A stretch of DNA of 63,227 bases from Chloroflexota bacterium (GTDB lineage Bacteria; Chloroflexota; UBA11872): the NCBI GenBank assembly GCA_028873795.1, contig JAPPNP010000003.1, positions 1 to 63,227 of the forward strand, in the 5' to 3' direction. Positions 1-63,227 of this stretch are shown here, one piece after another. Below the pieces are notes generated by a model. That model saw only the letters and a list, made by a program, of their open reading frames with translations, ran no database searches and was not told the origin of the DNA. Within the stretch, counting starts at the first letter, position 1; each line of letters starts with the position of its first letter. Made by a program: the position numbers and the translations under genes.

Positions 1-52
1 AGCGGTGTTCACCATGTCTCCGAACACCTGTTCACCATGTGTCCGGTCTGGA
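1..52. mobile_element. Probable terminal repeats of an insertion sequence
   Basis: The 12-mer TGTTCACCATGT occurs twice, at 6-17 and 29-40, 23 bases apart, each followed by a similar TCC-containing tail. Closely spaced direct repeats of this kind are found at the ends of IS21/IS481-type elements. The transposase would lie to the left of the window, so the assignment rests only on the repeat pattern. Confidence 0.4.
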
Positions 53-113
53 CAATGGTGAGCGCGGGCAGGCCGGTCGTCAAGGTCTAGCGGACGGGAT
101 TCTTGAGCGACCG

Positions 114-1295
114 CTATTCGCAGACGACGCCATCGTTGTCTCGATCGTTCATGTACTCATACGCCGGATGACCCCGACGAACGGGTGCAATCCCGTGCTC
201 GCGGGCCTCGGCGCAGGTGATCCTGCCGTTCCCGTTTGTATCCCAGCGTTCGAGGGCCGTGCGGCCACTTTCGCTCGCCGGCGGGGACGGGGCCGTGGCG
301 GTCACTTCCGGAGTCGCAGTTGTTGCCGCCGGTCGGTCTTTGAAGATCATTTCCGTCGAGGTGCATCCGGCAAGCACCCGATCAAGGGCATTGGCTTCGG
401 CTTGGTCGATGCTGAGGCCGTACTTACGCCGCACCTGGATGGCCCGGTCGACAAACCAGCACTGATTGAGGTCGGGAAGCCACTCTGCGGCATCCTTCCC
501 GCTTTTCTGGTACCGGTTGACCGCGGGTGACGCCAGCGTGAGGTTCAGGAGATCACCGGCAAACTCCCGACGCCGTTCGCTGGTGGCCGCACACAGCCCG
601 CTGTCGTGGGCTTCTGACCGAGCAACCAGATGCTCGATGTCGGTTTCCCGCGTGCTAGCAAACCAGGTGCCGGTGTATGGCCCGTAGATGTTTCCGCCCT
701 GGCTATCGACAATTCGAGCCTCCACCGACTGAGAGTACGGGTAGTCATCAGCGTCATAGGACGTACAGCGATCCTCAGGTTTCACTTCCAGGCCGCGCCA
801 CTGTCCGGATGTTGAAGCAACGACAGCTGTTGGGGTCGGCGCGGCCGCCGTTGGGCTTGGCGTCAGAGTCGGTGTAGGCGTAGCGGCTACCGCGGTTGGC
901 GTAGGCGTCGGAGTGGGTGCGGGCGCGGCAGCGGTCTGGGTTGGCGTGGGCGTCGGTGTCGGCGGGACAGCTGTTGGGGTCGGCGCGGCCGCCGTTGGAA
1001 TTGGCGTCAGAGTCGGCGTAGGCGTAGCGGCTACCGCGGTCGGCGTAGGCGTAGCGGCTACCGCGGTTGACGTAGGCGTCGGTGTCGGCGCGGCGACCGT
1101 TGCCGTCGGCGTCGGAGTGGGTGCGTGAGCGGCAGCTGTTGCGGTCGGCGATGCTGTGGTGGCGGCCGAAGCGGCAGTAGCCTGCTGAGTAGGATCGTGC
1201 CGTACCGTCGTATCGGTCGGTGCGCAACTGACACCGACGACCAAGAGCAGACCAACGGCCGGAAGAATCGCCCGTCGAAGGCGTGTGGCTGCCAA
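114..1295 (-). CDS. Secreted HNH nuclease-like lipoprotein with Excalibur C-terminus
   Basis: This 393-aa protein starts with a basic, hydrophobic signal ending in a possible lipobox (GVSC, Cys 24). Residues 25-160 are an almost pure Pro/Thr/Ala linker. The next ~150 residues resemble the DUF1524/GmrSD-type HNH domain: the EHLVARSEAHDSGL motif carries the expected catalytic His, followed by a GDLLNLTLASPAVNRYQKS stretch with conserved Asn. The last ~40 residues match the Excalibur calcium-binding domain (DTNGNGRITCAEA, then DRDNDGVVCE). It is probably a surface-anchored nuclease. The nuclease activity is inferred from family motifs; substrate and role are unknown. It stands alone, 213 bp downstream of the M32 peptidase gene on the same strand. 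Confidence 0.8.
   Translation of the reverse strand: MAATRLRRAILPAVGLLLVVGVSCAPTDTTVRHDPTQQATAASAATTASPTATAAAHAPTPTPTATVAAPTPTPTSTAVAATPTPTAVAATPTPTLTPIPTAAAPTPTAVPPTPTPTPTQTAAAPAPTPTPTPTAVAATPTPTLTPSPTAAAPTPTAVVASTSGQWRGLEVKPEDRCTSYDADDYPYSQSVEARIVDSQGGNIYGPYTGTWFASTRETDIEHLVARSEAHDSGLCAATSERRREFAGDLLNLTLASPAVNRYQKSGKDAAEWLPDLNQCWFVDRAIQVRRKYGLSIDQAEANALDRVLAGCTSTEMIFKDRPAATTATPEVTATAPSPPASESGRTALERWDTNGNGRITCAEAREHGIAPVRRGHPAYEYMNDRDNDGVVCE
813..1140. repeat. Degenerate tandem repeats encoding a Pro/Thr-Ala linker
   Basis: Short units built around GTCGGCGTAGGCGT and GCGGCTACCGCGGT recur many times inside the HNH lipoprotein gene and encode its TPTPT/AVAATPTP linker. Units near 1027-1075 are almost identical, which suggests recent slippage or recombination. 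Confidence 0.8.
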
Positions 1296-1508
1296 AGGTG
1301 TTTAGCTCGGCAAGTGCGCCATGCTAGGAATCGGCGGGCTCTGCATTCGACCTGAGACGCCTTCGGCCTCAACGATGCGATGGTACCTGCCCGAATCGAG
1401 TCGGACGCGTTTGGCGGCTAGCCGTCCTCGGCGTCAAACAGGGTAAAGAAGTACTGGTCAAGCCTGCGGCAGGGGCATCGGCACCCGTAGGCGCAGGACA
1501 GCGCCCGG

Positions 1509-3017
1509 CTATGCCAAGCCGTAAATCTCGCCGTATTTGCGGGACAGGTGGTCCATGAGGGCGTCGACGCCGATGGGAGCGCCGGTGACGCGCTGCACCA
1601 TCTCGGCGGCGGTGAACACGCGACCATGGCGGTAGATCAAGTGGCGCAGCCAGTCGTGCAGCGTCGTCAGGTCGCCGCGGCGAATGCGATCGGGCAGGTC
1701 CGGCAGCGCCCGGCGAGCGGCGGCGAACACCTGGGCGCTGATGAGGTTGCCCAGCGTGTAGCCCTGGAAGGCGCCGCCGATGGTGCCGTGGAACCAATGC
1801 ACGTCCTGCAGCACGCCGTCGCGGTCGTCGGGGGGTTCGACGCCGAGGTCGTTGGCATAGCGCGCGCGCCAGGCTTCGGGCAGGTCGCGCACGTCCAGCC
1901 GGCCGTCGAGCAGCTCCAGCTCGAGGTCGAAGCGGAGCATGACGTGCAAGTTGTAGGTGACCTCGTCGGCGTCGGTGCGAATCAGCGACGGCTGCACGTA
2001 GTTGATCGCGGGATAGAAGTCATCCAGCGGCACCGCCCCGAGCTGCTCCGGAAAGATCGATTGCAGGTGCCCGTACTGCCCCTCCCAGAAGTCCCGACCG
2101 CGGCCGACGAAGTTCTCCCAGAGCCGCGATTGACTCTCGTGCATGCCGCTGGAGGCGCCGTCGCCCAGCGGCGTGCCTTCGAGCGCGGGATCGACGCCGA
2201 GCTCGTAGAGCGCGTGGCCGGCTTCGTGCATGGCGCTGAACAGGTGCTCGCCGAGGAAGTGCTCGTCGGCCCGGACGGTGATGCGCACGTCGTCCGCGGC
2301 GAAGCTGGTCATGAAGGGATGCGCCGTGTCGTCGATGCGGCCGCGCTCGAAGTCGAAGCCCATCAGCGCGACCACGCGGCGGGCGAAGTTTCGTTGGGCG
2401 CCGATGGGGAAGTGCCGGCGCACGGGGGCGTCGTCGTTCCCACCGGCGGCGGCGATCCGCCGCAGCAGGGGAACCAGACGCGCTCGCAACTTGGCGAACA
2501 GATCCGAAACTTCGGATGCCGTCATGCCCGGGTCGTGGCGGTCGATCAGCGGATCGGCGACGTGCCGGACGTTGGGGGTGAAGCCGGAGAGCTGCCGGCT
2601 GAGGTCGAGCGTGCGCTCGAGCACGGGCCGGACGGCGGCGAAGTCGTTGGCGGGCCGCGCCTCGATCCAGGCGGCGTACGAGGCCGCCGCATGTTCCTCG
2701 AGCTCGGCGGCGAAGTCGGCCGGCACGCGCACGTCGCGTTCGTAGTCGCGGCGGGTGACGCGAATCAAGGCCGCCTCCGGATGGTCCGACGGCAAGCTGT
2801 CGGCATGTGGCTGCAAGTCGTCGAGCAACGAGCCGATCGCGGCCTCCGTAAAGGCTGTATGGGCCAGTCGTTCGAGCGTGGCGATGTGGCGCCCACGCGA
2901 CGCCGCGCCCTTCGGCGGCATGTAGGTGGTCTGGTCCCAATGGAGCACCGAGGCCGCCGCGCGCAGATCGGCGACTTCGCGCAACCGAAGGCGCAGCTCG
3001 TCAAGCTTGGGGGTCAT
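1509..3017 (-). CDS. Carboxypeptidase Taq-type M32 metallopeptidase
   Basis: The 502-aa product has the length and landmarks of M32 carboxypeptidases, cytoplasmic zinc enzymes that trim C-terminal residues from peptides. The zinc motif HEAGH lies at residues 264-268, with the conserved downstream HESQSRLWENFVGR segment. The N-terminal LHWDQTTYMPPKGAASR is also typical of the family. The start is the ATG at 3017, preceded by a GGAGGA Shine-Dalgarno sequence. The gene lies on the same strand as surE, separated from it by two palindromic repeats. Family is secure; the peptide substrate is unknown. Confidence 0.93.
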   Translation of the reverse strand: MTPKLDELRLRLREVADLRAAASVLHWDQTTYMPPKGAASRGRHIATLERLAHTAFTEAAIGSLLDDLQPHADSLPSDHPEAALIRVTRRDYERDVRVPADFAAELEEHAAASYAAWIEARPANDFAAVRPVLERTLDLSRQLSGFTPNVRHVADPLIDRHDPGMTASEVSDLFAKLRARLVPLLRRIAAAGGNDDAPVRRHFPIGAQRNFARRVVALMGFDFERGRIDDTAHPFMTSFAADDVRITVRADEHFLGEHLFSAMHEAGHALYELGVDPALEGTPLGDGASSGMHESQSRLWENFVGRGRDFWEGQYGHLQSIFPEQLGAVPLDDFYPAINYVQPSLIRTDADEVTYNLHVMLRFDLELELLDGRLDVRDLPEAWRARYANDLGVEPPDDRDGVLQDVHWFHGTIGGAFQGYTLGNLISAQVFAAARRALPDLPDRIRRGDLTTLHDWLRHLIYRHGRVFTAAEMVQRVTGAPIGVDALMDHLSRKYGEIYGLA

Positions 3018-3050
3018 AGGTCCTCCGCTTCGTCATTCGCGCGGATCCGT

Positions 3051-3073
3051 CATTCCCGCGGAGGCGGGAATCC
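3051..3073. repeat. Dispersed palindrome CATTCCCGCG...GGCGGGAATCC
   Basis: This 23-bp hairpin-forming sequence is the core module found, with variations, in at least eight intergenic gaps of this window. Here it lies just upstream of the M32 peptidase start. Confidence 0.85.
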
Positions 3074-3117
3074 ACCCTGCCGTGACCCCCGGGGGCGTGA
3101 TTCTGAGCAACATTCCC

Positions 3118-3201
3118 TGTCATTCCGAGCAACGCGAGGAATCTAAGGGGCGCGGAGCCTGCACTGACGTCCTTAGATTCCTCACTGCGTTCGGAATGAC
3201 A
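3118..3201. repeat. 84-bp inverted-repeat element, copy 1
   Basis: About 31-bp imperfect inverted arms (TGTCATTCCGAGCAACGCGA... and ...GTTCGGAATGACA) flank a short centre. The arm ends are TGTCATTCC and GGAATGACA. A second copy of the same length lies at 16406-16489. It abuts the 3' end of surE and could form a long hairpin in the transcript. Confidence 0.85.
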
Positions 3202-3212
3202 GTTCTACTCCC

Positions 3213-4037
3213 TCACGGGGCCGAGGCGTCAGCCGCGGGCCTGACAACGGGAGAAAAGGCGGCAGCGATGGCAGGCCATGGGTCGTCGCGCATGACCTGC
3301 GCCGTGAACGGATCGGTGACGCAGATCGACACCGCGCCGGCCTTCAGCGCCGCCGTCTCGTCGTCGTCGGTTCCGGGGCCGTCGAAGATCTTGCCGTATT
3401 CCACGCGGACGGTGATCCGATCGCCGTCGACGATCGGCGCTTCCGTGGGGCGCAGGCCCTCGAACAGGGTGAAACGCGCCGGTCGCGTGAGCCACACCGG
3501 CTCAGTGGCCGCGAACCGTTCGGGCGTGTTGATGTTGACCAGCAGCGGTTGTCGCAGGACGCCGTGTCCATTGGCTGCGGCGACGAAGCGCGCAACCGCG
3601 GCGGCGATGGCCCGCTTGTCCTCCGGCGATTGCGGGGTGTGGGATACGGCGATGCCGGTGAACCCGCGATCGAGCGCCACGCGCGCCGCACCCATGGTTC
3701 CCGAGCTCACGTAGCCCTGCACGCCGGTGTTCCAGCCGGGATTGATGCCGGACACGATGACATCGGGCTCGCGGTCGAAGGCGATGGCGCATCCCAGCGC
3801 CGCCAGGTTGGCAGGCGACGCATCCGCCGTGAATCCGGGAACACTCGTGCAGATGCCGTCCGGCGGCGCGGCGCGCCGCAATTCAAACTCCGGCGTCAGC
3901 GCGACGGACATGCCGGCGCCGCTGTAGTTGCGATCCGGCGAGTAGACCTGAACCTCGCCCAGCGGCTCCAGAGCCTCCGCCAGCGCCCACAGACCCCGGT
4001 CCTGGATGCCGTCGTCGTTTACGACCAGGATTCTCAT
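3213..4037 (-). CDS. surE: 5'/3'-nucleotidase SurE
   Basis: SurE is a metal-dependent nucleoside monophosphatase active on survival-related and damaged nucleotides. The product (274 aa) begins MRILVVNDDGI, the signature with the metal-binding Asp pair. It continues with SPDRNYSGAGMS and VSGINPGWNTGVQGYVSSGT, the conserved Asn/Ser metal and phosphate loop. The start is the ATG at 4037; the reading frame is open for 13 codons further upstream, but family members begin at this MRIL. It follows the ABC exporter genes on the same strand after 102 bp. Confidence 0.95.
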   Translation of the reverse strand: MRILVVNDDGIQDRGLWALAEALEPLGEVQVYSPDRNYSGAGMSVALTPEFELRRAAPPDGICTSVPGFTADASPANLAALGCAIAFDREPDVIVSGINPGWNTGVQGYVSSGTMGAARVALDRGFTGIAVSHTPQSPEDKRAIAAAVARFVAAANGHGVLRQPLLVNINTPERFAATEPVWLTRPARFTLFEGLRPTEAPIVDGDRITVRVEYGKIFDGPGTDDDETAALKAGAVSICVTDPFTAQVMRDDPWPAIAAAFSPVVRPAADASAP

Positions 4038-4139
4038 GTAGCCCGCCGAGTGTTCTGCCCAAGATGCCGGGCGCACAGTAGCCGACCGCTCACGAAACGT
4101 CCGCGCCCCCCGGCCGCGTGTCGCCTCTCGCCACCGTGC

Positions 4140-5921
4140 CTATGCCGGACTCGACGATTCACCGCGAAGCAACTGGAGGTCGCAGAGCCGGCGGTAGTGG
4201 TCGTTGCGCGCGTAGAGTTCATCGTGCCGTCCGGCATCCTGCACGCGCCCGCCGTCCAGGAAGACGATGCGGTCGGCTTGACGGACCGTCGCGAGCCGAT
4301 GCGCGATCACCAGCGTGGTGCGCCCGGCGGACGCCCGCTCGAGCCCTTGCTGCACCAGCCACTCGGACTCGGCGTCGAGCGACGACGTGGCCTCATCCAG
4401 CACCAGGATCCGCGGATCGCCGACGATGGCGCGGGCAATTGCGATGCGCTGCACCTGTCCACCCGACAGCCTCACGCCGCGCTCGCCGATGTTGGTGTCG
4501 TAGCCGTGCTCCAGAGCGGTTATGAAGTCATCGGCGTTGGCCAGCACCGCGGCCCGGCGGACGTCGGCCTCGGTGACCGTCTCGCGACCGAGCGAGATGT
4601 TTTCCGAGACCGATCCATCGAAGAGCGTGGCGTCCTGGAACACCACGCCAATGCTCTGGCGCACCGACGCCGCGCTGGCGTCCCGAGTGTCCTGTCCGTC
4701 GATCTCGATGCGACCCGTGCGCGGCTCGTAGAACTTGAGCAACAGGCTGATCAGCGTTGATTTGCCCGCGCCGCTCGGCCCGACCAAGGCCACTTTCTCT
4801 CCAGGTGAAGCGGTCAACGACACCTGATTCAGCACGTCGTCTTCGCCGTAGGAGAATTCAACCTCTCGAACGTTTAGCTCGCCCCGCGAAACCGTGAGCG
4901 AACGTCCGGTAGTTTCGTCGACTTCTCGCGGGGTGTCGAGGAAGCCGAACACCCGGCGCGAGGTGCCGAGAACAACCTGGATTTGGACGAACTCGTTCAG
5001 CACGTTGCGCACGGGGCCGCCGACCTGCAAGAGGTACTGGCCGGAAGCCACGAGGAAGCCGACCGCCACGGTTCCGGCAACGACCGCGTCGGCCAGGAAG
5101 GCCCAGATCGCGATCAACGCAGCCCAATACGCCAGGTGCGCCGTTCGGCCCAAACTCCCGAGGAGCGCGACTCTCACGCGAGCGCGCCACAGGGTTCGCG
5201 TCTCGGAGTCGAGTCGCTCGCCCGCCCACCGTTGCCGGTTGAAGGCCTTCACGTCGCGGGCGCCGCCCACCAGCTCCGTCATCACCGCCGACAGGCGCCC
5301 CATCGCGTTCTGCACGCCTCGGCCGGCGGCCTGGGTCCGCCCCCTGACGCGCGTCGCCATCAGCGCGTGAATCGGGAGCGTCGCGACAGTGATCAGTCCC
5401 AACCGCCAGTCGATGACGAACATGATGACCAGATAGCCGGGCAGCCGCAGCGCGTTGGCGCAAACCACCGATACCGCGTGCAGGTAGACGGTTGAGATCA
5501 CAGCCGCGTCGGCGGTGAGATGCGACACGATGTCGCCCGTGCGCCGCCCGCGCAGATCGCCGATGGGAATGCGCTGCGCCTGTTGCAGCACCTCCTGGCG
5601 CATCCGGGACATGGCGCCCTCGGCCGCGCGAGTGTGAAACCAATGTCCGAACACGGCGGCGAGCCCGAGCGCGACCCCGCAGCCGGCGATCCCGAGCAGG
5701 GTGGGAATCAGCAGGCCCCGGTCTTGCTTGCCGAAGACGTCGTCGATGAGGACATGCAGCAGCCAGGGCCGGGTGAGCAGGACGGCGGAGTTTCCGGCGG
5801 TCATGGCCGCGGCCCCGGCGTAGTCGAGGCGCCAGCCGCGCAGATAGCCCCACAGCCGCGAGGCGATCTCCCGGTCGGAGATCGCCGGCGGCGCGGCCGC
5901 GCCCGTCGCTAGCGCGGTCAC
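4140..5921 (-). CDS. ABC exporter half-transporter (permease-ATPase), second of pair
   Basis: This is a fused exporter subunit of about 593 aa. An N-terminal six-helix membrane domain is followed by an ATPase domain with Walker A GPSGAGKST, signature LSGGQ and Walker B ILVLDEATSSLD. The chosen start is the GTG at 5921, 22 bp after the stop of the first half-transporter gene. The frame stays open into that upstream gene, but the extra sequence is only its shadow. With its neighbour it probably forms a heterodimeric multidrug- or lipid-type exporter; the substrate cannot be read from the sequence. Confidence 0.92.
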   Translation of the reverse strand: MTALATGAAAPPAISDREIASRLWGYLRGWRLDYAGAAAMTAGNSAVLLTRPWLLHVLIDDVFGKQDRGLLIPTLLGIAGCGVALGLAAVFGHWFHTRAAEGAMSRMRQEVLQQAQRIPIGDLRGRRTGDIVSHLTADAAVISTVYLHAVSVVCANALRLPGYLVIMFVIDWRLGLITVATLPIHALMATRVRGRTQAAGRGVQNAMGRLSAVMTELVGGARDVKAFNRQRWAGERLDSETRTLWRARVRVALLGSLGRTAHLAYWAALIAIWAFLADAVVAGTVAVGFLVASGQYLLQVGGPVRNVLNEFVQIQVVLGTSRRVFGFLDTPREVDETTGRSLTVSRGELNVREVEFSYGEDDVLNQVSLTASPGEKVALVGPSGAGKSTLISLLLKFYEPRTGRIEIDGQDTRDASAASVRQSIGVVFQDATLFDGSVSENISLGRETVTEADVRRAAVLANADDFITALEHGYDTNIGERGVRLSGGQVQRIAIARAIVGDPRILVLDEATSSLDAESEWLVQQGLERASAGRTTLVIAHRLATVRQADRIVFLDGGRVQDAGRHDELYARNDHYRRLCDLQLLRGESSSPA

Positions 5922-5943
5922 TACTCGCAACCCTTGCGGCGGA

Positions 5944-7704
5944 TCATCCGTCCCCCGACTCCGTGGCCGGCTGCATCTGCCGGTCGCACAGGTCGCGGTA
6001 GAGATTGCACCGCGCGTAGAGCTCGTCGTGGCGTCCGACATCCAGCACGCGGCCCTCGTCGAGCACGACGACTTGATCCGCCTGATGCACCGTGGACAGC
6101 CGATGGGCGACGACAATCGTGGTCCGTCCCTCGCGGGCGCGTTCCAGGCCCTGCAGCACCAGGTGCTCCGATTCGGCATCGAGCGCGGACGTGGCCTCGT
6201 CGAGCACCAGCACGCGCGGATCGCCGGCAATGGCGCGCGCGATGGCAATGCGCTGCGCCTGGCCGCCCGACAGGCGGAGGGCGCGCTCACCGACCTGGGT
6301 GTCGAAGCCGTCGCGCGCAGCCTGGACGAAATCGGTTGCGGCGGCAATGTCGGTGGCCTTGGCGACCTCGCGCTGCCCGATGCCGTCGCGTCCGAAGCCA
6401 ATGTTGTCGGTGATGGACCCATGAAAGAGCACCGGGTCTTGGAACACGACGCCCACGTGCCGACGCACCTCCGTCGCGCTCGCGGATCCGATGTCTTGCC
6501 CGTCAAGCCGGATCTCACCGGCGCTCGGCTGGAGGAATCGCAACAGCAGGTTCACGACGGTCGACTTTCCGGCGCCGCTTGGACCCACGACCGCCGTCGT
6601 CGAGCCGCCCGGCACGTTAAACGACACGTCGTGCAGCACCGGCGTGTTGGCCATGTATGCCGCGTGGACGCCGCGAAACTCGATGTCGCCGCGAGTTACG
6701 GCCAGCGACGTGCCATCGCCCGCGTCGTCTTCCGCCGGCGTGTCCAGGAACCCGAAGAGGCGTCGCGCGGCGCCCACGGCGTGCAGCAAGTCGACATAGG
6801 CCATGGTCAGCGGCGTGACTTCACGGTTGAGCCATGAGAGATAGCCCGCCAGCGCCAGGGCGAACCCAATGGTCACCTCGCCGCCGAAGATCGGCTCCGC
6901 CAGCACGAGGAAGATGCCGGCGTAGACGATCCAGAAGATGGTGGTGGTCACCCAGGTCCAGCCGACGATGAAGCCCTGATACACGCGCGCATCGCGCAGC
7001 GCCAACAGCAGGCGCCGCAGCCGTTCGAGCGACCAGGCCTGGCGATTGAAGGCGCGAATGTCGCGCATGCCGGCGATGAGCTCGGTGGCCAGGCCGCCGA
7101 GCTCGCCGGTTGCGGATTGGACGCTCTGCGCGGCACGCACGTGGTGCCCCTGGCGCAGCCGCGGCAGCAGCATGTACAGCGGAACCAGCACGGCGGCGAT
7201 CAGGCCGAACCGCCAGTCGATGATCGCCACGACGATGACGATGCCGAGGACCGAAATGGCGGCGGCGAGCCCGTTGCCGTAGGCCTGCTCGTAGGCCTCG
7301 GCAATCGCGGCCGAGTCGGCGGTGAAGTGGGTGACCGTGTCGCCGGTGCGGTGCCCGCGGAAGTAGGCGAGCGGCAGTCGCAGCACCTGGTCCATCAGCG
7401 CTCGCCGCAGGACGTTGGCCGCCTGTTCGCCGGCGCTCGTGAAGAGGTAGTTGGCCGCGACACCGCCAACCGCTCCCGCGATCGCCAGCGCGCCGATGGC
7501 GATGAGCAGCGGCGGCAGCAGGCTCAGGTCGCCGCCGATGGCAACGTCGTCAACCAAGGCCTTGAGCAGCAGCGGCGCCGGAAGCTCCGCGCCAACCGTG
7601 ACCAGCGAGGCCACCACGGCGCCCAACTGCGCCTTCCAGTGCGGTCGCAGATAGGACGCCATGCGGCGAACCGTGCGCGGGATGTTTTCGTTCGGCTGGC
7701 TCAT
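5944..7704 (-). CDS. ABC exporter half-transporter (permease-ATPase), first of pair
   Basis: The 586-aa protein begins MSQPNENIPRTVRRMASYL and has a six-segment transmembrane domain (roughly residues 20-300). A nucleotide-binding domain follows with Walker A GPSGAGKST, signature LSGGQ and Walker B VLVLDEATSALD. Both half-transporters keep intact consensus sites, so neither is visibly a degenerate partner. It lies 108 bp downstream of thrS on the same strand. It probably works as a heterodimer with the next gene; substrate unknown. Confidence 0.93.
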   Translation of the reverse strand: MSQPNENIPRTVRRMASYLRPHWKAQLGAVVASLVTVGAELPAPLLLKALVDDVAIGGDLSLLPPLLIAIGALAIAGAVGGVAANYLFTSAGEQAANVLRRALMDQVLRLPLAYFRGHRTGDTVTHFTADSAAIAEAYEQAYGNGLAAAISVLGIVIVVAIIDWRFGLIAAVLVPLYMLLPRLRQGHHVRAAQSVQSATGELGGLATELIAGMRDIRAFNRQAWSLERLRRLLLALRDARVYQGFIVGWTWVTTTIFWIVYAGIFLVLAEPIFGGEVTIGFALALAGYLSWLNREVTPLTMAYVDLLHAVGAARRLFGFLDTPAEDDAGDGTSLAVTRGDIEFRGVHAAYMANTPVLHDVSFNVPGGSTTAVVGPSGAGKSTVVNLLLRFLQPSAGEIRLDGQDIGSASATEVRRHVGVVFQDPVLFHGSITDNIGFGRDGIGQREVAKATDIAAATDFVQAARDGFDTQVGERALRLSGGQAQRIAIARAIAGDPRVLVLDEATSALDAESEHLVLQGLERAREGRTTIVVAHRLSTVHQADQVVVLDEGRVLDVGRHDELYARCNLYRDLCDRQMQPATESGDG

Positions 7705-7812
7705 GAGCGCTCGGGAGTTCGTTCCTCGGCCCGTCGCCGGGTCCGGCCGACTGTCGGGTCTGAAGGAGGTCGCACTAGCGCTGAGGCGTACTCGGACGTG
7801 AAGTCGGCATCG

Positions 7813-9579
7813 CTAGGCGCCGACATCGAAGCCGAGGGTGTCGTGCGCGCGTGACGCGACGACGGGCTGCACGGCCTTCAGGAAGTCGTCCAACGGCATG
7901 CCCTTGAGGTCCTCGCCGGTGCGCAGACGCACGGAGACGTGTCCCGCGGCGATGTCGCGGTCGCCGGCAATGAGCATGTAGGGCACCTTCTGGAGCTGCG
8001 CGTCGCGGATCTTGCGGTTCATGCGCTCGGACCGCGCGTCAAGCTCGGTGCGGAGCCCGGCGGCCTGCAACCGCTCGATCACTTCCTGGCCGTAGGCCGC
8101 GTGCCGGTCGGCGATGGGGATCACCACGGCCTGCACGGGCGACAACCAGACCGGGAAGGCCCCGGCGAAGTGCTCGATGAGGATGGCCGTGAACCGCTCG
8201 ATCGTCCCCATGATGGCGCGATGGACCATGACGGGACGCTCGCGGCTGCCGTCGGCGGCCTCGTAGCTGATGTCGAACCGCTCGGGCAGATTGAAGTCCA
8301 CCTGGATGGTCGTGAGCTGCCAGGTGCGGCCGATGGCGTCGACCAGATGCACGTCGATCTTGGGTCCGTAGAAGGCCGCCTCGCCAGGGACGCGGCGGAA
8401 CTCGAGACCGTGGCGGTCCAAGGCCTCGACCAGTCCCCGCTCGGCCAGCTCCCACAGCTCGTCGTCCCCGGCGTATTTGTCGCGGTCGTCGTCGGCGCGC
8501 ACGCTCACGTCGATGGCGTAGTCCGAAAATCCGAACGTGCCCAGGATCATCTGGGTGAGGTCGATGACGCCGCTGACTTCGTCCACGAACTGGTCCCGGC
8601 GGCAGAAAATGTGGGCGTCGTCCTGCGTCATGCCGCGCACGCGCAGCGCCCCGTGCAGCGTGCCCGAGCGCTCGTAGCGGTAGACGGATCCAAGCTCGCC
8701 CAGGCGCAGCGGCAGGTCGCGGTAGCTGCGCGTGCCCGACGCGAAGATCTGCACGTGGAAGGGGCAGTTCATGGGCTTGTTGATGAAGGTCTGATTCTCC
8801 AGCTCCATCTCCGGGAACAGCCCGTCGGCGAAGAACTGCGTGTGCCCGCTCGTTTCCCACAGCTCCTTGCGGCCGATGTGGGGCGAGTACACGAGGTCGT
8901 AGCCGCGCCGCCGGTGCTCGACGCGCCAGAAGTCTTCCAGCGTTTCGCGGATCACTCCGCCCTTGGGATGCCACAGCACCAGCCCCGCGCCCACGAGCGG
9001 GTTGAAGGAAAACAGGTCGAGCTGACGCGACAGCAGGCGATGGTCGCGCTTCTTGGCCTCTTCGAGCCGTTGCAGATGCGCCTTTAGCTCGGCGCGCGTG
9101 GGAAAGGCCGTGCCGTAGATGCGCTGCAACTGCGGCCGCCGCTCGTCCCCGCGCCAATAGGCGCCGGCGATGGACAGCAGCTTGTAGGCGCCGATTTGGC
9201 CCGTTGATTCGAGGTGCGGCCCGCGGCAGAGGTCGACAAAGGGACCGGACGTGTAGGTGGTGAGCGTTTCGTCGGGCGGCAGGTCGTCGATGAGCTCGAG
9301 CTTGAATGACTGGCCCTGCTCGCGGAATTGCTCGAGCAATTCGGCGCGTTCGTGCTCGGCGTACTCGAAGGGATAGTCCGCCGCCACGTGCTTGCGCATC
9401 AGCGCTTCGAACTGCTTCAAGTCGTCCGGCGTGAGCGCGCGCGGGAGCAGGAAGTCGTAGTAGAAACCCTCGTCCGTCGGCGGTCCGATGCCGAGCTCGG
9501 CGTCTGGAAAGACGTCGAGCACGGCTGTGGCCAGCACGTGCGCGGCGGAGTGCCGCATGCGATATAGCGTGTCGTTCAT
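7813..9579 (-). CDS. thrS: Threonyl-tRNA synthetase, short form without TGS domain
   Basis: ThrRS charges tRNA-Thr. This version has 588 aa against about 640 in E. coli, because it starts directly in the editing domain: MNDTLYRMRHSAAH carries the HxxxH motif at residues 10-14, and the GPFVDLCRGPH segment supplies the Cys/His partner. The class II core follows, with motif 2 (YRYERSGTLHGALRVRG) and motif 3 (GTIERFTAILIEHF), and the anticodon-binding domain lies at the C-terminus. The N-terminal TGS (N1) domain is absent. The ATG at 9579 is preceded by a leader with a hairpin terminator and a small ORF, which suggests transcription attenuation (see 9626-9756). Confidence 0.96.
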   Translation of the reverse strand: MNDTLYRMRHSAAHVLATAVLDVFPDAELGIGPPTDEGFYYDFLLPRALTPDDLKQFEALMRKHVAADYPFEYAEHERAELLEQFREQGQSFKLELIDDLPPDETLTTYTSGPFVDLCRGPHLESTGQIGAYKLLSIAGAYWRGDERRPQLQRIYGTAFPTRAELKAHLQRLEEAKKRDHRLLSRQLDLFSFNPLVGAGLVLWHPKGGVIRETLEDFWRVEHRRRGYDLVYSPHIGRKELWETSGHTQFFADGLFPEMELENQTFINKPMNCPFHVQIFASGTRSYRDLPLRLGELGSVYRYERSGTLHGALRVRGMTQDDAHIFCRRDQFVDEVSGVIDLTQMILGTFGFSDYAIDVSVRADDDRDKYAGDDELWELAERGLVEALDRHGLEFRRVPGEAAFYGPKIDVHLVDAIGRTWQLTTIQVDFNLPERFDISYEAADGSRERPVMVHRAIMGTIERFTAILIEHFAGAFPVWLSPVQAVVIPIADRHAAYGQEVIERLQAAGLRTELDARSERMNRKIRDAQLQKVPYMLIAGDRDIAAGHVSVRLRTGEDLKGMPLDDFLKAVQPVVASRAHDTLGFDVGA

Positions 9580-9625
9580 GGGAGAGATCTTTCGTCAGGT
9601 AAGGGGCGGGTCGAACCCGGCCGGG

Positions 9626-9653
9626 AAAACAAAATCGCCCGGCGGAGCCGGGC
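9626..9653 (-). terminator. Intrinsic terminator in the thrS leader
   Basis: Read on the minus strand, GCCCGGC-TCC-GCCGGGC is a perfect 7-bp hairpin followed by GATTTTGTTTT. It lies 46 bases before the thrS start and after the leader ORF, so it is placed as an attenuator rather than a gene-end terminator. Confidence 0.8.
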
Positions 9654-9656
9654 GTG

Positions 9657-9697
9657 GCCCCCGCGGCGCGGCGCTCTAGCCGCGGCCCGGCGGGGGC
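9657..9697 (-). promoter_or_regulatory. Leader hairpin competing with the thrS terminator
   Basis: The outer arms GCCCCCG/CGGGGGC and inner arms CGCGGC/GCCGCG form a strong stem-loop directly after the leader ORF. Its 5' side contains GCCGGGC (9691-9685), exactly complementary to GCCCGGC, the 5' arm of the terminator. Pairing of these two would form an antiterminator, so the region can adopt two mutually exclusive structures. Confidence 0.65.
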
Positions 9698-9756
9698 TAG
9701 GCAGTGACGCGGATCTCACGCAGTGGCGTGCAAATGCTTCGACTGCAAATGACCAT
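9697..9756 (-). CDS. Putative thrS leader peptide (19 aa)
   Basis: A 19-codon ORF encodes MVICSRSICTPLREIRVTA. It starts 12 bases after the obg stop codon and ends at a TAG whose downstream footprint covers the antiterminator strand. It has Thr codons at positions 10 and 18, the latter just before the stop, plus three Ile, two Cys and three Arg codons, so Thr is not strongly enriched. No clear Shine-Dalgarno sequence is visible; translation may be coupled to obg. The peptide is likely a ribosome-position sensor, not a functional protein. Confidence 0.5.
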   Translation of the reverse strand: MVICSRSICTPLREIRVTA

Positions 9757-9768
9757 GGCGGGATGCTA

Positions 9769-11067
9769 TCACAGCCCCTCGGCCTCCCATTCGAACTCCA
9801 ATTCGCCGATCACCACGGTGTCGCCGGGCCTGGCGCCGGCGTCCTCCAGGCGAACCGTGACGCCGCTGCGGTCGAGTCGACGCTGGAAATAGTCGACGGC
9901 GTCCTGCGTGTTGAGATTGAGCTGCCGCGCCAGCCGCTCCAGCGCAGGGTCGCGGATGACGTAGGCCCCGTCGGCGCGACGAAACAGGCGCGGCGCGTCG
10001 TGTACCGGTTCGGGGCGAAGCACGGGCGGGGCCGTCACCAGTGGACGAGCCGGCTCCGGAGCTTCGGCCAGCGTGCGCAGCGTGCGCTGAATGAGCGTCG
10101 CGATACCGTCGCCGGTGGCCGCCGACACCGCCACCGGCTCGTTCCCGCGCGCACGGCATTCCGCGGCAAAGTCGCTCCACCCGGCACGCGACTCGGCAAG
10201 GTCGATCTTGTTGAAGGCCACGATCTGCGGTCGCGACTCCAACCCGGCGCCGTGGCTTGCCAGTTCGTGATCGATGGCGTCCAGGGCTTCGAGCGGCGGT
10301 CGCTCCAGGCCCGAGCCGTCCACCACGTGAATGAGCACGCGCGAGCGCCTGGCGTGGCGCAGGAACTGCGCGCCGAGTCCCGCTCCCTCGCTGGCGCCCT
10401 CGATCAGGCCCGGCAGATCGGCGACGACTATGTGCGTGTCGCTGGCCACGACGACGCCCAAGACGGGTTGCAGCGTGGTGAAGGGATACGGCGCGACCTT
10501 CGGCCGGGCGTCGCTGATTCGGGTCAAGAGCGAGGACTTGCCCGCATTGGGCGCGCCGACCAGTCCAACGTCGGCAATCAACTCGAGCTCCAGGCGCAGA
10601 CGGCATTCGTCGCCATCCGCGCCGCGCAGGGCAAGGTCGGGCGCCGTGAAGCGCGACGACTTGAAACGCGCGTTGCCGCGCCCGCCCTGCCCGCCGTGGG
10701 CGACGACTTCGACCTGGTCGACCTCCACCAGGTCGTGGAGCACCTGCGAGGTCGCATCGTCGTACACCACCGTGCCGAGCGGGACGTCGATGGTGGCGGG
10801 CTTGCCGTCCCGTCCCTGGCGCAGGCTGCGCTGGCCGGGCGCGCCGTTGCCGGCGATGAAGCGATGCCGGTATTGCAGATGCGTGAGGGCGTGCAGGTTC
10901 TCGCGCGCCCGGATCAGGACATGGCCGCCACGGCCGCCGTCGCCGCCGTCGGGCCCGCCGAGCGGCACGTGCTTCTCGCGGCGAAAGCTCGCCGCGCCGT
11001 CGCCACCGCGCCCGGCACGCACGTAGACGCGGGCGTGGTCGAAGAAATTAGCGGTGGAATCGGGCAT
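9769..11067 (-). CDS. obg: Obg/CgtA family ribosome-associated GTPase
   Basis: Obg GTPases assist 50S subunit assembly and stress signalling. The 432-aa product has the Gly-rich Obg fold at the N-terminus (FFDHARVYVRAGRGGDG and GGPDGGDGGRGGHV). A G domain follows with P-loop GAPNAGKSS, switch I PYPFTTL, DLPGLIEGAS and NKIDL. A C-terminal OCT domain of about 70 residues is also present (from about residue 355). It is the first visible gene of the minus-strand run obg-leader-thrS. Confidence 0.96.
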   Translation of the reverse strand: MPDSTANFFDHARVYVRAGRGGDGAASFRREKHVPLGGPDGGDGGRGGHVLIRARENLHALTHLQYRHRFIAGNGAPGQRSLRQGRDGKPATIDVPLGTVVYDDATSQVLHDLVEVDQVEVVAHGGQGGRGNARFKSSRFTAPDLALRGADGDECRLRLELELIADVGLVGAPNAGKSSLLTRISDARPKVAPYPFTTLQPVLGVVVASDTHIVVADLPGLIEGASEGAGLGAQFLRHARRSRVLIHVVDGSGLERPPLEALDAIDHELASHGAGLESRPQIVAFNKIDLAESRAGWSDFAAECRARGNEPVAVSAATGDGIATLIQRTLRTLAEAPEPARPLVTAPPVLRPEPVHDAPRLFRRADGAYVIRDPALERLARQLNLNTQDAVDYFQRRLDRSGVTVRLEDAGARPGDTVVIGELEFEWEAEGL

Positions 11068-11172
11068 GGGTACGGCCCGGCTGCGGCGTAGGTCAATTCT
11101 GCCGCACGCGCTTGGTCCGAGGCGCCGGAGGCGCCGGGCTAAACTTTGACCACGTCACGCCCAGAGGAATTC

Positions 11173-11874
11173 ATGCGCATTCTCGCCCTGGCCGCATCGC
11201 CCGGCGACGCCGAGATGTGCTGCGGCGGCACGCTGGCGCGCGTGACGGCCCTGCGGGGGGCCGTGGCGATTTGCACGCTGGGCAACGGCAACAGCCTGGG
11301 CAGTGACCTGACGCCGCGGGAGCTGGCCGACACGCACCGCGCCGAAGCCGAGGCCGCGGCTGAGTCCCTGGGCGCGAAGCTGTTCTGGTTCGGCCACTCG
11401 GACTTCAGCGTGGCCAACGATGCGGTGACCCGGATGCAACTGGTGGAGGTGCTGCGAACGTTTCGGCCCAACGCGCTGCTCGCCCCGGCGTCGGTGGACG
11501 CGCACCACGACCTGCGCGACGCGTGGCGCTTGGCGCTGGATGCGGCGCACCTGGCGGCGGCGCCCAGCGCCCGCACGGAGCAGGATCCGCTGGACGCGCC
11601 GCCCGCGGTGTGCGCCTATCAGCCGCGATGGCTCGAGGGCTTCAAGCCCGATACCTACGTGGACGTAAGCGACACGATCGACGCCAAGCAGGCGGCCATC
11701 GCGCACCTCAAGACGCTGGCGCAGTGGTACATGGCGCAGCGGGGCATCGACATCGCCGAGGCGGCCGAGACGGTGTCGGCGTATCGCGGACTCCAGGCTG
11801 GCGTGGACTTTGCCGAGGCGTTCGCGGTGACGCCAATCGCCGGTCGAGCGGCGACGACTCGGATCCTCCCGTAA
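11173..11874 (+). CDS. PIG-L/LmbE family deacetylase
   Basis: This family are zinc-dependent N-acetylglucosaminide-type deacetylases. The 233-aa product has the Rossmann-like start MRILALAASPGDAEMCCGGT. In the usual PHPDD(A/E) motif the first His is replaced (ASPGDAE), which may alter zinc binding. The second motif DAHHDLRDAW is intact and contributes metal ligands. The start is the ATG at 11173 with AGAGGA seven bases upstream. It is followed after 10 bp by dinG. The substrate cannot be told. Confidence 0.82.
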   Translation: MRILALAASPGDAEMCCGGTLARVTALRGAVAICTLGNGNSLGSDLTPRELADTHRAEAEAAAESLGAKLFWFGHSDFSVANDAVTRMQLVEVLRTFRPNALLAPASVDAHHDLRDAWRLALDAAHLAAAPSARTEQDPLDAPPAVCAYQPRWLEGFKPDTYVDVSDTIDAKQAAIAHLKTLAQWYMAQRGIDIAEAAETVSAYRGLQAGVDFAEAFAVTPIAGRAATTRILP

Positions 11875-11884
11875 CGGCAACCGT

Positions 11885-13810
11885 GTGAACGGCCCGACAC
11901 CCGGCCGTCAGCAGCTGGACCGGTTATTCGGCGCAGGCGGCGGCCTGGCGCGGTTGCTGCCCGAATACGAGACCCGCACCTGCCAACTCCAGATGGCCGA
12001 GTTCGTGGAAGGCGCGCTGGCCGCCGGACAGCATGCGCTGGTCGAAGCGGGCACGGGCACCGGCAAGTCGCTGGCCTACCTGGCGCCGCTGCTGCGCTCG
12101 AAGTCGCAGGCCATCGTGAGCACGGCCACCAAGGCGTTGCAGGATCAACTCTGGTTCCACGACCTGCCGTTGGCGGTCCGGCTCACAGGCGAGCAACCGG
12201 TGGTGGCGCGCTTGAAGGGCCGCGCCAACTACCTGTGCCTGCTGTCGCTGGATGCCCAGGCGCGCATGCCGGACGCGGCAATCGTGGGCCACATTCCCGA
12301 GGTGCGGGCGTGGGCGGAGCGCACGACCAGCGGCGACATGGACGAGCTGGGCGAGGGCGCGACGCCGGTGGTGCGGGCGACGCTGACGCGCGGAACCGAG
12401 ACCTGCGAGGGTCGTCTGTGCCCCTTCGTGCGCGAGTGCTGGGCGGAGAAGGCGCGGGCACAGGCCGCCGACGCCCAGATTGTGATCACCAATCACCACC
12501 TGGTGCTGGTGGACGCCAAGCTCCGATCGGTGGACGACGATGACGGCACCGGCATGCCGCTTCCGCAGGGCGCGCCGGCGGTCCTGGACGAGGCGCACAC
12601 GCTGGAGGATGCGGCGACCTCGGTGTTCGCGGCCGAGATCGATTCCGGCCGCGCCTCGCGCATGCTCAACACGCGGCGGGTGATCGACGCGGTTGGACGC
12701 GGCCGCGCTGGGACCATTCGGGCCGCGCTGGAGGCGTCCACGGCGGCGTTCGCCCAGGTCGAGCGCACGCTCGGGCCCGGCCGCACGCCGATCGGGGAAG
12801 AGGTGCCCGCCGGAGTCCAACTCGCGGAGCGGACGACCGAGCTGGCCGAGGCGGTGGGCGAGGTTGCCGATGGCGAGGAGAGCGCCTGGTTGAGCCGCCG
12901 GCTCCGCGAGCTGGCGATGGACGCGGACCGCGTCTTTCGCGTCGGCGATCCGGATTGGGTGCACTACGCCGAGCGGTCGGACGAGCGCGGCATCGTGGCG
13001 ACGGCTGCGCCAATCGACGTGGCGCGGACGTTCAGGCAGCTGGTGGCGGATCGACGACAGGTGATCGGCACGTCGGCGACGCTCACCGTGGGCGGCTCGT
13101 TCGCCTACGTGGCCGACCGCCTGGGTCTCGCCGGCGCGGAAGGGATGGTCACCGAGCCGGCGTTCGACTACCGGCGCCAGGCGCTGCTGTATCTGCCGCG
13201 CGACATGCCGGCGCCTCCCAGCGGTGGGGCCGCGTCCGACGCGTACGCTGGCGCCGTCGCCGCCCGCATCGAGGCGCTGGTGCAGGCTTCGGGCGGCGGC
13301 GCCTTCTGCCTCTTCACCAGCCATCGGGCGCTGCGCGACGCGTGGCGCCGGCTCTCGGGCCGGCTGGCGTTTCCCGTGCTCCGCCAGGGCCAAGCGCCGA
13401 CGCCGGTGCTGCTGGACCAGTTCCGCGCGGCGGGCAATGCCGTCCTCTTCGGCACGCGGTCGTTCTGGGAAGGCGTCGACGTGCCGGGTGAGGCGCTGAG
13501 CCTGGTCATCATCACGCGGTTGCCGTTCGCCGTGCCCGACGATCCGGTCATCGCCGCGCGCACGTTTCGCCTGCGGGTCGAGGGCCGCGATTGGTTTGGC
13601 GAGTTCGCTTTGCCGCGCGCGACGCTGCTGCTCAAGCAGGGCGTGGGGCGGCTGATTCGGTCGACCCAGGACCGCGGCGTGGTGGCCATCCTCGACTCGA
13701 GGCTGACCACCCGCCGCTACGGCGCCCTGGTGCTGGACTCGCTGCCGCCCGCGCGGCGCACCGACGAGCTGGCCGACGTCTACCGCTTCTTCAGGTCACG
13801 CGGCCGCTAG
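11885..13810 (+). CDS. dinG: DinG-type XPD-family DNA helicase
   Basis: The 641-aa protein has Walker A AGTGTGKSLAYLAP (residues 55-68) and a DEAH box in AVLDEAHTLEDAA. Between them a four-Cys iron-sulfur signature is present (CEGRLCPFVREC and an earlier Cys), as in XPD/DinG 5'-3' helicases that unwind R-loops and damaged DNA. The C-terminal helicase motifs include FGTRSFWEGVDVPGE and LLLKQGVGRLIRS. It lacks a fused exonuclease domain. It starts at a GTG at 11885. Its TAG overlaps the stop of the convergent SIMPL gene at CTAG. Confidence 0.9.
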   Translation: MNGPTPGRQQLDRLFGAGGGLARLLPEYETRTCQLQMAEFVEGALAAGQHALVEAGTGTGKSLAYLAPLLRSKSQAIVSTATKALQDQLWFHDLPLAVRLTGEQPVVARLKGRANYLCLLSLDAQARMPDAAIVGHIPEVRAWAERTTSGDMDELGEGATPVVRATLTRGTETCEGRLCPFVRECWAEKARAQAADAQIVITNHHLVLVDAKLRSVDDDDGTGMPLPQGAPAVLDEAHTLEDAATSVFAAEIDSGRASRMLNTRRVIDAVGRGRAGTIRAALEASTAAFAQVERTLGPGRTPIGEEVPAGVQLAERTTELAEAVGEVADGEESAWLSRRLRELAMDADRVFRVGDPDWVHYAERSDERGIVATAAPIDVARTFRQLVADRRQVIGTSATLTVGGSFAYVADRLGLAGAEGMVTEPAFDYRRQALLYLPRDMPAPPSGGAASDAYAGAVAARIEALVQASGGGAFCLFTSHRALRDAWRRLSGRLAFPVLRQGQAPTPVLLDQFRAAGNAVLFGTRSFWEGVDVPGEALSLVIITRLPFAVPDDPVIAARTFRLRVEGRDWFGEFALPRATLLLKQGVGRLIRSTQDRGVVAILDSRLTTRRYGALVLDSLPPARRTDELADVYRFFRSRGR

Positions 13811-14592
13811 CTCTCTTCGGAGTCGTCGTCCTCCATTCCGTCGTCCATGTCGGGCAGCTCGATGTCGAACGTGATGTTCACGGACACGCGAATTGTGAAG
13901 TCGCCAGGGGATACCGGCACGCTCCCGCCGGCGGACTCCAGCATGACCGCTCGTTCAACGCGGGCCGTCTGCGGGAATCCGCCCGAGATCTCGGCGATGT
14001 GCCGCGGGCTGCCGACGGTGACCCCCAGCCGATCGGCCAATTGCTCGGCCTTGGCGACCGCGTTGTCGACGGCGGCGTCGCGCGCGGCCTCTTCCAGGGC
14101 CTGGGTGTCTTCCACGCCGAAGGAAATCCCGCGCACGGTGTTGGCGCCGGCTCCGAGCGCCGCGCCCAACACGTCGCCGGTCACGTCGATGTCCCGCACG
14201 CGAACGGAGATCTGGTTGGCCACGTGGTAGAGGAAGTTTCCGGTCGGGCCGTCTTCGTCATAGATCTGCTCGACCCACATGTTGAAGCTGCGCGTCTGGA
14301 TGTCGTCCTCGGCGACGTCCAGATCGGTCAGCGCCTCGATGACGCTTTGCATCGTCGACGTGTTGTCGTCGATGGCGGTCTTCGGATCTTCGTCGATCGT
14401 CTCAACGCCGAGCTGGATGTCGACGATGTCGGGAGCCGCGGACGCCGCACCGTCACCATTCACCGTGAGGGTGCGCGGGGGCTCCAAGTACGCCGCTTTA
14501 TCTGACTCAGCGCCGACGACGGCGACGCTGCCGATGACCGCGGCCAGCGCCAGGATGGCGATGGCCAGGGTGACTCGCGCACGGTTCAACAT
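13807..14592 (-). CDS. SIMPL (DUF541) domain exported protein
   Basis: The 261-aa product begins with a signal anchor (residues 4-28, LNRARVTLAIAILALAAVIG). It is followed by the SIMPL/DUF541 fold: RTLTVNGDGAASAAPDIVDIQLGVET, then the long conserved GFGVED-like and AKAEQLADRLGV segments. Family members are periplasmic or surface proteins; one is an IRAK-binding partner in animals and others form oligomers, but the bacterial role is unclear. The start is the ATG at 14592, with AAGGAG 6-7 bases upstream. The C-terminus is acidic (DMDDGMEDDDSEES). Confidence 0.88.
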   Translation of the reverse strand: MLNRARVTLAIAILALAAVIGSVAVVGAESDKAAYLEPPRTLTVNGDGAASAAPDIVDIQLGVETIDEDPKTAIDDNTSTMQSVIEALTDLDVAEDDIQTRSFNMWVEQIYDEDGPTGNFLYHVANQISVRVRDIDVTGDVLGAALGAGANTVRGISFGVEDTQALEEAARDAAVDNAVAKAEQLADRLGVTVGSPRHIAEISGGFPQTARVERAVMLESAGGSVPVSPGDFTIRVSVNITFDIELPDMDDGMEDDDSEES

Positions 14593-14771
14593 CTCCAGCT
14601 CCTTCGGTGGAAGACGGCGGGCGCCGTCCTCAAGAGAGTACGCCCAACGGTCACATTTCGTTCCCGCAAATGTCGGGAATGCCACGGAACGCCTCCGCGA
14701 CGGGAGGCAACGTCTCGAGCATCGCGCAGGGCCGGGGACCGCCCTTCCGCAGGAGTTCTAGGGCAGCGGCG

Positions 14772-14996
14772 CTAGCAGCCGCAGGCGCCGCCGCAGCAGC
14801 TTGGGCCCGCGTTGTAGGTGGGCTGCGATTCGGCGCCGCCGGACGATGAGGCGCCGACCATGGCCAGCGCGTGGTAGACGCGGCGCACACGATTGCTCCG
14901 GCAGGACGTGCAAACGACCGGACTCTCGTCCGTCATGCTGCGGCGAATATCAAACACGTCGCCGCACTTTTCGCATTCGTACGTATAGGCCGGCAT
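14772..14996 (-). CDS. FmdB-family zinc ribbon protein
   Basis: This 74-aa protein has the classic start MPAYTYECEKCGDVFD and four zinc-ligand Cys at 8, 11, 29 and 32 (CEKC, CTSC). It ends in a Cys/Gly tail, SCCGGACGC. The start is the ATG at 14996 with GGAGG upstream. Members are putative regulatory zinc ribbons of unproven function, often seen beside central metabolic genes. It lies divergent to apt. Confidence 0.9.
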   Translation of the reverse strand: MPAYTYECEKCGDVFDIRRSMTDESPVVCTSCRSNRVRRVYHALAMVGASSSGGAESQPTYNAGPSCCGGACGC

Positions 14997-15136
14997 GCAA
15001 GCCTCCAGAGTTGGACCGCCAGCGCCAGAGTATACGCCGCACGCGAGGGGCCATTGGAGCGTGCCATGATGCCGCCTCGGAGCCCCTGCGAGCCGCCGTT
15101 CGCGGGCGGGTGGCACATGAAGAGGAGCCCACGCTC

Positions 15137-15652
15137 ATGGACCTGGAGCGGTTCATTCGTGACATCCCGGATTTCCCGAAGCCGGGAATCATGTTCAAGG
15201 ACATCACGCCGCTGCTGCGGCATCCGGACGCGCTGCGCGAAGGCATCGACCAGCTTGTGGCGCCCTATCGGGAAGCGCCGCCGGACGTTCTGGTGGCGGT
15301 GGAGGCGCGGGGATTCTTGTTTGCGGCGGCCGCCGCCGTTCAGTTGGGTTGCGGCGTGGTGCCGGTGCGCAAGCCGGGCAAACTGCCGGCCGCCACCCAC
15401 CAGATCACCTACGAGCTGGAATATGGCAGCGACACGCTGGAAATCCATCGCGATGCGCTGCGGGCCGGTGACCGCGTGGTGGTGATGGACGACCTGCTGG
15501 CGACCGGCGGGACCACGGCGGCGGCCCTGCAACTGGTCCGCGAGCTCGGCGCCGAGGTGGTTGGCAGCGCGTTCCTGATCGAGCTGGTGTTCCTGAAGGG
15601 CCGGGCGCAGCTCGACGACCACCCCGTGCACAGCGTGATTCGCATCGAGTGA
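15137..15652 (+). CDS. apt: Adenine phosphoribosyltransferase
   Basis: Apt salvages adenine with PRPP to give AMP. The 171-aa product has the family N-terminus FIRDIPDFPKPGIMFKDITP, the EARGFLFA loop, and the PRPP-binding motif VVMDDLLATGGT. The start is the ATG at 15137 behind GAGGAG. The stop TGA overlaps the GTG start of the glycosylase gene (GTGA), so the two are coupled. Confidence 0.96.
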   Translation: MDLERFIRDIPDFPKPGIMFKDITPLLRHPDALREGIDQLVAPYREAPPDVLVAVEARGFLFAAAAAVQLGCGVVPVRKPGKLPAATHQITYELEYGSDTLEIHRDALRAGDRVVVMDDLLATGGTTAAALQLVRELGAEVVGSAFLIELVFLKGRAQLDDHPVHSVIRIE

Positions 15653-16464
15653 AGCTCCCCTCGCCGGCGGAGCTCACCGAACGGCTGGACCCGCTGCTCG
15701 ACGTGCTGGCGGACCACTTTGGCCCGCAGCGGTGGTGGACCGATACCGACCCGTTCGAGGTGATCGCCGGCGCGCTGCTGGTGCAGAACACCGCATGGGC
15801 GGGGGCGGCGAAGGCGACCGAGAACCTGCGAGCCGCCGGCGCGCTGTCGGTCGACGGGGTGCTGGGCCTGGACGAGCTGCGGTGCCAGGAGTTGGTGCGT
15901 CCGAGCGGGTCCTTTCGGCAGAAGACGGCCAAGCTGAAGGCCTTCGCCGAGCACGTGCGCGAGGCACACGAGGGAGACCTCGGCCGCATGCTGCGCGCCC
16001 CCATGGAACCGCTGCGACGCGAGCTGCTCGGAATCTGGGGCGTTGGGCCGGAGACGGCAGACGCCATCCTGCTCTACGCGGCGCGGAAGCCGAGCTTCGT
16101 GGTCGATACGTACACGCAGCGCGCGTTGGAGCGGCTGGGCGTGATTCCAGGCGGCGCACCGCGGGCGGCGCTGCGCGCGCTGCTCCTGGAGGCGCTGCCG
16201 CAGGACCCGTGGCAGCTCGCCGAGGCGCATGGGCTGTTCGTGCGGCTGGGCAAGTCGCATTGCGGCTCGACGCCGGAGTGCGCCACCTGCCCGCTGCTGC
16301 TGGGTTGCCGGTATGGGAGCGGCGGGAGCTTGCGGGAGGCGGCGTCCCATTCCCGAGGCAGATCGACGCATGTCGGTCATCGCGGTTGCCAAGTGTCTCT
16401 TCACCTGTCATTCCGAACGAACGTGAGGAACCTAAGGACGTTGTGCCTTCTTTCCGCCCCTTAG
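15649..16464 (+). CDS. Endonuclease III-superfamily DNA glycosylase (MagIII-like)
   Basis: This is a helix-hairpin-helix base-excision glycosylase. LLVQNTAWAGAAKA near the N-terminus resembles the 3-methyladenine glycosylase III branch rather than classic Nth. The hairpin LLGIWGVGPETADAILLY (about 126-143) is followed by the catalytic Asp 153 in VVDTYTQR. Four Cys (CGSTPECATCPLLLGC) suit a [4Fe-4S] cluster. It starts at a GTG inside the apt stop. The last ~40 residues are translated from a dispersed 84-bp repeat, so the native C-terminus was probably shorter. Substrate is inferred from similarity only. Confidence 0.85.
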   Translation: MKLPSPAELTERLDPLLDVLADHFGPQRWWTDTDPFEVIAGALLVQNTAWAGAAKATENLRAAGALSVDGVLGLDELRCQELVRPSGSFRQKTAKLKAFAEHVREAHEGDLGRMLRAPMEPLRRELLGIWGVGPETADAILLYAARKPSFVVDTYTQRALERLGVIPGGAPRAALRALLLEALPQDPWQLAEAHGLFVRLGKSHCGSTPECATCPLLLGCRYGSGGSLREAASHSRGRSTHVGHRGCQVSLHLSFRTNVRNLRTLCLLSAP

Positions 16465-16489
16465 ATTCCTCGCTGCGCTCGGAAAGACA
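16406..16489. repeat. 84-bp inverted-repeat element, copy 2
   Basis: Same length and layout as the element at 3118-3201, with arms TGTCATTCCGAACGAACGTGA... and ...CGCTCGGAAAGACA. The glycosylase reading frame runs into it and stops inside it. Shorter fragments of the arm (CAGAATGACAGGA) recur just downstream to about 16520. Confidence 0.85.
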
Positions 16490-16563
16490 GGAGAGGGCGC
16501 TCAGAATGACAGGAGGGGGCGCTCGGGATGAGAGGAGCGGCACTCGGGATGAGAGGAAACGGC

Positions 16564-17637
16564 CTATAGAACCGGCAGCGGCTCCGGCTTGGCGGCGTTG
16601 AGCTCGCTCAGTTGGGCCGTCATGCGCTGCGCGGCGTCGAAGTACGCCGTCCCGAGCGCGTCGTCGGCGCCCGCCGCGGCTGGCGGTCGGCCTTCATCGC
16701 CCCCCAGGCGAATGCGCGGGTCCAGTGGGATCTCGCCCAGCAGCGGCACGCCCGCCGTCTCCGCGGCGCGCGCGGCGCCGCCGTGGGCGAAAATCTCGTG
16801 CCGCTCCTCGCAGTTGCCGCAGACGAAGTAGGACATATTTTCAATGACGCCGAGGTTCGGCACGCGCAGCTTCCCGAACATGGCAATGCCGCGGCGGACA
16901 TCCTGCAGGGCCACCTCCTGCGGCGTGCTGACGATGACGGCGCCGGCCAGCGGGAGGATCTGCGCCAGCGACAACGGGGCGTCGCCGGTGCCGGGCGGCA
17001 GGTCAACGATCAGGTAGTCCAACTGGCCCCAGTCGACGTCCTCGATGAGCTGTCGCAAGGCCTGCGCCACCATCGGCCCGCGCCAGATCATGGCGGTGCC
17101 CTCGTCGGCCAGGAATCCCATGGACATGACGGGCACGCCGTAGCCGTAGAGCGGCTGAATCTTGTCGTTGGCGAGGATGGGCCGCCCGGTGACGCCGAGC
17201 ATGCCGGGCACGTTGGGGCCGTAGATGTCGGCATCGAGAATGCCCACTCTGGCGCCCATGCCGTGCAGCGCGACCGTCAAGTTCACCGCGGCGGTCGACT
17301 TGCCGACGCCGCCCTTGCCGCTGGCCACGGCCACGGTGTTCTTCACGCCCTGGAGCGGTTGGCCGGACTGACCAAAGCCGGAGTTCGCGGTGACGTTGCT
17401 GGTCCAGTCGATTCCCACGCCGCCGACCCACGGCAACCCCGCTAGCCGCTGGCGAATGGCGGCGTCGAGGGTTTGCTTGACGGGACCAAGGGGAACCGGG
17501 AGCACAAGCTTGAGGGCCACCGTGCCATTGGCGACCTGCACGTCGCGCGCGATGTTGTATTGGCTAAACGCCGCGCCCAGAAACGGGTCGTGAATCGTGC
17601 GCAGCGCCTCGCGCACTTCCGCCGTGGACTGGTCCAT
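16564..17637 (-). CDS. mrp: Mrp/NBP35 family iron-sulfur carrier ATPase
   Basis: ApbC/Mrp proteins bind and transfer [4Fe-4S] clusters. The 357-aa product has an N-terminal MIP18/DUF59-like domain (about 1-90), then the deviant Walker A SGKGGVGKST and the switch DADIYGPNVPG. The cluster-binding CxxC pair appears in MSYFVCGNCEERHEIF. A separate MIP18-family gene lies at 48025. The ATG at 17637 gives the full family length. Confidence 0.95.
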   Translation of the reverse strand: MDQSTAEVREALRTIHDPFLGAAFSQYNIARDVQVANGTVALKLVLPVPLGPVKQTLDAAIRQRLAGLPWVGGVGIDWTSNVTANSGFGQSGQPLQGVKNTVAVASGKGGVGKSTAAVNLTVALHGMGARVGILDADIYGPNVPGMLGVTGRPILANDKIQPLYGYGVPVMSMGFLADEGTAMIWRGPMVAQALRQLIEDVDWGQLDYLIVDLPPGTGDAPLSLAQILPLAGAVIVSTPQEVALQDVRRGIAMFGKLRVPNLGVIENMSYFVCGNCEERHEIFAHGGAARAAETAGVPLLGEIPLDPRIRLGGDEGRPPAAAGADDALGTAYFDAAQRMTAQLSELNAAKPEPLPVL

Positions 17638-17705
17638 GCTGACTCCCGCGTGCCGCCGCTCGGATGATCGGACGGCTCGAGCAAGGCTAGCGCGGCAGGC
17701 CTCGG

Positions 17706-18818
17706 ATGCCCAGCGGGTCGGCCCGCCACGACAAGCAGCTATCCACGCCTACACTGGTGCGGCCATTGGCCAGAGTCTGGGGCACTCTCACGCGGGTCAC
17801 CGTCATCGGTTCGGGAAGCTGGGGCACCACGCTGGCGGCGCTGGTGGCCGACGTCGGCGGCGCGTGCGTGCTGTGGGTTCACGACCCGATCGAGGCCGAC
17901 GCGATGGCGCGCCGGCGCGAAAACACGCGCTTTCTCCCCGGGATTCCGCTGCCCGATACGCTCACCATCACCCACGATGCCGCCGTGGCGCTGGACGGCG
18001 TCGAGGTCGTCGTGCTGGCCGTTCCCATGCAACGGCTGGCGGAGAACCTGGAGCGCTTGGGGCGCTGGCTGCCGCCGTCGGCCATTCTCGTCAGCGGGAT
18101 CAAGGGCCTGGACCCGCCGTCGGGCGCAAGGGTCTCGGAGGCCATGGCCGAGCTCGTAGGCGGCGACTTGACCGATCGGTTCGCGGTGGTTTCGGGTCCC
18201 AACTTCGCGCGGGAAATCGCCGCCCGCGAGCCCGCGGCCACCGTTGTCGCGTCGGCGGACCCGGAAGTGGCGCGGACGGTCCAGCGGGCGTTGCGCGCGC
18301 CGTGGTTCCGCGCCTACACGAGCGACGACGTGATCGGTGTCGAGCTGGCCGGATCGCTCAAGAACGTCATCGCGATCGGCGCGGGCATGGCCGACGGCCT
18401 GCGCGCGAGCCAGAACGGCAAGGCGGTCTTGATGACGCGAGGGCTCGCCGAAATGACCCGCCTCGGGGTCGCCGCCGGGGCGAATCCCCTGACGTTCAGC
18501 GGGCTGGCCGGCGTGGGCGATCTGATCGCGACCTGCAGCAGCGCCAGATCACGCAATCACTTCGTGGGGAGCCAGCTGGCGCAAGGCCGGCCGCTGGACG
18601 AGATCACGGCGCAGATGGTGATGGTGGCGGAGGGCGTGGAAGCGTCCCGCGGGGCGCTGCGGCTCGCCCAACGCCTGCGGGTGGAGATGCCGATCGTGGA
18701 GTTGATGAACGTCGTGCTGTTCGAGGGCATGCCGGTGTCCGAGGCCGGCGAACGGCTGATGGCGCGCGAGCCGAGCCACGAGCTGTGGGGCATTGGCGGG
18801 CAGGTGACACAGTCGTAG
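17706..18818 (+). CDS. gpsA: NAD(P)-dependent glycerol-3-phosphate dehydrogenase
   Basis: GpsA makes sn-glycerol-3-phosphate from DHAP for phospholipid synthesis. The Rossmann motif VTVIGSGSWGTTLA, the SGPNFAREIA segment and catalytic Lys in ELAGSLKNVIAIGAG are clear. The C-terminal GLAGVGDLIATCSS and later segments fit the family. The start is uncertain: ATG 17706, GTG 17757 and TTG 17766 are in frame and none has a good Shine-Dalgarno sequence. The shorter versions match the usual N-terminus better. It is transcribed away from mrp. Confidence 0.94.
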   Translation: MPSGSARHDKQLSTPTLVRPLARVWGTLTRVTVIGSGSWGTTLAALVADVGGACVLWVHDPIEADAMARRRENTRFLPGIPLPDTLTITHDAAVALDGVEVVVLAVPMQRLAENLERLGRWLPPSAILVSGIKGLDPPSGARVSEAMAELVGGDLTDRFAVVSGPNFAREIAAREPAATVVASADPEVARTVQRALRAPWFRAYTSDDVIGVELAGSLKNVIAIGAGMADGLRASQNGKAVLMTRGLAEMTRLGVAAGANPLTFSGLAGVGDLIATCSSARSRNHFVGSQLAQGRPLDEITAQMVMVAEGVEASRGALRLAQRLRVEMPIVELMNVVLFEGMPVSEAGERLMAREPSHELWGIGGQVTQS

Positions 18819-18868
18819 GAGAAAATGCTCGCGGCCGCCCTTGAGAGGCAGCGGGCGACTCTCAGTCC

Positions 18869-19023
18869 GTCATTCCCGCGACGGGAGACCTTTGCGTAAC
18901 CCTTCGTCATTCCCGCGGAGGCGGGAATCCACCCCTCATTGAGTCTGGGGGCGAAAAGGATGCGCTCGGTCGCCCCCAAGCCCGGCTGGATTCTGCAAAG
19001 GTTTCCGAAGGCGGAATCCACCC
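18869..19023. repeat. MITE-like repeat copy 1 nested in a palindrome
   Basis: GGAGACCTTTGC (18884-18895) and GCAAAGGTTTCC (18995-19006) are terminal inverted repeats of a 123-bp unit. The unit is flanked by CATTCCCGCGAC on the left and GAAGGCGGAATCC on the right, which together form the common intergenic palindrome split by the insertion. Confidence 0.8.
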
Positions 19024-19200
19024 CGAGGATCAATCGACGATTCAAGGGTGCCTGTCGGCACCGGGTCGCAAGGCGGTGAAGAGGTTTGAAAGTCGCCTGC
19101 TAACCCTCGCGACCAACAGTCGCGCCGTGACGTACACTTGCCGCATAACGGGCACCGGCTGCCGGCCGGAATATCCCGAAACGCGAAGGGGGTGATCTGT

Positions 19201-19254
19201 ATGGGTGATGCCAGTCCGAAGGGTCCCCGAACAGAGAAGGTGCGCGCGAGCTAG
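19201..19254 (+). CDS. Candidate 17-residue small protein with very strong RBS
   Basis: An ATG at 19201 opens a 17-codon ORF encoding MGDASPKGPRTEKVRAS. Upstream, GAAGGGGGTGATC (19185-19197) matches the perfect anti-Shine-Dalgarno complement TAAGGAGGTGATC at all but two positions; the internal difference can still pair by wobble. Spacing from GGGGG to ATG is eight bases. A 10-bp hairpin follows at 19309. I recall small MGDxSPK-type proteins in other bacteria, but cannot verify homology here. No function is assigned. Confidence 0.55.
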   Translation: MGDASPKGPRTEKVRAS

Positions 19255-19308
19255 CGCGAGTCTTCGCCCGCGGCCGCCGGTTGCGGGCCTGATGTTCGGA
19301 GACGCAGA

Positions 19309-19334
19309 AACGGTCCGCCATCGAGCGGGCCGTT
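19309..19334 (+). terminator. Hairpin terminator after the small ORF
   Basis: AACGGTCCGC and GCGGGCCGTT pair over 10 bp (one G-U) around a CATCGA loop, followed by a weak CCTGCTT tract. It ends a possible short transcript that would carry the ORF at 19201. Confidence 0.5.
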
Positions 19335-19343
19335 CCTGCTTAA

Positions 19344-19515
19344 GGGGACCTTTGCGCAACCCTTCGTCATTCCCGCGAAGGCGGGAATCAACCCTCATTG
19401 AACCCGGGGGCGGAAAGGATGCGTCCGGCGATCCCCAATCCCGGCTGGACCTTGCAAGGGTCTCCTTAGGGGGGACCCAGCAATCACGCTGGGCGGGCGG
19501 GTCTGAGACCCGCCC
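19344..19515. repeat. MITE-like repeat copy 2 plus GGGCGGGTCTGAGACCCGCCC palindrome
   Basis: The 122-bp unit 19344-19465 has ends GGGGACCTTTGC and GCAAGGGTCTCC and contains the CATTCCCGCGAAGGCGGGAATC hairpin. It is followed at 19495-19515 by a perfect 21-base palindrome abutting the ridA stop codon. The same palindrome recurs at 55499-55519. Confidence 0.8.
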
Positions 19516-19968
19516 CTACTCGTCCAACTCGAACACGGCTTCGATCTCCACCGGAATGTTCATGGGCAGCGTGCTCGTGCCCACGGCGGAGCGCGCATGG
19601 CGGCCGGCGTCGCCGAAGACCTCAACCATCAGATCCGAGCACCCATTGACCACCCGGTGGGCCTGGTCCATACCCGGCGCCACGTTCACGAATCCCACGA
19701 CCTTGATGACCTGGCGCACGCGGTCCAGCGAGCCGGCGGCCTGCCGCACCTGGGCCAGGATGTTCAGCCCGGCGGCTCGAGCCGCCGCGGCGCCCTGCTC
19801 GATCGTGTACTCGCGGCCGATCTGCCCGCCGCCCCAATCGGGGCCTGGAGGCTGCCCCGCGATCCAAAGCTGCGACCCGCTGCGCACGGCCGGCACATAG
19901 CTCGCCATCGGTCGCGGCGCATCCGGCAGCTCGATGCCGAGCTCGGTCAGGCGTTCTTCGAATGACAT
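19516..19968 (-). CDS. RidA (YjgF/YER057c/UK114) family protein
   Basis: The 150-aa product fits this family of reactive enamine/imine deaminases. Conserved parts include SQLWIAGQPPG, ARAAGLNILAQVRQAAGSLDRVRQVIKVVGFVN, and ARSAVGTSTLPMNIPVEIEAVFEL near the C-terminus. In the last segment the position usually held by the catalytic Arg (ARxA) is present. The start is the ATG at 19968; the frame is open upstream, but MSFEERLTELGIELP is the natural family N-terminus. Exact substrate unknown. Confidence 0.92.
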   Translation of the reverse strand: MSFEERLTELGIELPDAPRPMASYVPAVRSGSQLWIAGQPPGPDWGGGQIGREYTIEQGAAAARAAGLNILAQVRQAAGSLDRVRQVIKVVGFVNVAPGMDQAHRVVNGCSDLMVEVFGDAGRHARSAVGTSTLPMNIPVEIEAVFELDE

Positions 19969-20148
19969 GCGCGTGCCTATTCTCGCGGCCGTCCGTGGTC
20001 GGGCATTGTAGGCGTCCACACTCGCGAAAACGCAGCGTCCGCCGATCACTAGCGGACTTCGATTTCGATCAGTTGACAAATGGGCGAAGCCGTCAGAGAT
20101 TCGTCGAAATGAGATTGACGCGTGCGACTCACCGGCTAGGCAGTAGAT

Positions 20149-20349
20149 GTGGTGCGGACAGCGGTAGACGTCAGCGACTCGGACGCCGCACATGACGGCG
20201 AAGAGCCAAGCACGTTTCAAGGATCCCTGCGAGATTTGGCTCGGCGCTCTCCTGAGGAACGCCATCGGGTGCTGCGCCATGCGCGAATCGCGGTCGAGCC
20301 AGACGTGACCGACGCCTGGGACGAGACGCTGGCTAACCCGATCCACTAG
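20149..20349 (+). CDS. Putative antitoxin of a mazEF-like pair
   Basis: This 66-aa ORF starts at a GTG and reads VRTAVDVSDSDAAHD at the N-terminus. The centre LARRSPEERHRVLRHARI and the end VTDAWDETLAN resemble small acidic antitoxins that precede MazF genes. It stops 21 bases before the ATG of the broken mazF. No good Shine-Dalgarno sequence is visible. The assignment depends mainly on this context. Confidence 0.5.
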   Translation: MVRTAVDVSDSDAAHDGEEPSTFQGSLRDLARRSPEERHRVLRHARIAVEPDVTDAWDETLANPIH

Positions 20350-20370
20350 CCGCCGGGCGAGCCGCGGCCA

Positions 20371-20723
20371 ATGACTCTCCCACGCGCGGCGAGGTGTGGC
20401 TGGTTCGCCTGCCGCGCGCTGTCGGGGCCGAGCTGCAACGCGACCGTCCGGTCGTCGTGATCGGGTCGCCGGCATTCGACGTAGCCCCAATCCGGATCAT
20501 CGTGCCGTTGACAACTTGGTGACCGGAGTTTGCGGGTCGAATCAACAAGCTGCGAATCCCAGCACGTGACCGAAACGGCCTGGACGCAGATTCCGCCGCC
20601 GACTTCCTGCAAGTTCGCAGCGTGTCGACCGAGCGGTTCATCGAGCGGATCGGTGCGCTGGACGCCGAGCAGGTCGAGGAGATCGTGGCCGGCGTGGTGA
20701 TCGCTATCGACTATCCGGGCTGA
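20371..20723 (+). pseudogene. MazF-type endoribonuclease toxin, frameshifted and interrupted
   Basis: Pieces of a MazF/PemK toxin lie in order. The main frame reads RGEVWLVRLPRA, then RPVVVIGSPAFD and IRIIVPLTTW, then hits an in-frame TGA at 20520-20522. It continues as PEFAGRINKLRIPARDRNGL, SAADFLQVRSVSTERF and EEIVAGVVIAIDYPG to the stop at 20723. The ATG at 20371 (MTLPR) is out of frame with the rest by two bases; deleting one CG from CGCGCG restores it. Two independent lesions point to a dead toxin beside its putative antitoxin. Confidence 0.82.
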
Positions 20724-20728
20724 TCAGG

Positions 20729-21775
20729 TCAGTTTCCCCCGCGGCAGTCGAGCACGATCTTGCCGCCTTCGCCGGCCTTGGCGCGGCGCACGCCGGTTAC
20801 CGCCTCGGTGAGCGGCAGCACCTCGGTGACGATCGGTTCGAGGTCCAGCAGCGGCACGAGGTCCAGGGCGCGCTGGAAGGTGTTGAGCCGGGTGTTGCTG
20901 CCCACGATGCGCAGCTCGTGGGAGAACAGGTCGTAGGGCTTGAGGTCGAAAGTTGCCTCGGGATTGGCCAGGCTCAGCACCAAGATCGTGCCGCTGTCGC
21001 GAACCGAGTCGATGCAGGCTTGGAAGGCCGGGTTCACGCCGGCGGCCTCGATGCAGATGTCCGCGCCGAGGCCGCGCGTGGCGTCGCGCACCGCCGCGGG
21101 TACGTCGTCGGTGGTCGGGTCCAGGATGACGTCGGCGCCCAGCTCCGCCACCAGGTCGCGGCGCGAGGGGTGCGGCTCGCTGACCAGCACGCGAGAGGCC
21201 CCGCTGTGCTTGGCCATCTGCAGGGCCAGCAGGCCGATCGGTCCGGCACCGGCCACGAATACGAAGTCTCCGGCAGCGATGTCGATGCGGTCGAATCCGC
21301 GCAGCACGCAGCCCAGCGGCTCGGTGAGGCTGACCAGTTGCGGGTCTAGGTGTTCCGGGAACCGCACGACGTTGCGGTGGTCCACGACGGTGTACTCGGC
21401 CCAGGCTCCGCTGCCCCGCATGCCGCGCATGCTGGTGCAGAAGTTCGTAATGCCCTTGCGGCAGGCCGCGCAGGTCTGACAGGGCGTGCGCGGCTCGACC
21501 ACCACGCGGTCGCCAACGCTCAGGTCCGGCACCGCGTCGCCGACCGCCACGACGCTGCCGGTGAACTCGTGGCCCGGCACCCAGGGCTGGTCATAGTTGG
21601 GCAGCCAGGCGTCGAAGGTCCAGCCGTCCCAGTAGTGCAGGTCCGTGCCGCAGATGCCGCAAAATGCCACGTCCACGGCCACGTCGGTGGGCTCGACGGC
21701 GGGGATGGGACGGGTTTCGATACGCAAGTCGCCGGGGCCGTGGAGCACGGCGGCGGTCATCGTCGTCGGAAGCAT
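20729..21775 (-). CDS. Zinc-dependent alcohol/polyol dehydrogenase (MDR family)
   Basis: The 348-aa product is a medium-chain dehydrogenase. Catalytic zinc ligands are seen in FCGICGTDLHYW and GHEFTGSVVAVG. The structural zinc cluster is intact (CQTCAACRKGITNFC). The nucleotide-binding fold has VAGAGPIGLLALQMAK. It resembles threonine, sorbitol or butanediol dehydrogenases, but the substrate cannot be fixed. A second Met at residue 6 (MTAAVLHGPGD) is the likelier N-terminus by comparison with relatives. It stops six bases from the mazF remnant. Confidence 0.9.
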   Translation of the reverse strand: MLPTTMTAAVLHGPGDLRIETRPIPAVEPTDVAVDVAFCGICGTDLHYWDGWTFDAWLPNYDQPWVPGHEFTGSVVAVGDAVPDLSVGDRVVVEPRTPCQTCAACRKGITNFCTSMRGMRGSGAWAEYTVVDHRNVVRFPEHLDPQLVSLTEPLGCVLRGFDRIDIAAGDFVFVAGAGPIGLLALQMAKHSGASRVLVSEPHPSRRDLVAELGADVILDPTTDDVPAAVRDATRGLGADICIEAAGVNPAFQACIDSVRDSGTILVLSLANPEATFDLKPYDLFSHELRIVGSNTRLNTFQRALDLVPLLDLEPIVTEVLPLTEAVTGVRRAKAGEGGKIVLDCRGGN

Positions 21776-21897
21776 CGCGAGCGCCTCGGATTGGAGCCGT
21801 GCTGCAAGCTAGCCCGCCGCCACGGGGACGGCAACCGGTGGGTGGTTGCGGGTCGGTTTGGGTATGGCGGCAGACGGCCTATGAGCGTCGCTCAACT

Positions 21898-22161
21898 GCC
21901 CCTCACCCCGACCCTCTTCCGGTGGAGGCCTCTGCACAATCCAGCCGGGCTTGGGGATGACCGGGCGCACCCTTTCCGCCCCCAGGTTCAATGAAGGGTG
22001 GATTCCCGCCCCGTATCGCGTACGGGGCAGGCTCTTCGCGGGAATGACGAGGGGTCACGCAAAGGTCTCCTTTGGGAGAGGGAGCCGGGCGGCGGTAGAG
22101 GCAGCCAGAGCGACTCTGATTTCGACCGAATTGGATTCCGGCTTTCGCCGGAATGACGGAC
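21898..22161. repeat. MITE-like copy 3 nested in a CCCTCACCCC repeat, plus a palindrome
   Basis: GGAGGCCTCTGC (21924-21935) and GCAAAGGTCTCC (22059-22070) bound a 147-bp inverted-orientation copy. Flanking CCCCTCACCCCGACCCTCTT and TTTGGGAGAGGGAGCC are the two arms of a separate palindromic repeat that it splits. Inside the copy a CCCCGTATCGCGTACGGGG palindrome sits in the loop of the GATTCCCGC/GCGGGAATGAC stem. A further palindrome GGATTCCGGCTTTCGCCGGAATGAC lies at about 22134-22157. No gene is seen in the 489-bp gap 21776-22264. Confidence 0.8.
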
Positions 22162-22264
22162 TCACGACAACCCGCAATCCAAGCGCTTCGGCGGATGCCT
22201 GGGCACGGCCCCTCGGTTACCATGACGCGGCGCGGCGAGCGCCTCGTGCTCCGGGAGGAAATCC

Positions 22265-23290
22265 ATGTCTGACGAGCGCTCGGGCGCCATCGATTCCGCC
22301 ATCGCGCAGATTGAGCGCAAGTTCGGCGCCGGCGCGGTCATGCGCATGGACGACCAGGCCCGCGACCCCATTCCGGTGGTCTCCACCGGCTCGCTGAGCA
22401 TCGATCTCGCCCTGGGCGTGGGCGGGCTCCCGCGGGGCCGCGTGGTGGAAGTCTTCGGCCCGGAGAGCTCGGGCAAGACCACGCTGGCGCTGCACGCGGT
22501 GGCCGAAGCGCAGCGGGCCGGCGGGACCGCGGTGTTCACGGACGTGGAGCACGCGCTGGACCCGGCCTACGCCGAGAAGCTCGGCGTCAACATCGCCGAT
22601 TTGATCGTCTCGCAGCCCAACACGGGTGAAGAGGCGCTGGAGATCACCGACGTCTTCGTGCGCAGCAACGCCGTGGACATCATCGTGGTGGACTCGGTGG
22701 CGGCCCTGGTGCCGCGGGCGGAGATCGAGGGCGACATGGGCGACATGCAGGTGGGCTTGCAGGCGCGGCTCATGTCCCAGGCCATGCGCAAGCTCACGGC
22801 CAACATCAATCGCTCGCGCGCCATCGTCATCTTCATCAACCAGCTGCGCGAGAAGATCGGCGTGATGTTCGGCAATCCGGAGACCACGCCCGGCGGGCGC
22901 GCCTTGAAGTTCTACTCTTCAGTGCGGCTCGATATTCGGCGCATTGGACAGATCAAAGTTGGCACCGAGAGCGTGGGTGCTCGCACGCGGGTGCGCGTGG
23001 TCAAGAACAAGGTCGCGCCGCCATTCCGCACGGCAGAGTTCGACATGATGTACGGCACCGGTATCTCCCGCGAGGGCGACCTGCTGGACCTCGGCGTCGA
23101 GCAGGGAATCCTCACCAAGAGCGGTGCCCACTACTCCTACGACGGTACGCGGCTGGGCATGGGGCGCGAAAACGCCAAGACGTTCCTGCGGGAGAACGCG
23201 GACCTGGCGAACGACGTTGACCAAGCCGTGCGGGCGGCGATCCTGGGTCCGGCAACCGAAGACGAGGCGGTGGCGGCGGCCGCCGGCTAG
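22265..23290 (+). CDS. recA: RecA recombinase
   Basis: RecA polymerises on single-stranded DNA for recombination and SOS induction. The 341-aa product has Walker A GPESSGKT at residues 65-72, the [19 protein letters not shown] region and loop L2 with [19 protein letters not shown]. It is full length with no intein. The ATG at 22265 follows an excellent GGGAGGAAATCC ribosome-binding site. recA is followed on the same strand by usp after 15 bp. No LexA box could be identified with confidence. Confidence 0.97.
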
Positions 23291-23305
23291 GCGGCGCTGG
23301 CCAGG

Positions 23306-23740
23306 GTGGACGAGGACGGCCAGGGACCAGTTGCGGCGGCTGTCAACGGCGGGCATATGGACGAAATCGTCACCGGCACGGCGGCGCTGCTTGCGCGACG
23401 GCACCGGCGGCCGCTCCTGTTGCTGAACGTGATCGAGGTCGGCCATCAGCGACCGCTGGAGACCTCGGACGAACAGGCGGTGGTGCGGGCCGAAGCCATC
23501 CTGGCGGCGGCCCAGAAGCACGTGGGCGATCGACGCGTGAAAGTGGAAACCGAGGTATGCCAGGCGCGCGCGGCTTCTACCGCCATCATCGCGGCGGCGC
23601 TGCGTCACGACGCCGCGTCGATCGTGGTCGGCGCGCACCGCTTCCTGGGACAGCACGAGTGCGACTTGGGATTCACCGCGACGCACGTGCTGCGCCAAAG
23701 TCCCGTCCCGGTCACCGTGTGCTACGACCCGATCCGCTGA
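23306..23740 (+). CDS. UspA-like universal stress protein
   Basis: The 144-aa product is a single Usp domain. The C-terminal half has the nucleotide-site pattern IVVGAHRFLGQHECDLGFTA, a G-x2-G-like loop in which the usual GxxGxGS motif is altered, then VLRQSPVPVTVC. The canonical Gly-rich loop is therefore not intact, and ATP binding is doubtful. It starts at a GTG 15 bp after recA. Function is unknown beyond the family's stress association. Confidence 0.75.
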   Translation: MDEDGQGPVAAAVNGGHMDEIVTGTAALLARRHRRPLLLLNVIEVGHQRPLETSDEQAVVRAEAILAAAQKHVGDRRVKVETEVCQARAASTAIIAAALRHDAASIVVGAHRFLGQHECDLGFTATHVLRQSPVPVTVCYDPIR

Positions 23741-23770
23741 CGGGTGGCTCTTCACGGGAGGCGGCTGAGC

Positions 23771-24727
23771 ATGCACGACAACGGCCTGATGGTCTTTGGT
23801 TGCCGCGGGCACCCCGCGCTCGCCGAGGGCATCTGCCGCGAGTTGGGATGTGCGACCGGCGCCATGGAGACCTTCGAATACGGCAACGACAACACCTTTG
23901 TCCGCGTGCTGGAAAACGTGCGCGAAGCCGACGTATTCGTGGTCCAAACCGCGGGCCGGCCGGTCAACCAGTCGGTGATGGAACTGTTCATCACCATCGA
24001 CGCCCTGCGCCGCGCGTCGGCGGCGCGGGTGTCAGCCGTCGTGCCGTATTTCCCCTATATGCGGTCCGACAAGAAGGACCAGCCGCGGGTGGCGATCACG
24101 GCGCGCCTGGTCGCCGATTTGCTGGCCACCGCCGGCGCCAACCGCGTGCTCACGCTGGACCTGCACGCCGAGCAGATCGGCGGGTTCTTCAGCATCCCGA
24201 GCGACCACTTGAGCGGCATGCCGCTGCTGACGCGGTACTTCGAAGATCTGGGGTTCAACGACCTGGTGGTCGTGGGCGATACCGGGCGCATCAAGACCGC
24301 CAGCGAGTGCGCGCGGCGTCTACGAGCGCCGCTGGCCGTGCTGGATAAGTTCCGCGATCCGCTCACGGCCGAGGTCATGGTTCGCGGGCTGGTCGGCGAC
24401 GTGCGCGGACGAACGGTGCTCTACGTGGAGGACGAGGTGGTGACCGGGCAGTCGATTCGCGAGGGCCTGCGCGAAATCGTGAAGCAGGAGCCACGGGCCG
24501 TTTACGCTGCGTGCGTCCATCCGGTGTTCACGGATGAGGCTTACGAGATCTTGGCGGCTTCGCCGCTCGAGGAGATGGTGGTGACCGACAGCATTCCGCT
24601 GGATCCGGGCCGGCCCCAGGACAAGATTCGCGTGCTGCCGGTGGCGCCCCTGTTGGCCGAGGCGATCCGGCGCATCCATACCGGTGAATCAGTGAGCGCG
24701 CTGTTCTCGGAATCGGTGGTGGCCTGA
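23771..24727 (+). CDS. Divergent ribose-phosphate pyrophosphokinase (PRPP synthetase-like)
   Basis: This 318-aa protein has the two-domain PRPP synthetase layout: FEYGNDNTFVRVLENVREADVFVVQ, then YFPYMRSDKKD where relatives have YxRQDRK, then the metal-binding DLHAEQIGGFF. The PRPP-binding loop reads YVEDEVVTGQSI instead of the usual DDxxDTGGT. The preceding loop reads GDTGRIKTASECA instead of DxGGxxRA. The catalytic flexible-loop Lys/Arg region is also altered. It may be a sub-family or a paralog with changed activity. The ATG at 23771 has GGGAGG upstream; its TGA overlaps the GGT start. Confidence 0.85.
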   Translation: MHDNGLMVFGCRGHPALAEGICRELGCATGAMETFEYGNDNTFVRVLENVREADVFVVQTAGRPVNQSVMELFITIDALRRASAARVSAVVPYFPYMRSDKKDQPRVAITARLVADLLATAGANRVLTLDLHAEQIGGFFSIPSDHLSGMPLLTRYFEDLGFNDLVVVGDTGRIKTASECARRLRAPLAVLDKFRDPLTAEVMVRGLVGDVRGRTVLYVEDEVVTGQSIREGLREIVKQEPRAVYAACVHPVFTDEAYEILAASPLEEMVVTDSIPLDPGRPQDKIRVLPVAPLLAEAIRRIHTGESVSALFSESVVA

Positions 24728-26415
24728 TGAATCCCGCACGCACGCAGGTCTCGATCCAGAAGTCGGAGGTCGAAGGGTCGCGCGGACTGGTCGCCACCAA
24801 GCATCCGGAGGCCAGCGCGATCGGCCTGGACACGCTGCAGGCCGGCGGCAACGCGGTGGACGCGGCGGTAGCGGCGGCCTTCGCCGTTGGCGTGGCCGAG
24901 CCGTGGTCGAGCGGCATCGGCGGCGGCGGGTATGCCGTGGTGGCCGGACCGGGCAGCGCCGACGTGGTGGCCTTTCCCATGCAGTCGCCCGCGCTGGCCA
25001 CGCCCGATCGTTACCCGCTGGACGGCAGGGGCTCCCTGGGCGCCTTCCTGTGGCCGGGCGTGGTGGACGACGCGAACTTGATCGGCTGGTCGTCGCTGTC
25101 GATTCCGGGCGCGGTAGCGGGACTGGCGCTGCTGCATGAGCGACATGGCCGCCTGCCGTGGCGGGAGTTGGTGGCGCCGGCCGCTGAGCTGGCGCGGCGC
25201 GGGTCGCGGCTAACGTGGTTCGACCTGCTGCAGATGGGCCGTCATGCCGCCGCCGGCCGGCGACGAGCAGAGCTGGGGCGCGTCTACTACGCCGACGGCG
25301 GGCCGCCCCGCGCCGACGTGGGCGAAGAGCCGCTGTTGCTGCAGCCCGACCTGGCCGACAGTTTGGACGCCATTGCGCGCGACGGGCCGGACGCCTTATA
25401 CCGGGGCGACCTGGCCAAGGCCATCGTGGACGACTGCGTGGCGAACGGCGGCGCACTGCGCCGCGACGACCTGGCGCAATATCGCGCGTGGGCGATGGAG
25501 CCGCTCGAAACGGCCTATCGCGATGCGACGGTCATCACGCCCGGTCCGGGATGCGCGGGACCGACGACCGCCGGCACGCTGAACGTGTTCGAGCAGGCGT
25601 ACGGCGGGGGCGGGAACCAGGCCGATGCGGACCGGCTGCACGCCTACATCTGGGCCTCGCGGCTGGCGCAGGGCGATCGGTTCCAGCACATGGGAGATCC
25701 GGACTTCGTCGACGCGCCGTGGGCCGAGCTGGTCGGCAAGGCGCACGCCGAGGCGCAGGCAGCATTGATCGACACCCAGCGCGCTCCCACCCCCGAGGGC
25801 CCCGGCGATCCCTGGGCCTACATGGCGGCTGACCGCGAACTCGAGCGCCTGAAGGGCGACTCATCCACCACGCATCTGTGCACGGCGGACGGCGACGGCA
25901 CGTTCGTGTCGCTGACCAACACGCTGGGCGGGGCCTGGGGCGCGGAGATCGTGCCGCGCGGCACCGGCATCTGCTGGAACGACGGCATGTGGTGGTTCGA
26001 CCCGCGGCCCGGCCGCCCAAACTCCCTGCGGCCGCGCTCGTTCGGCCTCAGCAATATGACGCCCGCCATCGTCACGCGGAATGGACGACCGCTGCTCGCG
26101 GTGGGTGCGTCCGGCGGACGCCGCATCACCAACTGCGTCTCGCAGATCATCTCCCACGTCGTGGACCACAAGATGGGCGCGCAGGAGGCCGTCTACGCGC
26201 CGCGCATCGATGCAAGCACGCCGTGGGTCACGGCCGACGCCCGCCTGGGCGACGCGGTGATTGAGAACCTGCGGGCGCGCGGCTGGGACGTGCAGGTGCC
26301 GCCCTATCCCGAGCAGTCGGCGTTCGCCAGCCCAGTGACGATCCTTGCCGGTCCGGGCGGCTCGCTGCGGGGCGGCGTGGACACGTTTCATTCGGCGGAA
26401 GCGCGGGCGTGGTAA
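24727..26415 (+). CDS. Gamma-glutamyltransferase family Ntn-hydrolase
   Basis: GGT-family enzymes are made as a proenzyme that self-cleaves before a Thr. The 562-aa product has GLDTLQAGGNAVDAAVA, SSGIGGGGYAVV near the N-terminus, and DSSTTHLCTADGDGTFVSLTNT where Thr 381 is the predicted nucleophile. The C-terminal MTPAIVTRNGRPLLAVGASGG is conserved. No signal peptide is visible, so it is probably cytoplasmic, unlike classic periplasmic Ggt. It overlaps the stop of the PRPP synthetase-like gene by one base. The substrate could be another gamma-glutamyl or amide compound. Confidence 0.9.
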   Translation: MNPARTQVSIQKSEVEGSRGLVATKHPEASAIGLDTLQAGGNAVDAAVAAAFAVGVAEPWSSGIGGGGYAVVAGPGSADVVAFPMQSPALATPDRYPLDGRGSLGAFLWPGVVDDANLIGWSSLSIPGAVAGLALLHERHGRLPWRELVAPAAELARRGSRLTWFDLLQMGRHAAAGRRRAELGRVYYADGGPPRADVGEEPLLLQPDLADSLDAIARDGPDALYRGDLAKAIVDDCVANGGALRRDDLAQYRAWAMEPLETAYRDATVITPGPGCAGPTTAGTLNVFEQAYGGGGNQADADRLHAYIWASRLAQGDRFQHMGDPDFVDAPWAELVGKAHAEAQAALIDTQRAPTPEGPGDPWAYMAADRELERLKGDSSTTHLCTADGDGTFVSLTNTLGGAWGAEIVPRGTGICWNDGMWWFDPRPGRPNSLRPRSFGLSNMTPAIVTRNGRPLLAVGASGGRRITNCVSQIISHVVDHKMGAQEAVYAPRIDASTPWVTADARLGDAVIENLRARGWDVQVPPYPEQSAFASPVTILAGPGGSLRGGVDTFHSAEARAW

Positions 26416-26654
26416 GCGACGCGGCGCCGGCAGTGGCGCAAGTCCTGGAGCATGCCGCCAGGCAAATGGCCATTGACGGCGGCGGGCTGCGGTACCTGGG
26501 CGACACGCCCGACGGCTACGTGCGGCTGCAACTCACCGGCGCCTGCGCCACCTGCCCGGGCCGCATGCTGACGCTGGACCTCGCCATCGAGAGGCCGCTG
26601 CGTGCGATCGGCGCCGCGCGTGGGGTGGAGCTGGCGCCGTCCGCGCCGGCCTGA
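26409..26654 (+). CDS. NifU C-terminal-like domain protein
   Basis: This 81-aa protein is a stand-alone NifU C-terminal domain, a scaffold for iron-sulfur clusters. The CxxC motif at Cys 46 and Cys 49 lies in the conserved TGACATCPGRMLTL. It starts at a GTG that overlaps the end of the GGT gene by seven bases. A link to Mrp and the MIP18 gene elsewhere in the window is possible but not shown. Confidence 0.88.
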   Translation: MVSDAAPAVAQVLEHAARQMAIDGGGLRYLGDTPDGYVRLQLTGACATCPGRMLTLDLAIERPLRAIGAARGVELAPSAPA

Positions 26655-26745
26655 CGGTTTGTCCGGTAACTTCCCAACCGACGCGCCACCGCAGACGTAG
26701 GGTCGGGAGAAGGCCACGGTCGTCGCAACGAATCGCGAGCGCCGC

Positions 26746-28242
26746 ATGAAAAGAATGCCCAGCATTAGCCGTCGCGGGCTGCTGCGCGGCGCTGCGGTCG
26801 TCGCCCTGGGCAGCGGCGCGAGCGCATTGCTGGCCGCCTGCGGCGAGGAGGCGTCGACCGCCGAGGACGGGTCCACCCCGTCCCCAAGCCCGGCTGCCCC
26901 GACCTCGGCGCCTGCGACTGCCGCCGCGGCAACACAAGCCCCAACATCGCCGACGGCCGCCCCGCCTCCGCCGGCCGCCACCCGGGTCGACATGCTTCCA
27001 CGGGCCACTGTCGCACCGTCGACCCCGGCGCCAACCGCAGCGCCGACGACCCCGCCAGCCACCCCTGCGCCATCCCCCACGGCGACGCCGATACAGGCCG
27101 CCGATGTCGTGCTGGCCGATGGGGCCATCACCCTGCCGGGAAGCGTCGTCGCTCGACGCGAGCCACGGCTGATCGCGCCCGAGTCGCAGGACCGGGGACA
27201 GATCGAGATCTGGCGGAGCGGAGGCTGGAAGACGAACTTCGACCTCAGCGTGGTGTCCTACGGCGAGATTCTGTCCGGCGGCGTGCCGCGCGACGGGATT
27301 CCGCCCATCGACGCGCCCACGTTCGTCGCCGCGTCCGAGGCAGACGCCTGGCTCGACGACCGGGAACCCGTGGTGGTCTACGGCCACGACGGAGAAATTC
27401 GCGCCTATCCGATCCAGATCCTGACCTGGCACGAGATCGTGAACGACGTGGTCGGCGGGCGGCCCGTCGCGGTGACGTTTTGCCCGCTGTGCAACTCGTC
27501 ACTGGTCTTCGACCGCGAGGTGCTCGGGGCCACCATGCGCTTCGGCGTGTCGGGCAATCTGCGCAACAGCGACCTGATCATGTGGGACGACCTGACGGAG
27601 ACCTGGTGGCAGCAGCTCACCGGCGAGGGCATCGTGGGCGACCTGGCCGGGTACTTTCTCGACCCGCTGCCCTCGCAGCTCATCGGATATGGGGAGTTCA
27701 AGGCGTCATTCCCCAACGCAATGGTCCTGGGGCGCGACACGGGCTTCCGCCGGGACTACGGCCGCAATCCCTACCCCGGCTACGACGCGGCTGCCGGCAG
27801 CCCGTTCCTGTTCCGTGGGGACCTGGACGACCGGCTGCGGTCGGGGGAGCGGGTGGTGGCCATTGAACTCGGCGGCGAGGCCGTGGCCTACGCCTTCACC
27901 CATCTGCAGAACGTGAAGGTGGTCAACGACGTGGTGGGCAGCTTGCCCGTGGTCGTGTTTTGGTCGCCCGAGACGGCGAGCGCGCTGGACGCTCGCGCCA
28001 TCGCCGAGGCGAAGGCCGTGGGATCGGGCGTGGCGTTTGGGCGCGAGGTCTCGGGCCGTACCTTGACGTTCGAGCCCGGCGACGGCGGCTTCACCGACCG
28101 CGAGACCGGCTCGACGTGGTCGATTTCCGGCGAGGCGGTGGCGGGACCGCTGGAGGGAATCCAACTGCCGCCGGTCGTTCACGCCAATCACCTCTGGTTC
28201 GCGTGGGCCGCGTTTTTTCCAGAAACGCGCCTCGTCAAGTAG
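26746..28242 (+). CDS. DUF3179-domain lipoprotein
   Basis: The 498-aa product begins MKRMPSISRRGLLRGAAV with a twin-Arg-like signal. A lipobox follows, ALLAAC, at Cys 32. Residues ~35-120 are a Pro/Ala/Thr linker. The rest matches DUF3179, a beta-rich domain of unknown function seen in secreted bacterial proteins: DDREPVVVYGHDGEIRAYP, then the Cys pair FCPLCNSSLVFDRE, then GNLRNSDLIMWDDLTETWWQ. The Cys pair might bind a metal or form a disulfide. It precedes the heme A synthesis genes on the same strand. Confidence 0.85.
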   Translation: MKRMPSISRRGLLRGAAVVALGSGASALLAACGEEASTAEDGSTPSPSPAAPTSAPATAAAATQAPTSPTAAPPPPAATRVDMLPRATVAPSTPAPTAAPTTPPATPAPSPTATPIQAADVVLADGAITLPGSVVARREPRLIAPESQDRGQIEIWRSGGWKTNFDLSVVSYGEILSGGVPRDGIPPIDAPTFVAASEADAWLDDREPVVVYGHDGEIRAYPIQILTWHEIVNDVVGGRPVAVTFCPLCNSSLVFDREVLGATMRFGVSGNLRNSDLIMWDDLTETWWQQLTGEGIVGDLAGYFLDPLPSQLIGYGEFKASFPNAMVLGRDTGFRRDYGRNPYPGYDAAAGSPFLFRGDLDDRLRSGERVVAIELGGEAVAYAFTHLQNVKVVNDVVGSLPVVVFWSPETASALDARAIAEAKAVGSGVAFGREVSGRTLTFEPGDGGFTDRETGSTWSISGEAVAGPLEGIQLPPVVHANHLWFAWAAFFPETRLVK

Positions 28243-28371
28243 AAGGCGCGCCCTCGCGGTGAATGGCTGCCACCCGACCCTCGACCTGCGGCGCTCCCGC
28301 TTGTACCGTGCGCCCCGGCCCTTGCGGTTGTCGGCCGCCACGACCGGTGCCGGATCGCTACGCTTGCCCTG

Positions 28372-28572
28372 ATGCACATTCCTGGATTCTGGCTCGTCGT
28401 CGGGCTTGTGGCCCTCGCCGAAGCCGCCATCATCGTCACCGCGCTGCGCATGCGCGTGCGTCCCATCGCGGACCGCAGCGTGGTAGGTGGCCGACGGGCC
28501 GAAGTTGCGTGGACCCTGCTTCCGGCGCTGCTGCTGGCAGCGCTGGCCGTGCTGTCGTTCCCGGCCGGCTAG
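28372..28572 (+). CDS. Small CoxB-like two-helix membrane protein
   Basis: This 66-aa ORF has two hydrophobic helices (about residues 5-25 and 46-64) joined by a polar loop. RRAEVAWTLLPALLLAAL resembles the second transmembrane helix of cytochrome c oxidase subunit II (EIxWTxxPxxIL). The CuA domain is absent. It ends 15 bp before ctaA, and the location beside ctaA-ctaB supports a link to heme-copper oxidase. No Shine-Dalgarno sequence is obvious, so it could also be a remnant of coxB. Confidence 0.6.
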   Translation: MHIPGFWLVVGLVALAEAAIIVTALRMRVRPIADRSVVGGRRAEVAWTLLPALLLAALAVLSFPAG

Positions 28573-28587
28573 AAGCGTAGCGACCTG

Positions 28588-29475
28588 TTGAAAGCATCTC
28601 GGAGCGCGCCGGCGATTCACCTGCGCCGCGCCGGGCAGTGGGCCATGGGCGCCGCGGTGCTCACCATCGGTCTCATCACCTACGGCGCGTGGGTGCGCGT
28701 GTCCGGGGCCGGCCTGGGCTGTCCCGACTGGCCGCTGTGCGAGGGCGTGATCGTCCCTGAGCTGGAGGGCGACACGGCCATCGAGTTCGGCCACCGCGTC
28801 TACGCCGGCGTCACCATGCTCGCCACCGCAGTAGCCGCCTGGTACGCCTTCCGCGCTCGGACGCTTGAGCCATTAACCAACCGCCTGCTCCTGTGGGCGC
28901 TGGCGGCCATCGTCGCCCAGGCCGGGCTGGGGGGCGCCACCGTGCTCACCGAGCTTCACGGCATGGTTCGACTGGCCCATCTCACCTTTTCGTTGCTGAC
29001 CCTGGCCCTGTTGACGATCGGCGCGCTGCAAGCGCTGGGTTGGACCCGCGCGGCGCTGCCCGGGGTTCGTCGCACGCGGGCGCTGCTGGTGGCGACCGCG
29101 TTCGTGGTGCTGGTCGGCGGCTCCATCGTAGGCACCAACTCCAGCGCCGGCTGCCCCACGCTGCCGCTTTGCGACGGAAGCGTGGGTGCGGAGAACCTGA
29201 CCCTGCACATGCTGCATCGGGCCGCGGCCTCGGGGCTGCTGCTCACGTTCTTCTTTACCGCCTGGCAGGTATGGCGACTCGGGGGACCGGGCCTGCCCTT
29301 CCACCTAAGCCTTGGGGCGGGACTCGTCTCGTCCGCGCAATTCGCCGTCGGCGTCACGTCCATCGCCATCGGCCTCTATCCCGAGCTGCGCGTGCTCCAT
29401 CTGGCGCTCGCCACCCTGCTCTGGTGGGTGGTGGTGATCCATTTCGGCCTGGCGCTGCAGCCGCGGCGGCGCTGA
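28588..29475 (+). CDS. ctaA: Heme A synthase (COX15/CtaA)
   Basis: CtaA oxidises heme O to heme A for aa3-type oxidases. The 295-aa membrane protein has about eight helices with conserved His in GHRVYAG, LHGMVRLAHL, LHMLHRA and VLHLALA. Two external Cys pairs are present (GCPDWPLCEG and GCPTLPLCDG), as in many Gram-positive type CtaA. It starts with a TTG at 28588. The stop overlaps the ctaB ATG (TGATG). Confidence 0.95.
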   Translation: MKASRSAPAIHLRRAGQWAMGAAVLTIGLITYGAWVRVSGAGLGCPDWPLCEGVIVPELEGDTAIEFGHRVYAGVTMLATAVAAWYAFRARTLEPLTNRLLLWALAAIVAQAGLGGATVLTELHGMVRLAHLTFSLLTLALLTIGALQALGWTRAALPGVRRTRALLVATAFVVLVGGSIVGTNSSAGCPTLPLCDGSVGAENLTLHMLHRAAASGLLLTFFFTAWQVWRLGGPGLPFHLSLGAGLVSSAQFAVGVTSIAIGLYPELRVLHLALATLLWWVVVIHFGLALQPRRR

Positions 29476-30347
29476 TGGCCGCCCTGGCCCGCCACCTCTT
29501 CACGCTGACCAAGCCCCGAATCGTTCTGCTGCTCGTCTTCACGGCGGCCGCCGGGGTCTGGAAGGCCGCCGCCGGCAGCCCCGAGCCCGCGGTGCTGCTG
29601 GCGGTCGTGCTCGCCGGCGCCGTGGCCGCCGCCGGGGCCAACATGATCAACCAGGGGCTGGAGCCCGACATCGACGCCAAGATGCGCCGGACGCGCGAAC
29701 GCGCGGTGGCCTCGCGCCAGGTCGGCGCCAACGCCGCCGTCATTGCCGGCCTGGTGCTGGTCGCGATTGCCGTCGTGGTCCTCGCGGTTACCACCAATCT
29801 TCTAACTGCGCTGCTGACCCTCGCGGCGGCTGCGGTCTACGTGCTCGTATACACCGTTCTGCTCAAGCGCCGCTCATGGAACAACATCGTGATTGGCGGC
29901 GCCGCCGGCGCGTTTCCGCCCCTGATCGGCGCCACCGCCGTGTCAGGTCAGATCGATGCCGTGGGTCTCTACATGTTCGCCTTCGTGTTCTTCTGGACGC
30001 CGCCGCACTTTTGGACGCTGTCGCTGGTGCTGCGCGATGACTACACGGCGGCAAGGATTCCGATGCTGGGCGCCGTCGCCAGCCCACGCGATACCGCCGT
30101 CCAGATCATGCTGTACATCCTGCTGCTCACGGCCCTGGCGTGGCTGCCGCTGGTCGCCGGGTACGGTGGGTTGACGTTCGCCGTGGCGACGACGCTGCTG
30201 AGCGCCTATTGGCTGCGGGTCTCCTGGTCCTTGCGCAACGGCGCCGGTTCCAAGCAGGCGTTGGACGCCTACAAGTTCTCGCTGGTCTACCTCGCGTTGG
30301 TATTTCTGGTCCTAGCCGTCGAGCCGATGCTGCCCTGGTATTCCTAG
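29475..30347 (+). CDS. ctaB: Protoheme IX farnesyltransferase
   Basis: CtaB makes heme O from protoheme and farnesyl diphosphate. The 290-aa UbiA-fold protein begins MAALARHLFTLTKPRIVLLL. It has the first Asp-rich site in NMINQGLEPDIDAKMRRT, slightly changed from the usual NxxxDxxxD, and the second in RDDYTAARIPML. The start is the ATG at 29475, which overlaps the ctaA stop; longer readings in this frame are only shadow. No oxidase structural genes are in the window. Confidence 0.95.
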   Translation: MAALARHLFTLTKPRIVLLLVFTAAAGVWKAAAGSPEPAVLLAVVLAGAVAAAGANMINQGLEPDIDAKMRRTRERAVASRQVGANAAVIAGLVLVAIAVVVLAVTTNLLTALLTLAAAAVYVLVYTVLLKRRSWNNIVIGGAAGAFPPLIGATAVSGQIDAVGLYMFAFVFFWTPPHFWTLSLVLRDDYTAARIPMLGAVASPRDTAVQIMLYILLLTALAWLPLVAGYGGLTFAVATTLLSAYWLRVSWSLRNGAGSKQALDAYKFSLVYLALVFLVLAVEPMLPWYS

Positions 30348-30457
30348 GCTGCGACCAGCGTCACGCGAGCGGGGAGCGCGGACCTCTAGCGCGGTGCCGG
30401 GCGACGCCAGGTGCGAATGTGCGGTCGTCTTGGGACCAGGTTCCGGCCGAATGCGGG

Positions 30458-31669
30458 TCACCCGCGCGATCTCGCCGCGAATCTGAGCGTCGCGACGATC
30501 GGAAGCGCCGCCAAGGCGAGGACGGCGGCGGTGAAGAACGGCAGGTCAATCAGATGCTCGAACACCCCGGCCAGTCGCCCGCTGCCGGCCGCGCCCACGG
30601 CCACGCCCAGCGAGTACACGGCGTAGAAGACGCCAAAGACCGTCCCGCGGCGCCTGGCGCCGGTGGCCTCGGCGACCAAGGCCGTGGCCGCCGGGAACAC
30701 GAGCCCGTAGCCGAGGCCGAAGACGGCCATTCCGATGACAATCCCGCCATAGCCGGCGGACAATCCGACGACGGCCAGTCCGGCGGCCACGCCGACTAGA
30801 CCGACCAGCAACGGGATAAACCGGCCAATGCGGTCGCTGGCGCCGCCAACCGGACTCGCCATCACCAGCATCGACACCAGCGCATAGACGGCGAAGCTGA
30901 TGCCGGATCGGGCGGCCGTCTCTCCCTGGTTCTCCAGCACGAGCGGCAGGTGCGTCACGAGCACGCCCACGCCGACAGTGATGGCGAACTGGGCGGCATA
31001 GGCCGACCACAGCAAGCGGCTGCGCCACAGCACCGGAGGTGGCTCGGCGCTGCCTGCGCTCGACCGCGAATCCGACGGGCGCCACGTCTCGCGCGTGGTG
31101 GTCACGAAGACGATAAGGGTGGCGACCATGAACGCGGCGTCGGCCAGGAATACGGCATTGGCGCCCCACGCGTCGCGCAGGATCCCGGCCGCCGGCGGGC
31201 CGATCACGGCTGGGATGGCGATCAGGGCGCCGGCAAGGGCCATCGCCCGGCCCCGCTGCTCCGTTGCGGCGCGGTCGCCGATGATGGCGAAGGCCCCGGG
31301 GGTGAGCGCGGCCGCGCCAATGCCGTGGATGGCGCGCACCGCGAGGAGCTGCTCCGGCGAGCGGACGAAGGCGTAGCTGAGGACGGCGAGCGCCGTAACC
31401 GCCAAACCAATAATCATCGGCCGGCGGCGGCCCCAGCGGTCGAGAATGAATCCCGCCCCCAAGTTGCCGAAGAGATTGGTGACGGAATAGGCCGCGACGA
31501 TGACGCCGACTAACGTGGCCGACGCGCCGAGATCCCGAGCATGCGGCGCCATGACCGGGAACTGCATGAAGAGGTCGAAGAATGCCGCCAGCACAACCAT
31601 CCGCGCGGCCCACGTGGCGTAGCGCGTGAGGCCTTCGGCCTGGTCGTTCCCGGAGCTCGCACGCGCCAC
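30458..31669 (-). CDS. MFS transporter (multidrug-efflux type)
   Basis: The ~403-aa product has the 12-helix MFS pattern. The conserved loop GFILDRWGRRRPM lies between helices 2 and 3, and a second copy, GGASDRIGRF, lies in the C-half. Other family parts are IGIMAVFGLGYGLVFPAA-like segments. The start is uncertain: a GTG at 31669 is chosen because longer versions overlap the divergent ABC gene. An internal Met at 31600 is also possible. Substrate unknown. It converges with ctaB. Confidence 0.85.
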   Translation of the reverse strand: MARASSGNDQAEGLTRYATWAARMVVLAAFFDLFMQFPVMAPHARDLGASATLVGVIVAAYSVTNLFGNLGAGFILDRWGRRRPMIIGLAVTALAVLSYAFVRSPEQLLAVRAIHGIGAAALTPGAFAIIGDRAATEQRGRAMALAGALIAIPAVIGPPAAGILRDAWGANAVFLADAAFMVATLIVFVTTTRETWRPSDSRSSAGSAEPPPVLWRSRLLWSAYAAQFAITVGVGVLVTHLPLVLENQGETAARSGISFAVYALVSMLVMASPVGGASDRIGRFIPLLVGLVGVAAGLAVVGLSAGYGGIVIGMAVFGLGYGLVFPAATALVAEATGARRRGTVFGVFYAVYSLGVAVGAAGSGRLAGVFEHLIDLPFFTAAVLALAALPIVATLRFAARSRG

Positions 31670-31871
31670 GGAGCGGATGGTCCGAAACCCTTCGACTAGC
31701 GAGCGCGTGGGGCGAATACGAACTTCCGTGCCGACCGGTCTGGATTCGCCCGAATCGCGGTCTCGCGGCAAACCCGTCTGCTGAGGTCGATGGCACGGCT
31801 CCCCGTGGTTGGTCGGCGCGGTTGCGCTGCTAGCCTCTAGTCTAGGTCGAGTCTCGGATCCCATCGCGCTC

Positions 31872-33728
31872 ATGGACTTCGCGCACGGGCGGACATCACG
31901 GCAGGCCTCGTTCAGCCCGCGCGAGTTTGCGCGCGCGCTGGGCGCGACTTTTGCCTACACGCCGCGCGTGATGGCCATGGTGTGGCAGACCAGTCGCGGC
32001 CTCACCGCGGGCGTGGCGGCGGTGACCGTGGTGCGCGCGCTCATCCCCGCGGCAACGATCTGGCTCACGAAGCTCGTCATCGACGCGGTGGTCGAAGCCA
32101 TCGCCGCCGGCGGGACGGGAGACTCGGTCAACCGCGTGGTCGTGCTGGTGGTGCTGCAGTTGGTCCTGGCGCTGGTGGGCATTGCGCTCGACCACGGGGG
32201 CAATGCGCTGCGGGCCATGCTGGGCGACCGCTTCTCCAACCGGATCAACCTCATGATCCTGGAGAAGGCCGAGACCCTGGACTTGGCCTACTTCGAGGAC
32301 TCGACGTTCTACGACATGCTGGAGCGCGCCCGCCGCGAGGCCAACATGCGCCCGACCGCGCTGGTCGCAAACGTCTTTTCGCTGGCCAGCGGCTTCATCC
32401 AACTGGTGTCCGTGGCGGCGCTGCTGGCGGCGCTGGCGTGGTGGATCTTGCTGGTGGTGGCGGTCACGTCCATTCCCTATCTGGGCGCCGACATGTGGTT
32501 CGCCCGGGCGCGCTATCGGATGAACTGGCGCCGCGCGCCCGACGCCCGCCGTCTCTGGTATCTGGGATACGTGATGACGTCGGACGAGACCGTCAAGGAG
32601 GTGCGGCTCTTCGACCTGGGCGGCCATCTGCTCGAGCAATACCGCCGCACCTTCGCCCGCTTCTACCGCGAGAATCGCAAGCTGACGCTGTCGCGGGAGA
32701 GCGTCACCTTTGCGCTGGGCATCGTGTCGGCGGGGACGGCGTCGGGGCTCTACATCTTCGTGGCGCTGGCCACGATCGCGGGACGTCTGACGCTGGGCGA
32801 TCTTACGCTCTACCACCAGGCGCTGGTGCAGACCCAGGAACGGCTGCGGCGGATATTCGCCGACGTGAACTCGATGTACGAGGCCAACCTGTTTCTGACC
32901 AATCTCTTCGACTTCCTGGCCTTCGAGCCGACCATCCGGCCCGATCCGGGGCGGCGACCGGTGCCGCGACCGGTCCGGGAAGGGATGGCCTTTCACGACG
33001 TGCAATTCAGCTACCCGGGCGTGCGCGAGCCGGTGCTGCGCGGCATCGACCTCACGATTAACCGCGGCGAGACCATCGCGCTGGTCGGGGCCAACGGGGC
33101 GGGCAAGACCACCATCGTGAAGCTCCTCACCCGCCTCTACGACCCATCGCGTGGCCGGGTCACGCTGGACGGCGTGGACCTGCGCGAGTACGACGTCGCC
33201 AGCGTGCGCAGCCAGATCGGGGTGACGTTCCAGGACTTCGTGCAGTTCCACGCCACGGCGAACGACAACATCGGCTACGGCAACTTGCCGCTCAAGGACG
33301 TGCGAGCGATGGTGGAGTCGGCGGCGCGCCGCAGCGGCGCGGCGGAGACCATCGAGGGGCTGCCGGAGAGCTACGACACCACGCTGGGCCGCTGGTGGGG
33401 CGACGGCACCGAGCTATCCGGCGGCGAGTGGCAGAAGATTGCGCTGGCGCGCGGCTACATGCGCGACGCCCAGCTGCTGATCCTCGACGAGCCCACCGCG
33501 TCGCTCGACGCGCGCACCGAATACGAGGTCTTTCAGCGCTTCAGGGAGCTGACCGCGGACCACATGGCGGTGCTGATCTCTCACCGGTTCTCAACCGTGC
33601 GCATGGCCGACCGCATCTACGTGATCGAGAACGGGCGGGTGTCCGAGCACGGCACGCACGAGGAGCTGCTGGACCGCGGCGGCACCTACGCCACGTGGTT
33701 CGGCATGCAGGCGTCGGCCTATCGGTAG
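31872..33728 (+). CDS. ABC exporter (fused permease-ATPase)
   Basis: The 618-aa protein has an N-terminal membrane domain (about residues 30-320) with the sequence FEDSTFYDMLERARREAN typical of exporter coupling loops. The ATPase domain carries Walker A GANGAGKTT, signature LSGGEWQK and Walker B LLILDEPTASLD. It is the subgroup often found with peptide or multidrug export. The ATG at 31872 is chosen over in-frame upstream starts. It is divergent from the MFS gene and unpaired with a second half-transporter. Confidence 0.92.
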   Translation: MDFAHGRTSRQASFSPREFARALGATFAYTPRVMAMVWQTSRGLTAGVAAVTVVRALIPAATIWLTKLVIDAVVEAIAAGGTGDSVNRVVVLVVLQLVLALVGIALDHGGNALRAMLGDRFSNRINLMILEKAETLDLAYFEDSTFYDMLERARREANMRPTALVANVFSLASGFIQLVSVAALLAALAWWILLVVAVTSIPYLGADMWFARARYRMNWRRAPDARRLWYLGYVMTSDETVKEVRLFDLGGHLLEQYRRTFARFYRENRKLTLSRESVTFALGIVSAGTASGLYIFVALATIAGRLTLGDLTLYHQALVQTQERLRRIFADVNSMYEANLFLTNLFDFLAFEPTIRPDPGRRPVPRPVREGMAFHDVQFSYPGVREPVLRGIDLTINRGETIALVGANGAGKTTIVKLLTRLYDPSRGRVTLDGVDLREYDVASVRSQIGVTFQDFVQFHATANDNIGYGNLPLKDVRAMVESAARRSGAAETIEGLPESYDTTLGRWWGDGTELSGGEWQKIALARGYMRDAQLLILDEPTASLDARTEYEVFQRFRELTADHMAVLISHRFSTVRMADRIYVIENGRVSEHGTHEELLDRGGTYATWFGMQASAYR

Positions 33729-33797
33729 CCGGTCCGCGTTGTGGGCGAGGGCGGCGGCCCGTACGATCGCAGCAACAACATTCGTGGGAGACGTGTG

Positions 33798-34265
33798 ATG
33801 TCAGAAACAGCGACTTTGAAGGTGGGCGACGAGGCCCCGGACTTCGAGCTTCCGACCGCGCCGAGAGACGCGGAGCCATTCAGGCTGAGCGACCATCGCG
33901 GGTCGACGGTGGTGATCAACTTCGTGCCGGCGGCGTTCTCGCCGGTATGCAGCGACCAGCTTCCGATCATCGAGGACAAGCTGAACGGGCTCGCGGGGAC
34001 GGTGACGGTCGCGATCTCGACCGACAACACCTGGTCGTTGAAGGCCTGGGCCGAGCAGTCGGGCGTGAGCTATCCGGTGCTGAGCGACTTCAATCCGCTC
34101 GGGGCAACTGCCAGCGCCTACGGGGTGCTGATCGAGGATATGAACATCGCCAACCGCGTGGTCGTGGTGGTCGACGGGGACGGCAAGGTCGCGCACATCG
34201 AAACCGCTCCCGAGGTGGTGAAACTGCCCGACTACGACCCAGTGATGGCGTGCCTTTCGGGCTGA
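33798..34265 (+). CDS. Peroxiredoxin (AhpC/TSA family, BCP-like)
   Basis: This 155-aa protein reduces peroxides with a peroxidatic Cys 51, in the motif FVPAAFSPVCSDQLP. The N-terminus KVGDEAPDFELPT is typical. No second Cys lies at the usual near position; a Cys near the C-terminus (MACLSG) is the only other one, so it may be an atypical 2-Cys or 1-Cys enzyme. The ATG at 33798 has GGGAG upstream. Confidence 0.92.
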   Translation: MSETATLKVGDEAPDFELPTAPRDAEPFRLSDHRGSTVVINFVPAAFSPVCSDQLPIIEDKLNGLAGTVTVAISTDNTWSLKAWAEQSGVSYPVLSDFNPLGATASAYGVLIEDMNIANRVVVVVDGDGKVAHIETAPEVVKLPDYDPVMACLSG

Positions 34266-34426
34266 GGCCCGGGGCGCTAGCTGTCGGTGACCAGCACGCC
34301 GCGTTTGGCCTCGTCGGTTGTGAGGCATCGCGGAATCTAATCGGTCCAGGTTTGTCGACTGCTCCACGGATACTGCGCCGTGCGTCACAATCGGCCCAGT
34401 GAGTCCGTGATGAACGGAGGACGTTC

Positions 34427-35182
34427 GTGAGGTTTCCGAATCCGGTCTTGGCCACGCTGCGCCGAGGCGAAGTGTCCATTGGCTCCTGGCTCAACCTGGC
34501 GTCGCCGCTGGCCGCCGAGGTGATGGCGGTGGGCGGCTGCGAGTGGCTGGTGATCGACGCCGAGCATGCGCCTTGGGACCTGGGGATGATCACGGAAGGG
34601 CTGCGGGCCATCGAGTCTCAGGGGTGCGTGCCGCTGGTGCGCCCCTGGACCAACGATCCGGCCTGCTTCGGGCAGATCCTGGACGCCGGCGCCATGGGGC
34701 TGGTGGTCCCGCACGTGAGCACGGTCGAGCAGGCCGAGGCCATTGCCGAGGCGGTGCGCTATCCGCCCCGCGGGCACCGCTCGTCCGGAACGTCGCGCGC
34801 CACCATCGACCGCGCCTGGACCGCGCAGGCCAACGACAACCTGATCATCTGCCCCCAGATCGAAGACCTGGAGGGCGTTGCCAACACTCAGGCGATCATG
34901 GAGGTCGACGGCATGGACGTGGCCTACATCGGGCCGTCCGACCTGGCGCTGTCCATGGGGCTCACCAGCGCCGACATGTTCACCAACGCGGATCACGCGG
35001 ACGCGATCGCCAGAATCCTGGCGGGCGCGCAGGCCGCCGGAAAGCCTGCCGGCCTACCGGCGCCGAACGTGGACCGAGCGCGCGAGCTGATTGCGCAGGG
35101 GTTCACGATGATCGACTATTCGAGCGACTACCGCATATTGCAAGCCGCGCTGGCTGAGCAACTTGCGGCGGTGAAAGCCTGA
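34427..35182 (+). CDS. HpcH/HpaI family aldolase
   Basis: This metal-dependent class II pyruvate-type aldolase cleaves or forms 2-keto-4-hydroxy acids. The 251-aa product has the active-site parts IDAEHAPWDLG, VPLVRPW, GAMGLVVPHV and QIEDLEGVAN, then DVAYIGPSDLALSMGL. The GTG start at 34427 has GGAGGAC at a good distance. It overlaps the start of the malate-dehydrogenase-like gene (TGATG). Together they could handle a hydroxy/keto acid pathway, but the substrate is unknown. Confidence 0.92.
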   Translation: MRFPNPVLATLRRGEVSIGSWLNLASPLAAEVMAVGGCEWLVIDAEHAPWDLGMITEGLRAIESQGCVPLVRPWTNDPACFGQILDAGAMGLVVPHVSTVEQAEAIAEAVRYPPRGHRSSGTSRATIDRAWTAQANDNLIICPQIEDLEGVANTQAIMEVDGMDVAYIGPSDLALSMGLTSADMFTNADHADAIARILAGAQAAGKPAGLPAPNVDRARELIAQGFTMIDYSSDYRILQAALAEQLAAVKA

Positions 35183-36222
35183 TGGGCGCGGCGGGCGGCG
35201 TGAGCTATCTGACGTCCAACAAGGTCGCCGTGATGGGCGCGGCGGGCGCCGTGGGCTCGAACCTGGTCCAGGCGCTGCTGTCCACCGGCACGGCCAACAC
35301 CGTCGCCATGTACGACCCGTTCGGGCCCGGCCTGGAGGGCGCGGCGGAAGAGATCTACCACTGCGCCTTTCCCGGCGCCGACGTGACCTGGACGACGGAC
35401 GCGGGCGAGGCGCTGAACGGCGCGGCCTTTGTGCTCAGCTCCGGCGGCGCGCCGCGCCGCGAGGGCATGACGCGCGAGGACCTGCTCCGCGGCAACGCGG
35501 AGATCGCGGCACAGCTGGGACGCGACATCAACAGCCACGCGCCCGAAGCCAAGCTGGTGGTGATCGTGTTCAACCCGGCCGACGTCACCGGGCTGGTGAC
35601 GCTGGTGCACTCGGGACTGCCGCCGCAGCGCGTGACCACGCTGGCGGCCCTTGACAGCACGCGCTTGCAGACGCGCCTGGCGCAGCATTTCGGCGTGGCG
35701 CAGCACCTGGTGGACGGCTGCCGCACTTTTGGCGGGCATGGCCAGGAGATGGCGCTCTACAAGGGTGCGATTCAGATCGACGGGGTGCCACTCAACGACA
35801 TCGTGAACGGCGGCGCCCTCGCCAACGGCGTGGGGTTGGACGCCGACGGCTGGCAGGCGATCCGCGAGCACGTGCTGGGCGGCGGGGCGCGCGTGATCAA
35901 GCTGCGGGGGCGCTCGTCGTTCCAGTCGCCGGCGCACCTCACGGCGATGATGGTGCGGGCGGCCTGCGGCGGCGAGCCGTTCGAGTGGCCCTGCGGCGCC
36001 TTCGTGACCGGCGAGCCATATACCAACGTCATGATGGCCATGCCGACGACGCTCGGTCCCGGCGGGGTCGCCTGGCGGCTGCCGGAAGGCGACGCGGACG
36101 AGCGGGCCGAGCTGGACGCGGCCTACGCACACCTGCAGCATCTGCGCGACGAGACGATCGGCATGGGCCTGATCCCGGCCGTCGCCGATTGGGGCTCGGT
36201 GAACCCGCACCTGGGGGGCTGA
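35182..36222 (+). CDS. Malate/lactate dehydrogenase-like oxidoreductase
   Basis: The 346-aa product has the NAD-binding motif VAVMGAAGAVGSNLVQALL, the VIVFNPADVTGLV segment and LDSTRLQTRLA, all typical of the LDH/MDH superfamily. The catalytic His lies in TFGGHGQEMALY, where classic enzymes have GEHGD: the Glu and Asp are replaced. The Arg in LDSTR is kept. The substrate may differ from malate. The ATG overlaps the aldolase stop, so the two are translationally coupled. Confidence 0.88.
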   Translation: MGAAGGVSYLTSNKVAVMGAAGAVGSNLVQALLSTGTANTVAMYDPFGPGLEGAAEEIYHCAFPGADVTWTTDAGEALNGAAFVLSSGGAPRREGMTREDLLRGNAEIAAQLGRDINSHAPEAKLVVIVFNPADVTGLVTLVHSGLPPQRVTTLAALDSTRLQTRLAQHFGVAQHLVDGCRTFGGHGQEMALYKGAIQIDGVPLNDIVNGGALANGVGLDADGWQAIREHVLGGGARVIKLRGRSSFQSPAHLTAMMVRAACGGEPFEWPCGAFVTGEPYTNVMMAMPTTLGPGGVAWRLPEGDADERAELDAAYAHLQHLRDETIGMGLIPAVADWGSVNPHLGG

Positions 36223-36229
36223 CGCGGGG

Positions 36230-36688
36230 TCAGCCGTAGGTGCGCATCAACTCTTCGGGCGTGAGGCGGCCGGCGTTGGTGGCCGAGTAGACGGCCGCCT
36301 CGACGCGGCCGTCGGCGTCCAGCACGAAGGCGGTGGCCTGGAAGGCGCGGCGGCGCTCGAAGCGGTAGGCGCCCACCGCATCGAGGGCGTCGGGATAGGC
36401 CAGCTCGCCCACCAGCGGGAACTCGAGCCCCAGTCGCTCGGTGAGCGCCGCGATGTCCTCGCGCGAGTCGACGGAGAGGCCCACGACGTCGACGCCGATC
36501 GCGTCAAGGGTGTCGAGCAACCAGTTGTAGCCGGCCAACTGCCGGCGACAGTGCGATCACCAGTGGCCGCGGTAAAACAGCAGCGCCGTGCGCCGATCCC
36601 CGAGGTCGTCGGGCACGCGGAACGGCGTGCCGTCGCCCAGCACACCCTCCAGCGCCGGAAACGCATCGCCGAGGTTGAGTCGTGCCAT
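36230..36688 (-). CDS. Probable selenoprotein: redoxin with UxxC motif (UGA = Sec44)
   Basis: The reading frame from ATG 36688 (behind AAGGAG) encodes MARLNLGDAFPALEGVLG and reaches LLFYRGHW at residues 36-43. Next is TGA (36559-36557), then SHCRRQLAGY. In redoxins this position is the peroxidatic Cys of a WCxxC motif, so the codon probably means selenocysteine (UxxC). The frame continues to the stop at 36230, total 152 aa with conserved VVGLSVDS and ERLGLEFPLV. A hairpin with the SECIS layout follows the TGA. The alternative is a stop that leaves a 43-aa remnant. Confidence 0.8.
36530..36546 (-). promoter_or_regulatory. Candidate bacterial SECIS hairpin
   Basis: On the minus strand, GCCGGC-AGTTG-GCCGGC is a perfect 6-bp stem with a 5-base loop. 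It begins ten bases after the TGA at 36559-36557, so the loop starts 19 bases from the U of TGA. A G is the second loop base, followed by U. These distances and the G near the start of the loop fit the published bacterial SECIS consensus. Confidence 0.7.
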
Positions 36689-36776
36689 GTCTATGCTCTC
36701 CTTTCGTTCGCGACAGTATGACCGACGACCGCGGCGCGACCTCGAACCTAGAGGCTTTGTCCGCTAGGAGCCTCCA

Positions 36777-36809
36777 CCGTTCGTGGTGAGCCCGTCGAAC
36801 CATGAACGG
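36777..36809. repeat. CCGTTCGTGGTGAG...CCATGAACGG palindrome
   Basis: A 33-bp imperfect palindrome with arms CCGTTCGTGG and CCATGAACGG lies in the divergent gap between the selenoprotein and glutaredoxin-like genes. It is of the REP-like type, different from the other repeats in the window. Confidence 0.6.
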
Positions 36810-36899
36810 ATTCCCCGCCATTACCGACCGCGGCCCCGATTTGACACAATTGGGAGACGACCTTCCCGGTCAGCCGGGATCTCCCAAGGACAAAACTCC

Positions 36900-37247
36900 A
36901 TGGCAACGCAGTCCACCCCTGAGATCGTGGCGTATCTGAAGCCGGTTTGCGGCTGGAGCGCCGGCGTCCGCGCCGTCCTCGACAAGTACCACCTCGGCTA
37001 CGAGGACAAGGACATCATCAACAGCCCGATGAACTACCAGGAGATGGTGATCAAGAGCGGACAGCCGCTGTCACCGTGCGTGGTGGTTGACGGCCGCATG
37101 CTGGCCGACGTCAGCGGCGAAGAGGTCGAGGCCTGGCTGGCGGACAAGGGCTACATCGCCAAGAACAACTCGCCCACGCCGGTCCCCATCGACCGCGCCT
37201 GCGCCGACGAGGTCCACGCGGCGAACGTCTCGTTCGAGGACCTGTAG
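36900..37247 (+). CDS. Glutaredoxin-like monothiol protein
   Basis: The 115-aa product has a thioredoxin-fold start EIVAYLKPVCGWSAGVRAVL with Cys 17 followed by Gly-Trp-Ser, so it is monothiol (CGWS). GQPLSPCVVVDG contains the cis-Pro and another Cys. A glutaredoxin-like redox or iron-sulfur role is likely. The ATG at 36900 follows CCAAGGAC. It is divergent from the selenoprotein redoxin. Confidence 0.8.
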   Translation: MATQSTPEIVAYLKPVCGWSAGVRAVLDKYHLGYEDKDIINSPMNYQEMVIKSGQPLSPCVVVDGRMLADVSGEEVEAWLADKGYIAKNNSPTPVPIDRACADEVHAANVSFEDL

Positions 37248-37359
37248 CGCCGCCTTTCGCGGTCCGAGTCACCGCTGCCGGCGGGAGTCTTGAGCTGGAG
37301 AAGTCGGTTCGTTGTCCTGACCTGCGGCGAAAATGCTCTAGCGCTTGGTAGCTTTGCGG

Positions 37360-37632
37360 ATGAAGACGATCACGGTGTCGGTTGACGAGGAAACTTACCG
37401 GCTCGCCTCCGTAAAGGCGGCCGAGCGCGGCACGTCGGTTTCGGCGCTGGTTCACGACTCCCTGATTGCCCTTGCGCAAGATGAGATAGCCGAGCCCGAG
37501 TTCAACCGACTGCACCGCCTCCAGAATGAGACGCTGGCCGCCATCCACGCCCGGGGCGGCGGTTTGCGGTCATTGGACAACCTGCCGCGCGGCGACCTGC
37601 ACCAGCGCGATCCGGCTGCCCATCAGAACTAG
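37360..37632 (+). CDS. Ribbon-helix-helix antitoxin (VapB-like), orphan
   Basis: This ~90-aa protein begins MKTITVSVDEETYRLASVKA and AERGTSVSALVHDSL, a ribbon-helix-helix DNA-binding motif. GTG 37345 is five codons upstream in frame. The C-terminus ends in RGDLHQRDPAAHQN where a VapB is usually overlapped by a vapC start. No PIN-domain gene follows in the next 180 bp. It is probably a solitary antitoxin or a remnant. Confidence 0.75.
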   Translation: MKTITVSVDEETYRLASVKAAERGTSVSALVHDSLIALAQDEIAEPEFNRLHRLQNETLAAIHARGGGLRSLDNLPRGDLHQRDPAAHQN

Positions 37633-37816
37633 CCGGGATTCTCCACGGTCGGGAAAGACGGATGCCGACGATCGGCGGAGGCGCCGCCCGCTCCCCCTCT
37701 AAGCCACGTCCACCCGAGCCACTTCGATCGATCGCGCGACGACTTGCCTAAGCGCCGCGCATCCAACGATGCCGTTACCCTAGTTATCGAGCATTGCCGC
37801 ATGTACGCTGGGTGAG

Positions 37817-39898
37817 TTGACCGGGCGGGAAGGTCGCTGCGCTTTCCCAGACACCGAGAAGACTCTCCTGCGCCCCACTCGACTCATCACCCTGGCCGTC
37901 GCCCTGTTGCTCGCGGCGGTCGCGACGGCTCCCGCCGCCGCGCGCGAGCTCGGATTTGGCGTGGCGGCCACGGCGCAGGTGACGGCCGTGCGCTACTACG
38001 CCGAGTTGCAGCACAACATCCTGGATCTGTCGGGCAACTTCACCAACGGCGCCTCCTATGAGGCCAACTTTCTGGCGAACTTCGATCGGACCGGCGGGGT
38101 CGAGCGTTGGGGATTCCCAACATCGGAGGTCTTCGAGGAAACCCGCGGCACGCTGACGCAGTACTACCAGCGCGGCGTCGTGGATTGGAAGCCGCCGCCG
38201 CAGGGTGGACGGCACACGTTCCAGCGCCGCCTGGCGTGGGACCACCTGGGGGGCGGGCTCGGCGGGTCGGTCGACCAGGGCGTGGAGCCGGGCTTCACCA
38301 ACCCGCATGCGGGCGAGGTCTTGGGTCCGTGGGGGCACAAGGCGGCGAACGTGTCGGTGGAGGGCGTCGCCATTGGGTTCGCGGACTTCTTCCATCGACT
38401 GGGCGGGGTGCACTCTTTCGGCTTTCCCAAGACGGACGCGCGACGCGACAACCACCCGCGAGCCGTGCTGCACGACCCCGGGCGCCCGGTAGACAGCCGC
38501 ATTCGGCAGTACTTCCAAGCGGCCGTGCTGGAATTTCACCCGGAGTCCGCGGTGGCGCCGGTCAAGCTTCGCCTGCTGGGCGATACGCTTCGCAATCGCC
38601 GATATCCCGACAGCTCGTGGGAGCAATATCGCGCGTTCACGTCCAAGCCGCCGTTCAGCGTCGGCGATCACGCCCGCCTGCACCTGCCCGGGGCGGGCGC
38701 CGCGGAGGCGGAGGCCGGAACCGTGTCCGGCACGGTGGAGTCCCTGCAACCGTCGTTGCTGCGAATCGAGACCGACATGGGCTGTGGCTCCGGCTTCTTC
38801 GTCACTGACGACGGGTACGCCGTGACCAACTGGCATGTCGTGGAGGGCGCCCAGTCGATCACAGCCACGACCTTCAGCCAGCACCGAGCCACGGCCACGG
38901 TGGTGGCTGCAAACGCCGAGGTCGATCTGGCGCTGCTGGCCATCGACGGGCTGACCAGATCGGCGCCGGTCACCTGGGGCAGTTCGGGCAGCGTGCCGCT
39001 TGGATCGCAACTCGTCGCCATGGGGTACGGCGCCACGTTGACGGGCGAGGGCCCGAACTGCGCGGTCAATCCAACCGTGACCACGGGCTTGCTGTCGAAC
39101 CGCATCAACCTTCCCGACGGGAGCTACCTGCAGACCGACGCCGCGCTCAATCCGGGCAACAGCGGTGGGCCGGTGGCGACCGTGGGCGGACACGTGGTCG
39201 GGATTACGGTCGGGTCGCTGAGCGACCTGCAAAACACGAACTTCCTGATCCCGAGCGAGCGTGCGGTACCCGTGATTGTCTCGTGGCTGGAGACCATCGG
39301 CAGCGGCGGCGAGACGTCCCTTCCATCCCCCCAGCCAGTTGTGCTCTTCAGTCGCGCCCGTGTTGAATGTCAAGACAGCTACGAAACCGAGCTGACCCCG
39401 GCGTTCGCCTATGGCCGAGAACTGACACTACACGCAACGGTGACCCTGCATGAGAATCCTGGACGGAAAGTCCCGATCATCGATATCAATCTACGCAGCG
39501 CCCACGATGAGGACTGGGAGCGCCACGACCGCATCACCATTGGCCGACACGGCAGAAAGAGCATTCCGGAGACCGATAGCTTTGTCATGACATGGGACCG
39601 ATTCTCCGATGACGCCAACACCATCATTAAGGCGTGGCCTTGGGGGCAGATTGCAGCCATCGACTACGAGCGTCCGTTTTCCATCCGCTTCACCTACGGC
39701 AGCGGCTGGGTTGGCCTGTCGATCAATGGAGAGACGGTGTGGGAGGAAGAGGACGTGCCCTACGGCCGCGAGGCGCTCATCAGCCTGGAATGCAGCAATT
39801 GGGGAGAGGGCGGCAGCGTCACGTTCACGAACGTGCGGCTGGAAGGCTATCCGCTGGCGCCGGCAGCGACGGTGAGGGCGCCGCACCCCTCGTCCTAG
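37817..39898 (+). CDS. Secreted trypsin-like serine protease
   Basis: The 693-aa product has a signal region (LITLAVALLLAAVATAPAAA, residues about 22-41). Two repeated N-terminal modules follow, GGVERWGFPTSEVFEET and GGVHSFGFPKTDARRD with QYYQ/QYFQ partners, which resemble LGFP-like cell-wall repeats. The S1 protease domain has His 340 (TNWHVVEGA), Asp 370 (EVDLALLAI) and Ser 449 (NPGNSGGPV). The last ~190 residues form a beta-rich lectin-like domain, unrecognised. The start is a weak TTG; it could start further in. It is exported and probably surface-bound. Confidence 0.85.
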   Translation: MTGREGRCAFPDTEKTLLRPTRLITLAVALLLAAVATAPAAARELGFGVAATAQVTAVRYYAELQHNILDLSGNFTNGASYEANFLANFDRTGGVERWGFPTSEVFEETRGTLTQYYQRGVVDWKPPPQGGRHTFQRRLAWDHLGGGLGGSVDQGVEPGFTNPHAGEVLGPWGHKAANVSVEGVAIGFADFFHRLGGVHSFGFPKTDARRDNHPRAVLHDPGRPVDSRIRQYFQAAVLEFHPESAVAPVKLRLLGDTLRNRRYPDSSWEQYRAFTSKPPFSVGDHARLHLPGAGAAEAEAGTVSGTVESLQPSLLRIETDMGCGSGFFVTDDGYAVTNWHVVEGAQSITATTFSQHRATATVVAANAEVDLALLAIDGLTRSAPVTWGSSGSVPLGSQLVAMGYGATLTGEGPNCAVNPTVTTGLLSNRINLPDGSYLQTDAALNPGNSGGPVATVGGHVVGITVGSLSDLQNTNFLIPSERAVPVIVSWLETIGSGGETSLPSPQPVVLFSRARVECQDSYETELTPAFAYGRELTLHATVTLHENPGRKVPIIDINLRSAHDEDWERHDRITIGRHGRKSIPETDSFVMTWDRFSDDANTIIKAWPWGQIAAIDYERPFSIRFTYGSGWVGLSINGETVWEEEDVPYGREALISLECSNWGEGGSVTFTNVRLEGYPLAPAATVRAPHPSS

Positions 39899-39912
39899 GC
39901 GTCGCCCGCGAA

Positions 39913-40067
39913 GAGACCCTTGCCAAATCCGGTAGGGCCGGGGCTGAGACCCGCCCGACGCTGGTCCCCCGACACGCCTCCATAGTCGACCGGACTGGAT
40001 TCCGGCCCCGTATCGCGTACGGGGAAGGCTCTCCGCCGGAATGACGGAGGGATTACGCAAAGGTCTC
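39913..40067. repeat. MITE-like copy 4 with nested palindrome
   Basis: GAGACCCTTGC (39913-39923) and GCAAAGGTCTC (40057-40067) bound a 155-bp unit. Inside, CCCCGTATCGCGTACGGGG again lies in the loop of a GATTCCGG/CCGGAATGAC stem. It lies between the protease gene and pheT. Confidence 0.75.
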
Positions 40068-40113
40068 ACAGATAGATGGGGCCCGAGGCGGACTGCTCTG
40101 CCGCGCGTTCGGT

Positions 40114-42636
40114 TCAGCTCCGCAAGTCTGCTCCCAGCCGGTGCTGGAGGGCTCGGATGACGCGGTTGTGCGCCTTGTCCGCTTCCTTGTCGGTGAGCGT
40201 GCGGTCTGGGGCGGCGTAGCTGAGGGCGTAGGCCAGGCTGCGTTTGCCCGCGGCGATTTGCTCGCCGCGATATTCGTCGAACATGCGCACGGCGGTCAAC
40301 AGCGGGCGCCCGGCACGCCGGATGGTTTCCAGCACCTCGGCCTGCGTGACGCCCTCGTCCACCACGACGGCCAGATCGCGCAGCGCGGCGGGGTAGTCCG
40401 ACCAGGCCGCGAACGACGGCGGGCCGGCCGAGGCCTCCCGCAGCGCCGCCACGTCTACCAGCAGCGCCCAGGCGCGTTCGTCGAGTCCATAGGCCGCGGC
40501 CACGTCGGGTTCGATGGCGCCATAGGCGGCCACCGTCCGTCGGCCCTGCATGGCTCCGGCCGCCTGGCCCGGCGTGAACGTCGGATGCCGGACCTCGTCG
40601 TGGGCGACCGTGGACAGGTCAACGCCCGACCGCGCCAGCACTTCGTCGACGATGCCGCGGACGAAGGGAAGCTCGACGGTCGCCGTCTCATTCCAGCGCC
40701 CGGCGCTCAGGCGCTCGCCGATCACAGCGGTGAGCAGCAGCGGTTCGTCCGGCAGGTCGTCCGCGCGCGGCAAGAACGTCGGCTGGCACTCGAAGAGCAG
40801 CAGGTCGCGGTCGGTGTGGCGGCGATTCGCGCGCAGGGTCTCGAGCATCGTTGAAAGGCCCGTCAGCCGAAGCGTCGACTCGTCGGATGAGAGGGGATTG
40901 CGGATTTGCAGCGGCGCCCGGTGCAGCGGCAGCAGGCGGTCGGTGAGCGCGCGCCCAGCGTCGTTCATCGCCGAGCGGTGGACTTCATCCCAGGTTTCGG
41001 CGTCGCCCAGCGGCGACTCGAGATCGGCATCTAGCAGGTCGGGCGACACCAGCCGCGCCAGGCGAGCCTCGCTGGTGAGCGCGTAGGTCACGCACTCGGT
41101 GAATCCAAGGCCAATCATCACGTCCCGCAGCTCGTCGTCGCGCGGGTCGAGCTCGCCCGGCACCACGTCCGTCACGCCGCCGGTGGGCAGCGTGTTGGGA
41201 ATGCGGTCGTAGCCGAGCAGGCGGGCCACCTCTTCCACCACGTCGGCGGGCGTGGTCACGTCGCGGCGCCAGAACGGCGGCTGCACGTGCAACAGGTCGT
41301 CAGTCTCCGTCACGTCGAAGGCCAGCGCCTCGAGGGCGCGCCGCACCTCGGCGCGCTCGTAGGCTAGGCCCATCAGGTGTTCGATGCGGTCGAAATGGAG
41401 CGAAACCGGCTCGGGCCCGGAGGGCGACGGGTAGGCGTCGGCCGAGAGAAACTCGCCGCGCCCCGCGCCGATGGACTCGATGAGCTGCACGCAGCGACGC
41501 AGCGCGGGTTCGGTGAGTTCCGGCGGCAGGCCCTTCTCGAAGCGACGCGAGGCCTCGCTGCGCAGCGCCAGCCGGTGCGCGGTGCGGCGAATGCTCACGG
41601 GGTCGAACGTGGCCGATTCCAGAAGCACCGTGGACGTGGCGTCGGTGACCTCGGTCGCCAGCCCGCCCATCACGCCCGCCAACGCCACCGGGCCCTCGCC
41701 GTCAACGATGCAAAGCGTCTCGCCGGTCAACTCGCGGTCCTGCCCGTCCAGCGACACCAGCCGCTCGCCCGGCCGGGCCGTGCGGACGCCGATGAGGCCG
41801 CCGCGGATCGTGTCCCAGTCAAACGCGTGCAGCGGCTGCCCGGTTTCCAGCATCACGTAGTTGGTCACGTCGACAATCGTGTTGATCGGCCGCATGCCCG
41901 CCAGCTCCAGCCGCTTGCGCAGCCAGGCGGGCGACTCAGTCACCTGGATGTCGCGGACGAACGCCGCCGAGTAGCGGGCGCAGAGCGCCGGGTCGTCGAT
42001 GACCAGTTCGACCGTCGGCCACGGCTCACCGTCGCCTTCCCGAGCGCCAGGGATCGGCGAGCTGACCTCGGCGCCGAAGAGCGCGGCGGCCTCGCGCGCA
42101 ATGCCCAGCACCGAGAGGGCGTCGGGCCGGTTGGCCTTGAGTTCGAACTCGATCACCTCGTCGCCGAGGACCTCGGTCAAGGGCCGACCGACCGGGGCGT
42201 CGGGCTCCAGGATCAGGATGCCCTCGTGGTCGTCGCTCAGCCCGAGTTCGCGGTTGGAGCAGAGCATGCCGCGCGATACGACGCCGCGAATCTTGGTCGG
42301 CTTCAGCTCCTTGAGCCGTGGCTCGTCCGAGTAGGCGTCCCACAGACGCGCGCCCTCGTGCGCGAAGGCGATCTTGTCGCCGACGGCGAAGTTCCACGCG
42401 CCGCAGACCACCTGGATCTCGTCGGCCCCGGTGGTCACGGTCGGCAGATTGAGCCGGTCGGCGTTGGGATGCGGGTCGAGACGCACGACCTCGCCCACCA
42501 CCACGCGGTCCCAGTGCTCGCCGGCGCGATGAATCTCGGCGACCTCGAATCCCGCGTCGGTCAGCCGCCCCGCGACCTCGTCAACGGGCGCGCCGACGCT
42601 CGCCAATTCACACAGCCACTCGAAGGGAACGCGCAC
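40114..42636 (-). CDS. pheT: Phenylalanyl-tRNA synthetase beta subunit
   Basis: PheT forms a heterotetramer with PheS to charge tRNA-Phe. The 840-aa product has an N-terminal tRNA-binding (EMAP-like) domain (VVVGEVVRLDPHPNADRL and VVCGAWNFAVGD). The B3/B4 editing region, the B5 domain, a class II core and a C-terminal FDX-ACB domain (DYPAALRDLAVVVDEGV) follow. The start is the ATG at 42636, 3 bp after the pheS stop. Confidence 0.97.
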   Translation of the reverse strand: MRVPFEWLCELASVGAPVDEVAGRLTDAGFEVAEIHRAGEHWDRVVVGEVVRLDPHPNADRLNLPTVTTGADEIQVVCGAWNFAVGDKIAFAHEGARLWDAYSDEPRLKELKPTKIRGVVSRGMLCSNRELGLSDDHEGILILEPDAPVGRPLTEVLGDEVIEFELKANRPDALSVLGIAREAAALFGAEVSSPIPGAREGDGEPWPTVELVIDDPALCARYSAAFVRDIQVTESPAWLRKRLELAGMRPINTIVDVTNYVMLETGQPLHAFDWDTIRGGLIGVRTARPGERLVSLDGQDRELTGETLCIVDGEGPVALAGVMGGLATEVTDATSTVLLESATFDPVSIRRTAHRLALRSEASRRFEKGLPPELTEPALRRCVQLIESIGAGRGEFLSADAYPSPSGPEPVSLHFDRIEHLMGLAYERAEVRRALEALAFDVTETDDLLHVQPPFWRRDVTTPADVVEEVARLLGYDRIPNTLPTGGVTDVVPGELDPRDDELRDVMIGLGFTECVTYALTSEARLARLVSPDLLDADLESPLGDAETWDEVHRSAMNDAGRALTDRLLPLHRAPLQIRNPLSSDESTLRLTGLSTMLETLRANRRHTDRDLLLFECQPTFLPRADDLPDEPLLLTAVIGERLSAGRWNETATVELPFVRGIVDEVLARSGVDLSTVAHDEVRHPTFTPGQAAGAMQGRRTVAAYGAIEPDVAAAYGLDERAWALLVDVAALREASAGPPSFAAWSDYPAALRDLAVVVDEGVTQAEVLETIRRAGRPLLTAVRMFDEYRGEQIAAGKRSLAYALSYAAPDRTLTDKEADKAHNRVIRALQHRLGADLRS

Positions 42637-42639
42637 GGG

Positions 42640-43662
42640 CTAGTGGAACTGCCTGAGGAACCGCAAGTCGTTGCGGTAGAAGCTGCGGATGTCGGTGACG
42701 CCGTACTTCAGCATGGCGATTCGCTCCACGCCCATGCCAAAGGCGAAGCCCTGGTAGACCTCGGGGTCGTAGCCGACGTTGGCCAGCACCGTGGGGTGCA
42801 CCATGCCCGCGCCCAGGATTTCGATCCAGCCACTGCCGCCGCAAACCGAGCAGCCGCCGCCGTCGCAGGCGTGGCAGGACATCTCGGCCTCGGCGCTGGG
42901 CTCGGTGAAGGGGAAGTAGCTGGCGCGAATCCGCAGCTCGCGGTCAGGACCGAACATGGCGCGCACGAAGTGGGTGAGCGTGCCGCGCAGGTCCGCCATC
43001 GTGATGTGCTCGTCGATTGCCAGGCCCTCGACCTGCATGAACTCGGATTCGTGCGAGGCGTCGCGGTTCTCGTAGCGATAGACCTTGCCCGGCACGATCA
43101 CACGCACCGGCGGTCGCACCTGCTCCATCACGCGCGCCTGGACCGGCGAAGTGTGGGTCCGCAGCAGTAAGTCGCCGGGGCGGGCCTGCTGCTGGAGATG
43201 GAAGGTGTCCCACATGTCGCGGGCCGGATGGTCGGCGGGGATGTTGAGCAATTCGAAGTTGTAGCGGTCCCACTCCACTTCCGGCCCGCTGACGGCGCGG
43301 AAGCCCAGCGGCGCGAGCACCGCGCGAATCTCGCGCAGGGTGCGGGTGAGGGGATGCAGCCGTCCCAGGCGCACCGGATAGCCGGGCATGGTGACGTCGG
43401 CGCCGGATTCGTCCTCTCGCCGGCTCAGGCTGTCGCGGTGGGCGGCTAGCGCCTCCTCCAGAGACTGGCGCGCGGCATTGGCGGCCTGCCCGGCAGCCCG
43501 GCGCTCGTCCGGCGGCAAGTCCCGAATCGACCGCAGGATGCCGGTGAGCGCGCTGCGCCGTCCCAGGTGCGCGACGCGCCACGCCTCGAGCGCCGCGTCG
43601 GAGCCAGCCTGCGAAAGCTCGGCGCGCGCGGCGGCCAGCAGCTCGTCAATGCGCTCCTGCAC
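42640..43662 (-). CDS. pheS: Phenylalanyl-tRNA synthetase alpha subunit
   Basis: The 340-aa product has the class II motifs THTSPVQARVME, PGKVYRYENRDASHESEF and GFAFGMGVERIAMLKYG. A Cys-rich insertion (CHACDGGGCSVCGGSGW) precedes IEILGAGMVHP, as in many bacterial PheS, and may bind zinc. The start is a GTG at 43662, with AAGGAT upstream, overlapping the end of the trmH-like gene by 17 bases; longer readings run into that gene. Confidence 0.95.
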   Translation of the reverse strand: MQERIDELLAAARAELSQAGSDAALEAWRVAHLGRRSALTGILRSIRDLPPDERRAAGQAANAARQSLEEALAAHRDSLSRREDESGADVTMPGYPVRLGRLHPLTRTLREIRAVLAPLGFRAVSGPEVEWDRYNFELLNIPADHPARDMWDTFHLQQQARPGDLLLRTHTSPVQARVMEQVRPPVRVIVPGKVYRYENRDASHESEFMQVEGLAIDEHITMADLRGTLTHFVRAMFGPDRELRIRASYFPFTEPSAEAEMSCHACDGGGCSVCGGSGWIEILGAGMVHPTVLANVGYDPEVYQGFAFGMGVERIAMLKYGVTDIRSFYRNDLRFLRQFH

Positions 43663-44464
43663 CGGGATCCTTGTTGGTGTAACCGGCCGCGCGCTGCCGC
43701 GCGGCCTCGAACAGGATAACGGCGGCCGCAGCGGCGGCGTTGAGCGACTCGACCTCGCGTTGCATGGGCACGCGGACGGCGGCGCGGCTGGCCGAGCGCC
43801 AGGCGGGGGAAACACCGGCGGATTCGGCGCCAACGATCAATCCGCTGGGCCCCGTCCAATCGACGTCGTGGTAGGCCAGGTCGGCGTCCGCGCTGGCCGC
43901 GTAGAGGTCGACCCCGGCGGCGAACGCTTCGAGGTCCTCCGACTCGGACAGCTTGCGGATGGGCACGCGAAACTGCCCACCGGCGCCCGCGCGCATGGCC
44001 TTTGGGCTGTGAGCGTCCGCCGTGCCGGGCGTGCAGATCACGCCGGTCACGCCAGCCGCGGCCGCGCTGCGGACCATGGCGCCGACGTTGCCCGGGTCTT
44101 GCACGGCGTCGAGGACCAGAAGCAGCGCGGAGTCCGGAAGCGGCGGTGGGTCCGGCGTGGCGATCACCGCCAGCACTCCCTGCGGCGTTTCCGTATCGGC
44201 AACAGCGTTGAACACCCGGTCGGTGCAGTGGCGCACGGAATGCCCCTGGGCCGCGGCCTCGTCGGCGACTGCCGCGGCGGCTGGAGACGGGTTGTCCACA
44301 CACAGGACGGAAACGACTACGCCTGCGCGCAGCGCCTCGGCCACGAGCTTCGGCCCTTCGACGACGGTGTGACTGGCGCGGCGGCGCGCGCTGCCGCGCT
44401 GGAGCGACCGAACATGGGCAACCGCCGGGTTGCGAGCACTGCGAATGAGCGGCGCTGGAGCCAC
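43646..44464 (-). CDS. TrmH/SpoU family RNA 2'-O-methyltransferase
   Basis: SPOUT enzymes methylate ribose 2'-OH in tRNA or rRNA. The 272-aa product has a short N-terminal substrate-binding part (VVEGPKLVAEAL), then LVLDAVQDPGNVGAMVRSA, GLIVGAESAGVS and the trefoil-knot motif RVPMQREVESLNAAAAAAV. It lies between rplT and pheS, as in many bacteria. The exact RNA target is not known. Confidence 0.92.
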   Translation of the reverse strand: MAPAPLIRSARNPAVAHVRSLQRGSARRRASHTVVEGPKLVAEALRAGVVVSVLCVDNPSPAAAAVADEAAAQGHSVRHCTDRVFNAVADTETPQGVLAVIATPDPPPLPDSALLLVLDAVQDPGNVGAMVRSAAAAGVTGVICTPGTADAHSPKAMRAGAGGQFRVPIRKLSESEDLEAFAAGVDLYAASADADLAYHDVDWTGPSGLIVGAESAGVSPAWRSASRAAVRVPMQREVESLNAAAAAAVILFEAARQRAAGYTNKDPGAGAH

Positions 44465-44477
44465 GGCCCCACCGCGC

Positions 44478-44831
44478 CTAGGCGGCGGCTTGCGCCGCCT
44501 TCACCAGGTCCTCAAAGGCCTCGGGCTCGTTGAGGGCCAGGTCCGCCAGCACCTTGCGGTCGAGGTCGATGTTGGCCCGCCGCAGGCCGTGCATGAACTG
44601 GCTGTAGGTCATGCCCAGCGCGCGAGCCCGCGCGTTGATGCGCAGGATCCAGCCTCGCCGCATGTCGCGGCGCCGCGTTCGCCGGTGCGCGTAGGCGTAT
44701 TGCCGCGCGTGCATCAGGTCTTCGTTGGCGGCCTTGAACTGGCGGCTGCGCGCGCCCTTGTGGCCGCGGACGGCCTTGAGAACGCGCCGGCGGCGCTTGC
44801 GACTGGCGACGCTGCGCTTGATACGTGCCAT
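44478..44831 (-). CDS. rplT: 50S ribosomal protein L20
   Basis: The 117-aa product matches L20 throughout: KRSVASRKRRRRVLKAVRGHKG, then YAYAHRRTRRRDMRRGWILRINAR and the C-terminal helical part. L20 binds 23S rRNA early in 50S assembly. It follows rpmI after 12 bp, and in many bacteria it represses its own operon. Confidence 0.98.
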   Translation of the reverse strand: MARIKRSVASRKRRRRVLKAVRGHKGARSRQFKAANEDLMHARQYAYAHRRTRRRDMRRGWILRINARARALGMTYSQFMHGLRRANIDLDRKVLADLALNEPEAFEDLVKAAQAAA

Positions 44832-44843
44832 CGACGGTCGGTC

Positions 44844-45038
44844 CTACCCGGCGAGCAGGCGCTTGGCCTGCTTGAGCTGTCCACCCGTGATGGGCTGCTC
44901 GTGGCCCTTGGCGCGACGCGCGCGGCGGCTCTTCTTGCGCCGCAGGGTCTGCGCCGTGCTCTTGGCGCACGTCACCTTCCCGTTGGCGGTTCTTCGCAGG
45001 CGCTTGGCGGCGGCTTTTCGAGTTTTGAGTTTTGGCAT
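44844..45038 (-). CDS. rpmI: 50S ribosomal protein L35
   Basis: This 64-aa product begins MPKLKTRKAAAKRLRRTANGK, the standard L35 start, with a basic RRKKSRRARRAKG region. It is normally preceded by infC, but here an LRR lipoprotein gene lies upstream. A hairpin with a T-rich tail lies in its leader at 45042-45070. Confidence 0.97.
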   Translation of the reverse strand: MPKLKTRKAAAKRLRRTANGKVTCAKSTAQTLRRKKSRRARRAKGHEQPITGGQLKQAKRLLAG

Positions 45039-45041
45039 AGG

Positions 45042-45070
45042 ACAAGAAAACCGCGGCGCTGCACGCCGCG
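45042..45070 (-). terminator. Hairpin with T-rich tail in the rpmI leader
   Basis: CGCGGCG-TGCAG-CGCCGCG is a perfect 7-bp stem followed by GGTTTTCTTGT, just before the rpmI ATG. As the transcript must pass it to reach rpmI, it could be an attenuator or a terminator for the LRR gene upstream (with an rpmI promoter placed between). Confidence 0.55.
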
Positions 45071-45119
45071 ATGTTTCAGGGTAGCACGGGTCGACCCGAA
45101 TCTCCGCGATGCCCAGGCT

Positions 45120-46892
45120 TCAGCTCCCGTCGCAGAATGGCAGCCCGAGCGTGTCGAGGTCATTGTCGGGGACGTTGCGCAATTCCTTGGGGATGCAGCC
45201 CGTAAACCGGTTGTAGGCGAGCTCGAGGGTGCCCAGATTCACGAGCCGGCCGAGTTCGGGGGGCACGGACCCGCTGAGATGATTGTGGTCGAGCCTCAGG
45301 GTCGCGAGCTTGGCGAGGCTGCCGAACTCGGACGGGATCGGCCCGTGCAGGCGGTTTGCCGAGAGATCCAGCACGCGCAGGCTGGAGAGACGACCGAGCT
45401 CGGTCGGGATCGGCCCGCTGAGCTGATTCTCCGCAAGAACCAGGCCCACGACGCGGCCCCTGTCGTCCGTGACGGCGCCGTCCCACTCGCCAAGGGGCTC
45501 TTGGCTGAGCCAGTTGGTGCTGTGCACCCAATTCGGTCCATCGGTGGCGCGATAGAGCGCGACCAGCGCCGCTCGGTCGGCGGCAATGGCGGCCCGAAGT
45601 CCCGCAGCCGACCCCGGGTCGGCGACGGCGCAGAACGGCAGGCCCAGCTCTTGGAGGTCGCTGCGCGGCAGCTCGCCGAAGACCGCGGGAATGCATCCGG
45701 TGAAGCGGTTGCCACCGGCGAGATGCAGCAGGGTCAAGTTGGCGAGGCGGCCGAGTTCGGCAGGTATTGCTCCGCGCAGCTGGTTGCCGCTCAGCCACAG
45801 CTCGTCCAAATCGGCAAGGCGTCCGAGCTCGGAAGGTATTGCCCCGCTGAGCCGGTTATTCCTCAGATCCAGTCCCACCAGATTTGCAAGCCGACCCAAT
45901 TGGGGCGGGATGATCCCGCTGAGTTGGTTGGAACCGAGCATCAGCCCAACCAGATTTGCAAGCCGGCCCAATTCGGTCGGGATCGGCCCGCTGAGTTGGT
46001 TGGAAGCCAGCACCAGCCAATAGAGCTGGGTGAGTTGACCCAACTCGGGAGGGATCGGCCCGCTCAAGCGGTTGTGGGAGACGTCCAGTCCTTGCAGATT
46101 GCCCAGCCGGCCCAACGCTGGCGGGACCGGACCGCTGAGATCGTTTCCGGCGAGCGACAGCTCTCGCAGATTGGCGAGACGGCCCAGGGCGGACGGGATC
46201 GCCCCGCTAAGCCGGTTATCCCTGAGATTGAGCCCCACCAGGTTTGAAAGCCAGCCCAATTCGGGCGGGATCGGCCCGTGCAGTTGGTTTCCTCGAAGAT
46301 CCAATAGTTCCAGGTTTGCGAGCCGGCCCAACTCGGGCGGGATCGCACCACGCAACTGGTTGAATCGGATCTCGAGCCTTCGCAGCCGGAAGAGATCGCC
46401 CAATTCCGGCGGAATCGCCCCGCTGAGCTGGTTCCCAGAGAGCCACAGCGCGGCCAGCCTGTCGAGGCGTCCCAGCGCAGCCGGTAGCTCCCCGATCAAC
46501 TGATTGTCCTCGAGCGCCAGCCGCGTGACGCGGCCCGTTCGATCCGTGGTGACGCCGCGCCAACCACCGAGCGGCGCGTCGCTCAGCCATCCGACGCTGT
46601 TCGTCCAGTTCGGGCCGTCGGTCGCGTGGTAGAGCGCGGCGAGCACTTCGCGGTCCGGGTCGGCGGCGGACGTGGGCCCGGCGGTGGGCACCGCCGTCGT
46701 GCGGGGCGCTGGGGTCGGCACCGGTGTGACCCGAGGAGTCGCGCTTGGGACAGACGCGGTAGCAGGCGGTGGCCTGAATGCGGGCGTCGGGGTTGGGTCT
46801 GCCCGCTCAGCCGTGTCGGCGGGGGCGTCGCAGGCGGTCGCCATGAGCACGAGCGCGAGCAGCGGCGCGAGCACGGCGGCGCGGATGGTCAT
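45120..46892 (-). CDS. Surface leucine-rich-repeat lipoprotein
   Basis: The 590-aa product has a signal with lipobox (LMATAC, Cys 20) and a Pro/Thr linker to about residue 75. Two LRR blocks of about 12 and 4 repeats follow, each of 24 residues with the plant-like consensus NxLSGxIPxELGxL. Each block opens with an ALYxATDGPNWxxSxxWL cap and ends in FTGCIP...LGLPFC. The whole is a solenoid for binding another surface or molecule, such as a host or matrix ligand. The ATG at 46892 has GGGAGG upstream. Confidence 0.9.
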   Translation of the reverse strand: MTIRAAVLAPLLALVLMATACDAPADTAERADPTPTPAFRPPPATASVPSATPRVTPVPTPAPRTTAVPTAGPTSAADPDREVLAALYHATDGPNWTNSVGWLSDAPLGGWRGVTTDRTGRVTRLALEDNQLIGELPAALGRLDRLAALWLSGNQLSGAIPPELGDLFRLRRLEIRFNQLRGAIPPELGRLANLELLDLRGNQLHGPIPPELGWLSNLVGLNLRDNRLSGAIPSALGRLANLRELSLAGNDLSGPVPPALGRLGNLQGLDVSHNRLSGPIPPELGQLTQLYWLVLASNQLSGPIPTELGRLANLVGLMLGSNQLSGIIPPQLGRLANLVGLDLRNNRLSGAIPSELGRLADLDELWLSGNQLRGAIPAELGRLANLTLLHLAGGNRFTGCIPAVFGELPRSDLQELGLPFCAVADPGSAAGLRAAIAADRAALVALYRATDGPNWVHSTNWLSQEPLGEWDGAVTDDRGRVVGLVLAENQLSGPIPTELGRLSSLRVLDLSANRLHGPIPSEFGSLAKLATLRLDHNHLSGSVPPELGRLVNLGTLELAYNRFTGCIPKELRNVPDNDLDTLGLPFCDGS

Positions 46893-47226
46893 GAGCGATG
46901 CCTCCCACGGAGGCGCTTGCGCGGCGCACCGCGCGATGCCCGCAGCCCTATCCGGCAGGTGGACGTGGGCAAGCATCACGCAAGACGCGGTGACCGGCAA
47001 CAGGGGGCGTGGACAGGCCCCGAAACAGACTCGTCGCATCGCGCCCGTGGGCGGACGCTCCGCATACCTAGGTGGGTCCACAGGCGAGCTTGGGCTGGAT
47101 TCCCGCCTCCGCGGGAATGGCGGACGCGGGGCGACGCGTTCCGATTACGCCGTGCGGTACAGTCGCCGAAGAGGGAAGCCGGCCGCTGCGTTGTCGCGCG
47201 CCGCGATTTCCCGCTCAACGCGACTC
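46893..47226. other. Divergent intergenic region
   Basis: This 334-bp gap separates the LRR gene from the metallophosphoesterase gene. It contains the palindrome GATTCCCGCCTCCGCGGGAATG at 47098-47119. A TACAGT at about 47158 could be a -10 box for the phosphoesterase. No gene is seen. Confidence 0.6.
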
Positions 47227-47955
47227 ATGCACATTGCCGCTTTCGCCGATGTCCACGCCAATCTGACCGCGCTGCGCGCGGTGCTGCGGGACATCGACGA
47301 TCACGGGCCCTTCGATTTGGTCGTGTCCAACGGCGATCAGATCCTCGGAGGGCCGCGGCCGCTCGAGACCTGGCGGGAGCTCGAGCGGACCGGGGCCTAT
47401 TGCCTGTGCGGCAACACCGAGCGCGATCTGGGAATCGGGCAGTTTCCACCGGCGCCCGCCGGCGGCCAATGGCGCGACCGCATTCTCGAGGTATTCGACT
47501 GGACCATGGACGCCGTGCCGGCGGATGTCCGCGTGCGGGCCGCTGGGCTGCCGCAGCGACTCGATCTGCGAATGGACCTGGGACCGCTGCTGGTCATCAG
47601 CCATGCGAACGGCGTCAATCTGGACGACTTCATGTGGCCAGATACCGATCCGTCGGAGCTCGACCGCTTGACCGGCACGCCCCCGCCGGAGCTGCTGGTC
47701 GTAGGGCATATCCACGCGCCGATGGACCTGCAGGTTGGGCCAACTCGGGTTCTGCGGGCGGGCAGCGTGGGCTTGATGTACGAGGCCAACGCCTACAACC
47801 AGGCCCATTGGACTGAGATCACGTGGGATGCGCCGAGGCGCGTGTGGCAGGCAACACCGCACGCGGTGACTTGGGATCACACCTCGGAGATTTCCGCGGG
47901 CCATGCCGTCGGATATCCGGGCACGGAGATCCTTCCGGGGTACGAGCGCGGCTAG
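47227..47955 (+). CDS. Calcineurin-like metallophosphoesterase
   Basis: The 242-aa product has the metal motifs FADVHANLTALRAVL, VVSNGDQILGG, CLCGNTERD and VISHANG plus VVGHIHAP, which match the YfcE/MPP family. The substrate is unknown. The start is the ATG at 47227 with a weak ribosome-binding site; longer versions run into non-coding sequence. It is followed by a MIP18-family gene on the same strand. Confidence 0.9.
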   Translation: MHIAAFADVHANLTALRAVLRDIDDHGPFDLVVSNGDQILGGPRPLETWRELERTGAYCLCGNTERDLGIGQFPPAPAGGQWRDRILEVFDWTMDAVPADVRVRAAGLPQRLDLRMDLGPLLVISHANGVNLDDFMWPDTDPSELDRLTGTPPPELLVVGHIHAPMDLQVGPTRVLRAGSVGLMYEANAYNQAHWTEITWDAPRRVWQATPHAVTWDHTSEISAGHAVGYPGTEILPGYERG

Positions 47956-48024
47956 CGGGCGTCTTGTTCGCATGCCCGCGGGCTGCGATGCTTGCGCTGG
48001 AGAGACATCGCGCTGGAGGCGACC

Positions 48025-48351
48025 ATGGCCGCACCCCTGGCGGAAGAGACGATTCGAGATTCTCTGCGCGAGGTGATCGACCCTGAGATCGGCATCAACA
48101 TCGTCGACCTGGGGCTGATCTACGAGATTGAGCTGGCCCCCGCCGAGGCCGAGCCCGATGCCCACGACGTGTCGGTGACCATGACCCTGACGACGCCCGG
48201 ATGCCCGGCCGGACCGCAAATCCTGCAGCAGGTGAAGCAGGTGGTGGAGGGCGTGCCCGGCGTGCACAGCATGGAGCTCGATCTCACGTTTAGCCCCCTG
48301 TGGAACGAGGAGATGCTGAGCGAGGACGTCCGCTGGATTCTGGGCCGCTAG
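48025..48351 (+). CDS. MIP18/DUF59 family iron-sulfur assembly protein
   Basis: The 108-aa product resembles the SufT/PaaD group: LREVIDPEIGINIVDLGLIY, then MTLTTPGCPAG, then TFSPLWNEEMLSEDVR. The Cys in TTPGCP is conserved in the family. The ATG at 48025 follows GGAGGCGACC. Such proteins assist [Fe-S] delivery. Confidence 0.92.
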   Translation: MAAPLAEETIRDSLREVIDPEIGINIVDLGLIYEIELAPAEAEPDAHDVSVTMTLTTPGCPAGPQILQQVKQVVEGVPGVHSMELDLTFSPLWNEEMLSEDVRWILGR

Positions 48352-48380
48352 ACCGACCGCGTCGGGCGGAAGTTTGGTAG

Positions 48381-48400
48381 GGGCGGTTCGCGAACCGCCC
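48381..48400. repeat. GGGCGGTTCGCGAACCGCCC palindrome, copy 1
   Basis: This perfect 20-base palindrome lies between the MIP18 gene and the nuclease gene. An identical copy is at 61680-61699. Confidence 0.85.
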
Positions 48401-48411
48401 GTCCGGGGGAT

Positions 48412-49161
48412 GTGACGATCGCACGCCGCGTGACCCGGCTGAGCTTTACCAAGCTGTCCCTCTTCGAGTTCTGCCCCACGGCCTATCGCTATCGCTACGT
48501 CGAGCGCGTGCCGATGCCCTTCGTGCCTCGGATTGTGGTGGGCTCGATCGTCCACTCGGTGCTCCACCGGCTCTTCGAGCGTTTGCAGGAAAGCCAACGA
48601 GTCGACAAGGCGGTCTTGGACGGGCTGCACGCGGACTACTGGAACGATGCGCCGCAGCTCGACCGTGAGCGGTTCCCGGACATGTGGCGGGACGGACAGG
48701 CGTTGCTCGATGGCTACTGGACGGCCAATCATGCGGACCTTGGCCAGCCGGTGTTGCTTGAGTCGCGCTTCCGCTTTCGCCCGAGCCCCGCGGCGGGCTT
48801 TTCCATCGAGGGCGTGATCGATCGAGTGGACGAGACGCCCTCCGGCGCGGCGATCATCGATTACAAGAGCGGTCGCCGCCCCGAGCGGCTGCCGGACCGC
48901 CTGCGGGCGCAGCTGCACACCTACGCCTTGGGCGTGGAGCAGGTGCACCAGCGGAAGGTCGAACGCCTCGATGCCTACTTCTTGGCCGATAACGACGGCA
49001 TTTCAATCAGGCCGGACCCCGACTACCGCGACGCGTTGCTCGGAAGGTATGCGGCGACGGCGGACCGCGTTAAGGCCGAGAGTTTCGCGGCCACGCCCGG
49101 GCCGCACTGCGGCTGGTGCGACTTTCGAGACCGGTGTCCGTTCCGGGCGACCGACACGTAG
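48412..49161 (+). CDS. PD-(D/E)XK nuclease (RecB-like, Fe-S)
   Basis: The 249-aa product has the fold motifs VVGSIVHSVLHRLF, EGVIDRVDE, AAIIDYKSG (active-site Lys) and QLHTYALGV. A Cys at residue 21 (FEFCPTAYRYRY) and three near the C-terminus (CGWCDFRDRC) suit a [4Fe-4S] cluster as in Cas4/AddB nucleases. It is a stand-alone RecB-type exonuclease, not part of a CRISPR locus here. It starts with a GTG at 48412. Confidence 0.9.
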   Translation: MTIARRVTRLSFTKLSLFEFCPTAYRYRYVERVPMPFVPRIVVGSIVHSVLHRLFERLQESQRVDKAVLDGLHADYWNDAPQLDRERFPDMWRDGQALLDGYWTANHADLGQPVLLESRFRFRPSPAAGFSIEGVIDRVDETPSGAAIIDYKSGRRPERLPDRLRAQLHTYALGVEQVHQRKVERLDAYFLADNDGISIRPDPDYRDALLGRYAATADRVKAESFAATPGPHCGWCDFRDRCPFRATDT

Positions 49162-49197
49162 CGCTCAGCCCGCGTGGCCATTGCCGTTCGCGTGGAA

Positions 49198-50463
49198 TCA
49201 GGTTTCCGCTCGGCGATGGCCACCGTGAATGTAGGCTTCGAACTCCTCGCGGAAGCGGCTGACCGCGCCGCGCACCGGCTGGTGCGCGAAGTGCCCCAGC
49301 CCGCAGAACGACGCCATCATGCTGGCGCCCAGCTCCTCGAGCAGGTCGAGGTCATCCATCGTGCCCTGGCCGTGCAGGATGCGCTCGCAGATCTGGACCA
49401 GGTTGGGCGTGCCCTCGCGGCAGGGGATGCAAAAGCCGCAGCTCTCGTCCTCGAAGAACAGCGCGTCGCGGTAGGCCACGTCGACCATGCACGCGGTGTC
49501 GTCGAACACCACGACGCCGCCGGTGCCCATGATCGTGCCCAACTCGGCCATCGACTTGGGTTCGAGCGGCGCGTCGAGCTCGGCAGGGGTGAGGGGCGCG
49601 GACGATGCTCCGCCGGGCTTGAATCCCTTGAGCGTCCGCCCCTCGGGCACGCCGCCGCCGTGATCCATGATCACCTCGCGGGCCGACACGCCCAGGGGCA
49701 GTTCCACGCAGACGGGGTTCACCACGTTGCCCGAGAGGCAATACATCTTGGTGCCCGCCGCGTCGCCGATGCCGAGGTCCTTGAACCACTCGGCGCCCTT
49801 CATCACGATGGCGGGCGCGGCGGCCAGCGTCTCCACGTTGTTGATGGCGGTTGGCAGGCCCCACACGCCGAAGTTGGTGGGGAACGGCGGCTTGAACCGC
49901 GGGTTGCCCCGCTTACCTTCCAGGGAATTGAAGAGCGCGGTCTCCTCGCCCACGATGTAGGCACCGGCGCCGCGCCGGAACTCGACCTCCAGGTTGAAGT
50001 CGTCCCGGCCGCAAATGCCCTGCCCGAGAAAGCCAGCGTCGTAGGCCTCGCGCAGCGCGGCCTTCACCCGCTCGTGCGACAAGCCGTACTCGCCGCGGAT
50101 GTAGAAATAGCCGCGCTCGGCGTTTGAGGCGTACGCGGCGATGATCATGCCCTCGATGGTCATGTGCGGGTCCAGCTCGAGGGACAGTCGATTCACGTAG
50201 GTGCCCGGCTCGCTTTCGTCGGCGTTCACGACGACGTAGCGCGGCGTCTTGGGGTCCTTGCGGACGAACTCCCACTTCAGACCGGTTGGGAAGAAGGCGC
50301 CGCCGCGGCCGGTGAGATTCGACGCTTTGATCAGCTCGGTCACGTCCTCCGGCGACATCTCCTTGAGGACGCGCTCGAGGGCCTCGTAGCCCCCGGATTC
50401 GCGATAGCTGGCCAGCGTCCAAGGCTTGGGATTGCCGAAGTTGCGCGTGACGACCAGCTCCAT
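49198..50463 (-). CDS. nuoF: NADH-quinone oxidoreductase subunit F (NuoF-like)
   Basis: This 421-aa protein carries FMN, NADH and a [4Fe-4S] cluster. It has the NADH/FMN-binding GRGGAFFPTGLKWEF, YIRGEYGLSHERVKAALREA and GAGAYIVGEETALFNSLEG. The cluster Cys lie in DESCGFCIPCREGTPN and the later SFCGLGHF. The ATG at 50463 overlaps the nuoE stop. It could also serve another NAD-linked enzyme, since no other complex I gene is near. Confidence 0.95.
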   Translation of the reverse strand: MELVVTRNFGNPKPWTLASYRESGGYEALERVLKEMSPEDVTELIKASNLTGRGGAFFPTGLKWEFVRKDPKTPRYVVVNADESEPGTYVNRLSLELDPHMTIEGMIIAAYASNAERGYFYIRGEYGLSHERVKAALREAYDAGFLGQGICGRDDFNLEVEFRRGAGAYIVGEETALFNSLEGKRGNPRFKPPFPTNFGVWGLPTAINNVETLAAAPAIVMKGAEWFKDLGIGDAAGTKMYCLSGNVVNPVCVELPLGVSAREVIMDHGGGVPEGRTLKGFKPGGASSAPLTPAELDAPLEPKSMAELGTIMGTGGVVVFDDTACMVDVAYRDALFFEDESCGFCIPCREGTPNLVQICERILHGQGTMDDLDLLEELGASMMASFCGLGHFAHQPVRGAVSRFREEFEAYIHGGHRRAET

Positions 50464-50993
50464 CAGCCCGCGCCGTTCCGGATGTCGTCGAGCAGATTCG
50501 GCACGTCGTCCGGCATCACCGGACCGTGCTGATCGAGATTGACCAGCATGGCCGGCTGCATGTCGCACAGGCCGAGGCACGAGACCACTTTCACGATGAA
50601 CTGGCCGTCGGGGCTGGCGTGCCCGCGCGGCACGCCCAGCTCCTGCTCCAGCGCGCCGATCAGCTTGGGCGCGCCCGCGAGGTGGCAGCTCAAGTCGCGG
50701 CACACGCGCAGCACGTTGGGCGGCTGCGGCTCCAGGGAGAACATGGTGTAGAACGTCGCCACGCCGAAGACCTGGCTCTCGGGAATCTTCAGCTCCTCGG
50801 CAATCATGGTGATGGCCTCGGGCGGCACGTAGGAGAACAACTCCTGGGCCGCGTACAGCGCTTCGATGGACGAGCCGGGCAGCTCCTTGAGGGGCTGCAG
50901 CCGTTCCCGCAGCGTGTCGAGCTTCGGTCGCTCGGCTTCCGGCAGCGGCTCGCGGCCGGGCGGCGTCTCGAGCTCAGTGTGGTGAATGGCCAT
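50463..50993 (-). CDS. nuoE: NADH-quinone oxidoreductase subunit E (NuoE-like)
   Basis: NuoE binds a [2Fe-2S] cluster next to NuoF. The 176-aa product has LYAAQELFSYVPPEAI and the four Cys ligands in RVCRDLSCHLAGA and SCLGLCDMQPAM. The start is the ATG at 50993. It overlaps nuoF by one base (TGATG). Confidence 0.95.
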   Translation of the reverse strand: MAIHHTELETPPGREPLPEAERPKLDTLRERLQPLKELPGSSIEALYAAQELFSYVPPEAITMIAEELKIPESQVFGVATFYTMFSLEPQPPNVLRVCRDLSCHLAGAPKLIGALEQELGVPRGHASPDGQFIVKVVSCLGLCDMQPAMLVNLDQHGPVMPDDVPNLLDDIRNGAG

Positions 50994-51136
50994 GCAATAA
51001 GGGCGCGCGGCGGCGCGTCCGTTCACCTGGAAATTGGCGGGTGAGTTTAGCACCGATCCCCGTGGCGGCTGGTGACGGACACGCCCGGCCGCCGGACTGA
51101 AACGCGTGGTGCTAGCGTGGCGCGTGGGGAGACCCT

Positions 51137-51358
51137 ATGGCACTGACGGAACAGCAAGCCCGCGAGCTGCGCAGCCTGGTGGCGAGCTGGAATCGCGCGT
51201 CGATGGCGGTCGGCAATTTGCTGCGCGACGGCGCCGTCACGGCGCAGGGCATCGACATGCAGGCGCTGCGCGACGCGACCGACCGGCGCGCCCAGGCGGA
51301 GCACTTGCTGGTCGACTTCTGGATCAGCGCCGCGCAGGACGAATCCGGACGCCGTTAG
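51137..51358 (+). CDS. Hypothetical 73-aa protein
   Basis: The product begins MALTEQQARELRSLVASWNR and is likely all alpha-helical, with charged and Ala-rich stretches such as LRDATDRRAQAEHLLVDFW. The ATG follows GGGGAG at a normal distance. I do not recognise it. It lies 46 bp before folC on the same strand. Confidence 0.6.
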   Translation: MALTEQQARELRSLVASWNRASMAVGNLLRDGAVTAQGIDMQALRDATDRRAQAEHLLVDFWISAAQDESGRR

Positions 51359-51404
51359 CTGGCTGACGTGCGCCGCATGGTCGAGCGGATGGAGCAATCA
51401 GGCG

Positions 51405-52772
51405 ATGGGTGACCCAGCGCGTCGGTCGAACGCGCCGGTCGGAGAGGCGGAGCTTGCCGCCGGGCATGCCGCCGCCAGCTACATCAACAGCCTTATCCGC
51501 GGTCCCGCCGGCCCCACGCAGCCGCGCGCGCCTTCTGATCAACGCCAGCGAGGTCGGAAACGCCTGGCGCGGATGCGGCGCTTTTTGGAGGCGCTCGGCA
51601 ACCCGCAAGACGACTTGCCCGTGGTGCTGGTGGCGGGGACTTCCGGCAAAGGGTCGGTGGCGGTCAAGATCGCCCAGGGGCTCCGGGCCGCCGGCTATTC
51701 GGCCGGACTGCACGTCACCCCCTATCTGCAAACACCGCTGGAGAAGTTCTGGCTCGATGGACAGTTGGCTCGGCCCGGCGAGCTTGCCGACCTGGCAGCG
51801 TGGGTCCGGCCGACCGTCGAGCGGGCCGATCCGCGGCGGCCGCCGACCTACGGCATGGTCTGGGTGGCCCTGACGTTCGAATATTTCCGCCGCGCCGGCG
51901 TGGATGCGCTGGTGCTCGAGGTCGGGGCCGGCGGACGCTTCGACCTCACCAACGTCTGCGAGCCGCTGCTCAACGTGATCACCACGGTGGGTATAGACCA
52001 CGAGAAGAGTCTGGGACCGTCGCTGGCCGACATCGCCTGGCACAAGGCCGGCATTGGGCGGCCGGGAGTACCCACCGTCGTGGGCGGCATGCCCGCGCCG
52101 GCGCGAGATGTGGTGATTGACGAGTTGCAGCGGGCCGGAGCGCCGCTCATCGATGCCCGGACGACGGCGCCCGCCGACTTCCGCGCAACGAACGATGGCC
52201 TGGCGGATGCGGCGCTGGAGGCGCTGGCGGCGAGCGGATTCCGTCGCATCGACCGCGCGGCCCGCGAGGCCGCCCATGCCGCCGCTCTGCCCGGGCGCTA
52301 TGAGCGCATGCCGTCCGACGACGGCCCGGCCGTGATCCTCGACGGCGCCCACAATCCCGACAAGGCCCGCGCGCTGGCCGACCTGTGGGGGCGCGAATGT
52401 CCAGCCGAATCTGGCGTGCTGGTGGCGGGTACGGTGGGCTACCGGTCGCCAGCTGCCGTCTTGACGCCGCTGTGGCCGACGGTCAGGACGTGGATCGCCA
52501 CCGAGCCCCAGGTGCTGGGCAAGCCGCCCACGCCGGCGACGGTCGCCGCCCAGGCCGGCCGCGACGCCGGGTCGCCGCCTGCCGCCGCCGAGCCCGACCC
52601 GCTGCGGGCGCTGGACCGCGCCCTGGACATCTGTCCGCCGGGCGGGAGCGTGCTCGTGGCGGGGTCGTTATATCTGGCGGGCAACGTCCGGTCGCGCTGG
52701 TATCCCACCGAAGCGATCGAGCGCCAGCGCACCATGTGGCCGCTGCGCCATACTGCGGCCGACCATGCATGA
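51405..52772 (+). CDS. folC: Folylpolyglutamate/dihydrofolate synthase
   Basis: FolC adds glutamate to folates. The 455-aa Mur-ligase-fold protein has the ATP loop VLVAGTSGKGSVAVK, the GAGGRFDLTNV motif with the metal site, and the C-terminal PAVILDGAHNPDKARAL. Its last eight bases overlap the start of the DUF2203 gene. The start is the ATG at 51405; a later one is possible. Confidence 0.93.
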   Translation: MGDPARRSNAPVGEAELAAGHAAASYINSLIRGPAGPTQPRAPSDQRQRGRKRLARMRRFLEALGNPQDDLPVVLVAGTSGKGSVAVKIAQGLRAAGYSAGLHVTPYLQTPLEKFWLDGQLARPGELADLAAWVRPTVERADPRRPPTYGMVWVALTFEYFRRAGVDALVLEVGAGGRFDLTNVCEPLLNVITTVGIDHEKSLGPSLADIAWHKAGIGRPGVPTVVGGMPAPARDVVIDELQRAGAPLIDARTTAPADFRATNDGLADAALEALAASGFRRIDRAAREAAHAAALPGRYERMPSDDGPAVILDGAHNPDKARALADLWGRECPAESGVLVAGTVGYRSPAAVLTPLWPTVRTWIATEPQVLGKPPTPATVAAQAGRDAGSPPAAAEPDPLRALDRALDICPPGGSVLVAGSLYLAGNVRSRWYPTEAIERQRTMWPLRHTAADHA

Positions 52773-53199
52773 CGAACCCGAAGCGCTCCACGGCGACGAA
52801 CCCGAAGAGCCGGAGCTTCGCCGCTACACGCTGCGCGAGGCCAACGAGCTGCTGGTCGAGGCGCGGCCGGTGCTGGCGAAGCTGCGTCGCATCTGGCTGG
52901 AGGCCGACCCGGACCGCCAGGCCTTTGAGCGCGTCCAGGAGTCGGACGCCGGCGCGGTGGACGTGAGCCTGGCGCATCAACGGCTCATCGCCGGGCTGTG
53001 GGACGTCCAGCCGCTGGTGGCCTGGCTGCGCGCCCGCGATATCTTGCTGCGCGACCCCGCCACCGGGCTGATCGACTTCCTCTCGGAGCTCGATGGCGAG
53101 GACTGCTACCTCTGCTGGCGTCTCGGCGAAGAGGACATTGCCTACTGGCACGGCACCGACGAGGGCTTCGACAACCGCAAGCCGCTGCCGGGCGTTTAG
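52765..53199 (+). CDS. DUF2203 domain protein
   Basis: The 144-aa product fits DUF2203, whose function is unknown: YTLREANELLVEARPVL near the N-terminus and GLIDFLSELDGEDCYLCWRLGEEDIAYWHGTDEGF at the C-terminus (the second quoted in two parts: GLIDFLSELDGEDCY and LCWRLGEEDIAYWH). It is coupled to folC by overlap and nearly abuts the recQ start. Confidence 0.88.
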   Translation: MHDEPEALHGDEPEEPELRRYTLREANELLVEARPVLAKLRRIWLEADPDRQAFERVQESDAGAVDVSLAHQRLIAGLWDVQPLVAWLRARDILLRDPATGLIDFLSELDGEDCYLCWRLGEEDIAYWHGTDEGFDNRKPLPGV

Positions 53200-53200
53200 C

Positions 53201-55363
53201 TTGGCCACGTTCCGCGGCGTCGCCAAGGACGAGCTCGACATTCGGCAGGTTCTCAAGGCTCGCTTCGGCTACGACGAGTTTCGTCCCCTGCAGGCCGAGA
53301 TCATCGGCAATGTGCTTGCTGGGCGGGACACGCTGGTGCTGATGCCGACGGGTGGGGGCAAGTCGCTCTGCTATCAGCTGCCGGCGCTATGTCTGGATGG
53401 GCTGACGCTGGTGATCTCACCGCTCATCGCCCTGATGAAGGACCAGGTCGACGCCCTGCAGGCCAACGGCGTGGCGGCGGCGTTTGTCAACAGCTCGGTG
53501 CCGGCGCAGGAGGCCCACGGCATCCTGACGGCGGCTCGGGCGGGCCGGCTCGAGCTGCTCTACGTGGCCCCGGAGCGCCTGGCCGTCCCGGGCTTTCAAG
53601 ACTTCCTCGGCTCCGCCAACGTCGGCCTGATCGCGATCGACGAGGCCCACTGCATCTCCGAGTGGGGGCATGACTTCCGCCCCGAATACCGCAACCTCCG
53701 CACGCTGCGCGACACCCTCTCGAGCGCCGCGATCATCGCCCTCACGGCCACCGCCACGGCCAAGGTTCGCGATGACATCGTGGAGCAACTGGGGATGTCG
53801 CGGGCGCGGCAGTTCGTCTCTAGCTTCAACCGCGAGAACCTGACCTATATCGTCCGCCCCAAGCGCCGCCCCTTCGACCACCTGGTCCAGAGTCTGCGCC
53901 GTCATGCCGACGGGGCATCCATCGTCTATTGCCTCTCGCGCGACGGCACCGAGACGCTGGCGTCGAAGCTCTCGCGCCGGGGCTTGCCGGCGCTCCCGTA
54001 CCACGCCGGTCTCGATTCGAGCGTCCGCCGGGACACGCAGGAACGGTTCATTCGGGACGACGCGCGGATCATCGTGGCGACCATTGCCTTTGGCATGGGG
54101 ATCGACAAGCCCGACGTGCGGCTCATCGCCCACTACGACCTGCCCAAGACGCTGGAAGGCTATTACCAGGAAACCGGCCGGGCGGGACGCGACGGATTGC
54201 CAAGCGAATGCGTGCTGTATTTTTCCGCCGGCGACCGAGCCAAGTTCACGCGCTTCATAGACGAGATCGAGAACCCGAAAGAGCGCGAACGGGCCCGCCA
54301 AAAGCTCGACCAGATGATTGCCTACGGCGAAGCGCGGACCTGCCGTCGGGCGTTCCTGTTGCAGTACTTCGGTGAGAGCTACGACCGGCCGGACTGCGGC
54401 GGCTGCGACGTGTGCCTGGCCGAGCGCGAATCGTTCGACGCGACCGAGATTGCCCAAATGGTCCTGTCGGCGGTCATTCGCACCGGCGAGCGATTTGGCC
54501 CCGCCCACGTCGTCAGGGTCTTGCGCGGCTCGCGCGCCTGGAAGGTCCTGGAGTGGCGGCACCACGAGCTGCCGGTTTACGGCATCGCCGGTGACTACGG
54601 CCGCGACGAGCTCAAGGAGATCGTGAGCCTGCTGGAAGACGAGGGGCTGCTGCAACGGAGTCCCGACAAATTCGCGACAGTCTCGGTGACGGCGGCCGGC
54701 CATGACTTCCTGCGCCGGCGTGAGTCACTGTGGCTCAGTCGCATCAGGGGCGATGCGCTCGACCCTCAGGCCAGTTCGCACGACCCGCCGGTCCATTCCA
54801 ACGCCCCTCGGACCGGCGGTGAGACCTTCAGCGTCAATCCCGAGCTGTTCGAGCAGCTGAGCGACCTGCGTGGCGCGCTGGCACTGTCCCGCAAGCTTCC
54901 GCCCTACATGATCGTCGGCGACCAGGCCCTGCAAGAAATGGCCACGTTCTTCCCGCGTACCCGCGACGGCCTGGCGCACATCAGCGGCATCAGCCAGGCG
55001 AAGCTCGAAGACTTCGGCGACGCCTTCCTCAACGCGATTCGCACATTTGCCGACGCGCAGGACCTGTCGGAACAGGCGAATTCCCAGCAGCGGGCTCGCG
55101 ACCAGGGCAACGGCCGCCCCGACTTCGACCCGGAGCTGTTCGAGCGCCTGCGCGAGTTGCGTCGACGGCTTTCTGAAGCCAGGGAGCAGCCGGCGTACGT
55201 GATCTTCAGCAACCGGACGCTCGAAGAGATGGCGCGCACCAGGCCCCGCGACCGCACGAGCTTTGCGGAGCTATCGGGCGTCGGCCCGGCGAAGCTGGAG
55301 GAATTCGCAGACGACTTCCTGCAGGTGATCCGTGAGTACGTGGCTTCAAGGGAAACGGCGTAG
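53201..55363 (+). CDS. recQ: RecQ-family DNA helicase with two HRDC domains
   Basis: RecQ is a 3'-5' helicase for recombination and replication repair. The 720-aa product has the RecQ motif FRPLQAEIIGNVL, Walker A MPTGGGKSLCYQ, DEAH in IDEAHCISEWGHDFRPEYR, the zinc-binding Cys set (CRRAFLLQYFGE and CGGCDVC), the winged-helix RQC domain and two tandem HRDC domains at the C-terminus (about 545-610 and 645-715). It starts with a TTG at 53201, two bases after the DUF2203 stop. Confidence 0.95.
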   Translation: MATFRGVAKDELDIRQVLKARFGYDEFRPLQAEIIGNVLAGRDTLVLMPTGGGKSLCYQLPALCLDGLTLVISPLIALMKDQVDALQANGVAAAFVNSSVPAQEAHGILTAARAGRLELLYVAPERLAVPGFQDFLGSANVGLIAIDEAHCISEWGHDFRPEYRNLRTLRDTLSSAAIIALTATATAKVRDDIVEQLGMSRARQFVSSFNRENLTYIVRPKRRPFDHLVQSLRRHADGASIVYCLSRDGTETLASKLSRRGLPALPYHAGLDSSVRRDTQERFIRDDARIIVATIAFGMGIDKPDVRLIAHYDLPKTLEGYYQETGRAGRDGLPSECVLYFSAGDRAKFTRFIDEIENPKERERARQKLDQMIAYGEARTCRRAFLLQYFGESYDRPDCGGCDVCLAERESFDATEIAQMVLSAVIRTGERFGPAHVVRVLRGSRAWKVLEWRHHELPVYGIAGDYGRDELKEIVSLLEDEGLLQRSPDKFATVSVTAAGHDFLRRRESLWLSRIRGDALDPQASSHDPPVHSNAPRTGGETFSVNPELFEQLSDLRGALALSRKLPPYMIVGDQALQEMATFFPRTRDGLAHISGISQAKLEDFGDAFLNAIRTFADAQDLSEQANSQQRARDQGNGRPDFDPELFERLRELRRRLSEAREQPAYVIFSNRTLEEMARTRPRDRTSFAELSGVGPAKLEEFADDFLQVIREYVASRETA

Positions 55364-55419
55364 TCGAGGGACTTGGTCGGTGGGAAAGTCCGACTATCCG
55401 TCGGATGGAGCGTGGATTT

Positions 55420-55685
55420 CCTGGGTCCGATCGCTCGGCTTGTCTGGCGAAATACGGGGGTGGATTCCCGCATTTGGCGAGGATTGCAGGCCCCGAACGG
55501 GCGGGTCTGAGACCCGCCCCTACACCTGAATTCCATTGGGCCTCCAGGTTTGGTCGGAGTGGATTCCCACCTCCCGGGACCTTCGCAAAACACACGCAGG
55601 CTTGGGGACGACCGGGCGCGTCCCTTCCGCTCCCAGGTTCAATGAGGGGTGGATTCCCGCCTTCGCGGGAATGACGGACGGCGAA
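55420..55685. repeat. Cluster of palindromes and a truncated MITE-like copy
   Basis: The 506-bp gap 55364-55869 contains the GGGCGGGTCTGAGACCCGCCC palindrome at 55499-55519. A partial copy of the MITE-like family follows at about 55576-55680 (GGGACCTTCGC on one side, no matching right end), including GATTCCCGCCTTCGCGGGAATGAC. Confidence 0.75.
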
Positions 55686-55869
55686 TGTCCTAGTGCCTGG
55701 CTGTGGGGGCCATTGACGGCGGGTCGAGGCTAGCCGTACGGTCGATTCCGATGCTCATTGCGCTGAGGACCTCGCCATCGCCAAGCCTCCCGTCAGCGAC
55801 GCGGCCGTCGCCGCCAAGACCGGCAAGACCTGGGACGAATGGTGCGCCATCCTGGACGCCGCCGGCGGC

Positions 55870-56316
55870 ATGACCATCGGCCACACGGCCATCGCCACCT
55901 ACCTGCGCGATCAGCACGACGTCCCACCCTGGTGGAGCCAGGAAGTCACCGTGGGCTACGAGCGCATCCGCGGTCTGCGCGAGGAGAACCAGACTCCGCG
56001 CGGCTACCAGGTGAGCGTGAGCAAGACGCTGCCGGTCGCCGCCGAGACGCTTTATGAGGCCTGGACCGACGAGGAAATCCGTGCGCGCTGGCTCGGCGAC
56101 GACGAGCCGCACATCCGCACGGCGCGTCCCCACAAGTCGCTGCGCATCACCTGGGTCGACGGCGTCACCCACGTCGAGGCGGCCTTCTATCCCAAGGCGC
56201 CGTCAAAAAGCCAGGTCGTGGTGCAGCACTCAAAGCTTGCGGATCGCGCCGACGTCGAGGCCAAGCGCGCCTACTGGAAGGCGGCGCTCGCCCGGCTCGG
56301 TGGCGAGGTGACGTAA
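55870..56316 (+). CDS. DUF4287-type protein with AHSA1/SRPBCC-like C-terminus
   Basis: From ATG 55870 the product is 148 aa. The conserved family segment begins earlier in the same frame (AAKTGKTWDEWCAILDAA at 55813-55866), but no ATG, GTG or TTG precedes it after the last stop. WWSQEVTVGYERIRGLRE matches DUF4287, and the rest (YEAWTDEEIRARWLG, LRITWVDGVTHV) resembles an SRPBCC ligand-binding fold. The true start may have been lost (GTC at 55792 stands where ATG would be). Function unknown. Confidence 0.75.
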   Translation: MTIGHTAIATYLRDQHDVPPWWSQEVTVGYERIRGLREENQTPRGYQVSVSKTLPVAAETLYEAWTDEEIRARWLGDDEPHIRTARPHKSLRITWVDGVTHVEAAFYPKAPSKSQVVVQHSKLADRADVEAKRAYWKAALARLGGEVT

Positions 56317-56358
56317 CCGCTCGCTACGCTCCCCAAGTCCACCCGCTGGAACTCAACC

Positions 56359-57528
56359 ATGCTGCCCCGCGAACCCTATTTGCCCGCCGCCGGCGAGGAC
56401 GTCGCCCAGTGGCATTCGGTCTGCTATATCGACGCCGGCCTGACCCGCCTCGAGCGCTTTCAGACCAGCGGCGCTTCGGACGAATACCACGAGTTCGAGG
56501 AACGCACGTCACCCGACAACGGCCGCACCTGGACCGAGCGCGAAACGCTTCCCGGCGTCGTGCAGGATCTCGATGGCGGCGGCATCGTCACCGGTCTGCC
56601 TGGCATCTTCATCGACCGCGCACGCAACCGCCGCTACCAGATGCGCATGCGCCGCATTTGGCCCGGCGTGCCGGCCTATACCCACGCGTGGGGGTCCCAC
56701 CGGCACCCCTGCAACGACCACGTCTTTGCCTGGGTTGGCGACGAGCCCGAAACGCTGATTCGGTACGAGGAGGGACCGGACTTCGACCCGGAGAACCCGT
56801 TCGATCCTGAGTTCTGCTCAACCAACCGCGCCTATCCCGGACAGGCCATCACCATCGCACCCGACGGAACGGCCTATCTGCCGCTGGTGGCGCATCCGGC
56901 TTGGAAAGAGAGCGCGCACGCCGACGGCGGCCTCGTGGTCATGCGCCGCGAGCCCCAGTCGAGCGAGTGGCAGGCATCGAACATCGAGTTCCTCGGGACC
57001 GAGCGCTCCTCGCGCGGGGTGCTCGAGCCGGAAGTGGCAGTGCTGCGCGATGGCCGCCTGCTCGCGGTGGCTCGCGCCAGCAACACCGACACTACGCCGG
57101 GGCGCAAGTGGTTCAGCGTCTCCGACGACGGCGGCCGCCGTTTCTCGCCGCTGGACGAGCTGCGCTACGACGACGGCTCGCGGTTCTACTCGCCATCCAG
57201 CATCCATCGTTTCGTCCGCTCGGAGCGCAACGGGAAGCTCTACTGGCTCGCCAACATCACCCCGGAGCCGCCCGACGGCAACAGCCCGCGCTACCCGCTG
57301 TACATCGCCGAGATCGACGAGGATGGCCCTGCCGTCCGGCGCGACAGCCTGCTGCTGGTCGACGACCGCGGCCCCAACGAACCCGAGGCGCTACAGCTCT
57401 CCAACTTCAACATCCTCGAAGACCGCGAGACGCTGGAAATCGAGATCTACCTCACCCGCCTGGGCGAGGTGGCGGACCACTTCTGGCAGGGGGCCGTGTA
57501 CCGCTACATGTTCTCGCCGCCGACCTAG
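56359..57528 (+). CDS. Sialidase-fold (BNR-repeat) protein
   Basis: The 389-aa product has no signal peptide. Asp-box-like motifs occur in SPDNGRTWTE and SDDGGRRFS, and the whole suggests a six-blade propeller as in sialidases/neuraminidase-like hydrolases. Conserved Arg and Glu in LPGIFIDRARNRR and VLEPEVAVLRDGRLL might be catalytic. It may be a glycoside hydrolase; activity is not proven. It follows the DUF4287 gene on the same strand. Confidence 0.8.
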   Translation: MLPREPYLPAAGEDVAQWHSVCYIDAGLTRLERFQTSGASDEYHEFEERTSPDNGRTWTERETLPGVVQDLDGGGIVTGLPGIFIDRARNRRYQMRMRRIWPGVPAYTHAWGSHRHPCNDHVFAWVGDEPETLIRYEEGPDFDPENPFDPEFCSTNRAYPGQAITIAPDGTAYLPLVAHPAWKESAHADGGLVVMRREPQSSEWQASNIEFLGTERSSRGVLEPEVAVLRDGRLLAVARASNTDTTPGRKWFSVSDDGGRRFSPLDELRYDDGSRFYSPSSIHRFVRSERNGKLYWLANITPEPPDGNSPRYPLYIAEIDEDGPAVRRDSLLLVDDRGPNEPEALQLSNFNILEDRETLEIEIYLTRLGEVADHFWQGAVYRYMFSPPT

Positions 57529-57624
57529 CAGTGCTGCGAAAGACCCTGGCCGGGAGCGGCGCACCGCGGTCTTCCACCGTCACCTCCGCGAAAGTCGGTG
57601 TCGCCGTCTCGACGCCCGCATCAA

Positions 57625-57657
57625 TCGGCCTGGATTCCGGCCTCCGCCGGAATGACG
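57625..57657. repeat. Palindrome CTGGATTCCGGCCTCCGCCGGAATGAC
   Basis: The palindrome with arms GATTCCGG and CCGGAATGAC lies between the sialidase-fold gene and the tRNA pair. It is the same module as inside the MITE-like copies. Confidence 0.75.
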
Positions 57658-57700
57658 ACCGGGGCCTCGGGATCACGGAGCATGCGGCGGCATGGAGAGG

Positions 57701-57784
57701 TGCCGAGGGCGGGATTCGAACCCGCACGAGCGGTTGCTCACAGCCTCCTGAGGACTGCGTGTCTGCCAGTTTCACCACCTCGGC
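57701..57784 (-). tRNA. tRNA-Leu (CAG)
   Basis: The sequence folds as a class II tRNA: acceptor GCCGAGG/CCTCGGC, D-arm, anticodon loop CTCAGGA (anticodon CAG), a long variable arm and a T-arm with GGTTCGAATCC. CCA is not encoded. It lies four bases after tRNA-Met on the same strand. Confidence 0.95.
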
Positions 57785-57788
57785 CGGC

Positions 57789-57863
57789 TGGTAGCGGAGG
57801 CAGGAATCGAACCTGCGGCCAAGGGCTTATGAGTCCCCTGCTCTACCTCTGAGCTACTCCGCC
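57789..57863 (-). tRNA. tRNA-Met (CAT)
   Basis: The acceptor is GGCGGAG/CTCCGCT with a terminal G1-U72 wobble, and the anticodon loop CTCATAA gives CAT. The T-arm has GGTTCGATTCC. CCA is encoded at the 3' end. The first anticodon stem pair before the loop is A-G, so this stem is short by one pair. CAT could also mark an Ile (modified C) tRNA; Met is likelier. Confidence 0.9.
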
Positions 57864-58051
57864 GCGCCCCGCGCGCACGGCGTTGGGGGCTGGGCTTGAA
57901 CGGTACCACGGTCGCCTTCGGCGATGCCTTTTCGACACCTGTTCTCGATCGCCGGGGCGAGGAGATGAAACGCGGTTCGGTGGCGACCTTCCGCCCGTCA
58001 AACGTGTCTCACACCCCTACGGTCAGTGCACTTAGGGACCGAGGCCGCCGC

Positions 58052-59803
58052 CTACGCCGCCTCGGGCGGGTCCACGCGCACGGTGATGATATCGGTGCCG
58101 TGGTACTGCTGATGGTTTACGGAAGTGGCGTAATGCCGCAGCAGCTGGAGCGAGAGTTCGCTCTCGGCCACGATTTCCGAGTCGTGCTGCTGGAGCTGTC
58201 GGACGCGGTCCTCCAGGTTTTCCTCGCTGCCGCCGCCGATGAACTCCAGGTCCGCCACCGGACCTTCGCTGGAGGCCACCACGACCAGCCGGCGTCCGTC
58301 GTCCTCGTCATCGTCATCATCATCGAGACTGAGCTTCATTGGCGCCAGCGTCAGCAGCGTTTCTTCCGCCACCGCGTTCAAGCGGTCTTTCATGGCGTTG
58401 TCCCAGCCCCGGCGGTCGGCGAACTTGGTCACGAACGCCGAGAGCTCGGGCAGGACTTCGATGTGGAGCCTCGACTCGAAGCGCATGCGGCGATGGCTGG
58501 TCAGCTCCAGGAACAGAATCATCGCGACGACGGCGAACCCCCCGGTGGTGACGCCGCTCTTGAGCAGCGTGCCCCACACCGTGCCGAGGTCGGGCAGGCT
58601 GAAGAGGCCGAACTGGAACGCGGCGCCGATCCAGAACGAAAGGCCCGCAATGGTCAGCCGCTGTCGGTTCTCTTCGGTCTGGATCACCGTTCGCGCGCCG
58701 TCCACGAACAGCGTGCCCGTCACCAGAATCAGATACCCCGCCATCACGGGTCCCGGCAGCGAGCTGAGCAGGCCGGAGACTTTGGGAAAGAACGCCAGCA
58801 GGATGAACAGGCCGCCGATGAGATACCCCACGCGGCGGGAGGCGACGCCGGTAACCTGGGTGAACGACACGATGCCGGGACTGACGATGGTGGGCACCGA
58901 GCCGGCGACGCCCGCGAGCACGTTGCACACGCCGGTGCCGGCCAGCGCGCCCTGCACCTCGCGGAAGTTGATGGCCAGGTCCTCGCGCCGCGCCACGCGC
59001 TGCAGCGAGATGGCTTCACCGTTCACCTGGATGGAGATGATTACGCCGAGAAATAGGAATGCCGGCAGCAGCGTCCAGAAGGGGATGCCGAAATCGAATC
59101 CCAACTGGGGCCCTGCGCCGGGCAGGCCCACCCAGCCGGCCTCGGTCACTCGATCAAAGTCGTAGATGCCGAAGGCCGCGGCCGCCGCCGAGCCGACCAC
59201 GATGCCGATCATCGGCGCCCACAGACGCCACACCGGCGAGCCGCGCAGGGTGAGCGCGGCGACGACCACGAGCGTGACCAGCGCGGTCAGCGGCGCGGCC
59301 ACGGGTTCGGCCTCCGCGGCCTCGTCCAGCAGACCGAAGACCACCGAGGCCAGGGTGATGGAGAGAATCATCATCACGGTGCCGCTGATGGTGGGCGTCA
59401 CGATTCGCCGCAGAATGAAGAGCCAGCGGGAAATGATTAGCTGGAACACGGCGGAGGCGAGAATCAGCCAGGTCAACGTCGCCGGACCGCCATCTTTGAG
59501 CGCCGTGATGCAGAACGGAATCGAGAATGCGGCCGTGAACAGGGGCAGCACGGTTCCGGCGCCGATGGGGCCCACCCGGCGCACCTGCAGCACCGTGGCC
59601 ACCCCAACGACCACCAGCGTGGCGAAGACCATCCACCCGAGGTAGGCGTCGTCCTGCCCGGAGGCCTTGGCCACGATCACCGGCGTGACCAGCAGGGCGG
59701 CGGACGCGATCAGACCGAATTGCAGGGTGTAGCCGAGCGACGCCAGCAGCGGCGGGCTTTCGTGCGCCTCGTAGCGTGGATGCCTAGGGGTCGCCGCCGC
59801 CAG
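58052..59803 (-). CDS. NCS2 (xanthine/uracil) permease fused to RsbW-like domain
   Basis: The first ~430 residues fit a NCS2/SLC23 nucleobase transporter with about 12-14 helices, including GIVSFTQVTGVASRRVGYLIGG and FPKVSGLLSSLPGPVMAG. The last ~144 residues look like a HATPase/RsbW-type domain: FVTKFADRRGWDNAMKDRL, then NAVAEETLLTL in the place of the N-box, then LSLQLLRHYATSVNHQQ. The N-box Asn seems lost. The first ATG/GTG is at 59680, but the family N-terminus (ESPPLLASLGYTLQFGLI) lies upstream; a CTG at 59803 with GGGGAGG five bases before is the probable start. Confidence 0.8.
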   Translation of the reverse strand: MAAATPRHPRYEAHESPPLLASLGYTLQFGLIASAALLVTPVIVAKASGQDDAYLGWMVFATLVVVGVATVLQVRRVGPIGAGTVLPLFTAAFSIPFCITALKDGGPATLTWLILASAVFQLIISRWLFILRRIVTPTISGTVMMILSITLASVVFGLLDEAAEAEPVAAPLTALVTLVVVAALTLRGSPVWRLWAPMIGIVVGSAAAAAFGIYDFDRVTEAGWVGLPGAGPQLGFDFGIPFWTLLPAFLFLGVIISIQVNGEAISLQRVARREDLAINFREVQGALAGTGVCNVLAGVAGSVPTIVSPGIVSFTQVTGVASRRVGYLIGGLFILLAFFPKVSGLLSSLPGPVMAGYLILVTGTLFVDGARTVIQTEENRQRLTIAGLSFWIGAAFQFGLFSLPDLGTVWGTLLKSGVTTGGFAVVAMILFLELTSHRRMRFESRLHIEVLPELSAFVTKFADRRGWDNAMKDRLNAVAEETLLTLAPMKLSLDDDDDDEDDGRRLVVVASSEGPVADLEFIGGGSEENLEDRVRQLQQHDSEIVAESELSLQLLRHYATSVNHQQYHGTDIITVRVDPPEAA

Positions 59804-59932
59804 AACTACCTCCCCGCGAACCTGGGTTCGGTGAGCCTGCGCGCACTATACGACGATCCCCGGTCTGGATGGTGAGCCGGGGGAATGCCGGCGATGCGAT
59901 GCCCGCTCAACGATCAGAAATTTGGGTCGGTG

Positions 59933-61411
59933 CTAGCCGTCGTCCGTCGTCGCCATGCGCTCGGCGCGCCGGGCGATCGCCTTGACCAGTCCGCCGAATA
60001 TCCAGCGGTGCAGCGGATAGAGGCCGTACCAATACGCCAGGCCAGGCAAGCCCGTGGGTATGAAGGCCGCCGTCTGCTCGAGGTGCGACGTGCCGTCCTG
60101 GGCTTGCCGCACGTCGAACTGCAGCCAGGCGCGTCCCGGAAGCTTCATCTCCGCCCGCAAACGCACCGAGCGATCGAGGTGAAGGTCCTCGACCCGCCAG
60201 AAGTCCAACGCGTCGCCGATGCGCAGGTCGTCGGGATGGCGGCGACCCCGGCGGAGACCAACGCCGCCGAGCAACCGGTCGAGACCTCCGCGCAGTCGCC
60301 AGGCCCAGGTGGCGAAGAACCAGCCGCGCCTCCCGCCGATGCCGGTGAATACCCGATACACGTCTCGCGCCGGCGATGAGACCCGCTCTCGACGCCGCTC
60401 GATGATCATTCCGTGGCGAGCCTCCAGCCGCACCGGCTGCTCGCGCGGCGCCGGCGCGCCCAGGGCATCGCTCCACGACGTGTCGATGCGTCCCGCGTTC
60501 AGGTCGTCGATCAGCCGGTCGATGGCCGAGGCGTAGTCGCCCGGTGCGACGTGCGGAAACAGGCTGCGGGCGAGGTCGTTGGTCACGACCACGTCGTTGT
60601 GGAGGCCCTCGATCAGCGCCGAGCTGATGCCGGCATGAATCGGGGTAATCCAGTGCACCCAGTAGGCGGACAGGCGAGGCGTCAGCACGGGCACCGGCAG
60701 GAGCAGCCGTCTGAGCCCGCGCGCCCGGGCGTAGCCCAGCATCATGCCGCGGTAGGTGACGACGTCCGCGCCGCCGATCTCAATGACTCGACCCTGGCTT
60801 TCCGGCGCGTCGAGGGCGGCGACCAGATAGTCCAGCAGGTCGTCGATGGCGATGGGCTGGATGCGCGAATAGATCCACCGGGGGCAGATCATCACCGGCA
60901 GCCGCTCGACCAGGTAGCGGATCATCTCGAAGGAGATGCTGCCGGCGCCGACGATCACGGCGGCGCGGAACTCCGTGACTGGAACGCCGCTCTCCCGCAG
61001 CGCTTGTCCCGTGGACTGACGCGATCGCAGGTGATGGGAGAGCTTCGACGCCGGGTCGCCCAAGCCTCCCAGGTAGATGATGCGCTTGACGCCTGCTTCT
61101 TTCGCGGCGGTTCCGAAGGCCCGAGCGGCCTGGATGTCCCGCTCGTGAAAGTCGGTGCCGCTCGACATGCTGTGAATCAGGTAGTAGGCGGTGTCGATCC
61201 CCGCCAGCGCCGGAGCCGGCGTTTCAGAGTCGAGGACGTCGCCGACCGCCACATCCACCCGCGGATACCAGGAGCGGCCCTGCGCCCTCGATCGACTGCG
61301 GACCAGCACGCGCACGCGGCGTCCCGACTCGATGAGGCGAGGCACCAATCGTCCGCCGATGTATCCCGTGGCGCCGGTGACGAGGATCGTTTCGGGTCGG
61401 CCCATGTGCAT
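59933..61411 (-). CDS. SDR (NmrA-like) oxidoreductase with DUF2867 domain
   Basis: The 492-aa product begins with the Rossmann motif ILVTGATGYIGGRLVPRL. It continues as an atypical short-chain dehydrogenase (YYLIHSMSSGTDFHERD, VKRIIYLGGLG). From about residue 330 a DUF2867 domain follows (PARDVYRVFTGIGGRRGWFF to LEQTAAFIPTGLPGLAYWYG). This combination is common in NAD(P)-binding proteins of unknown substrate. Start ATG 61411 or its neighbour two codons later. Confidence 0.88.
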   Translation of the reverse strand: MHMGRPETILVTGATGYIGGRLVPRLIESGRRVRVLVRSRSRAQGRSWYPRVDVAVGDVLDSETPAPALAGIDTAYYLIHSMSSGTDFHERDIQAARAFGTAAKEAGVKRIIYLGGLGDPASKLSHHLRSRQSTGQALRESGVPVTEFRAAVIVGAGSISFEMIRYLVERLPVMICPRWIYSRIQPIAIDDLLDYLVAALDAPESQGRVIEIGGADVVTYRGMMLGYARARGLRRLLLPVPVLTPRLSAYWVHWITPIHAGISSALIEGLHNDVVVTNDLARSLFPHVAPGDYASAIDRLIDDLNAGRIDTSWSDALGAPAPREQPVRLEARHGMIIERRRERVSSPARDVYRVFTGIGGRRGWFFATWAWRLRGGLDRLLGGVGLRRGRRHPDDLRIGDALDFWRVEDLHLDRSVRLRAEMKLPGRAWLQFDVRQAQDGTSHLEQTAAFIPTGLPGLAYWYGLYPLHRWIFGGLVKAIARRAERMATTDDG

Positions 61412-61577
61412 ATTCCGCCCTATGCAGGAGCGTCCGTCTGCCGGAGCCTTCTCAGGTTAGCCGCGATGCCGGACGCCAATCGTGCCGTTAGTTTCGCAAC
61501 CCGCGACAGAATCCTCACCAGCTGCCGGGAACTCGGGCGACCCTGGTTGAATCCCGTCCCCCGAATGGAGGCCATTG

Positions 61578-61740
61578 CGAAACCCTTTCGTCATTCCGGC
61601 GAAAAGCCTGCCCCGTACTTGATACGGGGCCGGAATCCAGTCCGGCCAAACCCAGGGGCGCGCCGGACTCTTGGCGCAGGGGCGGTTCGCGAACCGCCCT
61701 TGTCTCTCAGGGCAAGCTCAGAGCTTGTCGAAGGGGTTGT
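61578..61740. repeat. Nested palindromes including GGGCGGTTCGCGAACCGCCC copy 2
   Basis: GTCATTCCGGCG and CCGGAATCC arms have CCCCGTACTTGATACGGGG inserted in their loop (about 61588-61638). The palindrome GGGCGGTTCGCGAACCGCCC at 61680-61699 and a AAGCTCAGAGCTTGTCGAA motif at about 61707-61735 follow. No gene is seen in 61412-61803. Confidence 0.75.
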
Positions 61741-61803
61741 CTAACGGATGGGGGCGGTGCCTTGCATTCCAGGTCAGACCGATCGGCCACACGCGCAGAC
61801 GGC

Positions 61804-62016
61804 TCAGGACTCGCGCCAGCTCCCGGTCGTCATCAGGTCGCCCTGCACCTTAATCATGTGCCGCAGGCTGCGGATCAACTCGGCGTCCTCGCTCACATTG
61901 GGAAGCACGCGCGCCACGGGCTTGCCCTGCTTGGCGACGGTTGGGCCGTCGGCGTCGAGCTGATCCAAAAGCACGAGGCACTGCGCCTTGCACTTCGCGG
62001 CCTCGATCTCCTTCAT
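61804..62016 (-). CDS. Phd/YefM-type antitoxin, orphan
   Basis: The ~70-aa product begins MKEIEAAKCKAQCLVLLDQL and contains VAKQGKPVARVLP, the Phd/YefM fold motif. It is probably a DNA-binding antitoxin of a Phd/Doc or Phd/VapC type pair. No toxin gene lies on either side (the next 390 bp downstream hold only repeats). The start is the ATG at 62016. Confidence 0.75.
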   Translation of the reverse strand: MKEIEAAKCKAQCLVLLDQLDADGPTVAKQGKPVARVLPNVSEDAELIRSLRHMIKVQGDLMTTGSWRES

Positions 62017-62508
62017 GGCAGCCCAGCGACGATCATCACGGCAAAGCCTCCCTGCCTGATCTAGCTGGTGGGTCTGCCAAGACTGCATTGCGAACTTTCC
62101 GGTCGGAAGGTCTCGTCGACATGACGAACGACCGTGGCGAATCCCGACCATGCCATCAGGTCTGGGAATATGTTTTTCTCGGTAGTGGGCCACTTTGCCT
62201 TCCTCACCGCGTAGTGGAAGGAAGCGCGTCTTGCGGTGCAAAGGCCGCACCCCGTTGGCGATGAATCGGTATTGTCACCGACCATCATCGCCAGCTTTGC
62301 CGCCGGCGCCATCGAGGTCGTCCTTTGTAGCAGTCGGTGGATCAGTGGCAGCTCAAACTCCAAGTCCGGGAGATCCTGGTATGTAGGAAAACAGCCTTCC
62401 GCTGGAGGCGGAGGAGTCTATCGTCGCCCAAATGCGGGCTGAGGCTAGCCGAAATCCTCCGCGGTGCCGTGAGCCTAACCGGCGTGGCGCGGGTCGCTGC
62501 CGGCCGGC
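62017..62508. other. Intergenic region without recognised gene
   Basis: This 492-bp stretch has lower coding quality than its neighbours, with short open frames on both strands that I could not match to any family. It may hold decayed gene fragments. No repeat of the palindromic families is seen. Confidence 0.5.
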
Positions 62509-63227
62509 GTGATTCTGTCTACCTCCCGATTCCGGGCGCTGTTGCGTTCTTGGTCGCCGCGCCGTTTCCCCTTCCAGATTCTGCCTTTATTGGCCTTGGC
62601 TGCCTCGCTCCTCTGGTTGCCCTCGGCTGAACCCGCCCGAGCCCAGAGCGAAGACGCACGGCCCAAGCTCACAGTCGGGCCCAACATCATCTCCAGCCCC
62701 GCCAGCGGCGATGCCTATGGCGCGGGGGAGACCATCCGGGCTGCCGTAACTTTCAGCGAAGCGGTGACGGTGAGCGGGAAGCCGCGCCTGCGCCTCAAGG
62801 TCGGCGACAAGAACCGGTGGCTCAGGTATGACCGCTCCGATGAAGACGGCGAGCGGCTCATCTTCGCCTACACGGTGAAATCCAAGGATGCCGATGCGAA
62901 CGGGGTGAGCATTCCCAAGAACCGGCTGAAGCTGAATGGCGGGAGCATCGCCGACGGCGACGGTAACGCCGCCAAACTCAAACACCCAGAGGTGCCCGAC
63001 CAGCCAGGCCACAAGGTGCGGGGGTCTCCCGAGGCCCCCGCCTCGGAGCCGACGCCCACTTCCGCCCCGGAGCCAACGCCCACTTCCGCCCCGGAGCCGA
63101 CGCCCACTCCCGCCCCGGAGCCAACGCCGACTCCCGCCCCGGAGCCGACGCCCACCCCCGCCCCGGAGCCAACGCCCACTCCCGCCCCGGAACCGACGCC
63201 GACTCCCGCCCCGGAACCGACCCCCAC
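62509..63227 (+). CDS. Secreted Pro/Thr-repeat protein, 5' part (cut by window end)
   Basis: A GTG at 62509 opens a frame that stays open to the end of the window. It has a basic start (LRSWSPRRFPFQ), a hydrophobic signal (ILPLLALAASLLWL) and cleavage near EPARAQS. An Ig-like/SwmB-type domain follows: SSPASGDAYGAGETIRAAV, TFSEAVTVSGKPRLRLKVG, and FAYTVKSKDADANGVSI. From about residue 175 a tail of PTPxSAPEPTP/PTPAPEPTP repeats runs to the end. The C-terminus is outside the window. Confidence 0.85.
   Translation, partial: MILSTSRFRALLRSWSPRRFPFQILPLLALAASLLWLPSAEPARAQSEDARPKLTVGPNIISSPASGDAYGAGETIRAAVTFSEAVTVSGKPRLRLKVGDKNRWLRYDRSDEDGERLIFAYTVKSKDADANGVSIPKNRLKLNGGSIADGDGNAAKLKHPEVPDQPGHKVRGSPEAPASEPTPTSAPEPTPTSAPEPTPTPAPEPTPTPAPEPTPTPAPEPTPTPAPEPTPTPAPEPTP
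63035..63227. repeat. 24-bp-type tandem repeat encoding PEPTPTPA
   Basis: Units like GAGCCGACGCCCACTCCCGCCCCG repeat about seven times up to the window end, with T/A variants at third positions. They encode the EPTPTPAP tail of the secreted protein. Confidence 0.85.

Follow-up and report, generated by a model that had tools for sequence, protein, structure and literature searches.

The minus-strand redoxin gene described here lies in a 63,227-nucleotide stretch of a Chloroflexota genome (the whole stretch analysed, referred to below as the window). It is best explained as the gene of a selenoprotein whose product would act as a selenocysteine (Sec)-dependent, peroxiredoxin-like (Prx-like) thiol:disulfide oxidoreductase, and we put the probability of this reading as a whole at about 0.9. 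Judged from the sequence comparisons below, the UGA at codon 44 almost certainly encodes Sec. The result adds a well-supported selenoprotein from an uncultured Chloroflexota lineage, with a gene that is prone to truncation or splitting by standard annotation.

The frame starts at ATG 36688 and proceeds through 43 codons to ...LLFYRGHW, where it meets TGA 36559-36557, the only in-frame UGA ahead of the terminal stop. SHCRRQLAGY... follows, for 108 codons up to the terminal TGA at 36232-36230. A preliminary description of this DNA had read the minus strand as FYRGHW-TGA-SHCRRQLAGY with 108 further codons of redoxin sequence. Our reading of the frame agreed with it, and a single Pfam match, AhpC-TSA (PF00578; residues 7-131, 59.5 bits, E 4e-16), covers both sides of the UGA. 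No NCBIfam model matched the redoxin above its cut-off. The gene and its surroundings are summarized in Table 1.

Table 1. Features of the selenoprotein locus and related genes in the window
Feature	Position	Strand	Basis
Prx-like redoxin gene (AhpC/TSA fold), 152 residues	36230..36688	(-)	Frame reading, Pfam, AlphaFold2, PDB matches
UGA codon 44, putative Sec codon; opens the U-S-H-C motif, partner C47	36557..36559	(-)	Conservation in relatives
Hairpin of bacterial SECIS type; AGUUG loop on a 6-bp stem, GCCGGC/GCCGGC	36530..36546	(-)	Pairing conservation, covariation, bSECIS model
Shine-Dalgarno-like AAAGGAG, 9 nt 5' of the ATG	36698..36704	(-)	Direct sequence reading
Glutaredoxin-like protein, CGWS motif, likely start ATG 36900; divergent neighbour	36783..37247	(+)	PF00462, 35.3 bits
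Lactate/malate dehydrogenase family protein; convergent neighbour	35182..36222	(+)	Profile match, conserved neighbourhood
Canonical peroxiredoxin, Cys form, PAAFSPVC; contrast to the UxxC protein	33741..34265	(+)	PF00578, 99.2 bits

When the profile was aligned to solved peroxiredoxins, C47 fell in the column of the peroxidatic Cys, and U44 in that of the Thr/Ser in PxxxT/SxxC. The preliminary description had taken residue 44 for the peroxidatic Cys, and this assignment was wrong. On alignment to 2cx3, the motif Pro corresponds to R40 and the catalytic Arg to A118; the protein lacks the combination of PxxxT/SxxC, with its peroxidatic Cys, and catalytic Arg that marks a true peroxiredoxin. The same profile also matches the CxxC oxidoreductases of ResA type (3c71). 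The AlphaFold2 model (mean pLDDT 93.5, pTM 0.89) starts the first active-site helix at residue 45, and the closest solved folds are those of Bcp/Prx proteins, with PDB matches 3hjp and 3drn. Taken together, the alignment, the model and the fold matches point to a peroxiredoxin fold with a thioredoxin-like site, in which the aligned residue 44 takes the leading, nucleophilic place in a CxxC motif of thioredoxin type, here UxxC. The motif, U44-S-H-C47, lies where the first helix beyond the central strand begins. The protein is thereby a clear example of a peroxiredoxin fold that has Sec at the position used by thioredoxins.

In the mechanism that we propose, the selenolate of U44 would attack an oxidised substrate, which would be a disulfide or possibly a peroxide. 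U44 would then form a selenylsulfide with C47, to be reduced by thioredoxin, glutaredoxin or a low-molecular-weight thiol. A role as a thiol:disulfide oxidoreductase and not as a true peroxidase is thus what the active-site residues suggest, and we consider it fairly probable. The protein could instead be a Sec peroxidase, in which U44 reduces hydroperoxides and C47 resolves; this we regard as rather unlikely. Sec is a good peroxide nucleophile, peroxidase action via the first residue of a CxxC motif is chemically possible, and both the fold and the best PDB matches are those of the Bcp/Prx proteins. However, U44 stands on the Thr/Ser column, the Pro and Arg of the peroxiredoxin site are replaced as described above, and the known Sec peroxiredoxins carry TxxU (PMC1088965).

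The assembly that contains the window comprises 3.18 Mb in 89 contigs and is 96.6% complete. The preliminary description had held that the Sec reading would fall if selA, selB, selC (tRNA-Sec) and selD were missing from the genome, and all four were found: selA with 424 bits, selB with 296 bits and with its winged-helix domains present, selD with 376 bits, and a tRNA-Sec with the anticodon TCA (UCA in RNA) with 71 bits. The genome has, in other words, the SelA, SelB, SelD and tRNA-Sec expected of an organism that makes selenoproteins. The catalytic motif encoded by selD (locus L022 on contig C75, gene from 1477) reads GAGUACKLSP, its U standing for an in-frame UGA, and SelD is likely a selenoprotein itself. 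Since selA was found in each of the family's 19 genomes, contamination of the bin does not explain the Sec machinery. An Rfam scan of the window detected two ordinary tRNAs and nothing else.

Homologues were searched in 151 genomes, and the close set consisted of 18 genes besides the redoxin described here, from 17 genomes in two genera. All 18 contain one in-frame TGA, at identities of 97-61%, and in the 17 that were read base by base (the second copy in genome G003 was outside this reading) the TGA is at the identical codon. The ends of these genes vary among TGA, TAA and TAG, whereas codon 44 is invariably TGA. In the distant homologues codon 44 is mostly a Cys codon (TGC or TGT), with Cys at this column in Thermomicrobiales, Ktedonobacteria, Actinoallomurus and others; a gene from Rhodospirillaceae (L034) has TGA, and its genome (G151) has tRNA-Sec. 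Another residue or a gap at position 44, which the preliminary description had named as evidence against Sec, was seen in none of the aligned homologues, where UGA or Cys was found throughout. A conserved in-frame UGA with Cys homologues, as expected for a bacterial selenoprotein, is therefore present. Within the genus, the coding parts that flank the UGA both had dN no higher than 0.045, with dS 0.17-0.49, and the changes were mostly at third positions; purifying selection acts before and after this codon. The nearest public relatives are Chloroflexi MAGs, and no related genes were found in phages.

The conservation of the UGA already refutes the idea that it is a nonsense mutation or a sequencing error in a pseudogene, the chance of which is negligible. 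Nonsense UGAs do exist in the window, as in a PemK/MazF-like gene whose UGA is shared by no relative, but that of the redoxin recurs in each of the 18 other close genes of the family, which come from independent genomes, within a coding sequence under purifying selection on both sides and in conserved synteny. A changed code, in which UGA would stand for an ordinary amino acid such as Trp, is scarcely credible. The reading frame does continue past the UGA, as such a code would have it, but the redoxin's own terminator is UGA where relatives have TAA or TAG at the corresponding stop, the homologues have Cys and not Trp, and the tRNA-Sec, SelA, SelB and SelD are all present. Two short genes, a 43-codon peptide and a frame from TTG 36538, are just as improbable: the list of open reading frames does hold a mechanical 102-aa ORF from this TTG inside the redoxin gene, and standard annotation, which likely truncates, splits or misses the gene, probably shows such a split, but a single AhpC/TSA domain spans the UGA, Cys homologues run uninterrupted through the site, and none of the homologues examined was split there by TAA or TAG.

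Downstream of codon 44, the hairpin GCCGGC-AGTTG-GCCGGC starts 10 nt past the TGA, and its loop starts 16 nt past the A of the UGA, or 19 nt from the U. The preliminary description had reported a GCCGGC stem with an AGUUG loop, 10 bases after the TGA and with the loop 19 bases from the UGA, as a fit to the bacterial SECIS rules; this hairpin was located at 36546-36530, and the RNA fold that had been suggested as a check was run. The bSECIS model specifies an apical loop of 3-9 nt whose first or second base is G, a stem of 4-16 bp, a distance of 16-37 nt from the UGA and a minimum free energy (MFE) of -7.5 kcal/mol or lower (PMC13188914). The AGUUG loop, the 6-bp stem, the distance of 16 nt and the energy of -16.5 kcal/mol all lie within these limits. 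Of the TGAs or random positions in the window, about 1% are followed by six uninterrupted Watson-Crick pairs closing a 5-base loop that lies within range and has G as its first or second base; when the loop could span 3-14 bases the rate was about 8% of positions, and with G-U pairs allowed it was about 34%. The folding z-score of the hairpin was -1.4 to -1.6. Because the chance rates are so high and the folding z-score is small, the hairpin in a single sequence is weak evidence, and we rejected it as a stand-alone proof of Sec.

What goes beyond chance is the conservation of the hairpin jointly with the UGA. Each of the 18 sequences read retains the hairpin, and 100% of the pair cells hold, as compared with at most 57% pairing in a control in which the stem partners were slid. 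Two pairs covary, C-G to G-C and G-C to A-U/G-U, on the basis of 7 distinct sequences with few events, and 11 of 500 shuffles matched the score. In one relative (L050), the minimum free energy prediction favours a competing fold. Third positions are variable at 7/42 in codons 38-58 versus 121/262 elsewhere (Fisher p 3e-4), and silent sites under the hairpin are thus depleted in variation. In the Rhodospirillaceae gene, inspection by eye found an AGUUG loop at equal distance with six possible pairs, two G-U pairs included, and a minimum-energy fold that differs. The window sequence also shows a lower stem, UGU/ACA, which was rejected as a conserved element, as relatives in the alignment are without it. 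From the machinery and the RNA, SelB with Sec-tRNA(UCA) would bind the hairpin 3' of codon 44, and Sec would be inserted. SECIS elements of bacteria frequently work only in their own host.

The CGWS glutaredoxin-like gene stands beside the selenoprotein gene in 5 of 5 relatives examined, in both genera, and its product is a possible redox partner of the selenoprotein. On the other side, 7 bp separate the end of the lactate/malate dehydrogenase family gene from the stop of the selenoprotein gene, and this neighbourhood is also kept in both genera. One could speculate that, in this Chloroflexota family, a Prx scaffold now serves as a dedicated disulfide or selenylsulfide reductase based on Sec, with the divergent CGWS glutaredoxin as its partner, a two-gene selenoredoxin/glutaredoxin module undescribed so far; we hold this to be unlikely.

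The source genome contains three more AhpC/TSA genes in which an in-frame UGA forms part of a W-U-x-x-C motif. Two of them (L075 and L077, contig C76) form a tandem pair, each with the UGA in FYRAFW-U-x-x-C and with UGA-bearing counterparts in the genus, and the third (L078, position 1615 of contig C75) is an AhpC/TSA-family gene with the UGA in VW-U-LSC. The three products are likely further selenoproteins. With Sec used in four or more proteins of AhpC/TSA fold, and in SelD besides, selenium is likely routine in the redox chemistry of this organism.

Two other stop codons in the window were considered as readthrough candidates and rejected. The TGA at 20520 is a lone in-frame codon in the PemK/MazF-like toxin gene (20376-20720, plus strand), of which relatives have uninterrupted copies, and it is most likely a nonsense mutation in a pseudogene rather than a Sec codon. 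The site at 23738 is an ordinary stop, which separates one gene from a ribose-phosphate pyrophosphokinase gene.

In a tree of 29 sequences, four changes of the Sec/Cys label are needed, and at least three of them are forced by well-supported branches. The idea that Sec arose only once across the wider family was therefore rejected, and the tree implies that Sec and Cys were interchanged repeatedly or that Sec was lost repeatedly, with no direction given. Genomes with the Cys form often retain tRNA-Sec. A related branch, FYRGDW-U-x-Y-C, occurs in other Chloroflexota (L064, L066 and L068), its UGA followed by a similar sequence, AGUUG or AGCUC; the genome of L066 (G096, 82% complete) gave no tRNA-Sec above the cut-off.

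Among known systems, the thiol-disulfide oxidoreductases of ResA/StoA type have CxxC at the same place and were found both by profile (3c71) and by fold (4nmu). These are Cys proteins and are exported or membrane-tethered, whereas the redoxin carries Sec and has no leader before the domain. Sec peroxiredoxins (PF00578/COG1225, TxxU) share its fold and Pfam family; unlike them, the redoxin has Sec at the T and Cys at the U of this motif, and the Pro and Arg of peroxiredoxins are missing. The cd02970 Peroxiredoxin-like selenoproteins (AhpC/TSA family protein) also have Sec at the first motif position (PMC13188914), as UxxS and not UxxC, a likeness that is drawn from the description of the motif. 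We found no literature on selenoproteins of this Chloroflexota group. The closest counterpart is the class of Prx-like thiol:disulfide oxidoreductase selenoproteins (PF00578, UxxC/UxxU; e.g., WP_010940744.1), known from the Sargasso Sea and from earlier genomes. The preliminary description was right to call UxxC Prx-like selenoproteins an established class (PMC1088965, PMC9312934, PMC13188914), and the distinction between UxxC in Prx-like proteins and TxxU in Sec peroxiredoxins was drawn in PMC1088965; reviews list this oxidoreductase class as predicted. The redoxin resembles its members in the AhpC/TSA domain, UxxC replacing TxxU, a SECIS element directly downstream of the UGA, and Cys homologues; the likeness to WP_010940744.1 is one of domain, motif and description, not of alignment. 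The class and its mechanism are already known, and the gain lies in annotation and distribution. With its PF00578 domain and UxxC motif, the redoxin is assigned on these two features to the catalogued class, within which it differs from the listed members as a distinct FYRGHWUSHCRRQL subfamily of a Chloroflexota lineage.
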